DNA of 32,943 bases from a virus. Positions 1-32,943 of this stretch are shown here, in pieces. The notes beneath the pieces were generated by a model. The model ran no database searches. It was given only the letters and a program-made list of their open reading frames with translations, and had not been told where the DNA came from. Every line of letters begins with the position of its first letter. Positions within the stretch are counted from its first letter, which is position 1. A program made the translations under genes and the position numbers. The DNA is taken from the IMG/VR virus record IMGVR_UViG_3300032240_001718, positions 1-32,943 of that record; one strand, written 5' to 3'.

Positions 1-123
1 TGCAACAACACAGAACAATTTATTGAAAAAAGATTTGATGATAAATCAGGAACATTAACTACGGTGCAAAAAGATAATTTATTAACAATTAATTCATTGA
101 TTCGTAGATTAACACCTATTGAA
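1..123. repeat. Terminal direct repeat, left copy (circular-contig overlap)
   Basis: These 123 bases are identical to 32821-32943. Both copies lie in the same reading frame of one methyltransferase gene, and joining them restores an uninterrupted protein. The repeat is therefore best read as assembly overlap from a circular or circularly permuted genome of 32,820 bp, not as a packaged terminal redundancy. Confidence 0.95.
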
Positions 124-261
124 TGCGAAAGATTGCAAACAGTTGATGATAATTACACCAATCATGTTTCGGATTCACAACGATATAAAATGTTAGGAAA
201 CGGTTGGACAGTTGATGTTATTGTACACATTTTAAATTACATGAAAGATGAAAAGAATTGA
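1..261 (+). CDS. C5 cytosine DNA methyltransferase, C-terminal part (continues from 31864-32943)
   Basis: This is the 3' end of a gene that starts at 31864 and runs off the right edge of the window. Frame 1 is open from base 1 to a TGA at 259-261 and gives the last 86 residues of a 405-residue protein. It carries the family's late motifs: RRLTPIECERLQTV matches motif IX and GNGWTVDVIVHI matches motif X. Motif X helps build the S-adenosylmethionine pocket together with motif I at the N terminus. An internal ATG at 64 or later would give a non-functional fragment, so it should not be annotated as a separate gene. The downstream mini-gene starts inside its last codons. Confidence 0.93.
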   Translation, partial: CNNTEQFIEKRFDDKSGTLTTVQKDNLLTINSLIRRLTPIECERLQTVDDNYTNHVSDSQRYKMLGNGWTVDVIVHILNYMKDEKN

Positions 262-331
262 GCCAATATTTATCGTTTTAGCAATCGCAGGAATTGTAAT
301 TGGAATCGCAATTATTAAAATATTTTTTTAA
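248..331 (+). CDS. Tiny single-pass membrane protein
   Basis: A 27-residue reading frame starts at ATG 248, overlaps the last 14 bases of the methyltransferase gene in another frame, and stops at TAA 329-331. After a short MKRIEP head, nearly the whole peptide is one hydrophobic helix (IFIVLAIAGIVIGIAIIKIFF), long enough to cross a membrane once. Overlap with the preceding stop is the rule in this phage and supports it being translated. Function is unknown. Low sequence complexity and small size leave real doubt. Confidence 0.45.
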   Translation: MKRIEPIFIVLAIAGIVIGIAIIKIFF

Positions 332-351
332 ACCATATTTTACATATTAAA

Positions 352-765
352 ATGGCACGAAATAAAAATGAACATCATTTGCAGGTAGTGATTGTTAAAT
401 GGTTGGATCTGATGAATTACGATTTTTTTGCTATTCCAAATGGTGGATTACGAAATATTCGTGTGGCAGCACAATTGAAAGCGGAAGGTGTAAAAGCCGG
501 TGTGGCTGATTTGTTTATCTGTAAACCGAATGCCAATTATCATGGCCTATTTGTTGAACTGAAAATCGGATTCAATAAACAACAGCCATCACAAATTGAA
601 TTTGAATCCATTGTAAAAAAACACGGATACCAATATGCCGTTGTAAAATCATTAGATCAAATGATGGAGTTATTAAAGCAATACGAAAGCGAAAAGGCCA
701 ACGCGCGGACATATGCCGAAGGATTTAAGGATGGCCAATTAAACGTACAAATCACAAAAATATGA
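352..765 (+). CDS. VRR-NUC domain nuclease
   Basis: The 137-residue protein is a minimal VRR-NUC domain of the PD-(D/E)XK superfamily, the fold found in phage Holliday-junction resolvase-like nucleases and in FAN1. Expected landmarks occur in order: an early acidic residue E7, the loop IPNGGLRN at 28-35, the GVKAGVADLFI segment with catalytic D53, the core VELK at 68-71 (E69, K71), and Q81 in a following helix. No other domain is present, so it could resolve branched or flapped DNA during replication or packaging. The last ~30 residues are a charged tail. Its stop overlaps the next start as ATGA. It follows the methyltransferase, which raises but does not prove a link. The family call is firm; the exact substrate is inference. 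Confidence 0.88.
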   Translation: MARNKNEHHLQVVIVKWLDLMNYDFFAIPNGGLRNIRVAAQLKAEGVKAGVADLFICKPNANYHGLFVELKIGFNKQQPSQIEFESIVKKHGYQYAVVKSLDQMMELLKQYESEKANARTYAEGFKDGQLNVQITKI

Positions 766-941
766 CAGCACAACAGCAAGCTGATTCATTGATATGGTAC
801 GCAGAACATCAGGGTTATGACAGAATAACGGCAATTGAAATGGCTAAATTTGCAACGGATAAAGTAATTAATTACGGACAATTTGATCGGATCACGGAAT
901 CGTTTTGGTTTGATGTAATGGATAATTTAGAAAATCGATGA
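762..941 (+). CDS. Hypothetical protein, 59 aa
   Basis: This small frame starts at an ATG that overlaps the stop of the VRR-NUC gene (ATGA at 762-765) and ends in another ATGA overlap with the next gene. That is strong evidence for translational coupling in one operon. The protein (begins MTAQQQADSLIWYAEHQG) is acidic, predicted mostly helical, with no signal peptide, membrane segment or Cys pair. I do not recognise a family. Its place among DNA-metabolism genes suggests an accessory cytoplasmic role, but nothing in the sequence identifies it. Confidence 0.7.
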   Translation: MTAQQQADSLIWYAEHQGYDRITAIEMAKFATDKVINYGQFDRITESFWFDVMDNLENR

Positions 942-1144
942 ATTACAGGGATCAAGCAATCGAATGGGCAAATAAGCAAATCGAAGCAGGTATTGCAGGG
1001 CCAATTAAAATCAATGCATGGGAAACAATTACGGATCCTGTATTGTATTTACAAACAAATGTTCAGCGGATTCAGTTTGCATCATACCGTGAACAGCGGT
1101 TGGCATATGACAGAATCAGAACATTAAAACAAAACATGAAATGA
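938..1144 (+). CDS. Hypothetical protein, 68 aa
   Basis: The start overlaps the preceding stop by four bases, and the stop at 1142-1144 overlaps the next ATG at 1141. The 68-residue product is helical and basic towards its end (RLAYDRIRTLKQNMK), soluble, with no recognisable domain. It sits in the run of short coupled genes between the VRR-NUC and DUF3310 genes. Coupling at both ends makes it a likely real gene; its function is unknown. Confidence 0.72.
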   Translation: MNYRDQAIEWANKQIEAGIAGPIKINAWETITDPVLYLQTNVQRIQFASYREQRLAYDRIRTLKQNMK

Positions 1145-1530
1145 GTAAATCTAAAACCGACAAAATTAAATTATTGACATATTTTGCATTGTGCCAAAAC
1201 ATAATCAATTTCATCGATGGCGAATGGAACGGACATCCGGCAAATAAACAGGCCGTAAAAATGCAATCGAAAGCATTATTGCGTGAACTTGAAAAGGCCA
1301 TAGTAGTTTTATTTCCAAGGGATTTGGATAATCATGCGGACGCAGGTGATGTAATTGATACATTCATGAATGCCACAGATGCCATGGAATCGTTTTTTGT
1401 GTTGGGTATGGCCATGGATGAATTGGATGTTGTAAAGAAACAAGGGTTGAACACACAGATCAACATTCTGTTGCAATCATACGGAATCGATTTGTGGGAA
1501 AAGCCTATGTCAGAGTTATGGGCCAAATAA
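1141..1530 (+). CDS. Hypothetical protein, 129 aa
   Basis: A 129-residue soluble protein begins at an ATGA overlap with the gene before it. Visible features are an all-helical look, a motif-like GEWNGHPANKQAVKMQSK segment near residues 27-44, and an acidic middle with methionine-rich helices. No catalytic motif or known fold was recognised. The complementary-strand reading frames over it are shadows. It probably belongs to the same transcription unit as its neighbours. Confidence 0.8.
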   Translation: MSKSKTDKIKLLTYFALCQNIINFIDGEWNGHPANKQAVKMQSKALLRELEKAIVVLFPRDLDNHADAGDVIDTFMNATDAMESFFVLGMAMDELDVVKKQGLNTQINILLQSYGIDLWEKPMSELWAK

Positions 1531-1531
1531 G

Positions 1532-1539
1532 TAACTTTG
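1532..1539 (+). promoter_or_regulatory. Possible Bacteroidota -7 box (TAACTTTG)
   Basis: TAACTTTG matches the TAnnTTTG -7 consensus and lies 18 bases before ATG 1558 in a short gap. No convincing TTG -33 element is found at the expected distance, so this is a weak candidate. Confidence 0.3.
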
Positions 1540-1557
1540 CAAAAACTAATCAATAAA

Positions 1558-1776
1558 ATGAAAAACGATCAAATGGCTGATATGGTAAATAATCCGCCAC
1601 ATTACCAAACTGAATCAGGTTTGCAACCAATTGATGTGATTGAAAAATTTGATTTAAATTTCAATTTAGGCAACGCAATCAAGTATATTTTGCGCGCCGG
1701 CAAAAAAGGATCAGCACAGCAGGATTTGCAAAAGGCGATTTATTACCTTAGCAGGGAAATAAATAATTTATCATGA
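1558..1776 (+). CDS. DUF3310 family protein (T7 gp1.7-related)
   Basis: The product (72 aa from ATG 1558) shows the DUF3310 signature: NPPHY at 12-16, then a QPIDVIEKF helix, the central NAIKYILRAGKKG motif, and a closing DLQKAIYYLSREI helix. This small domain occurs in many phages and forms part of T7 gp1.7, which has nucleotide kinase activity. Whether this short stand-alone version has that activity cannot be told from sequence. The reading frame extends upstream to a TTG at 1537, but ATG 1558 is preferred because the region before it carries a possible promoter box and lies before the domain. The stop overlaps the next ATG (1773). Confidence 0.88.
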   Translation: MKNDQMADMVNNPPHYQTESGLQPIDVIEKFDLNFNLGNAIKYILRAGKKGSAQQDLQKAIYYLSREINNLS

Positions 1777-1916
1777 TTTACATTGGATTTAAAAAAACGC
1801 AGCACACGGTTGAAATTTTACCATCAATTCGAATCAATATGCCAAAGAAGCACAGAAATGATGTTGTAGTTTTTAGTTGGATAATTTTCGAATTTGTTAT
1901 TGGAATAAACAGATGA
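1773..1916 (+). CDS. Small hypothetical protein with C-terminal hydrophobic segment
   Basis: The 47-residue frame begins at the ATGA overlap with the DUF3310 gene and ends in another ATGA overlap at 1913-1916. The first ~30 residues are basic (KKTQHTVE, MPKKHRND). The last part, VVVFSWIIFEFVIGI, is hydrophobic and could anchor it to a membrane. It is too short for a family assignment. Double start-stop coupling is the main support. Confidence 0.5.
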   Translation: MIYIGFKKTQHTVEILPSIRINMPKKHRNDVVVFSWIIFEFVIGINR

Positions 1917-2026
1917 AAATTGATGATTTAGTTTTTCAGGCAATGATCGTTGGATCAGTTGAAATCATGTTTGTTTTATACATGACATGGCTAATCTATA
2001 AACAGAAAAAAAATGGCGGCAGATAA
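1913..2026 (+). CDS. Small single-pass membrane protein
   Basis: A 37-residue frame starts at ATG 1913 and stops at TAA 2024-2026, overlapping the next gene by 14 bases. A short acidic head (MKIDDLVFQ) is followed by one transmembrane helix (about residues 10-29) and a lysine-rich tail (KQKKNGGR). This predicts an N-out, C-in single-pass protein. Function is unknown. It is one of several tiny membrane proteins in the genome. Confidence 0.5.
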   Translation: MKIDDLVFQAMIVGSVEIMFVLYMTWLIYKQKKNGGR

Positions 2027-2336
2027 AAACAAAATATCATTTGATTTTGATGACACATTATCAACAGATAAAGGCCAAGCAATGGCAAAAAGATTCATTG
2101 AAAATGGAATGACAGTTTACATTGTAACAGCAAGAAATAGAACACAATCTGTTTCTGTTTACAAAGTTGCAGATGAATTAGGCATACCACATTCACGCGT
2201 TTATTTTACAGCAGGATCAGACAAATGGCATGTGATTAAACGGTTGGGTATTGGAATACATTATGATAATAATGCAGAACAAATTCGATTGATCAATGAA
2301 AATACAGATGCAGAAGGTAGATTATTCAAGCCATGA
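2013..2336 (+). CDS. Small HAD-superfamily phosphatase
   Basis: The 107-residue protein keeps all four haloacid dehalogenase motifs in a capless, minimal form: motif I DFDDT at 11-15 (nucleophile D11, acid D13), motif II threonine T39 in VYIVTAR, motif III lysine K71 in SDKWH, and motif IV D85 in HYDNN. Small phage HAD proteins of this kind dephosphorylate nucleotides or polynucleotide ends, so a role in nucleotide metabolism or end processing is plausible. The substrate is not evident. Its stop codon overlaps the start of the ParB-like gene (2333). Confidence 0.85.
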   Translation: MAADKNKISFDFDDTLSTDKGQAMAKRFIENGMTVYIVTARNRTQSVSVYKVADELGIPHSRVYFTAGSDKWHVIKRLGIGIHYDNNAEQIRLINENTDAEGRLFKP

Positions 2337-2836
2337 TTGAAAACATAAATATTAAACTAATAATTCCGCATCCTAATAATCCGCGGATCATTAAAGATGA
2401 CAAATTCAAGCGGTTGGTGAAATCGATCATTGAATTTCCTGAAATGCTACAATTACGGCCAATTATCGTTGATGATAATATGGTTGTATTAGGTGGGAAC
2501 ATGCGATTGAGAGCATGCAAGGAAGCCGGATTAACACGCGTGCCAATCATCAAGGCATCAGAATTGACAGCGGAACAACAAAAGCGGTTTATAATTGCCG
2601 ACAATGTAGGGTTTGGTGAATGGGATTGGGATATATTGGCAAATGAATGGGATCCAAACCAATTGGTTGAATGGGGTTTGGATGTGCCAATTTTTGATCA
2701 TGAAACAAATAATCAAGATGAACCGGTAAAAAATGAATCATATATCATTGAGGTAAAATGTGATGATGAAGAATCAAGGCAGGCCATTTATAACAAAATG
2801 ATTGAATTGGGTTTTAATTGCTATTTAAAGAAATGA
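2333..2836 (+). CDS. ParB-like (ParB/Srx N-terminal fold) protein
   Basis: The 167-residue protein has the ParB N-terminal nuclease-like domain in residues ~4-100: the HPNNPR box at 13-18, RPIIVDDNMVVLGGNMRLRA at 42-61 (the usual GxxRxxA loop appears as GGNMRLRA), and VPIIKASELT after it. No HTH DNA-binding domain follows; residues 105-167 form an acidic variable tail. In phages such proteins often lie next to methyltransferase and terminase genes, and some family members have nuclease or CTPase activity. Here it directly precedes the terminase small subunit with an ATGA overlap, suggesting a role in DNA processing for packaging. The fold call is confident; the role is inference. Confidence 0.87.
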   Translation: MIENINIKLIIPHPNNPRIIKDDKFKRLVKSIIEFPEMLQLRPIIVDDNMVVLGGNMRLRACKEAGLTRVPIIKASELTAEQQKRFIIADNVGFGEWDWDILANEWDPNQLVEWGLDVPIFDHETNNQDEPVKNESYIIEVKCDDEESRQAIYNKMIELGFNCYLKK

Positions 2837-3195
2837 GAAAGGCAAGCACAACAAGACAGAAAAAACAGGCAATGTTAGAAGCATTGGAAAAATCATTGGG
2901 CATTGTAACAACAGCGGCAAAGATGGTTGGAATTACGCGAATGTTACATTATCAATGGACATACAGTGATCCTGAATACAAAAAGGCCGTTGATGAATTG
3001 CAGGACATGGTTTTGGATTTTGCCGAATCACAGTTGCACAAACAAATCAAGGAAGGTAATACAACGGCTACAATTTTTTACCTGAAAACCAAAGGTAAAA
3101 AACGCGATTATATTGAACGCACAGAAATTAAACATGAAACAGGCATTGAATCAGCCGTTATTGAATGGACACCATCGACAACAGAAAACGAATAG
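2833..3195 (+). CDS. Terminase small subunit (TerS-like)
   Basis: The start chosen is ATG 2833, which overlaps the previous stop (ATGA); an upstream TTG at 2818 is less likely. The 120-residue protein opens with basic RKASTTRQKKQAMLEALEK, then a helix-turn-helix (GIVTTAAKMVGITRMLHYQW, ~residues 24-43) that would recognise the packaging site. Residues 45-90 are helices likely to drive oligomerisation, and the tail is acidic. It lies directly upstream of, and overlaps by 31 bases, the large terminase gene, the normal position for TerS. Small terminase subunits diverge rapidly, so the call rests on the HTH plus position. Confidence 0.82.
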   Translation: MRKASTTRQKKQAMLEALEKSLGIVTTAAKMVGITRMLHYQWTYSDPEYKKAVDELQDMVLDFAESQLHKQIKEGNTTATIFYLKTKGKKRDYIERTEIKHETGIESAVIEWTPSTTENE

Positions 3196-4349
3196 GGCAA
3201 AAATGCAATGTTCAGTTTTTTCAGACATTAAACAGCAATAAGCGGATCAAGGTTCACCAAGGTGGAACGCGTTCAGGTAAAACATATGCGATTTGTCAAT
3301 ACCTAATTTATCGGATGACATCATCATCCAAGCCATTAACAATTTCAATTGTCAGGAAAACATTGCCATCATTGAAGGGATCCGTGCAACGCGATCTGTT
3401 TGAAATATTGGACAATTTAGGCATCCTGTTTATTGGTCAACACAATAAATCCGAAAACACATACACATTTGGAAACCATGTAATCGAATTTTTATCGGTG
3501 GATGAACCACAAAAGATTCGCGGAAGGAAACGCAATATTTGCTATTGCAATGAGGTCAACGAATTGGATTTTGAGGATTTCAGACAGTTATTAATGCGTA
3601 CAACAGATGAAATGATTTGCGATTTCAATCCATCGGATCCAGTGCATTGGATTTATGATGAAGTGATTATGCGTGAAGATTGCGATACATGGATCACAAC
3701 ATATCAGGACAATAAATTTTTGCCAAATGAATTAATCGATGAAATCGAACGATTACGCGCAAGGGATCCGGATTATTGGCGCATTTATGGTGAAGGAAAA
3801 CGCGCAGTATTTAGCCACAGGCAGATATTTCAGAATTGGACATTTATTGATCATGCAGAATTTCCGCCATTGGATGATGTATTTTATGGATTGGATTTTG
3901 GTTATTCGCAGGATCCAACGGCCATTGTTGAAATCGCAAAGGTTAATGATAAATTGTATATCCATGAAATATGCTATCAAAAAGGAATGACAAATCGCGA
4001 CATTGCGGATTTCTTAAAAGAACGCGGATTGAATGAGCAGATAATTTATTGTGATGCAGCGGAACCAAAATCAATCGAGGAATTGCGACAAATGGATATT
4101 TGGGCAAAGCCGGCAATTAAAGGAGAAGGATCAATAAAGGCAGGAATCAGTTTAATAAAGGAACATGATGTGTTTGTTTCCAATGAATCAAAGAATTTGC
4201 AAAAGGAATACAACAGTTATTTTTGGGAGCAATTGAAAGATGAAACGATTATAAACAAGCCAATCGACAAATGGAATCACCTAATGGATGCGATTCGGTA
4301 TGGAGTGTATTCAAAATACAAAAATCGCGTTGATTTCTTTGTTGTTTAA
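3165..4349 (+). CDS. Terminase large subunit (TerL)
   Basis: This 394-residue packaging motor has both expected domains. The N-terminal ATPase shows Walker A GGTRSGKT at 33-40, Walker B ICYCNE ending in catalytic E130, and a coupling motif CDFNPSDP at 152-159. The C-terminal RNase H-like nuclease supplies three metal-binding acids: D244 in YGLDFGYSQDP, D297 in IIYCDAAEP and D375 in NHLMDAIRYG. Length and motif form fit the PBSX/Terminase_3 group. It would pump DNA into the prohead docked on the portal encoded next. The only in-frame ATG near the start is 3165, giving a 31-base overlap with TerS. Confidence 0.97.
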   Translation: MDTIDNRKRIGQKCNVQFFQTLNSNKRIKVHQGGTRSGKTYAICQYLIYRMTSSSKPLTISIVRKTLPSLKGSVQRDLFEILDNLGILFIGQHNKSENTYTFGNHVIEFLSVDEPQKIRGRKRNICYCNEVNELDFEDFRQLLMRTTDEMICDFNPSDPVHWIYDEVIMREDCDTWITTYQDNKFLPNELIDEIERLRARDPDYWRIYGEGKRAVFSHRQIFQNWTFIDHAEFPPLDDVFYGLDFGYSQDPTAIVEIAKVNDKLYIHEICYQKGMTNRDIADFLKERGLNEQIIYCDAAEPKSIEELRQMDIWAKPAIKGEGSIKAGISLIKEHDVFVSNESKNLQKEYNSYFWEQLKDETIINKPIDKWNHLMDAIRYGVYSKYKNRVDFFVV

Positions 4350-4354
4350 TTCAT

Positions 4355-4362
4355 TATTTTTG
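4355..4362 (+). promoter_or_regulatory. Probable Bacteroidota promoter before portal gene
   Basis: TATTTTTG fits the TAnnTTTG -7 consensus and lies in the 35-base gap before the portal gene. A TTG at 4330-4332, 22 bases upstream, could serve as the -33 element. It would start a transcript a few bases ahead of ATG 4385. Confidence 0.5.
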
Positions 4363-4384
4363 ACAAAAATTAATATCCATCATT

Positions 4385-5776
4385 ATGGCATCAATAATTG
4401 ATCAGGTCAGATCGGGAATCATTAAAGCATTAAGCACATCAGGAACGGATCCACAATATAATAAATTGTTATATACATGGTTGGGTACATCAGTAATCAT
4501 GCAGGATGATAATGATGAAACATACATCCGTGAAGGTTATCAACGCAATGCAACGATTTATTCGATCATTAATTTAATCACGAAAGCGGCAACAACGGTT
4601 CCATTTCAGATTTATCAGGTAAAATCTGAATCTAAAATGAAACAATATAAATCCATGACATCAGGTCATTTGGATGGATCAGCAATTTATCGTGCCAATT
4701 TATTAAAGAAATCAGCATTTGAATTGGTTACGGATACAGATTTGGAATCAGTATTGAAACGGCCAAATCCGGATCAATCATTCAGTACATGGTTACAGGA
4801 ATTGATTGCATTCGGTAAATTAACAGGTAATAGATACATTTACGGAATATCACCTGAAACCGGCCCTAATCAGGGCAAATTCCAACAATTGTATGTGATG
4901 CCATCACAATTGGTTGAAATCGTTTCCGGTGGCCTTATGGATCCGGTTCAGTCATACAAAATCATATACAACAGCGAATATTTTATTGCACCTGAAAACA
5001 TGTGCCACATCAAAGATTTTAATCCTGATTACAACAGCGCAGGATCAAATTTATATGGCCAATCACCATTGCGTGCAGGTATGCGCGTTATGATGGCAAA
5101 TAATGAAGCAGTAACAACAGGTTTGAAATATTTACAAAATCAAACATCACGCGGTATGTTGGTTTCAAAAGATGGAACAATCAATGAAACGCAAGCACAG
5201 GCATTAAAGGATAAATTCAGAAAAACATATCAAGGTGCAGGAAATGCAGGTGACATCATAATCACACCAAAGGAATTATCATGGGTAAATTTTGGATTGT
5301 CAGCATCAGATTTATCATTGATTGAGCAATACAATGGCACAGTAAAGGATTTATGTAACATTTACAACATTCCTGTTTCATTGCTTAATAACACAGATGC
5401 ATCGACATACAACAATGTCAAGGAAGCAAAAAAGGCATTATATCAAAATGCGGTGATCCCTGAATTGATTAAAATCCGCGATGAATTGAATCGGTGGTTG
5501 GTGCCACAATATGGTGCTGATTTGTATTTTGATTTTGATTTCACAGCGATTAGCGAAATGCAGGAAGAAGTTGACAAATTAGTCAGTCAATTATCCGCTG
5601 CATGGTGGGTTACACCGAACGAAAAACGCGAAGCGATGGCATATGGAAAAGATGAAGTAAATGCATTCATGAATGATTATTATATTCCATCAAACCTGAT
5701 GCCACAAAATATTTCAATGGATGCATTAGAGGCACCAAAATCATTGGACATTGATTACGGTTTTGAAACCAAATAA
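4385..5776 (+). CDS. Portal protein (HK97-type)
   Basis: The 463-residue protein has the layout of Phage_portal family members. An N-terminal region has IREGYQRNATIYSIINLITKAATTVPFQIY (an early helix where HK97-like portals show NPxVYxxV..IA..VA..P). The middle wing/stem has FNPDYNSAGSNLYGQSPLRAG, and the crown-side helix DLSLIEQYNGTVKDLCNIYNIPVSLL is typical of the family (…R.....IA..FgVPp.ll). It forms the dodecameric ring at one vertex where TerL docks. It follows TerL after a short gap with a probable promoter and is two bases from the minor head gene. Confidence 0.94.
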   Translation: MASIIDQVRSGIIKALSTSGTDPQYNKLLYTWLGTSVIMQDDNDETYIREGYQRNATIYSIINLITKAATTVPFQIYQVKSESKMKQYKSMTSGHLDGSAIYRANLLKKSAFELVTDTDLESVLKRPNPDQSFSTWLQELIAFGKLTGNRYIYGISPETGPNQGKFQQLYVMPSQLVEIVSGGLMDPVQSYKIIYNSEYFIAPENMCHIKDFNPDYNSAGSNLYGQSPLRAGMRVMMANNEAVTTGLKYLQNQTSRGMLVSKDGTINETQAQALKDKFRKTYQGAGNAGDIIITPKELSWVNFGLSASDLSLIEQYNGTVKDLCNIYNIPVSLLNNTDASTYNNVKEAKKALYQNAVIPELIKIRDELNRWLVPQYGADLYFDFDFTAISEMQEEVDKLVSQLSAAWWVTPNEKREAMAYGKDEVNAFMNDYYIPSNLMPQNISMDALEAPKSLDIDYGFETK

Positions 5777-5778
5777 TT

Positions 5779-7614
5779 ATGCCATTACCAAAGCCAAGAA
5801 TAGGCGAAGAACGCGCAGATTTTGTTGATCGTTGTATTGTTGATCTGAATGTTGTAAATGATTTCAGATCAATGGATCAACGCATTGCTGTTTGTAATTC
5901 ATTGTATGAGCAGGAACATGAAATAAAATCTGTTTCAGAAAATTGGGGATCATTATTTGAAGCAGAATTAAAACGTGCAGAACGTGAATCAATTAAGGAT
6001 TTCCGTGATTACTATTCAAGCCAATACAATAAAGCATCAGCACATTTCATATTAACCGGTAATTTAAATCAGGCAGATTTATCAGCATATTTCCAAAATA
6101 ATGATTTGCAAAACATGTATCGCGACATGTACGAAAAAATCGGTTTACGATTTGCCAATTGGTATGCAAAGCATTGGAAAAAAGCATTGGCAAAAGCCAC
6201 AGACATCAATGGGTATCAATCCATTTGGCAGGCGAAATTCGCATACATTGGTGAACAGGTTGGTGCGAAACGCGTGACATTGGTATCAGGCACAGCCAAA
6301 GAAACATTGATTAAAATAACACAGCAGGCAATGCGTGATCCACAATTCATGGCATTGGGTGATCGTGAAAAGGCGCGTATATTACGATCACAATTCGATA
6401 AATATTCAGATTATCAGGCGCAGAGATTGGTGCGCACAGAATCAACAAATGCCGCCAATTTTGCAACGATGCAAAGCGCATCAGATTTATTTCCGGCACA
6501 TGAAATGAATAAAGTATGGATTACAGCAATTGATGGCCGTGAAAGGCCGGCACATCATTCAGCAAATCGACAAACCGTGCAGTTTACCAAACCATTCATT
6601 GTTGGTGGTGAATCATTAATGCATCCGGGTGATTCAAATGGATCAGCAGGAAATGTGATCAATTGCCGTTGTTCAGTTGCACCAATTCCAAGGCCAAACG
6701 CACAAACGATTGGTGAAGCAATTACGGACATTGGATTTGGAATGGCGCAGGCACAGGTTGAAAGCGTAATTTCAAATGCATTTATTACACCGGAGATTGC
6801 AGCCGTTATTGCAACGGAAATTGCAGTTGCAAGTGTGTCAGAAGCAAAAACCATAAAAGAAGCAGAACAATGGGCATTGGATAATGGAATTTCACAATTT
6901 ATTGATTATTCAGGTATGACAGTTGAAAATGCAAATACTGTAAATAATGCATTAAAAACTGTATTTAATGATTTTGGAATTGATCCATTAAAAACATTAG
7001 GTGGTGGTAATTTCAGAAAAACAAGTAGCACATTAGCAGAAGCAAATGGTAGTTTATTGAATATTAACAAAATCAAATACACAAAAGAAAATGTTTCTGA
7101 TTTGTTTAAAAGAAATGTAACAAATTGGAGGTCAGATTTAGAAGAAAGATTAATTCGATATGATACATTTTTAGGTGACACAAATTATGATCAAAAAAAG
7201 GTAGCAAAAGGTATTAAAGAAATTAAAAAATCATTATTGTATGATCGGCATAATGTATTTATTAGTGAATTAGATGTACTTGAAAATACAATTATTCATG
7301 AATCAGGTCATATCATTGAGGATCAATTATTAGGTAGAATTAGAGGTGTTGGTGCTATTCAAGAAAGATTTAAAATAACTACAAGTGAAGGATATAAAAA
7401 AATAGGGCCACAAGTTTTTGAATTAAGAAATGAATTTGATGACATATATAAAAATTTAAGCAAAGCGGAAAAGTATTCAATTAGCGCATATGGTGCCACA
7501 GAATCAAGTGAAACATTTGCCGAATCATTAGTGATGTATTATAAGGAACCGGATAAAATGCCTGTTTCATTAAAAAACTTTTTTGATAAATTAAAAGAAT
7601 ATGCAAAACGATAA
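5779..7614 (+). CDS. MuF/SPP1 gp7-type minor head protein fused to a zincin metallopeptidase domain
   Basis: This 611-residue protein is a fusion. Residues ~1-45 are a short conserved head segment (PRIGEERADFVDRC). Residues ~195-305 are the MuF/SPP1 gp7 head-morphogenesis core, seen in QAQRLVRTESTNAANFA near 213-230 and NVINCRCSVAPIPR at 292-305. Such proteins bind the portal inside the head. Residues ~360-611 are unrelated to head assembly and carry a zincin active site: HESGH at 507-511 (zinc ligands H507 and H511, base E508) and a likely third ligand E582 in SETFAESLVMYY. Codon choice changes along the gene: the C-terminal part uses far more AGA and other A/T-rich codons, pointing to a separately acquired domain. 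By analogy with MuF polymorphic toxins, this may be an effector carried in the capsid and delivered with the DNA; a maturation protease is the alternative. Confidence 0.88.
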   Translation: MPLPKPRIGEERADFVDRCIVDLNVVNDFRSMDQRIAVCNSLYEQEHEIKSVSENWGSLFEAELKRAERESIKDFRDYYSSQYNKASAHFILTGNLNQADLSAYFQNNDLQNMYRDMYEKIGLRFANWYAKHWKKALAKATDINGYQSIWQAKFAYIGEQVGAKRVTLVSGTAKETLIKITQQAMRDPQFMALGDREKARILRSQFDKYSDYQAQRLVRTESTNAANFATMQSASDLFPAHEMNKVWITAIDGRERPAHHSANRQTVQFTKPFIVGGESLMHPGDSNGSAGNVINCRCSVAPIPRPNAQTIGEAITDIGFGMAQAQVESVISNAFITPEIAAVIATEIAVASVSEAKTIKEAEQWALDNGISQFIDYSGMTVENANTVNNALKTVFNDFGIDPLKTLGGGNFRKTSSTLAEANGSLLNINKIKYTKENVSDLFKRNVTNWRSDLEERLIRYDTFLGDTNYDQKKVAKGIKEIKKSLLYDRHNVFISELDVLENTIIHESGHIIEDQLLGRIRGVGAIQERFKITTSEGYKKIGPQVFELRNEFDDIYKNLSKAEKYSISAYGATESSETFAESLVMYYKEPDKMPVSLKNFFDKLKEYAKR

Positions 7615-7780
7615 TTTAATAATTGATTCAAACAGGTGTGTTAGTTGCCTTTTTTATTTTGGTGTTGATTCTTGTATGGCATTTGATGATAAAATACCTG
7701 ATGAAATATTGCATGGTGATAATCAACACAATGAGCCATTAAAAGGTCAAGATAATGACATTGTTTTTACACCATTATAA
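7601..7780 (+). CDS. Small Cys-rich (CxxC) protein, candidate immunity/partner of the MuF peptidase
   Basis: A 59-residue frame (ATG 7601, TAA 7778-7780) overlaps the end of the MuF-zincin gene by 14 bases, so the two are likely translationally coupled. It has a putative zinc site C13-x2-C16-x8-C25 with H43 further on, followed by an AF..KIPDEIL.GDNQHNEPLKGQ segment and a closing DIVFTPL. I recognise this arrangement (CxxC ... C.AF..gIP.eIl.G...H..p..gD.gi.F) as a recurrent small bacterial and phage family, without knowing its function. Position directly behind a toxin-like domain suggests an immunity or chaperone role, but this is inference. A structural or regulatory role is possible. Confidence 0.72.
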   Translation: MQNDNLIIDSNRCVSCLFYFGVDSCMAFDDKIPDEILHGDNQHNEPLKGQDNDIVFTPL

Positions 7781-7820
7781 TTTTAAATTTTAAGGTCAAT
7801 TTTTGAATTGAATAAAAAAC

Positions 7821-7828
7821 TAATTTTG
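7821..7828 (+). promoter_or_regulatory. Probable Bacteroidota -7 box before prohead protease
   Basis: TAATTTTG matches TAnnTTTG in the 59-base gap after the Cys-rich gene. TTTG at 7802-7805 lies upstream with a slightly short spacing (15 bases). A purine-rich AAAAAAGGA follows and would serve as ribosome binding site. Confidence 0.42.
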
Positions 7829-7845
7829 GCAAAAAAGGAATGAGC

Positions 7846-8529
7846 ATGATTTTTAAACAGACATCCATTGGCATTGATGATATTGATGAAGCAAATGGTA
7901 TTGTGAAAGGTTATGGATCGGTGTTTGGCAACATTGATTCAGACAATGATATTATTTTGCCGGGGGCATACACTAAAACATTGAAAGAAAATGGATCACG
8001 CGTTCGCTACTGTAACCAACACCGGATTGATCAGCCTTTGGGAAAATTCAGCGAATTGTACGAAGATGGGGTTGGTCTTGCATTTGTCGCTGAAATCCCA
8101 AAAACAAGAATGGGTGAAGATATATTACTTTTAATGAAAAACGGTGTGATCACCGAAAATTCAGTTGGTATTATGCCAATTGTAAAATCATTCCGTTCTG
8201 ATGGTGTGCGCGAATTAAAGGAAGTGAAATTATACGAAATTTCATGCGTAACATTAGCAGCAAATCCAATGGCATTGATTACAGATGCCAAAGGCGAAAT
8301 AGATCAGGAATTGGTTGCCAAGAGATTTGATATTTTGGCAAAAATGATCAAAAAAGAAAATGTATCTGATGATTTAGGATACGCGATTGAAAGTGAGTTG
8401 ATGAAATTGAAATCCATGTTTGTTGATTTAACCACAATGCCGGCACAGGATGCCACATTGCCGGAGGAAACAAAATCGATTGATATTTCCGAAATATTTA
8501 ATTATTTAAATCAAAATTTAAAATCTTAA
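7846..8529 (+). CDS. Prohead maturation protease (HK97 S78 family)
   Basis: The 227-residue protein matches the HK97 prohead protease family: YGSVFGNIDSDNDIILPGAY at 23-42, the catalytic histidine H59 in CNQHR, the serine S106 in TENSVGI, and the acidic residue E131 in LYEISCVTLAANP. It cleaves the N-terminal scaffold arm of the capsid protein after assembly. ATG 7846 is chosen because AAAAAAGGA ends six bases before it; ATG 7840 abuts that site with no spacing, and would add two residues. It is followed after five bases by the capsid gene. Confidence 0.94.
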   Translation: MIFKQTSIGIDDIDEANGIVKGYGSVFGNIDSDNDIILPGAYTKTLKENGSRVRYCNQHRIDQPLGKFSELYEDGVGLAFVAEIPKTRMGEDILLLMKNGVITENSVGIMPIVKSFRSDGVRELKEVKLYEISCVTLAANPMALITDAKGEIDQELVAKRFDILAKMIKKENVSDDLGYAIESELMKLKSMFVDLTTMPAQDATLPEETKSIDISEIFNYLNQNLKS

Positions 8530-8534
8530 TAAAG

Positions 8535-9728
8535 ATGACAGAAGAAATCAAAGGTCAATTGGATCAGCTAAATGCTGCCATTGACAGCCGTATCGCGAAA
8601 GCAGAAGGTCAAGCAGTTGCATCAGCAACAGGAAAAGCGGATGAATTATTAAAATCCGAAATCAAGAATTTGGAAGTGAAATTTACTGAAATCCACAGCC
8701 GTATCGATGCAGCAGAAATTGCAGCAAAGAAAACAGCATCAGGTGCAACAGTAAAATCATTCAAAGATTCATTAGTTGAAGGAATTTCAAAAGGTGCATT
8801 GGAATCATTGATTTCAGGTGGTAGCCGTTCAGCAAAGTTTGAAATCAAAGCAGGCGATATGACTGTTGCGAATTCATTCACAGGTGAAGTAATTCCGGCA
8901 CAATATGTTCCGGGTATCAAATATGATCCAACACGTGCAGTTCACGTTCGTCAATTGTTGCCACAAGGTTCAACAACAGCAGAGGTTGTTCGCTATGTGA
9001 AGGAGTCAGCATATGACAATGGAGCAGCACCAAAAGCGCAAGGTTCTACATTGAACGAATCAGATTTCGATTTGACTGCATACGATGCAAACGTTCAAAA
9101 AATCGGTACATATTTCCGTATTTCGGAAGAAATGTTGGCTGATACAGCACAATTGACATCATATTTGGCAGCACGCGCACCGGAAAAATTGTTATCAGTA
9201 GAAGATACACAATTATTGTCAGGTAATGGTACAGCACCAAATTTGACAGGTATCATCACAGCATCAACAGATTTTTCAGGTGGATCATTTATTGGTCAAA
9301 TTACCAATCCAAATCAATTTGATGTTTTGACAGTTGCAATTAACCAATTAGCGTTGGTGAATTACACACCTGATTACATCATGTTGAATCCAACTGATTT
9401 CCACAAAATCTTGTTATTGAAGGCAACAACAAATGAATACTTGCAAGAGCAAGCATACATGGGTTTACAGCCACAATTCTTAGGAATTCCTGTTGTAATC
9501 AACACAGCGGTTCCGGCAGGTGATTATTTAGTTGGTAATTTTGCAGTTGGAACACAATTGTGGATCCGCCAAAACTTATCATTAGAGTTTTTCCGTGAAG
9601 ATGGAACAAACGTTCGTGATGGTTTTGTAACAGTTCGTTTGATTGAAAGAATTGCATTAACAAACTATGCACCACTAGCATTTGTTAATGGTAATTTTGC
9701 AACGGACATTGCAACATTAGCTGATTAA
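8535..9728 (+). CDS. Major capsid protein (HK97 fold)
   Basis: The 397-residue protein has the two-part design of HK97-type capsid precursors. Residues 1-~105 are a charged coiled-coil delta/scaffold arm (MTEEIKGQLDQLNAAIDSRI...). The rest is the shell domain, with family landmarks such as GEVIPAQYVPGI, VRYVKESAYDNGAAPKAQGS, an ADTAQLTSYLAAR spine-helix region, LLSGNGTAPNLTGI, the DYIMLNPTDFHKI P-domain strand, and FLGIPVVINTAVPAGDYLVGNF. The protease just upstream would remove the arm. A strong terminator follows, consistent with high-level expression. Codon use is strongly biased, as expected for the most abundant protein. Confidence 0.96.
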   Translation: MTEEIKGQLDQLNAAIDSRIAKAEGQAVASATGKADELLKSEIKNLEVKFTEIHSRIDAAEIAAKKTASGATVKSFKDSLVEGISKGALESLISGGSRSAKFEIKAGDMTVANSFTGEVIPAQYVPGIKYDPTRAVHVRQLLPQGSTTAEVVRYVKESAYDNGAAPKAQGSTLNESDFDLTAYDANVQKIGTYFRISEEMLADTAQLTSYLAARAPEKLLSVEDTQLLSGNGTAPNLTGIITASTDFSGGSFIGQITNPNQFDVLTVAINQLALVNYTPDYIMLNPTDFHKILLLKATTNEYLQEQAYMGLQPQFLGIPVVINTAVPAGDYLVGNFAVGTQLWIRQNLSLEFFREDGTNVRDGFVTVRLIERIALTNYAPLAFVNGNFATDIATLAD

Positions 9729-9750
9729 TTTTAACTAATTGCGATTTAGA

Positions 9751-9783
9751 AAAAGGCATTCATTTATGGATGCCTTTTCTTTT
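9751..9783 (+). terminator. Intrinsic terminator after capsid gene
   Basis: An 11-bp stem (9751-9761 with 9768-9778, one G-U pair) with a 6-base loop ATTTAT is followed by CTTTTT. The A-tract on the 5' side also makes it usable in reverse. Confidence 0.85.
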
Positions 9784-9791
9784 TATATTTG
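9784..9791 (+). promoter_or_regulatory. Probable promoter for connector/lysis/fibre genes
   Basis: TATATTTG, a full TAnnTTTG match, directly follows the capsid terminator and lies 22 bases before ATG 9814. Terminator then promoter marks a boundary between transcription units. Confidence 0.58.
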
Positions 9792-9813
9792 TCCCATTAT
9801 CAAACACATAAGT

Positions 9814-10047
9814 ATGGAAAAGGTATTAATGAAAAAAACCGTGCATGATGGCAAAGTATATCATCGAGCAGGTGAATTGGTAGAAGTAAAACCGGAAGTT
9901 GCCAAATGGTATTTAGATAAAAATTTCGCGGTTAAATTATCAGAAAAGGTTGAAAAAGCAGTAATTGAGGATTTACAACATCCTGAAATTGAAGTTGAAG
10001 CAATCGAAACAAAAGAAGAAAAAAAGGTTTACCGTAAACGTAAATAA
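9814..10047 (+). CDS. Hypothetical protein, 77 aa, post-capsid
   Basis: The frame extends upstream to 9739, but that stretch is a terminator and promoter, so ATG 9814 is the start. The 77-residue protein has a compact first half (TVHDGKVYHRAGELVEVKPEVAKWYLDKNFA) resembling the small SH3-like head proteins often found after the capsid gene, and a highly charged Glu/Lys tail ending VYRKRK. A minor head or connector accessory role is likely from position only. Family not identified. Confidence 0.75.
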   Translation: MEKVLMKKTVHDGKVYHRAGELVEVKPEVAKWYLDKNFAVKLSEKVEKAVIEDLQHPEIEVEAIETKEEKKVYRKRK

Positions 10048-10049
10048 AA

Positions 10050-10562
10050 ATGCGCCAAATTCAAATCAATGAGGTATTAGGATCAGAAATTATTACTGTT
10101 GCTGATGCCAAAAATTTCATCAGAATTGACACAACAGCAGATGATACATTGTTGGGCATAATGATTGAAACAGCACACACAGCGGCTGAAAATTATATGT
10201 CACGCGACATTATTGCAAAAAACAGATCATATTATTTGGATTACACATGGGATGGTTTAATTGATATTCCATGGGGGCCAATTGATGAAATTGTTTCCGT
10301 AGAAATTCATGGTGTAGCACAAACAGGATACACCGTTTATGGATTAGGTGATAAAATGATTGAATTGGAAGGATCAGCGCGCGATGTGATCATTGAATTC
10401 ACAACAACAGGAATGTCTGATGGCATTCTGAAACAGGCATTGCTGATGATGGTTTCGACATATTATGACAACAGAACAGATTTCGTAACAGGTATGACAG
10501 TCAATGATGTTCCAAGCGCATCAGCAAAATTATTGGATGGCATAAAATCAGTATTCATTTAA
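10050..10562 (+). CDS. Head-tail connector (HK97 gp6-like)
   Basis: The 170-residue protein matches the gp6/gp15-like adaptor family. It starts with VADAKNFIRIDTTADDTLLGIMIETAHTAAENYM, the typical VeeaK.flRid...dD.ll..li..A...aE.y. pattern. It then has the LDYTWDGLIDIPWGPIDEIVSV strand set and ends with helices including QALLMMVSTYYDNRTD. It would form the ring below the portal. The stop (TAATG) overlaps the next start. Confidence 0.9.
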   Translation: MRQIQINEVLGSEIITVADAKNFIRIDTTADDTLLGIMIETAHTAAENYMSRDIIAKNRSYYLDYTWDGLIDIPWGPIDEIVSVEIHGVAQTGYTVYGLGDKMIELEGSARDVIIEFTTTGMSDGILKQALLMMVSTYYDNRTDFVTGMTVNDVPSASAKLLDGIKSVFI

Positions 10563-10897
10563 TGACAAACACGGCATCAAATTTAAAACAGCGGATTATT
10601 GTCAAGCGATTGACAAAAACGGCAGATGGTTATGGCGGTTGGACATCGACAAAATCAACAGTTGGAACATATTGGTGCCAAGTGATTGAAAAGTCAGGTG
10701 ATATTGATGCCAAAGATGGCAAACGAATTTTGACAACAAAAATTGATATAGTGATTCGAAAGGAAACAGCAGATTTTATTCAGATAAATGATGTGATTCA
10801 AGTTGAAGGAAATTCAGCCGAATATCGTTTAAATGGGTTGTTCCAAACAATCGAAAATTTTTGGGTAAAAATGGAAGCGACAAAAATAGAGGGATAA
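10562..10897 (+). CDS. Head-tail joining / stopper protein (SPP1 gp16-like)
   Basis: The 111-residue beta-rich protein fits the Phage_H_T_join family: LKQRIIVKRLTKTADGYGGWTST at 8-30 corresponds to the usual l..ri.i......D..Gg.... opening. This is followed by W-containing strands (TYWCQVIE), an RILTTKIDIVIRK strand and a final V..I.....Y.I....  region. It would plug the connector after packaging. Stop overlaps the next ATG (TAATG). Confidence 0.87.
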   Translation: MTNTASNLKQRIIVKRLTKTADGYGGWTSTKSTVGTYWCQVIEKSGDIDAKDGKRILTTKIDIVIRKETADFIQINDVIQVEGNSAEYRLNGLFQTIENFWVKMEATKIEG

Positions 10898-11340
10898 TGA
10901 ATAATGGATTGTCGGTAAATGATAAAGATATGGCATCCATTAGGAAGGCCATCAATGATTTGGAAAAGATTTCAAAACAGGAATTGTCCAATGAATTGGT
11001 TTACACGGCAAGCCATGCGGTATTTGGAATGAAATCTGATGTGGTAGTTGATAATGGTAATTTGCGCAATTCAATCAATTTTGAACGCGTTAATGGAAAT
11101 CAGGTTTCAATTTTTGCGCGCGCGCCATATGCACCATATGTAGAATTTGGAACAGGCAGAAAAGTTAAACTTGATGATTTAACCAAATTAGGTTTTGATT
11201 CATCTTATGCAATGCAGTTTAAAGGAAAAGGAATTAAGGATATAAATTTGCCGGCAAGGCCATTTTTTTTCGTGAATGTTCGTAAAGAATTTAATAAAAT
11301 GTACGATCGTTTACAGGATAAAATAAAAAAATTAACATAG
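10897..11340 (+). CDS. Tail completion / neck protein (HK97 gp10 family)
   Basis: ATG 10897 overlaps the previous stop, so it is preferred to the in-frame start at 10861. The 147-residue product shows the gp10 pattern: a helical head (IRKAINDLEKISKQELSNELVYTASHAV), VVVDNGNLRNSINFE, then the signature APYAPYVEFGTGR followed by a variable loop and LPARPFFFVNVRKEF. It acts where the tail joins the head. Next gene begins directly after the stop. Confidence 0.9.
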   Translation: MNNGLSVNDKDMASIRKAINDLEKISKQELSNELVYTASHAVFGMKSDVVVDNGNLRNSINFERVNGNQVSIFARAPYAPYVEFGTGRKVKLDDLTKLGFDSSYAMQFKGKGIKDINLPARPFFFVNVRKEFNKMYDRLQDKIKKLT

Positions 11341-11781
11341 ATGTTAGAGGCAATTCAATTCATTCGCAAGGCGATCATAAACAGGTTAACCGGAAATATT
11401 TTGATTAATGGATCAGCATTGCCTGTTTATAATCGTGTACCAACAGGCGCATCGGTGCCATACATATATGTGTATTCTGTTTCGACAAATGAATCAGATT
11501 ATAATCAATCATCTTTCATTACAGAAACGATGACAAGAATTGAAGTAATCACACGATTCCAAGGTGATTCAGGAGGTGAATTGCAAGTAAATCAGGCCAT
11601 TTCACAAATTTTAGCATTAATCAGAACACGATCAAATGGATATTTCAATTTATCATCAGATGGATTTAATGTGTTTACCTGTATAAATGAGGGAACCACA
11701 TATTTGACTGATGAAGATGTTGATTATACATATTTCCGCGGTATTGTGGAAATAAGCAATAAAATTCAGCAAACATCATAA
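11341..11781 (+). CDS. Tail completion/terminator protein (DUF3168-like)
   Basis: The 146-residue protein resembles the DUF3168/gp17 tail-terminator group: an N-terminal helix (LEAIQFIRKAIINRL), the strand-loop NRVPTGASVPYIYVYSVSTNE, a TRIEVITRFQGDSGGELQVNQAISQILALI helix region, and a C-terminal DYTYFRGIVEIS strand. Position after gp10 is exactly where this gene is found in HK97-like phages. It would cap the tail tube. The stop overlaps the following start (TAATG). Confidence 0.85.
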   Translation: MLEAIQFIRKAIINRLTGNILINGSALPVYNRVPTGASVPYIYVYSVSTNESDYNQSSFITETMTRIEVITRFQGDSGGELQVNQAISQILALIRTRSNGYFNLSSDGFNVFTCINEGTTYLTDEDVDYTYFRGIVEISNKIQQTS

Positions 11782-11969
11782 TGGAACATAACGATCACAA
11801 TACAGGCATTTTAAATTTAATGATTAGCATAATTTCGGCAACAATATCAATTGCATCAATTCAGGCATATATTTCATTAATTGCAGGAATAACAGCAATC
11901 ATTTCAGCCATATTTGCAGCGCGTTATTATTACTATAAAACAAATGAAATTCTTAATCGCAATAAGTAA
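11781..11969 (+). CDS. Holin-like small membrane protein (candidate 1)
   Basis: A 62-residue protein with a short hydrophilic head (MEHNDHNTG), two adjacent transmembrane helices (about residues 10-27 and 30-47) and a basic tail (RYYYYKTNEILNRNK). This is the size and shape of a class II holin. It is followed by a second membrane protein, an endolysin and a spanin, so a role in timing inner-membrane permeabilisation is plausible. Holins have no shared sequence motif; the call rests on topology and context. Confidence 0.6.
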   Translation: MEHNDHNTGILNLMISIISATISIASIQAYISLIAGITAIISAIFAARYYYYKTNEILNRNK

Positions 11970-12240
11970 TTTTTTTAAATATCGCGGTCAATTGTCACAT
12001 ACACGATTGATCAGTATTGCCGGATCATTTATAGTATTTTGGAAATTCATTGAACATCCTGATAATTTTGGATTGCAGGATTTGATGATGGCCATTATTG
12101 GGTTTGCATTTGGATCGGCAACAATGTCAAAATTCACCAAAGAAAATAATCAATCAATAAATGAAGGATCAGAAAACATTGGATCGGATACAGATGATGC
12201 ATCCGAAGTTACGCGCAGAAGTCGCAGGAATTTACGATGA
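11944..12240 (+). CDS. Holin-like small membrane protein (candidate 2)
   Basis: Starting at ATG 11944 (an upstream in-frame ATG at 11914 is deeper inside the previous gene), the 98-residue product begins MKFLIAISNFFKYRG. It has two hydrophobic helices (about LISIAGSFIVFWKFI and LMMAIIGFAFGSATM) and a long polar tail rich in Asp, Ser and Arg. It overlaps the previous gene by 26 bases and the endolysin gene by 80 bases, so all three are coupled. It may be the holin with gene 11781 as antiholin, or the reverse. Confidence 0.62.
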   Translation: MKFLIAISNFFKYRGQLSHTRLISIAGSFIVFWKFIEHPDNFGLQDLMMAIIGFAFGSATMSKFTKENNQSINEGSENIGSDTDDASEVTRRSRRNLR

Positions 12241-12649
12241 AATATGTGAAGCATTAAAAGGCCGTGCATTTTGTCGTTTTAGCTACACATTGCGCACATT
12301 TCGTGAACAGGATGAATTGTATTGCATAGGTCGCACAAAGGCCGGCAAAAAGGTTACAAATGCCAAAGGTGGTTATTCGTATCACAATTACGGATTGGCA
12401 TTAGATATCGTTTTGATTGTTGATCAGAAAACAGCGGTGTGGGATATTAAATCAGATTTTGATGGTGATGGAAAACCTGATTGGATGCAGGTTGTACACA
12501 TATTTAAATCACATGGTTGGGATTGGGGAGGTGATTGGAAATTTACAGATTATCCACATTTTCAGAAATCATTCGGATACACAATTTCTGATTTATTAGA
12601 AATGCACAAAGCCAAAAAATACGATTCAAACGGTTATTTATCAATATGA
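12161..12649 (+). CDS. Endolysin, M15 L-alanyl-D-glutamate-type peptidase
   Basis: The 162-residue protein is an M15 peptidase of the VanY/T5-endolysin group. Zinc ligands and catalytic residues are seen in SYHNYGLALD (H75, D82), GGDW (D125, catalytic acid position) and DYPHFQ (H133). Between them lies DFDGDGKPDW (99-108), which reads as an EF-hand-like calcium loop (D99, D101, D103, D107), a feature reported for calcium-regulated T5 endolysin. No signal peptide is present, so it needs a holin for release. It would cut the peptide stem of the host cell wall. The overlap with the holin-like gene is unusually long (80 bases); ATGs at 12194 or 12197 are possible later starts. Confidence 0.92.
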   Translation: MKDQKTLDRIQMMHPKLRAEVAGIYDEICEALKGRAFCRFSYTLRTFREQDELYCIGRTKAGKKVTNAKGGYSYHNYGLALDIVLIVDQKTAVWDIKSDFDGDGKPDWMQVVHIFKSHGWDWGGDWKFTDYPHFQKSFGYTISDLLEMHKAKKYDSNGYLSI

Positions 12650-13080
12650 AACATTTAATGATTATCATTCCAATATTTGCATTATTAGCATGCAAATCAA
12701 ATCAGGTTGTGCAATCAAGCATCCAACATGATTCAATTTATGTTGAACGAATTGTGCATAAATATGAAGCGGTAAATGATACAATTATCATTGCAAATCC
12801 ATGTGATTCATCAGGTATTTTGACAACATTTTATTCAAAGATCAACGCACCACAGGGATCAATTGTGATCAAATCAGATGGCACCAAAATCAAAACGATT
12901 GTGCGGTATTATCCATTCATTTCAGAACATAATAAGCGCATCGAATATCGCGATCGCGTGATTACCAAAACAGTTTATAAAACAGAAAAATCATCCAATT
13001 TTGGAACATGGATGTGGGTGATTCTGATTGTCGTTGGATTGGGATGGGCCGTTTTAAATTTCAGGCCAAAATTTCTTTAA
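12646..13080 (+). CDS. Unimolecular spanin (u-spanin)
   Basis: This 144-residue protein has both ends needed to span the Gram-negative envelope. A lipoprotein signal MKHLMIIIPIFALLAC has the lipobox LLAC with lipid-acceptor C16, giving outer-membrane attachment. A C-terminal transmembrane helix lies at about 120-138 (GTWMWVILIVVGLGWAVL) with a short basic RPKFL tail in the cytoplasm. The middle (17-118) is periplasmic and predicted beta/charged, like T1 gp11-type u-spanins. It follows the endolysin with an ATGA overlap, the usual place for spanins. It would fuse inner and outer membranes in the last step of lysis, which also supports a Gram-negative host. Confidence 0.83.
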   Translation: MKHLMIIIPIFALLACKSNQVVQSSIQHDSIYVERIVHKYEAVNDTIIIANPCDSSGILTTFYSKINAPQGSIVIKSDGTKIKTIVRYYPFISEHNKRIEYRDRVITKTVYKTEKSSNFGTWMWVILIVVGLGWAVLNFRPKFL

Positions 13081-13105
13081 ATTGCAAGAAAAAAGGAATT
13101 AATAC

Positions 13106-16100
13106 ATGGCAACATTAACCGGTAATTTAGTTGCGGATACATACAAAGCATTGTTGAAAATGATCGACAATGATATATTGACAGCAGCCGAAAAACAAAT
13201 TTCAGATGGTTTAGGCGGTGGAACAAATGTATTCATTGATCAAAATGGATTTTTACGCGCAAATAAATATAAAGTTACAGGTGCAACATCATCACAATTT
13301 TTAAAAGGTGATGGATCATTGGATTCAACAGCCTATTTACCGGTAGGTACATCAACAACAAATATTCCGGAAGGAACCAATTTATATTTCACAACAAATC
13401 GTGTTTTAAATACATTATTAACAGGATTTTCACCTGTTTCGGGAACAGTTACGGCATCTGATTCAATATTAACAGCCATCAACAAAATTTGGTGGAACAT
13501 TGTTAATGGTGGAGGCGGTGGAGGTGGTTATGTGCCATATACAGGAGCAACACAAAATTTGAATTTAGGCACATATGGTTTAATTTCTGATTATGTTCAA
13601 TTTAATACATCAAATTCAAGCATTCCAACAACGGCCGGAACAATGTCATGGAATGATACAGATGGAACAGCAGATTTAAAATTGAAGGGTGGCAATGTAA
13701 CATTGCAAATTGGTCAGGAAGAAGTGATGCGTGTTGTTAATAAAACAGGCGCATCATTAGCAGAAGCAGATTTTCGTGCGGTTCGTATTCGTTCCGTTTC
13801 AGAAGGTGGCGCACAAGGACAAAGATTAGCCGTTGTATTAGCGCAAGGTGATTCAGATCCGCATTCAGCAACATCAATTGGCTTGGTAACTGAAACAATT
13901 GCAAATAATCAGGAAGGTTTTATAACAACATCAGGTGAAGTCAGAGAAATCAACACAACAGGTGCAAAATCTTATGGTGGATCAGAAACATGGGTTGATG
14001 GTGATGTTTTGTATTTATCACCAACGCATGCAGGTTATTTAACAAAAGTAAAACCACAGGCACCACAACATACAATTATAATTGGTTGGGTAGTATATGC
14101 ACATGCAATTCATGGTAAAATTTATGTCAAAGTTGATAACGGATATGAATTAGATGAATTACACAATGTAAAAATTACAGATCCACAAACATTGGATGTG
14201 TTAATTTATGATGATGCAATCACCGGCCCTGTTTGGATTAATCGAAACATTTATACATCAATAGGTGCAACAGATGTTGGCAAGGGATTTTTATCAATTC
14301 CAAATTCAGGATCATTAATTCCGGCACCAACAAAGGCGCGTTGGACAAGGATTAATGTTGATAATACAGTTGATGCAATTGAAGCATTAGATATGGGATT
14401 TATTCCATATTTCCGCGACACAGAATTATTTGCAAAATCACCTATTTATACAACAGGTGCAATTGTAGGAATTGGCACAACATCACCAACGGCATTGTTG
14501 CATTTAAAAGGTACAACAGCATACACCGAATTAAAATTGGATAATAATAGTCCAACAGGTGGAGGTATGTTTATTGCATTACAAAACGCAAATCAGGTTG
14601 CATTATTTGGTGCAGATGCATATTATCAAACAAATACATCTATTGATGCTGCAATTGTTGCCAAAAAAACAGGCGGTGGTATTCAATTTTACACGAATGG
14701 ATCAACATCTGAAAAGATGGGAATTAATTCTGATGGTAATGTTTTTATTGGCCAAACACCGACATGGACAACATCAGCAACAAATTTAATTGTACGCGGA
14801 AAAACAGGTGCAGGTCATATTGGTGTGATGCATTACGATATGTCAATCAATGGCATATTCAACACATTTAATTCATTGGTTCAAATTGGATCAACAACAT
14901 TTCATTCATTGGCATTTATTGTTGATTCAGTTGAACGCGGAAGAATAAATTCATCAGGCCGTTTTTTATGGAATACATCAACGGACAATGGTGTTGATAA
15001 TGTTCAAGTAAATGGATCATTAATTGCTACATCATTAAAGAAATCAGGCGGTACATCAGCACAATATTTGATGGCTGATGGATCTGTTTCAACAGGGCCA
15101 TCATTGGCCGGATATGTACCAACATCACGCACATTGACAATCAATGGCACAGGTTATGATTTAAGCGCGGACAGATCATGGAATGTTGGAACGGTTACAT
15201 CTGTATCAGCAACGGTTCCAACAGGATTTTCAATTTCAGGATCACCAATCACCACTTCAGGAACATTGGCGATTACATTTGCAACAGGTTATGCATTGCC
15301 AACAACAGCAAAGCAAACGCAATGGGATTCAGCATATACATGGGTTTCAGGATTTCCAAGTCAAACAGGGAATTCAGGTAAATTTTTGACAACAGATGGA
15401 ACAAACATCAGTTGGTCAAATGTTGTTTTGGGTGTAACATCATTCAATACACGGACAGGTGCAATTTCATTATTATCCGCAGATGTAACAGGTGCATTAG
15501 GTTTCACACCGGTTCCAACAACGCGATCATTATCAATCAATGGAACAGCATATGATTTATCAGCGGATCGTGCATGGACAATATCAGCAGGATCAAATGC
15601 GCGTAATGTTTCAACATTTACAGCCACATCAGGCCAAACAACATTCACAATTTCGGGTGGATACACGGCCAATTTGGTTGATGTTTATGTCAATGGTACA
15701 CGTTTAAATGCTAATGATTATGTTGCAACATCAGGAACAAATGTTGTTTTAAATGTTGGTGTTGTATTGAATGACATTGTTGAAATTGTTAATTACATTG
15801 CATCGGCAAGCGCATCAATTTCAGGATCAGGATCAAGCGGTTACATTACCAAATGGATTGGAACAAGTGTTGTAAACAATTCATTATTATATGATGATGG
15901 AACAAATATTGGTATTGGAACCATAACACCAACTGCAAAATTACATATTGTAGGAACGGCATTGGTTTCAAGTTCATTAACAGCAAATTCATTTGTAAAA
16001 TCAGGTGGAACATCAGCACAGATATTAATGGCAGATGGATCAGTAATCACAGCCGGTACAAACATAACAATTTCAGGTGGCACAATTTCAGCATCAGGAG

Positions 16101-17452
16101 GCGGAAGCATTACAGGAAGTGGTACAACAAATTACATTACAAAATGGACAAGTACATCCGCAATTGGCAATTCAATAATTTTTGACAATGGAACAAAAGT
16201 TGGTATTGGAACAGTATCACCGGGTGAAAAATTGGATATTTATAGCGGTGCAAGTACAGCGGCATTTATCAATTTAATTGGTAATGGAAATACAGCAGGA
16301 ACATCAAATGTTGTAATTGGACAAAATTCTGATGATGGTGCATATTTTTGGAATAGAAAAGCATCATTTATGTCTTTTGGAACAAGTAATACTGAAAGAA
16401 TGCGTATTGATTCTAATGGTAATGTTGGTATTGGAACTTCATCTCCACAAGCAAGATTAGATGTTAGTGGCAATGATGTTAATCGAAGTGGCTTAGTAGT
16501 TTATAATGCAAATACTGCAAACGGAGATAAACAAATTCAAATATTTGTAGGCGGTCAAACTGCTTATGGAGTTTCTGCTTGGCAAAATAGTGGTGTTATT
16601 GAATCAGTTGCAGGATTAAATAGCAATTTTGTTTTAAGTAATTATCAAACAGGAGCAATTATTTTCCAAAATTCGGGAAGAATTGAAAGAATGCGAATCA
16701 CATCAGGTGGAATTGTTTGTGTTGCAGGTGCATATAATAGCTATTCGGCTGATTATAAAATTCAATTAGGAACTGAAAGTGGTAATAATGGTTTAATTAT
16801 TCGTTCGGGAAGTTCATCAATTGGTAAATTATCATTTGATTGTGGCACAAATGGTGATGGTGTTGGGAAAATTTGGTATAATTTTTCTGATAATTCAATG
16901 CAATTTTATACATCAACAAATGGAACAAATTCATTTGAAAGAATGAGAATTAATAATTATGGAGATGTGGGAATTGGAACAAGTTCACCTGCAACAAGAT
17001 TACATTTAAATTCGAGTGCAGATACGGTAATTAGACTAACAAGTTCATCAGGCGCTTATTCATCAGGTATTCAAATGTATGCAGCAGGAGCAGGAGCAGG
17101 ATTTTTATATTCAAATCAATCTATTTATGTAACTGCAAATGCAAATGGAGTTTATTTACCAACAAACGGTACATCATGGGTTGCAAATTCGGATATTAAT
17201 TTAAAGAATATTGAAAGCTATATTGAAAATGCTATTGATTCAATTATGGAATTATCAGCAATTAAATTCAATTGGAAAGCAGATGAAGTTAAAACAACAA
17301 ATATAGGTTTGATTGCACAAGAGGTACAAAAAGTTTATCCGGAATTGATTAATAAAAATAGAGATGGTTATTTAGGTGTGAGATACACTGAATTGATTCC
17401 TATTTTAGTTAAAGCAATTCAAGAATTAAATGCAAAAATAGAAGCAAAATAA
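13106..17452 (+). CDS. Tail fibre with C-terminal peptidase S74 chaperone (1448 aa)
   Basis: The largest gene encodes a Gly/Thr/Ser-rich fibre. The N terminus (MATLTGNLVADTYKALLKM) probably docks to the tail. VPYTGATQNLNLG near 142-154, and repeats such as KSGGTSAQYLMADGS and SADRSW, are typical of Bacteroidota phage fibres. Five GIGTxxPxxxLxx repeat motifs occur near residues 453, 934, 1031, 1106 and 1287. The end is a peptidase S74 intramolecular chaperone, with the cleavage-site S1362-D1363 in NSDINLK and the GLIAQEVQKVYPELI signature, finishing in a coiled coil. It trimerises the fibre and is then cut off. From about 16260 the codon choice changes to more AGA, TCT, ACT and GGA, suggesting a transferred tip. 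A purine-rich AAAAAAGGA precedes the start. Confidence 0.92.
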   Translation: MATLTGNLVADTYKALLKMIDNDILTAAEKQISDGLGGGTNVFIDQNGFLRANKYKVTGATSSQFLKGDGSLDSTAYLPVGTSTTNIPEGTNLYFTTNRVLNTLLTGFSPVSGTVTASDSILTAINKIWWNIVNGGGGGGGYVPYTGATQNLNLGTYGLISDYVQFNTSNSSIPTTAGTMSWNDTDGTADLKLKGGNVTLQIGQEEVMRVVNKTGASLAEADFRAVRIRSVSEGGAQGQRLAVVLAQGDSDPHSATSIGLVTETIANNQEGFITTSGEVREINTTGAKSYGGSETWVDGDVLYLSPTHAGYLTKVKPQAPQHTIIIGWVVYAHAIHGKIYVKVDNGYELDELHNVKITDPQTLDVLIYDDAITGPVWINRNIYTSIGATDVGKGFLSIPNSGSLIPAPTKARWTRINVDNTVDAIEALDMGFIPYFRDTELFAKSPIYTTGAIVGIGTTSPTALLHLKGTTAYTELKLDNNSPTGGGMFIALQNANQVALFGADAYYQTNTSIDAAIVAKKTGGGIQFYTNGSTSEKMGINSDGNVFIGQTPTWTTSATNLIVRGKTGAGHIGVMHYDMSINGIFNTFNSLVQIGSTTFHSLAFIVDSVERGRINSSGRFLWNTSTDNGVDNVQVNGSLIATSLKKSGGTSAQYLMADGSVSTGPSLAGYVPTSRTLTINGTGYDLSADRSWNVGTVTSVSATVPTGFSISGSPITTSGTLAITFATGYALPTTAKQTQWDSAYTWVSGFPSQTGNSGKFLTTDGTNISWSNVVLGVTSFNTRTGAISLLSADVTGALGFTPVPTTRSLSINGTAYDLSADRAWTISAGSNARNVSTFTATSGQTTFTISGGYTANLVDVYVNGTRLNANDYVATSGTNVVLNVGVVLNDIVEIVNYIASASASISGSGSSGYITKWIGTSVVNNSLLYDDGTNIGIGTITPTAKLHIVGTALVSSSLTANSFVKSGGTSAQILMADGSVITAGTNITISGGTISASGGGSITGSGTTNYITKWTSTSAIGNSIIFDNGTKVGIGTVSPGEKLDIYSGASTAAFINLIGNGNTAGTSNVVIGQNSDDGAYFWNRKASFMSFGTSNTERMRIDSNGNVGIGTSSPQARLDVSGNDVNRSGLVVYNANTANGDKQIQIFVGGQTAYGVSAWQNSGVIESVAGLNSNFVLSNYQTGAIIFQNSGRIERMRITSGGIVCVAGAYNSYSADYKIQLGTESGNNGLIIRSGSSSIGKLSFDCGTNGDGVGKIWYNFSDNSMQFYTSTNGTNSFERMRINNYGDVGIGTSSPATRLHLNSSADTVIRLTSSSGAYSSGIQMYAAGAGAGFLYSNQSIYVTANANGVYLPTNGTSWVANSDINLKNIESYIENAIDSIMELSAIKFNWKADEVKTTNIGLIAQEVQKVYPELINKNRDGYLGVRYTELIPILVKAIQELNAKIEAK

Positions 17453-17715
17453 GATGTCAAAGAATACTGATTTATCGGAATTAATCAATTACCTGAAAGG
17501 AAAAACCACAGGTCAATTAGTTGCGCCATATTACACATCAGCAACATCATTCACAGGAACGATTGCCGGATATTTGGGTTTTGATTCAAACGGTAATATT
17601 TTAAGCATTGCAAGTGGTTCACAATGGTTAACAAATGGTGCTAACATTTATTTCAGCACAGGAAATGTTGGTATTGGTACATCAACACCGGCATACAAAT
17701 TGGATGTTGTTGGTG
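14457..17715. repeat. Dispersed GIGT-type fibre repeats spanning both fibre genes
   Basis: Six copies of a ~50-base unit encoding V/I-GIGT-xxP-xxx-L-D/H-V/I begin near 14457, 15904, 16195, 16420, 16963 and 17665. The last lies in the second fibre gene. Each is usually preceded by a GSG..NYITKW...NS...DDGT block. They mark repeated beta-structured units and likely recombination points. Confidence 0.75.
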
Positions 17716-18962
17716 ATATTAATATTACAGGATCATTCCGTGTAAATGGAACACCAATTGGAACAGGTGGTGGTGGTGTTTCAGGATCAGGCACAATCAA
17801 TTATTTGGCAAAATGGTCATCATCAACAGGGATCACAAATTCACAGATTTTTGATGATGGTACAAAATTAGGCTTTAAAACTAATTCACCATTTTACGGA
17901 TTTGATTATCAATTAAATACAGGAATTCGTTTAGGTTATTTTATCGGTTCTATTGATGGAACAGATAATGCACCGGCATTTATTGCACATAATGGTTCAG
18001 GTATTACATCAACAATTCCATTAGGATATTCAGCATCAAAATTTGTATGGTACATTGCAACAGAGGAAGCATTTCGTTTGACAGCATCGCGACAATTATT
18101 GATTGGAACATCATCAGGTGTTTCAGGTGGTGGTATTTTGCAAGTTGCAGGAGATGTAAATATCACAGGATCATTTAAAGTAAATGGAACAGCAATTGGT
18201 GGTGGAGGCGGTAATATTTCCGGATCAGGTACATCAGGATATTTTAGCAAATTTGATTCATCAAATTATATTGTAAATGCCGCATTATGGGATGGAGGTA
18301 ATTGGAATGTTTGGCTAAATGCAACAGGATATACATTGGTTGGCGCACCATCAAAAGGATACCATGTTTATGATACAACATCAGCAGGTATTACATTTAA
18401 AACAAATACATCAAATTACGGTGCATATGTGAAAAGAACGCAGAACAATCAAACGATGGACATTTATAATGATGTTTATGTCAATATTGGTGCCAATGTT
18501 AATTCAAATGCTGTTTTTATAACATCAATAGGTGTTTCATTTGGATCAACAACATTAGATTCAGGATATGGTTTCCAAATGTTAAATAATATCAATCAGA
18601 AAGCAAAAGCATATGCATGGGATACATATTCAGATGCTCGAATCAAAAAGGATGTTGTCGATCTAAATTATGGATTAAATGAGGTGATGAAATTACGGCC
18701 GGTTCGTTATAATCAATACAATTCATTAATTACAAATGATCAAATTTTGTTAACTGATTCATATAAACAAACAATCGGATTTATTGCACAGGATGTGCAT
18801 GAAATAATAAATGAAGCGGTTACAAAAGGATCACAATCTGAATTGTGGGGAATGGATTATAATAAATTGGTTCCTGTATTAGTCAAGTCAATTCAGGATC
18901 AACAAGGAGAAATTGAAACATTAAAAAAACAAATTGCAATTTTGCGCAATGATTTGTGCTAA
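17454..18962 (+). CDS. Second tail fibre with peptidase S74 chaperone (502 aa)
   Basis: The gene starts one base after the first fibre's stop. It encodes a shorter fibre with the same building blocks: one GIGTSTPAYKLDVVG repeat near residue 71, GSGTINYLAKW and GSGTSGYFSKF blocks, two near-identical FKVNGT/FRVNGT..IGGGGG linkers, and a C-terminal S74 chaperone with S393-D394 in YSDARIKKD and QTIGFIAQDVHEI. The chaperone is diverged from that of the first fibre and contains a longer insert (NQYNSLITNDQIL). Two separately folded S74 fibres suggest two receptor-binding proteins, or a fibre and its branch. It ends with a coiled coil. Confidence 0.92.
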   Translation: MSKNTDLSELINYLKGKTTGQLVAPYYTSATSFTGTIAGYLGFDSNGNILSIASGSQWLTNGANIYFSTGNVGIGTSTPAYKLDVVGDINITGSFRVNGTPIGTGGGGVSGSGTINYLAKWSSSTGITNSQIFDDGTKLGFKTNSPFYGFDYQLNTGIRLGYFIGSIDGTDNAPAFIAHNGSGITSTIPLGYSASKFVWYIATEEAFRLTASRQLLIGTSSGVSGGGILQVAGDVNITGSFKVNGTAIGGGGGNISGSGTSGYFSKFDSSNYIVNAALWDGGNWNVWLNATGYTLVGAPSKGYHVYDTTSAGITFKTNTSNYGAYVKRTQNNQTMDIYNDVYVNIGANVNSNAVFITSIGVSFGSTTLDSGYGFQMLNNINQKAKAYAWDTYSDARIKKDVVDLNYGLNEVMKLRPVRYNQYNSLITNDQILLTDSYKQTIGFIAQDVHEIINEAVTKGSQSELWGMDYNKLVPVLVKSIQDQQGEIETLKKQIAILRNDLC

Positions 18963-18967
18963 ATTTG
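18960..18967 (+). promoter_or_regulatory. Possible promoter for tail genes
   Basis: TAAATTTG matches TAnnTTTG and overlaps the fibre stop codon. TTG at 18934-18936 lies 23 bases upstream as a possible -33 element. The next ATG is at 18991. Confidence 0.4.
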
Positions 18968-18990
18968 TATAAATCAAATCAATAAATACA

Positions 18991-19386
18991 ATGACTAAAA
19001 ATTATGCTGAATTGTTTGTGGTAGTAGGTGCATTAAATCATTTTGCACAAGGAGGTAAAACCAAAGGACAAAAAAAATTAATCAAGATCGCAGAGAGATT
19101 GAAGCCAATTTTGGATGAATACAACGAAAAGGCGGAGGAATTGCGATTGGATAATGCATCAGTTGACAAGGATGGTAATTTAATCCTAAATGAAAAGGGT
19201 GGTTATCAATTTACAAAAGAAGGTGCAAAAAAGTTGGCACAACAATCAAAAGAATTGAATTTATCATCATTTGATTATGATCCAATCAAAGTATTAAATC
19301 CGGAAGGATTGGAAATTTATGATTTTTTATCAGGATGGATTGAAGGAGTAGAATTTAAATTAAATATAGATGATGTCGAATTATAA
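18991..19386 (+). CDS. Hypothetical protein in tail region, 131 aa
   Basis: The 131-residue protein has a helical first half rich in Lys and Glu (KKLIKIAERLKPILDEYNEKAEELRLD), likely a coiled coil, then NASVDKDGNLILNEKGGYQFTKEGAKKL, and an acidic end. No signal or membrane segment. It lies between the fibres and the tail tube, with its end overlapping the next gene by 17 bases, so an assembly or structural accessory is plausible. Family not recognised. Confidence 0.78.
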   Translation: MTKNYAELFVVVGALNHFAQGGKTKGQKKLIKIAERLKPILDEYNEKAEELRLDNASVDKDGNLILNEKGGYQFTKEGAKKLAQQSKELNLSSFDYDPIKVLNPEGLEIYDFLSGWIEGVEFKLNIDDVEL

Positions 19387-19732
19387 AAATATCAATCCAA
19401 AAGATTGCAAATTTTCATGGGTGATTGTTCAATTAGATTCAGCGCCATCATATGAAGGATTGCAGGATTATGTTGTAAATGTACATTGGCGATATGGTGC
19501 GCAATTTGAATCATATTTTACAGACATGTACGGATCGCAATCATTTACAGAAGTTGCCGGCCCTGATTTTACACCATATGCTGATTTAACTGAAAATCAA
19601 GTAATTGGATGGTTGGAAAAATCTTTGGATGTGATTCAAATGCAGAATCAATTGGCAAATACAATTGAATCATTAGTTAATCCGCCAATTGTTGTATTAC
19701 CATTACCATGGGAATCTGAAAATCAAAAATAA
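19370..19732 (+). CDS. Conserved phage tail-region protein, 120 aa
   Basis: The product shows a pattern I know from many phages near fibre genes: a hydrophobic FSWVIVQLDSAPSYEGLQDYVVNVHWRYGA opening, an aromatic Y.GSQSF, FTPYADLTENQVIGWLEKSL, and a Pro-rich end LVNPPIVVLPLPW. These are usually annotated only as hypothetical. The start may be ATG 19370 or 19373. The stop is directly followed by the first tube-like gene, so a virion or assembly role is likely; exact role unknown. Confidence 0.78.
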   Translation: MMSNYKNINPKDCKFSWVIVQLDSAPSYEGLQDYVVNVHWRYGAQFESYFTDMYGSQSFTEVAGPDFTPYADLTENQVIGWLEKSLDVIQMQNQLANTIESLVNPPIVVLPLPWESENQK

Positions 19733-20179
19733 ATGATTTTTAACGGAACAAACATCATTGTTTATGATAATGATATTGCCATTGGCCATTCGACAAATGC
19801 ATCATTGCAAATGTCAATGGATGTGGCTGAATGTTCTAACAAAAATTCCGGTGGTTGGTACGAAGGTATTGCAGGCAAAAGAACGGCCAAAATTCGATTG
19901 GAAGGATTAGTTGATTATTCAGATCAATTTAATTATAAGGAATTGGTAAATCTATTGATCACAAAGAAATACACAAAATTTGTGTTTCAGGGTGCATCAA
20001 TGTTTTATTTTGGCGGTGGATATGTCACAGATGTTGAACAGGTTGCAGAGGCCGAAAAAACTGTTTCATATGGTGTTGATATGGTGATTGATGGCCGTGT
20101 TTATTTTGAACCACGGTTGCCATGGAATTTGGTTTTCACTAATTGGGAAAATGTAAATATCAATTGGCAAAATGTGTAA
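19733..20179 (+). CDS. Tail tube-like protein, paralog of the next gene (148 aa)
   Basis: This protein aligns along most of its length with the product of 20233-20643. Shared positions include FNGTN near the start, the GH.T......S.D.A......GW block and the GLVDYSD motif, a TP901-1-type major tail protein signature. It differs by a 20-residue C-terminal extension rich in Trp and Asn (LVFTNWENVNINWQNV). It could be a minor tube subunit at one end of the tail, or a decorated version. It has no own promoter, unlike its partner, suggesting lower expression. Confidence 0.8.
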   Translation: MIFNGTNIIVYDNDIAIGHSTNASLQMSMDVAECSNKNSGGWYEGIAGKRTAKIRLEGLVDYSDQFNYKELVNLLITKKYTKFVFQGASMFYFGGGYVTDVEQVAEAEKTVSYGVDMVIDGRVYFEPRLPWNLVFTNWENVNINWQNV

Positions 20180-20189
20180 TCATTTTATT

Positions 20190-20197
20190 TATATTTG
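20190..20197 (+). promoter_or_regulatory. Probable promoter for major tail tube gene
   Basis: TATATTTG matches TAnnTTTG fully; TTG at 20164-20166 lies 23 bases upstream. The gap to ATG 20233 contains an AAAGGGAATAAAA stretch usable as a ribosome binding site. Confidence 0.58.
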
Positions 20198-20232
20198 TCA
20201 AAAATAAAAGGGAATAAAATTTAACAAATAAT

Positions 20233-20643
20233 ATGGCAACATCGGGAGTATTTAACGGAACCAATCTATTGTTGAAAGTAGAAGGAACAGTAGTAGGTCA
20301 CACAACATCATGTACATTATCGGTTTCAAACGATATGGCTGATGCAACAACAAAGGATTCAAATGGATGGTCTGAATCATTAGCAGCATTGAAATCAGGT
20401 GAAATTTCATTTGATGGTTTAGTTGATTATTCAGATGCAAACAACGCGGAACAATTATTGGATTTATTGATTGCGCGCACACAAATAACATGTGTATTTG
20501 GTACAGCAACAACAGGTGATTCAGTTTATACAGCAGAAGGTTTTATTGCATCATTAGAGCAAACAGCCGAAATGGAAGCAGCCGTAACATTCAGCGGTAC
20601 AATTACATTAACAGGTGCCATTACAAAATCGGTTAATTCATAA
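20233..20643 (+). CDS. Major tail tube protein (TP901-1-like)
   Basis: The 136-residue beta-rich protein has the TP901-1 major tail family pattern: FNGTNLLLKVEGTVVGHTTSCTLSVSNDMADATTKDSNGW near the start, GEISFDGLVDYSD in the middle, and VTFSGTITLTGAITKS at the end. It would stack in hexameric rings around the tape measure. It has its own promoter-like box upstream and a terminator downstream, consistent with needing many copies. Codon use is strongly biased like the capsid gene. The upstream gene is its paralog. Confidence 0.88.
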   Translation: MATSGVFNGTNLLLKVEGTVVGHTTSCTLSVSNDMADATTKDSNGWSESLAALKSGEISFDGLVDYSDANNAEQLLDLLIARTQITCVFGTATTGDSVYTAEGFIASLEQTAEMEAAVTFSGTITLTGAITKSVNS

Positions 20644-20659
20644 TAACTGATTTACAATA

Positions 20660-20697
20660 AAAAAATCCCTACATCATTAATTTGGTGTAGGGTTTAA
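20660..20697 (+). terminator. Terminator after tail tube gene (possibly two-way)
   Basis: A 9-bp stem (20667-20675 with 20684-20692, one G-U pair) is flanked by an A7 run upstream and only TTTAAAA downstream. The T-tract is better on the - strand, so it may act in both directions. Confidence 0.68.
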
Positions 20698-20722
20698 AAG
20701 TTTAAATCTAATCATAAATAAA

Positions 20723-21115
20723 ATGCAAGTGAACAACAAACGCGGTTATTGCCAATTGGAAATTGGTGGTAAAAATCGAACATTACATTTTTCAATGAAT
20801 TTTTGGGCGGCATTTGAAAGTGCAGCAGGATTTTCAATTTCAGAAATTGATAAAGTTTTAGGAACAGGTTTATCATTAACCACATTACGAGCCATGATTT
20901 ATGCAGGGATTTTGGCATATGATCAGGAAAATAAACAGGTAATTGATTACGATCAATTTGATGTTGGTGTATGGATGGATGATGTTAATAATGAATCAAT
21001 TGAAATGATTGTAAATACATTATTGGAATCACGCATTTTAGGAAATGATCTGAATGCCGGTGTACGCAGAAATGTTGAAAAATCGACAAAAAACCCAAAG
21101 CCGAAAAACCCCTAA
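20723..21115 (+). CDS. Tail assembly chaperone, gpG-like (upstream frame)
   Basis: The 130-residue acidic, helical protein sits between tail tube and tape measure, where lambda-like phages encode gpG. It opens with a short beta part (RGYCQLEIGGKNRTLHFSMNFWAAFE), then helices including SISEIDKVLGTGLSLTTLRAMIYAGILAYD. Near its end there is a slippery A AAA AAC at 21088-21094, and the -1 frame is open from 21079 through 21429. A share of ribosomes would therefore make a longer G-GT fusion of about 235 residues. Both proteins coat the tape measure during tail assembly. Confidence 0.82.
   Translation: MQVNNKRGYCQLEIGGKNRTLHFSMNFWAAFESAAGFSISEIDKVLGTGLSLTTLRAMIYAGILAYDQENKQVIDYDQFDVGVWMDDVNNESIEMIVNTLLESRILGNDLNAGVRRNVEKSTKNPKPKNP
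21088..21094 (+). promoter_or_regulatory. Programmed -1 ribosomal frameshift site (A AAA AAC)
   Basis: In the upstream frame the codons read ACA AAA AAC, giving the classic X XXY YYZ heptamer. Slipping back one base continues as CCC AAA GCC GAA AAA CCC CTA ACA TGG into the GT frame, which has no stop until 21427-21429. A second, weaker G AAA AAC lies at 21103-21109. Confidence 0.78.
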
Positions 21116-21126
21116 CATGGAATTCA

Positions 21127-21429
21127 ATGCTTGATTTTTATATCGGGCAAGTTGGAATTTCGCCGGATCAGTTTTGGATTAATACATGGAAGGAAAACGC
21201 ATTGTTAGGGGAATCATGGAGTGTAAACATAAATTTGCATTGGGAAATGCATAGATATGTTTCAACAATGATTGTGAACAGCCAAGCCAAAAAACGATCA
21301 CAATTGATCACACCTGATAAATTATTTCCGTTGCCACAGGATGTGTTTTTGGATAAAGGATCACCAAAGTCAACACCGGAACAATTACAGGCATTTTTAA
21401 AACAAATTGAAAAAAGCCAATCCAAATAA
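21127..21429 (+). CDS. Tail assembly chaperone, GT extension (made by -1 frameshift)
   Basis: This frame lies -1 to the gpG-like gene and is open upstream to 21079. The true product is most likely the fusion made by slipping at 21088-21094, with junction residues PKAEKPLTWNSMLDFYIGQVGISPDQFW. That segment fits the usual start of the T domain (a hydrophobic helix, G..g.sp.eFw..T..E). ATG 21127 alone would give 100 residues and lacks a good ribosome binding site. Its last codons form the left arm of a terminator. It would bind the tape measure and recruit tube subunits. Confidence 0.8.
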   Translation: MLDFYIGQVGISPDQFWINTWKENALLGESWSVNINLHWEMHRYVSTMIVNSQAKKRSQLITPDKLFPLPQDVFLDKGSPKSTPEQLQAFLKQIEKSQSK

Positions 21430-21447
21430 TGGGTTGGTTTTTTCTTT
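21414..21447 (+). terminator. Intrinsic terminator overlapping the GT stop codon
   Basis: CCAATCC (21417-21423) pairs with GGGTTGG (21431-21437, one G-U) around the loop AAATAAT, which contains the TAA stop. TTTTTTCTTT follows. Confidence 0.75.
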
Positions 21448-21454
21448 AATTTTG
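21447..21454 (+). promoter_or_regulatory. Possible -7 box before tape measure gene
   Basis: TAATTTTG matches TAnnTTTG directly after the terminator, but only four bases before ATG 21459. A transcript from it would be leaderless or start inside the gene, and no -33 element is clear. Confidence 0.3.
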
Positions 21455-21458
21455 AATC

Positions 21459-23615
21459 ATGGCAGAAAGAGAATTACGAATAAATATCAATGGCGATTCC
21501 AAAGGATTGGATTTGGCATTATCTGATGCACAACGAAAATTGGTTGCATTTAGTGGTAAAATGAAAGACATTGGTAAAACATTGTCATTTTCATTAACGG
21601 CACCATTGGCTGTTGCAGGAACAGCAGCTATAAAATTTGCATCTGATTTAAATGAATCTTTGAATAAAGTTGATGTAGCATTTAAACAATCATCATCTGA
21701 TATTCGTGCCTTTGCTAAAACATCAATGTCAGCATTTGGTATTGCAGAAGGATCAGCATTAGATATGTCAGCCAATTTTGGTGATATGGCTACATCAATG
21801 GGATTAACAACAGCACAATCTGCAATGATGTCAAAATCATTAGTAGGATTAGCCGGCGATCTTGCATCATTTAAAAATATTTCAGTTGATGTTGCAAATA
21901 CAGCATTAACAGGAATTTTTACAGGAGAAACAGAATCATTAAAAAGATTGGGAATTGTCATGACAGAACAAAATGTTCAGTTATGGGCAATGAAAAATGG
22001 CATTAAAAAGACATTCGAAGAAATGTCACAGGCAGAGAAAACAGTCACGCGTTATCAATATGTCATGGCAATGACTACCAATGCACAAGGTGATTTTATT
22101 CGAACACAAGGAGGTGCAGCCAATCAAATGCGAATGTTTCAAGAGGGATTAAAGCAATTAGGCGCACAATTTGGATCAATAGTTTTACCGGCCGTTACAA
22201 AAGTCATTACAGCATTAAATGGTTTCATTAAATATTTAGGTGAAGCAGATTCAGGTACTAAAACTTTAATTTTAGCGTTAGGAGGAATTGCAGCGGTAAC
22301 AGGGCCATTGTTATACATTGCAGGTTCAGTAATTCCTAAAATGGTTACAGGATTTAATTTATTGACAGCAGCAATAACGCGATTTAATTTAACTGTTGGA
22401 AGTGGTTCAGCAATTGCTGTATTGGCATCAATGTTAGGATATGCAACAAAATCGGCTTATGATTATTCAAAAGCACAAATTGATTTAGTTAAAAACAACA
22501 AAAATGTTGTTGCAACTGAAACAGATTCAGCAGATTCAATTTTTGCAAAAAATAAAGCTATTTATGAACAAATTTCGGCAATTGATAAACAAATAAGCCA
22601 ATCAAAAGGAATTAAACCCGGACAATTTGGTCAGGCAGTTGTTGTTGATGAAAAATCATTAATAAAATCAAAAAATGCTTTAATTAATACATTACAAGCC
22701 AACAGATCAATGTTGGATCAATTAAAAAATCAAAATCAAAATGGTGTTGCTGATGGTGCATTGGATTCTGTTATTGGCGGAATGGGTACAGCAAAAGCAA
22801 CAAAGGATACAACATTAGAGATTAAAAAAGAATTATTATCATTGGCTGATGATGTACAAAGTCACCGTGATAAAACATTGGAATTACACAAAGAATTATT
22901 GGCATTACGTGGTTTGGCACCACAAAATAATTTAAAAATGCCTGATTTTGCAGGAACAAAAATTGATACAGGTGCAATTTTAACACCATTTCAACTGATG
23001 GATCAACAAATTGCATTATCAACAAAAACACAATTGGAAAATTTATCGTTATTATCAATTGAATACGATAAAATAATGACACAAGGTCAAGCAATGGCGG
23101 ATGGTGTTGCATCTGCATTTGGTGTTTTAGGTGATTCAATAATGCAATCATTTGGTAATGCTACAAATGGATTACAGGGATTTTTGCAAGGAATGGCGCG
23201 AACTGTAATTCAATTAGGTCAAATTATTTTGAAGGAAATAATTATGAATCAGGCACGATCAACAGCAAATGCAATTGCAGGTGCTACGGAAGCAGGAGCA
23301 GCGACAGGGCCGGCATCAATATTTACAACACCGGCATTTATTGCAACAGCGGTTGGTGGTGTATTATCAGCATTTGCAGCGATTCCAAAATTTGCATCAG
23401 GTGGTATTGTATCAGGGCCAACAATGGGTTTAATGGGTGAATATCCGGGTGCAAAATCAAATCCGGAAGTAATTGCACCATTGAGCAAATTGCAGGGCAT
23501 GATGGACACAGGATCAGGTGGAAATATGAATTTGAGTGGTGAATTTGTTGTGAGAGGTCAGGATTTAGTATTGGCATTACAACGCGCAGAGAAACAAAAA
23601 TCAAGAATTGGATAA
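21459..23615 (+). CDS. Tail tape measure protein
   Basis: The 718-residue protein is helical, with a tape measure-type N terminus (RININGDSKGLDLALSDAQRKL... then SLTAPLAVAGTAAIKFASDLNESLNKVDVAF). The conserved middle part has GSALDMSANFGDMATSMGL and LTGIFTGETESLKRLGIVMTEQN. A hydrophobic stretch lies near residues 265-300 (LILALGGIAAVTGPLLYIAG), and the end has the frequent FASGGIVSGPTMGLMGEYPG....EVIAPL motif. At about 0.15 nm per residue, the length predicts a tail near 105-110 nm, i.e. a siphovirus. The gene follows the frameshifted chaperones, as expected. Confidence 0.93.
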   Translation: MAERELRININGDSKGLDLALSDAQRKLVAFSGKMKDIGKTLSFSLTAPLAVAGTAAIKFASDLNESLNKVDVAFKQSSSDIRAFAKTSMSAFGIAEGSALDMSANFGDMATSMGLTTAQSAMMSKSLVGLAGDLASFKNISVDVANTALTGIFTGETESLKRLGIVMTEQNVQLWAMKNGIKKTFEEMSQAEKTVTRYQYVMAMTTNAQGDFIRTQGGAANQMRMFQEGLKQLGAQFGSIVLPAVTKVITALNGFIKYLGEADSGTKTLILALGGIAAVTGPLLYIAGSVIPKMVTGFNLLTAAITRFNLTVGSGSAIAVLASMLGYATKSAYDYSKAQIDLVKNNKNVVATETDSADSIFAKNKAIYEQISAIDKQISQSKGIKPGQFGQAVVVDEKSLIKSKNALINTLQANRSMLDQLKNQNQNGVADGALDSVIGGMGTAKATKDTTLEIKKELLSLADDVQSHRDKTLELHKELLALRGLAPQNNLKMPDFAGTKIDTGAILTPFQLMDQQIALSTKTQLENLSLLSIEYDKIMTQGQAMADGVASAFGVLGDSIMQSFGNATNGLQGFLQGMARTVIQLGQIILKEIIMNQARSTANAIAGATEAGAATGPASIFTTPAFIATAVGGVLSAFAAIPKFASGGIVSGPTMGLMGEYPGAKSNPEVIAPLSKLQGMMDTGSGGNMNLSGEFVVRGQDLVLALQRAEKQKSRIG

Positions 23616-23618
23616 TTT

Positions 23619-25556
23619 ATGGCATACGGTGTAAAATACAGGTTGATATTTGATGATGTTCGTGGCATCAAAAAACGAATTGACATTTTAAAAAAAGATT
23701 ACAGCGGATCCATTTTACCAATGGTTTGCACAGGTGATCCGGTAAATATTGAATGGAAATCAGATGATGATATTTATGAACCATTAATCGGGTCATCATG
23801 TACAATCAATTTGATGGTGACTGATTCTATTTCATATGATTCATTTTTTGAATACGATGAACGCGAATATCAAGTAAAAGTTTATTTTGAATCAAATACA
23901 AATGTTTTTTCGCTGTATTGGATGGGATACATGACAAATGATATGTATTCAGAAGCCATGACAACAACACCATACACATTCAGCATAAAGGCCATTGATG
24001 GTTTAGGTACATTGAATGCATTTGATACATGGATGCCGGCAACAGATGTTTATGAAGCAACATTATGGGAATTCATTTGGCATAATTTATCATATTTGGA
24101 TTTAGGATTTGACATATGGATCAGCAACGACATTCGATTGTTTGATCAATCATCATGGAAAAATGTGTTTACAGGTGTAACGGTAAACAAATCAACATAT
24201 TTTCATAAATCATACATTATCGACAATGCAAAGGATGTAATCAAATCAATTTTAAAGGGATTTAATTGCCGTATATTTCAGGCATATGGCCGTTGGGTGA
24301 TTGTAAATTCATCATCATATGGAGATCAGCGGATCATTGAAGGTGTGCAGGCCGGAACATATACAGGATCCGGAATATTGACAGCCAAACAAGGATTTTT
24401 GAATGGTGGATCAGAAAATATTAAATTTTACATTTATAATTCATCAGGAACAGAAACAGGTAATTTAACTGATAATTTTATCCGTGTAGCACCTGATTAT
24501 TTTGCATTAGTTGGTAATGATTTAGTTCGCAAATTGGATCGACCGGTCAAAAAATATCAGGAAATCGTTGATATTTCACAAAAGAATATTGATTTAAATG
24601 AAAATGCATCATTTGAATTTGCATTGGTTGAAGGTTGGCAAATGCCATTTGGTGCAGGATCAATTGATAACAATCCATTTGCAGGAAGGCGCGCATTTGT
24701 GTTTAGTGAATACACACAAACATTGGAATCATATACACGAAAATTATATTCAGATAATGTTGTAAATGCTATTCAGGGAGAACAATATCAAATACTAATT
24801 TCTGTTAATTTAAATTCAGCATCAGGTGGCGCGAATGGTGCGCGATTGCCATGGTACATGCGCGTATTCCAATCAGGAAATTATTATTATTGGTCAGAAG
24901 TAAACAAAACATGGGGAACATCAGGATCAATTTTGTGGAATGAATTTAGATTGGATGCAAAAGGAGAATGGGAGGCATTAAAAGCCACAGCAGGTGCGTT
25001 GACTGTTAATGGAACCATGGAAATTGGTTTTGGTATTCCTTATATTGATGCATCAGGATCATTTGTTAATACACACATTGATAATTTTGCTGTTAGAAAT
25101 ATTGACAAAGAGCAAAATCAATATAATGAGGTTTTATTTATCAGGGAACAAACATCATCACAGATCACAACTGATGTAATGGAACATGAAGGTGTAAAAC
25201 AGGCGAACATTGGTGATGGTATATTTTGGGGGCAATTTAAGAATCAGCCGGCATTCAAGCGATGCAATGATACAACACCAAAAACAATTGAGCAGATTGT
25301 AACACAGCAAAGATTAAATGATTATCGATCATATTCAAAATCTTATGAAGGCACATTATATGGTAATTATGGGTATTTGGTAATGACATTACAGAATAAA
25401 ATTTATTTCAATTGGAATAATTTTCATGAATCTGATTCCTGTATTATTGATTCAATGAAATACAATGTCAAGGCCAATACATACGATGTTTTATGCCATG
25501 TTCCAAGCAATTACACGGATGTCGATTCAACATTCCGTGTTTCTTATCAGGAATAG
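23619..25556 (+). CDS. Distal tail / baseplate hub-type protein (645 aa)
   Basis: Directly after the tape measure gene, where distal tail and tail-associated proteins are found, lies a 645-residue protein. Its N-terminal third (YRLIFDDVRGIKKRIDILKKDYSG, then MVCTGDPVNIEWKSDDDIYEPLIGSS) resembles the tail tip proteins of Bacteroidota siphophages. The middle has ILKGFNCRIFQAYGRWVIVNSSSYG, similar to a hub fold, followed by a beta-sandwich-like region rich in aromatics that may bind carbohydrate. It probably forms the tip to which the fibres attach. The role is from position and overall pattern, not from a catalytic motif. Confidence 0.75.
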   Translation: MAYGVKYRLIFDDVRGIKKRIDILKKDYSGSILPMVCTGDPVNIEWKSDDDIYEPLIGSSCTINLMVTDSISYDSFFEYDEREYQVKVYFESNTNVFSLYWMGYMTNDMYSEAMTTTPYTFSIKAIDGLGTLNAFDTWMPATDVYEATLWEFIWHNLSYLDLGFDIWISNDIRLFDQSSWKNVFTGVTVNKSTYFHKSYIIDNAKDVIKSILKGFNCRIFQAYGRWVIVNSSSYGDQRIIEGVQAGTYTGSGILTAKQGFLNGGSENIKFYIYNSSGTETGNLTDNFIRVAPDYFALVGNDLVRKLDRPVKKYQEIVDISQKNIDLNENASFEFALVEGWQMPFGAGSIDNNPFAGRRAFVFSEYTQTLESYTRKLYSDNVVNAIQGEQYQILISVNLNSASGGANGARLPWYMRVFQSGNYYYWSEVNKTWGTSGSILWNEFRLDAKGEWEALKATAGALTVNGTMEIGFGIPYIDASGSFVNTHIDNFAVRNIDKEQNQYNEVLFIREQTSSQITTDVMEHEGVKQANIGDGIFWGQFKNQPAFKRCNDTTPKTIEQIVTQQRLNDYRSYSKSYEGTLYGNYGYLVMTLQNKIYFNWNNFHESDSCIIDSMKYNVKANTYDVLCHVPSNYTDVDSTFRVSYQE

Positions 25557-25636
25557 TTTTGTTTAGTTTAGGGTTAAAAGTTGTAAATGGTACGGCTATT
25601 GGCTGTATTGTTTATTGATTAGGTTTAATTGTGATG

Positions 25637-25675
25637 AATGGCCATTGACAATGTTGGTGGCCATTTTTGTTTTTT
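25637..25675 (+). terminator. Intrinsic terminator after the late tail genes
   Basis: An 8-bp perfect stem AATGGCCA (25637-25644) with TGGCCATT (25658-25665), possibly extended by G-U pairs, closes a 13-base loop and is followed by TTTGTTTTTTG. The preceding ~80 bases (25557-25636) hold no gene that I can see. Confidence 0.8.
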
Positions 25676-25691
25676 GCATTTATTATATGGC

Positions 25692-25699
25692 TAATTTTG
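25692..25699 (+). promoter_or_regulatory. Probable promoter for the metallophosphoesterase gene
   Basis: TAATTTTG matches TAnnTTTG; TTTG at 25666-25669 lies 22 bases upstream as -33 element. ATG 25721 follows 21 bases later. Confidence 0.55.
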
Positions 25700-25720
25700 G
25701 AAAACCAAAAAACCATTTTA

Positions 25721-26716
25721 ATGGCATCACCAAAAACAGAACAAATTCGTGAGCATTTCAATAGCACACAAATTGGCATCAAGGATTTCATAAATCTGAA
25801 TTTCAAAAATTACGATTATAAATCATACGGATCAATGAAAAAGGTAATGGTCGAAAATGGCATTACTGAAAAAAACAGACAACAATTGTTTATTGACAAA
25901 ACAATGTACAAACCGGTAAAAATCAATGAATTCAATTTGGATGAACTTGATGATTTTGGAATTCAGAAATCAATCGGATCAGAATATACATCAGCCAAAT
26001 TACCGGATCATATTAAAAAGGTCGGAATCATGTCAGACATACATTTCCCATTTCATGATATGGAAGCATTGATATGTGCAATCAAATATTTGAAGCAACA
26101 GGAAATTGATTGCCTATATTTAAACGGTGATATATTTGATTTTTATTCAATCAGCCGGCATGAAAAGGATAAGGATTTGCGCGATTTTCCGCGTGAAGTT
26201 GAAATGTGCCGTGATTTTGTTCGCAAGTTGCGTGATATATTTGGCCGGATCCCTATTTACTACAAATTAGGAAATCATGAGGATCGCTATGCGCGATCAT
26301 TACAAATGCAGGCGGAAGAATTCGCACAGATCCATGATTTACAATTTGAAATATTTTTCCATTTGGACAAAGTTGAATTTGAAATCATTGATTCATGGCG
26401 CGGTATGGAAATGGGTGATTTATTGGTTTTACATGGACATGAATTATATGGTGGTGGTGGTGTTAATCCAAGCCAAAATTTATTCAATAAAACCATTTGC
26501 AACACATTGATTGGCCATGTGCATAAAACATCAGCAACAATCAAAAAAACAGGATTCAAACAATTTATTCACACATACAGCACAGGTTGTTTGACAGCAT
26601 TATCACCAAAGTATATGCCGTTTAGCCAACACAATCATGGATTCGCAATTGCGGAAATAAACGATGGAAAAACAAAGGTTTCCAACATCATGATCAAGAA
26701 TGGAAAAATAATGTAA
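25721..26716 (+). CDS. Calcineurin-like metallophosphoesterase
   Basis: The frame opens at 25667, but that start lies inside the terminator region and before the promoter box, so ATG 25721 (331 aa) is chosen. All metal-binding motifs of the family are present: D106 and H108 in MSDIHFP, D137 in LNGDIFDF, N185-H186 in LGNHED, H238/H240 in LVLHGHE and H266/H268 in LIGHVH. Residues 1-60 form a helical, basic extension that may contact DNA. The protein could be a phage nuclease or nucleotide phosphatase; the substrate cannot be read from sequence. The gene is an isolated unit with promoter and terminator between late and early genes. Confidence 0.92.
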   Translation: MASPKTEQIREHFNSTQIGIKDFINLNFKNYDYKSYGSMKKVMVENGITEKNRQQLFIDKTMYKPVKINEFNLDELDDFGIQKSIGSEYTSAKLPDHIKKVGIMSDIHFPFHDMEALICAIKYLKQQEIDCLYLNGDIFDFYSISRHEKDKDLRDFPREVEMCRDFVRKLRDIFGRIPIYYKLGNHEDRYARSLQMQAEEFAQIHDLQFEIFFHLDKVEFEIIDSWRGMEMGDLLVLHGHELYGGGGVNPSQNLFNKTICNTLIGHVHKTSATIKKTGFKQFIHTYSTGCLTALSPKYMPFSQHNHGFAIAEINDGKTKVSNIMIKNGKIM

Positions 26717-26744
26717 ATTTGTATGTGTTTAATTGGTTTACGAA

Positions 26745-26775
26745 AACAGGCATCCGAATTGGGTGCCTTTTTTTA
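26745..26775 (+). terminator. Intrinsic terminator after metallophosphoesterase
   Basis: GGCATCC (26749-26755) pairs with GGGTGCC (26761-26767, one G-U) around GAATT, followed by TTTTTTTATTTT. A strong canonical terminator. Confidence 0.87.
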
Positions 26776-26850
26776 TTTTGAAATATTTTTTAAAATATTT
26801 TAAAAATGTTTAGGATATATCATTTCAATCCATTTACTTTACAGCATGTT

Positions 26851-26860
26851 AAACAATTAA
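26851..26860 (+). promoter_or_regulatory. Shared leader element AAACAATTAA, copy 1
   Basis: The same ten bases occur in the leaders at 27190-27199 and 31634-31643, always shortly before an ATG (here 26881). It may be an early-gene leader or operator site; function unproven. The rest of 26776-26880 is A+T-rich and holds no gene I can see. Confidence 0.4.
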
Positions 26861-26880
26861 TCATTTAAACACATAAAAAA

Positions 26881-27099
26881 ATGCCATATTTTCAAATTGA
26901 ATTTCTTGCAGATGGTGATTATAATTCAACAAATGTTATTTCATCAGTTATTTTTGAATGTAAATCAATAACAACAGCAGTTAAAATGATTTATGATTTT
27001 TTCCCTGAAAATTTTCATTCATTTAAATTATACAATTATGGTAAATGCAGGGTATTTCTTTCAAAAGAAATATATTTAAAAAATCGCAATTTAAAATAA
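26881..27099 (+). CDS. Hypothetical protein, 72 aa (first gene of early region)
   Basis: The 72-residue soluble protein (MPYFQIEFLADGDYNS...) has an alpha/beta look, with strands in the first 25 residues, a helix TAVKMIYDFFPENF, and a basic C terminus. It has its own leader with the shared AAACAATTAA element and is followed by a hairpin at 27106, so it is expressed as a single unit. Codon use is slightly more A+T-rich than in the late genes. Small, separately transcribed early proteins often act on the host, but no function can be assigned. Confidence 0.7.
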   Translation: MPYFQIEFLADGDYNSTNVISSVIFECKSITTAVKMIYDFFPENFHSFKLYNYGKCRVFLSKEIYLKNRNLK

Positions 27100-27105
27100 A
27101 AAATC

Positions 27106-27132
27106 ATGGCCGGTGAAATTCCGGCCTTATTA
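27106..27132 (+). terminator. Probable terminator, GC-rich hairpin
   Basis: GGCCGG (27108-27113) pairs with CCGGCC (27121-27126) around TGAAATT, followed by TTATT. The T-tract is poor, so termination may be partial. Confidence 0.58.
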
Positions 27133-27149
27133 AAAAATATTAGTATTGT

Positions 27150-27199
27150 TTTGCATTTTTTAGAATTACAGGTACATTTATAAAACTTTAAACAATTAA
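27150..27199 (+). promoter_or_regulatory. Probable early promoter with shared leader element, copy 2
   Basis: TTTG at 27150-27153 and TACATTTA at 27173-27180 (one mismatch to TAnnTTTG) are separated by 19 bases, the expected Bacteroidota spacing. AAACAATTAA at 27190-27199 lies just before ATG 27204. It would drive the annealing-protein operon. Confidence 0.55.
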
Positions 27200-27203
27200 G
27201 CAC

Positions 27204-27329
27204 ATGAAAAATTTCTTTAAACTAATGATCGGTGAAGATTTCACAACAGCCGACATCATTCCGGCAATCAAAGCATTTGGTGCGTTGATGCTATTATTAA
27301 CAATCATTTCAATTATAGAAAAATTATGA
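27204..27329 (+). CDS. Small membrane protein, 41 aa
   Basis: A 41-residue frame starts five bases after the shared leader element and ends in an ATGA overlap with the next gene. After a polar head (MKNFFKLMIGEDFTTADIIPAI) comes one transmembrane helix (about residues 24-38, FGALMLLLTIISIIE). Promoter upstream and coupling downstream support it as the first gene of the early operon. Function unknown. Confidence 0.6.
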   Translation: MKNFFKLMIGEDFTTADIIPAIKAFGALMLLLTIISIIEKL

Positions 27330-27532
27330 GAATAGGGAAAATGGAAGTTTATCAGCAAATCGCGGATGAATTGAATCGCAAAAATATTTTGCCACCAACA
27401 GCACGATTATGGAAGGGCCACAATGTACAATCATTTGTTTCGCGCCGTTGTCAGGATCCAATCGTAAAATCAGTAATTAACCAATTTTTCATACAAGCCA
27501 ATCAAACCAATGACACAATTAGCAAAGATTGA
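27326..27532 (+). CDS. Hypothetical protein, 68 aa
   Basis: The 68-residue basic protein (MRIGKMEVYQQIADELNRKNILPPTARLWKGHNVQSFVSRR) looks like a small helix-turn-helix or recombinase-like N-terminal fragment: QIADELN.....P.....W....V. is the pattern seen in resolvase 'recombinase' domains. No catalytic region is present. It starts in an ATGA overlap and overlaps the Bet gene by 23 bases. A DNA-binding role in the early operon is plausible but unproven. Confidence 0.7.
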   Translation: MRIGKMEVYQQIADELNRKNILPPTARLWKGHNVQSFVSRRCQDPIVKSVINQFFIQANQTNDTISKD

Positions 27533-28253
27533 ATTTAGCGATGATCAGGTCAAATTGATCAAATCACAGATCGCACCAAAAGCCACAGCCGATGAATTGA
27601 AATTATTCATGTATCAGGCACAACGCACAGGTTTGGATCCGTTAACGCGCCAAATCTATTGCATCCACAGAAATCAACGCAATCAGGATGGATCTTATTC
27701 AGCAAAAATGACAATTCAAACATCCATTGATGGATTCCGTGTGATTGCAGAAAGATCAGGCGATTACGCAGGCCAATCGGAACCTGATTTTGTTTATGAA
27801 GGTGACAAATTGAAATGCTGTAAAATTGCCGTTTTTCGTTTCCGTGGTGATGTTCGGTATCAGGCATCAGTTGGTGTTGCATATTGGGCAGAATACAGCC
27901 AAAATTCAGGGTTATGGACAAAGATGCCACATACCATGTTATCGAAGGTTGCGGAGGCATTAGCATTGCGCAAAGCATATCCACAGGATTTATCCGGATT
28001 GTACACATCAGATGAAATGGCACAGGCAGATGTGGTTGAAATTAAGCCGGAACCAAAAACACAGCCAAAGCCAATCGAAATTTCATCATTGGATGCACAG
28101 GATTATAAGGATTTGGAATATGTCCTGTTGCAATGCAAAGACATTGAATCAATTAAGGAAGTTTGGGAATCATGCCCGGAAGAATATCAGAAGGACACAA
28201 AGGTTCGCCAATTAGTTAATAAGTACAAACAATCAATTAAACCTAATTTATAA
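27510..28253 (+). CDS. bet: Single-strand annealing protein, Bet/RecT family
   Basis: The 247-residue protein aligns with the lambda Bet/RecT superfamily. Visible are the core GLDPLTRQIYCI at 41-52, the TSIDGFRVIAERSGDYAGQ segment at 71-89, CKIAVFRFRGDVRYQASV, AYWAEYSQNSGLWTKMP and the very characteristic MLSKVAEALALRKAYPQDLSGLYTSDEM at 143-170. It would anneal complementary single strands during recombination-dependent replication. Residues 173-247 are a helical tail that may bind the SSB-like protein encoded downstream. No partner exonuclease of the lambda Exo/YqaJ type is seen nearby. Its stop overlaps the next start (TAATG). Confidence 0.95.
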   Translation: MTQLAKIEFSDDQVKLIKSQIAPKATADELKLFMYQAQRTGLDPLTRQIYCIHRNQRNQDGSYSAKMTIQTSIDGFRVIAERSGDYAGQSEPDFVYEGDKLKCCKIAVFRFRGDVRYQASVGVAYWAEYSQNSGLWTKMPHTMLSKVAEALALRKAYPQDLSGLYTSDEMAQADVVEIKPEPKTQPKPIEISSLDAQDYKDLEYVLLQCKDIESIKEVWESCPEEYQKDTKVRQLVNKYKQSIKPNL

Positions 28254-28720
28254 TGACACAAGAATTAGTATTTCCAACAGGTGATCAGATCATCCTAATG
28301 GACAAATCAGAAATCGCGTACAGGGCAAAAACTTTTGCCGAATCAATGGAAGGTATGGCCGGCCTGAAATCAGCCGCTGCAATTGCAAAATTTCAATTGA
28401 TGTTGGGTGAACTTGAAAAGAATTTCAAAGAAACCACATTGAATGAGATCCGCCAACATCAAGGATCAAAGGTTTCAGCATTTGGAATCGAATTTTCAGA
28501 AATGGAATCAGGTGTGAAATATGATTATTCATCCAATGTAATTTGGAATGACATTCAGGATCGAATTGATCACCTGAAAGCACAGCAAAAAGACATTGAG
28601 GCATTCTGTAAAGCATTGAAGGCACCAACAGTCACCGTTGATCCGGAAACAGGCGAATCACATGAATGGTTTCCGCCATCAAAATCAAGTACAACAACAA
28701 TCAAAAAAACAATAAAATAA
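28253..28720 (+). CDS. Hypothetical recombination-operon protein, 155 aa
   Basis: The gene sits between the annealing protein and the SSB-like gene, and is coupled to the former by a TAATG overlap. The 155-residue protein has a helical middle, including GLKSAAAIAKFQLMLGELEKNFKETTLNEI, then VKYDYSSNVIWNDIQDRIDHLKAQQKDIEAF (coiled-coil-like) and a Ser/Thr/Lys-rich tail. Small proteins in this position often assist annealing or nuclease control (Gam- or Gp157-like), but I see no specific motif, so no function is assigned. Confidence 0.8.
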   Translation: MTQELVFPTGDQIILMDKSEIAYRAKTFAESMEGMAGLKSAAAIAKFQLMLGELEKNFKETTLNEIRQHQGSKVSAFGIEFSEMESGVKYDYSSNVIWNDIQDRIDHLKAQQKDIEAFCKALKAPTVTVDPETGESHEWFPPSKSSTTTIKKTIK

Positions 28721-28722
28721 TC

Positions 28723-29055
28723 ATGGGACAATTAGTAAATATTTCAGTTAAATTTTCAGCGGTTGATCAATCGCGTTTAACCACAGATAAAAATGGAAAT
28801 CAATGGTTGAATTTATCAGGATGGATTAATGATGAAATAGATCAATATGGATCATTTGGTTTCGTTACACAATCGCCAACAAAAGAAGAACGCGAAGCAA
28901 AAGCAAAGTTGCCCATTTTAGGCAATTTTAAATTGCCAATGGCAAAAGGTACACCTGCGAATAATATCGTTCAAACAGCGCCAAATAAACCGGCAAATTT
29001 CGAATCACATGTTTTGATTCCTGAATCGGATGCAGGCGATGATTTACCATTTTAA
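28723..29055 (+). CDS. SSB-like single-stranded DNA-binding protein
   Basis: ATG 28723, two bases after the previous stop, is the natural start; the longer frame from 28666 lies inside the upstream gene. The 110-residue protein starts MGQLVNISVKFSAVDQSRL with predicted beta strands (NQWLNLSGWIND...GSFGFVTQSP) compatible with an OB fold. It ends in ESDAGDDLPF, the acidic tip that bacterial SSB proteins use to recruit partners (DDDIPF in E. coli). Position next to a Bet protein fits. The core is too diverged to recognise with certainty, so the call leans on the C-terminal tip and context. Confidence 0.72.
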   Translation: MGQLVNISVKFSAVDQSRLTTDKNGNQWLNLSGWINDEIDQYGSFGFVTQSPTKEEREAKAKLPILGNFKLPMAKGTPANNIVQTAPNKPANFESHVLIPESDAGDDLPF

Positions 29056-29066
29056 ATTTTAAAATC

Positions 29067-29342
29067 ATGGCAATGCGAAAAATCGTTGGTCAATACACCA
29101 CAAAAAATGGCGAATTACGCGCCATTTATTCGACAAAAGAATCAGTTTTAAAGCACCGTGATATTGAGATCGGTGCTATTTATGAAATCGCGTACAAATT
29201 AGGTAATGGGGATTCATATTTAAAATCAGAATTGATTCAGCACACGGATGATTTCAGAACATTATTTTTCAGACATCCGGATCCATCACGAAAATTGATT
29301 GGAATTCCATTGATGAACATCATTAAATATGTAAAGAAATGA
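29067..29342 (+). CDS. Hypothetical protein, 91 aa
   Basis: The 91-residue soluble protein (MAMRKIVGQYTTKNGELRAIYST...) appears beta-rich in its first half (IEIGAIYEIAYKLGNGDSYLKSELI) with a basic C terminus (NIIKYVKK). It follows the SSB-like gene after 11 bases and its stop overlaps an ATG at 29339 (ATGA). No family recognised. It is part of the early replication/recombination operon. Confidence 0.72.
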   Translation: MAMRKIVGQYTTKNGELRAIYSTKESVLKHRDIEIGAIYEIAYKLGNGDSYLKSELIQHTDDFRTLFFRHPDPSRKLIGIPLMNIIKYVKK

Positions 29343-29515
29343 GAACAAACGAATTAGGATACACATACAATCAGGCGATGAATACAATCGCACATAACTT
29401 AAAATTAAACTACATCAAATTATACGGCCATGGATCAACAACGAATGATCGAAGAAAGCCACAACAAAATGCGAATCGCATCAATCGTGGTTATGTTAAA
29501 ATGCGCAATTATTGA
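29339..29515 (+). CDS. Possible small protein, 58 aa, overlapping the next gene
   Basis: This frame begins at an ATGA overlap with the gene before it, the usual coupling in this phage, and runs to TGA 29513-29515. The product (MRTNELGYTYNQAMNTIAHNLKLNYIKLYG...) is basic and ends RNRGYVKMRNY. The last 86 bases overlap the frame at 29430 in another phase. Either both are made, or this one ends in sequence evolved for its neighbour. Without it, 29343-29429 would be an untranslated gap, rare in this genome. Confidence 0.45.
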   Translation: MRTNELGYTYNQAMNTIAHNLKLNYIKLYGHGSTTNDRRKPQQNANRINRGYVKMRNY

Positions 29516-29627
29516 TGGCAGGATGCCACATGATTGGGATGGATCCACAGATACGGATCTGATTGAATACCTAAATGAACATTATACAGTCACACCAAAA
29601 TCGATCAATGATCATATAGGGATATGA
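29430..29627 (+). CDS. Hypothetical protein, 65 aa
   Basis: The 65-residue protein starts MDQQRMIEESHNKMRIASIVVMLKCA and continues PHDWDGSTDTDLIEYLNEHYTVTPKSIND, an acidic, mixed alpha/beta small protein with codon use like its neighbours. Its stop overlaps the next ATG at 29624 (ATGA), so it is probably real, although its first half is shared with another frame. Function unknown. Confidence 0.62.
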   Translation: MDQQRMIEESHNKMRIASIVVMLKCAIIDGRMPHDWDGSTDTDLIEYLNEHYTVTPKSINDHIGI

Positions 29628-29779
29628 AAGCAATTTTGAAGTTTTTTAAAACGCTAATTATTTACATCATTGTGCGAATTTTATTATTTCTTTTTATGGT
29701 GTTTTATACATGCGGTTTAGTCATTTACGTTTTAATATTTAAACCAATTATTTATCTTTTAAAATTATTGAAATTATGA
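29624..29779 (+). CDS. Small membrane protein, 51 aa
   Basis: A 51-residue, highly hydrophobic peptide with basic head MKAILKFFK and two closely spaced membrane helices (about residues 10-28 and 30-48), ending YLLKLLKL. It is coupled by ATGA overlaps at both ends. It might insert in the host inner membrane and alter it early in infection; a holin-like role is less likely away from the lysis genes. Function unknown. Confidence 0.6.
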   Translation: MKAILKFFKTLIIYIIVRILLFLFMVFYTCGLVIYVLIFKPIIYLLKLLKL

Positions 29780-30051
29780 AAACATTTCAGCAATACGATC
29801 AGGAAAACAAGCACATTTATGAATTGTACAAAGCAATCGCAATCAATTTGGCCAAAGAAGGTCGCAAGCATTTAGGATCACAATACATTTTTGAACAAAT
29901 CCGATATGATTATCGATTTAAATCAGTAAATGATCCATTTAAAGTCAACAACAATTTTGCGCCACATTATTCACGCAAATTTGTTTTAGAGCATCCGCAG
30001 TACGGATACCTTTTTAAATTCAAACAATTAAAAGGTGTATTAGCAATTTAA
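29776..30051 (+). CDS. Conserved hypothetical phage protein, 91 aa
   Basis: The 91-residue protein has a pattern I recognise as widespread in phage and bacterial genomes: Y..I...A....R.......YIFEQIRYDYRF, then DPFKVNNNFAPHYSRKFVLEHPQYG.LF (the [YF]K.NNN..P.Y.R.....P motif). These are always annotated as hypothetical. It ends the run of coupled genes and is followed by the structured RNA region. Its conservation suggests a housekeeping phage function, but I do not know it. Confidence 0.78.
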   Translation: MKTFQQYDQENKHIYELYKAIAINLAKEGRKHLGSQYIFEQIRYDYRFKSVNDPFKVNNNFAPHYSRKFVLEHPQYGYLFKFKQLKGVLAI

Positions 30052-30055
30052 TTAT

Positions 30056-30063
30056 TACATTTG
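30056..30063 (+). promoter_or_regulatory. Probable promoter of the structured RNA
   Basis: TACATTTG matches TAnnTTTG and lies 12 bases before the first stem of the RNA element, so transcription would begin just ahead of it. The -33 region is weak (no clear TTTG). Confidence 0.52.
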
Positions 30064-30161
30064 TGAATAATTAGCGGAAAGGGTAGGAGTTTTCCGGTGA
30101 TTAATGAGGGTTAAAAACCACAATGCCTGTTTCCACTCCTACGGATTCAGGCATTTTTTTT
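30064..30161 (+). ncRNA. Structured RNA: two hairpins with complementary loops (kissing) ending in a terminator
   Basis: Hairpin 1 pairs CGGAAA (30075-30080) with TTTCCG (30091-30096) and exposes the loop GGGTAGGAGT. Hairpin 2 pairs AATGCCTG (30122-30129) with CAGGCATT (30148-30155), with an inner TCC/GGA stem that exposes exactly ACTCCTAC (30135-30142). That loop is perfectly complementary to GTAGGAGT (30083-30090) in loop 1 over 8 bp, so a kissing-loop or pseudoknot fold is strongly suggested. Between them GGTTAAAAACC may form a small stem. No long protein frame covers the region. A TAnnTTTG box lies just upstream and a T-run follows hairpin 2, so the product is either a ~90-base small RNA or a leader that attenuates the replication gene at 30170. 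It matches no RNA family I know. Confidence 0.72.
30122..30161 (+). terminator. Intrinsic terminator formed by hairpin 2 of the structured RNA
   Basis: An 8-bp perfect outer stem plus a 3-bp inner stem is followed by eight T. It lies only nine bases before the replication gene, so read-through or anti-termination would be needed to express that gene from the upstream promoter. Confidence 0.85.
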
Positions 30162-30169
30162 AAAAAAAT

Positions 30170-30958
30170 ATGGAAAAAGAAGCATATTATTTCCCACATT
30201 TCTGTAATGCGCGACATGATCGAAAAATTCGTAGGTTACGCAAAGAATTGGGTGTTGAAGGATACGGTATTTATTTCATGCTGTTGGAAACATTACGCGA
30301 ACAACAGGATTTGATGTATCCATTGGAAGATTTGGATTTATTAGCGGAGGAATTTGGTGTATCAGAAGCAAAGGTTAAAGTCACAGTTTTGAATTACGAA
30401 TTGTTTGAAATCGATGGCGATCAAAAATTCTTTTCACCACGAATGTTGGTTTATTTAGAACCATATTTTCGCATGAAAGAACAGCGAAAAGTTGCCGGTC
30501 AACGATCAGCAGAATTAAGAAAATCCAACGGTCGTTCAACGGTCGTTCAACAAAGTAAAGAAAAGGAAAGTAAAGAAAATGAAAGTAAAGTAAATGAAAG
30601 TAAAGAAAACGATAATGAAATCGTTGATTTCATAACGTTTCGCGATCAGTTGTTCAATACATGGTTCGATTATAAAAAACAAAAAAAATCATCGTACACA
30701 GAAATTGGTAAAGCCACATTGATAAAGCAATGGGAAGGTAAAACAGATGATCAGTTACAATCAGCCATTGAACATTCAATCGCCAATAATTATCAAGGAT
30801 TATTTGAACCAAAAAATAATAATTCGGTAATTGCCGAAAAAAAAGGCAAAATTCAAACCAATTTAGAGAATATAAACGCGGCACAACAAGCCATTAAACA
30901 CAACATGAAAGATGGAAAAGTCATTAACAATCCATTCGACATCAGCAATTGGTCATAA
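30170..30958 (+). CDS. Replication initiation-type protein with Lin1244/Lin1753 (DUF4373) N-terminal domain
   Basis: The 262-residue protein starts with the Lin1244/Lin1753-like domain (residues ~4-100): YYFPHFCNARHDRKIRRLRKELGVEGYGIYFMLLETLREQ, then LEDLDLLAEEFGVSEAKV, a winged-helix pattern typical of phage replication proteins and DnaD-like primosome components. A low-complexity linker (about 108-150) contains the repeat SKEKE-SKENE-SKVNE-SKEND. The C-terminal part (FITFRDQLFNTWFDYKKQKK...) is a helical domain seen in the same protein type. It likely binds the phage origin and recruits host helicase. No Shine-Dalgarno site is visible (TTTAAAAAAAT before ATG). A terminator lies just upstream. 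Confidence 0.85.
   Translation: MEKEAYYFPHFCNARHDRKIRRLRKELGVEGYGIYFMLLETLREQQDLMYPLEDLDLLAEEFGVSEAKVKVTVLNYELFEIDGDQKFFSPRMLVYLEPYFRMKEQRKVAGQRSAELRKSNGRSTVVQQSKEKESKENESKVNESKENDNEIVDFITFRDQLFNTWFDYKKQKKSSYTEIGKATLIKQWEGKTDDQLQSAIEHSIANNYQGLFEPKNNNSVIAEKKGKIQTNLENINAAQQAIKHNMKDGKVINNPFDISNWS
30527..30613. repeat. Tandem repeats coding the replication protein linker
   Basis: Two copies of an 11-base unit CAACGGTCGTT (about 30527-30548) are followed by four 15-base units of the type AGTAAAGAAAATGAA (30554-30613). The 15-base units code the pentapeptide SKENE; the 11-base units are read in different frames. Copy number could change easily by slippage. Confidence 0.8.
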
Positions 30959-31631
30959 ATTCACCAAGGCAGATTTAGAAATCATTGAAGCATCAAAATT
31001 ACCATTGATCAAAACGATCAGCGATGAACACCTAATTACATTAGCCACAAAGGTTTTATCATTGGCCAAATTTAAATTAGGATTGAACGGAATCAGCGCA
31101 GCGGATGAACAGGCCAATGTGTTGATGTTATTGCAGGACATCAAAGATTTTCCGGCATATACGGAACAGGATGTATTGATCGCCACAAAACGCGGATTGA
31201 ATGGCGATTATTTGAAGGAATCAGAAACCAATGTGTTTTTCAATTCATCAAATTTTGTTCGATGGCTGAAATTTTACAGCATGGACAAACGGCAGGTGAT
31301 TGGAATGATTCAAAAAACCTATGTTGAACAGCCACCATTACCGGTTCCATCGGATGATCAATTAAGGAAGCAGGTCATAGAAACATTAAATGATTACATC
31401 GATACAATCAAAAAAAATCCTGATTACAAATTTCCTTATGGCGGATTACATCACCTTTATGATATAGCCAAAAAATTTGGTATCATTCAGGTTGAACCGG
31501 AAGCAAAGGAAAAAATTTGGAATAGGTTGAATCACATCAGCGACATGTCAATTAAAATTACCATGGCAAAATCGGATTCATACATTTATTTTATTCATAA
31601 AATGATCCGTGAAAATCGGATTGTAGATTAA
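30912..31631 (+). CDS. Hypothetical replication-associated protein, 239 aa
   Basis: The gene overlaps the replication gene by 47 bases in another frame and encodes a 239-residue soluble, mostly helical protein. Features include ISDEHLITLATKVLSLAKFKLGLNG, then EQANVLMLLQDIKDF, NSSNFVRWLKFYSMDKRQVIGMI and PYGGLHHLYDIAKKFGII. No Walker motif is present, so it is not a helicase or an AAA+ loader. In phages with Lin1244-type proteins a gene at this place often takes part in primosome assembly, so a loader-accessory role is possible but inferred only from position. Confidence 0.8.
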   Translation: MEKSLTIHSTSAIGHKFTKADLEIIEASKLPLIKTISDEHLITLATKVLSLAKFKLGLNGISAADEQANVLMLLQDIKDFPAYTEQDVLIATKRGLNGDYLKESETNVFFNSSNFVRWLKFYSMDKRQVIGMIQKTYVEQPPLPVPSDDQLRKQVIETLNDYIDTIKKNPDYKFPYGGLHHLYDIAKKFGIIQVEPEAKEKIWNRLNHISDMSIKITMAKSDSYIYFIHKMIRENRIVD

Positions 31632-31633
31632 AC

Positions 31634-31643
31634 AAACAATTAA
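31634..31643 (+). promoter_or_regulatory. Shared leader element AAACAATTAA, copy 3
   Basis: Third exact copy, 12 bases before ATG 31656. A TACATTTA box at 31581-31588 further upstream could be the matching promoter, but the spacing is longer than at 27173. Confidence 0.38.
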
Positions 31644-31655
31644 ACCTAATCAAAA

Positions 31656-31874
31656 ATGAAAACAACACTAATTTTTGCCATGTTTTTTGGCATCACAGCG
31701 ATGTTTTATGGTACAGATGAACAATCGTATCAGTCGCAAGAATATCAATCAAATAAGGCCATAATATTGAATCCTGATAAAATGGAATTTCATGATGATT
31801 TTGATTCCACATATTATGTGTACGGTTGCCAATACAATACATTCACATCAAACCACAAATGCAATGAAAAATAA
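31656..31874 (+). CDS. Small exported or membrane-anchored protein, 72 aa
   Basis: The 72-residue product has an N-terminal signal-like segment MKTTLIFAMFFGITAMFYG with no lipobox cysteine, followed by a polar, acidic part rich in Tyr, Ser and Gln (DEQSYQSQEYQSNK) and two late cysteines (C58, C69) that could form a disulfide in the periplasm. It starts after the shared leader element and its end overlaps the methyltransferase start. A role at the host envelope, such as superinfection exclusion, is conceivable but not shown. Confidence 0.62.
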   Translation: MKTTLIFAMFFGITAMFYGTDEQSYQSQEYQSNKAIILNPDKMEFHDDFDSTYYVYGCQYNTFTSNHKCNEK

Positions 31875-32943
31875 ATTAAATGTATTGAGTTTGTTTGATG
31901 GAATGTCATGTGGACAGCAAGCATTAAAACGCGCAGGATTTGAAATTGAAAATTATTTTGCATCGGAAATTGATAAATATGCAATTCAAGTTACAATGGC
32001 AAATTTCCCAAATACTAAACAATTAGGATCTGTTGTCAATGTCGATGGTTATTCATTGCCGAAAATTGATATTTTGATTGGAGGTTCACCATGTCAATCA
32101 TTTTCATTTGCAGGAAAGCGCAAAGGAATGGCAACAAAGGATGAACAGGAAATTTTGACATTGGATCACTATTTGCAATTAAAATCAGAAGGATTTGAAT
32201 TTGAAGGCCAATCATATTTGTTTTGGGAATACATGCGATTATTAAATGAAACAAAACCAAAATATTTTTTACTTGAAAATGTTATGATGGGTGAAAAATG
32301 GGAGAAGGTTTTGAGCATAGCCATAGGAGTAAAACCAATCATGATAAATTCTGCATTAAAATCAGCACAGAATCGACAGAGATTATATTGGACAAATATT
32401 GGATTAAAGCCATCAGGATTATTTGGTGATTTGGAATCAACAATACAACAGCCAAAGGACAAAGGAATTTTATTGAAAGATATTTTGCAGGATAATGTTG
32501 ATTCGAAATATAATTTAACTGAAAAGGCATTAAAACTATTGGGGCGCGATTTAATTAATAAATCAATTAGTAATCAAAAATCAATGACAATTGATGCATC
32601 TTATTATAAAGGTGTTGGAATTAGATCTAATGAATGTAGGCAAATTGTACATAATACAATGCCCAGATCATCAAAAACAGGAAAGGGTGGTTCCGGTCCA
32701 TTGTCGCGTATAGATGGAAAAACATATTGTTTGGACACAGGAACAACAAATGCAATTGAAATTATAAAATGCGCAAGAATGGTTGGCCGTAATCCTGAAA
32801 ATCCAAAAAGTAGAAAACCGTGCAACAACACAGAACAATTTATTGAAAAAAGATTTGATGATAAATCAGGAACATTAACTACGGTGCAAAAAGATAATTT
32901 ATTAACAATTAATTCATTGATTCGTAGATTAACACCTATTGAA
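31864..32943 (+). CDS. C5 cytosine DNA methyltransferase, N-terminal part (continues at 1-261)
   Basis: ATG 31864 opens a frame that is stop-free to the window end and continues in frame at position 1 across the circular junction (319 + 86 = 405 residues). C5-methyltransferase motifs are clear: motif I LSLFDGMSCGQQAL (SAM binding), motif IV GGSPCQSFSFAG with catalytic Cys in PCQ, motif VI FLLENV, and motif VIII SAQNRQRLYWTNI. Motifs IX and X lie in the 1-261 part. The form resembles phage 'orphan' methyltransferases; no restriction partner is seen. Codon choice (more AGA, ACT, TCT) differs from the late genes, suggesting separate acquisition. The start overlaps the previous gene by 11 bases. 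The target cannot be read from sequence. Confidence 0.94.
   Translation, partial: MKNKLNVLSLFDGMSCGQQALKRAGFEIENYFASEIDKYAIQVTMANFPNTKQLGSVVNVDGYSLPKIDILIGGSPCQSFSFAGKRKGMATKDEQEILTLDHYLQLKSEGFEFEGQSYLFWEYMRLLNETKPKYFLLENVMMGEKWEKVLSIAIGVKPIMINSALKSAQNRQRLYWTNIGLKPSGLFGDLESTIQQPKDKGILLKDILQDNVDSKYNLTEKALKLLGRDLINKSISNQKSMTIDASYYKGVGIRSNECRQIVHNTMPRSSKTGKGGSGPLSRIDGKTYCLDTGTTNAIEIIKCARMVGRNPENPKSRKPCNNTEQFIEKRFDDKSGTLTTVQKDNLLTINSLIRRLTPIE
32821..32943. repeat. Terminal direct repeat, right copy
   Basis: Exact copy of bases 1-123, in frame within the methyltransferase gene. It shows that the contig closes into a circle of 32,820 bp. Confidence 0.95.

Follow-up and report, generated by a model that had tools for sequence, protein, structure and literature searches.

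A widespread kissing-hairpin RNA family at phage replication genes, as recognised by sequence comparison

A kissing-hairpin element in front of a replication initiator gene

The window (the whole stretch of DNA analysed here, 32,943 bases) is a virus record with terminase, portal, head and tail genes. Profile scans of its ORFs showed that a RecT gene and a replication initiator are also encoded, and no integrase was found among the ORFs scanned (some small ORFs were outside the scan). Positions 30056-30161, located 5' of the replication initiator gene (rep) and on the same strand, contain an element in which the loops of two hairpins could pair with each other. What kind of element is this, and what might it do in front of such a gene? 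The features recognised are the following.

30056..30063, + strand: -7 promoter box TACATTTG, of the Bacteroidota type TAnnTTTG (from the sequence; transcription start predicted about 3-6 nt downstream)
30068..30103, + strand: hairpin 1, with an upper stem, a mismatch position and a lower stem (MFE fold; covariation)
30083..30090, + strand: kissing loop 1, GTAGGAGT (covaries with loop 2)
30109..30119, + strand: small middle hairpin GGTTAAAAACC (GGTT-AAA-AACC) in the linker (fold; weaker comparative support)
30123..30154, + strand: hairpin 3, the stem-loop of an intrinsic terminator (fold; covariation)
30135..30142, + strand: kissing loop 2, ACTCCTAC, the whole 8-nt apical loop of the terminator hairpin (sequence, fold, covariation)
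30154..30161, + strand: T-run of the terminator and predicted 3' end of the RNA (from the sequence)
30170..30958, + strand: rep, replication initiator gene with a Lin1244_N domain (Pfam PF14297, E 6.6e-14; PHROG 2562, replication initiation protein, E 2.9e-20)

Direct reading shows that ACTCCTAC is the exact complement of GTAGGAGT over 8 bases, as the initial annotation of this locus had claimed, and no further copy of the loop 8-mer was found on either strand of the window. The same annotation took the second hairpin for a terminator presenting the complement as its full apical loop, which is confirmed by the fold and by the T-run, a stable stem-loop followed by a T-run being the hallmark of a Rho-independent terminator. 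The distance between the two main hairpins had been given as 25 bases and is actually 19, and the middle hairpin lying between them had been overlooked. Similarly, rep does start just past the T-run, but with eight bases, not nine, between its end at 30161 and the ATG at 30170. The predicted RNA has a size of ~93 nt and folds with a z of -3.25 relative to dinucleotide shuffles, while the loop duplexes were computed at about -7 to -12 kcal/mol at 37 C. Folding of the single sequence gave no strong alternative antiterminator, and a weak competing fold at 75-84 nt.

Conservation and covariation

We collected 80 viral loci by the Rep protein alone and examined the sequence upstream of rep in 75 of them, the window included. 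An element with complementary loops was found within 900 nt upstream of rep in 74 of the 75, belonging to two unrelated architectures: 49 have that of the window (type 1) and 25 a second one (type 2), whose hairpin 1 carries the pyrimidine-rich partner and whose 3' hairpin carries the purine-rich one. A conserved gene order with loss of the complementarity, which had been set beforehand as the outcome that would speak against the element, was therefore not seen, the 75th locus (L010) having no recognisable element at all; the type-1 model finds none in its 57-kb record either.

Compensatory changes in loops and stems, which the initial annotation had suggested looking for with a covariance search in relatives, were found in both. 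In an alignment of 41 type-1 sequences (the A1 set, whose members, like those of the 82-sequence tally below, were selected for 7-nt complementarity and are ascertained to that extent) compensatory double changes were present at 10 of the 11 pairs of hairpin 1 and at 4 of the 8 in the kissing helix, 95.7% of whose cells pair. None of 500 shuffles reached values as high for the main covariation measures. The top three pairs of the terminator hairpin were 100% paired with double changes, and its lower stem keeps pairing while its sequence varies. The mismatch position of hairpin 1 is G.G in 58 of the 82 sequences tallied, and the middle hairpin was paired in 64.8% of cells, with a GGTA/TACC variant in two sequences. 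In type 2 (16 sequences) the kissing helix was paired in 100% of cells and 6 of its 8 pairs covary.

A less biased check was made with a covariance model that leaves out the kiss. It gave 53 strong matches in the loci collected by Rep, all 53 with complementary loops, and in another 97 loci its strong matches were elements already listed as complementary. Furthermore, the loops of the type-2 cores beside rep were complementary in 22 of 22. Complementarity by chance, which had been judged hardly credible from the window alone, is ruled out by this covariation. At the level of sequence comparison, the kissing-hairpin element is thus confirmed as a real, widespread and unnamed RNA family at phage replication genes.

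Complementarity is kept across at least 11 loop alleles, those of loop 1 in type 1 including GTAGGAG, GTGAGAG, GTCAGAG, GTGGTAG and GTTAGAG. Two elements (L028 and L264) have 5 differences in 95 nt, and four of the five make up two compensatory kissing pairs. Some positions are invariant, and the loop ends (GT..AG / CT..AC) nearly so. These near-invariant ends, and the presence of GTAGGAG in very distant phages (with Reps just 53-57% identical), indicate that complementarity is not the only constraint.

Exchange of the element between close relatives

Several phages with Rep proteins 96-99.6% identical differ in the loop allele or even in the whole architecture (L036/L039, L018/L020 and L007/L008). 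Pairs with an identity of 85% or more in rep DNA had a median RNA identity of 0.99 when the loop was the same versus 0.74 when it differed, while rep itself changed from 0.93 to 0.90 and the upstream flanks from 0.85 to 0.73. In the pair L006/L042 the promoter (0.97) and rep (0.91) are similar and the RNA only 0.55 identical. Judging from these comparisons, the RNA is exchanged as a cassette between close relatives, and such exchange suggests that what shifts between them is a specificity residing in the RNA and not in the Rep protein.

The same data bear on another origin for the loop sequence. We take ACTCCTAC, the commonest loop allele, to match the universally conserved 16S rRNA site of the EUB338 probe, so that the loops might target or mimic 16S rRNA. 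This is scarcely credible as an explanation, since the 8-nt identity holds for the commonest allele only, the other ten lack that sequence and the loops switch between phages whose Reps are nearly the same.

The finding of near-identical Rep behind different alleles or architectures resembles plasmid incompatibility groups; plasmids fall into incompatibility classes (PMC5703833).

Promoter and nature of the molecule

The initial annotation had placed a -7 box just upstream of the hairpins, and the same box is found in nearly all relatives: of 105 type-1 elements 102 have it 4-7 nt ahead of hairpin 1, and of 28 type-2 elements 27 have it at 5-8 nt. In most elements of both types the distance from its end to hairpin 1 is 5-6 nt. 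The search required TAnnTT and left the last positions free (T 0.80, G 0.75); the upstream TTTG, enriched 19 nt upstream of the -7 box in the family consensus of both types, was likewise outside the search. The consensus therefore has the form of a Bacteroidota primary-sigma promoter (TTTG ... TAnnTTTG at a fixed distance), the window's own -33 partner of TACATTTG being poor. Because the box sits at a fixed short distance, the transcript is predicted to begin at hairpin 1. This start would leave no room for a leader peptide, which weakens one part of an earlier proposal, an attenuator sensing a ligand, protein or ribosome, namely the ribosome. A possible short frame of the window, from 30104, was considered as a leader peptide and rejected, as it has no ATG in most relatives.

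The loops GTAGGAGT and ACTCCTAC also form an inverted repeat adjoining a replication initiator gene, and could be an operator or origin bound by Rep as DNA and mistaken for loop complementarity. However, at the core pairs of hairpin 1 G-U outnumbers A-C by 20:2 (51 distinct hairpins, uncorrected for relatedness), and covariance model scores are about 65-117 bits on the + strand versus at most 27 on the - strand. This bias and the strand difference indicate that the functional molecule is an RNA read in the direction of rep. Together with the conservation of stems and terminator, the different elements beside near-identical Reps and the same loop beside distant ones, the G-U bias makes the DNA reading very improbable.

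Linkage to rep and occurrence

Scans with the RNA pattern, blind to rep, gave 92 distinct type-1 and 26 type-2 contexts. Of these, 86 of the 92 and 21 of the 26, respectively, had rep downstream in the same orientation, bearing out the earlier view that the element is tied to the replication gene; it was within 21 nt of the element in 63 of the type-1 contexts, and two of the six type-1 exceptions had less than 150 bases of sequence downstream. RNA structure and linkage to rep are, on these comparative grounds, well supported.

A different reading is that of a stand-alone structured small RNA whose target in trans would be a factor of the host or the phage, with a decoy or counter-defence role as examples, and for which the vicinity of rep would be merely an early and conserved place in the genome. 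The element is a complete promoter-terminator unit, small ORFs separate it from rep in some relatives, a few divergent members precede genes unmatched to this Rep family, and the cassette swapping could mirror an arms race. Against this, in nearly all contexts to which the RNA pattern alone led, rep is the first or second gene after the element, the window has no other 8-nt target for the loop, and loop classes differ between phages with nearly the same Rep. We consider this reading unlikely, though it deserves serious attention.

All but two of the 29 positive virus records have a single element. One exception, IMGVR_UViG_3300027969_000114 (59,277 bases, with L047/L310 and L365), has two and looks like two phages joined, as its size is about the sum of two ~29.6-kb records (3300009164_000250 and _000251) with matching elements. 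The other is a 29.7-kb record with one extra weak match on the opposite strand at the same site.

The elements come from metagenomic viral contigs, and the carriers are probably small tailed phages of Bacteroidota hosts. Searching INPHARED by blastn with one type-1 and one type-2 RNA gave no match, and the Rep relatives found there were only ~31-35% identical. The exact loop pattern was found in 23 stretches of GTDB genome contigs. One was a true case (L383), in a contig of a Saprospiraceae MAG that carries primase- and methyltransferase-like genes; in the others hairpins and T-run were not evident on reading the sequences. The covariance model, run on 395 genomes of the same phylum, found only the L383 contig and two weak terminator-like matches. 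The element is thus nearly absent from bacterial genomes, as far as this pattern search of GTDB and the 395-genome model search extend, and its near-absence from GTDB contigs (with a pattern representing the commonest allele only) indicates that the phages apparently do not integrate.

Some divergent members were also seen. L309, L325 and L350 have the same loops and a far longer 3' hairpin with a T-rich tail, the L309 record giving no match to the type-1 model. In L327, L341, L332, L346 and L383 the same loops are found on other stems and followed by genes outside this Rep family, that of L383 being, as read from its sequence, a DnaG-like primase.

Comparison with known systems

The initial annotation knew of no RNA family with this layout. 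Guanidine-IV riboswitches, however, have two hairpins joined by a pseudoknot, the 3' hairpin being terminator-like (PMC9788692), and the phage element shares the loop pseudoknot and the 3' terminator with this riboswitch (mepA) and its Gd4v variant. The Rfam search that had been advised gave no family for the element: Rfam 15 had none at gathering score in the window or 16 relatives, and low-threshold scans of the window and relatives gave no guanidine family, so that the curated model, whose presence in Rfam 15 we assume, is not matched. No published description of the element was found in the literature. Compared with guanidine-IV as described in PMC9788692, the phage kissing helix varies by compensation in its middle and has invariant ends, and the gene that follows is a phage replication initiator. 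A ligand that stabilises the kissing helix and so alters terminator closure would fit the shared layout (PMC9788692) and the invariant positions. Nevertheless, ligand sensing, the other part of the attenuator proposal, is weakened because the loop sequence and even the RNA architecture change before nearly the same Rep; as the kissing helix itself varies by compensatory changes, and an Rfam match is absent, we regard a riboswitch as improbable.

Among phage systems, the CI RNA of P4 derives from a replication-gene leader, with complementary sequences in the same transcript and premature transcription termination (PMC4825925). The complementary segments within one leader upstream of replication genes are common to both, but CI RNA arises by processing of a longer transcript and has seqA and seqC as its pairing partners, whereas the element described here is one promoter-terminator unit in which hairpin kisses hairpin. 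Phages with the element, in contrast to P4, show no sign of integration into GTDB genomes.

In plasmid pT181, the synthesis of the initiator is limited by termination in the rep leader under the control of an RNA. The same holds for pIP501, where an antisense RNA attenuates transcription of the rep leader (work listed in PMC5703833). RNA-controlled termination in a rep leader is what we propose for the phage element, although in these plasmids the regulator comes from the opposite strand and here both partners are in one RNA. Finally, the put RNA of phage HK022, ~70 nt long, has two stem-loops, follows an early promoter and influences termination (PMC9378689). The likeness is in the two stem-loops behind a promoter and the link to termination; put, however, stays on the RNA polymerase and suppresses downstream terminators, whereas our element has its terminator in the second hairpin, whose loop kisses that of hairpin 1.

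A possible mechanism and its significance

The reading we favour, while holding it tentatively and just short of calling it probable, is that of an RNA next to its promoter that gates transcription of rep through termination and owes its specificity to the kissing loops. A phage RNA of ~93 nt would be made from its own host-type promoter and the nascent RNA would fold at once into hairpin 1, the small middle hairpin and the terminator hairpin, ending at the terminator just 5' of rep. The attenuator and the free ~90-base RNA considered earlier are in this sense not alternatives, since one promoter-terminator unit would yield both. As most members have no room for a promoter between the T-run and the start codon, rep would be made by read-through of the terminator, so that the RNA would gate production of the initiator. 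The two loops, in hairpin 1 and in the terminator hairpin, pair over 7-8 bp, and this kiss would be the tunable and specific part, holding or blocking terminator closure during the time that the polymerase spends on the T-run. An antiterminator role of the kiss is plausible, since in guanidine-IV the linker becomes shorter once the terminator stem is complete, which may keep the ligand from binding and the paired fold from forming (PMC9788692); the opposite sign is also possible. The least certain step is that RNA already terminated might, through loops of a shared class, influence leaders still being transcribed, with a dose-dependent or class-specific control of replication as the outcome. 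The favoured reading draws on the covariation of the stems and of the loop-loop helix, the strand bias, the promoter spacing, the linkage to rep, the single copy in nearly all records, the cassette swapping and the uniqueness of the loop 8-mer in the window. Speaking against it are the failure of single-sequence folding to give a strong antiterminator, the small ORFs that separate element and rep in some relatives, the near-invariant loop ends and locus L010, with a rep and no recognisable element.

An extension of this step takes the loop alleles as recognition classes. The terminated RNA would act on nascent rep leaders in all phages that share its class, leading to replication control and mutual exclusion of co-infecting phages, and classes would be changed by cassette swapping. 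We consider this rather doubtful, the action in trans being weakened because the finished RNA would have its loops mutually paired.

That an RNA controls a replication gene by way of termination is already known, while a kissing terminator with swappable alleles would be new. The element would represent an abundant family of structured RNAs, so far without a name, at the gene with which phage replication begins. Its loop alleles form a natural series with matched changes, in which kissing-loop control of termination could be tested directly. The pairing kept by matched changes and the exchange of the RNA as a unit suggest a new form of RNA control over phage replication.
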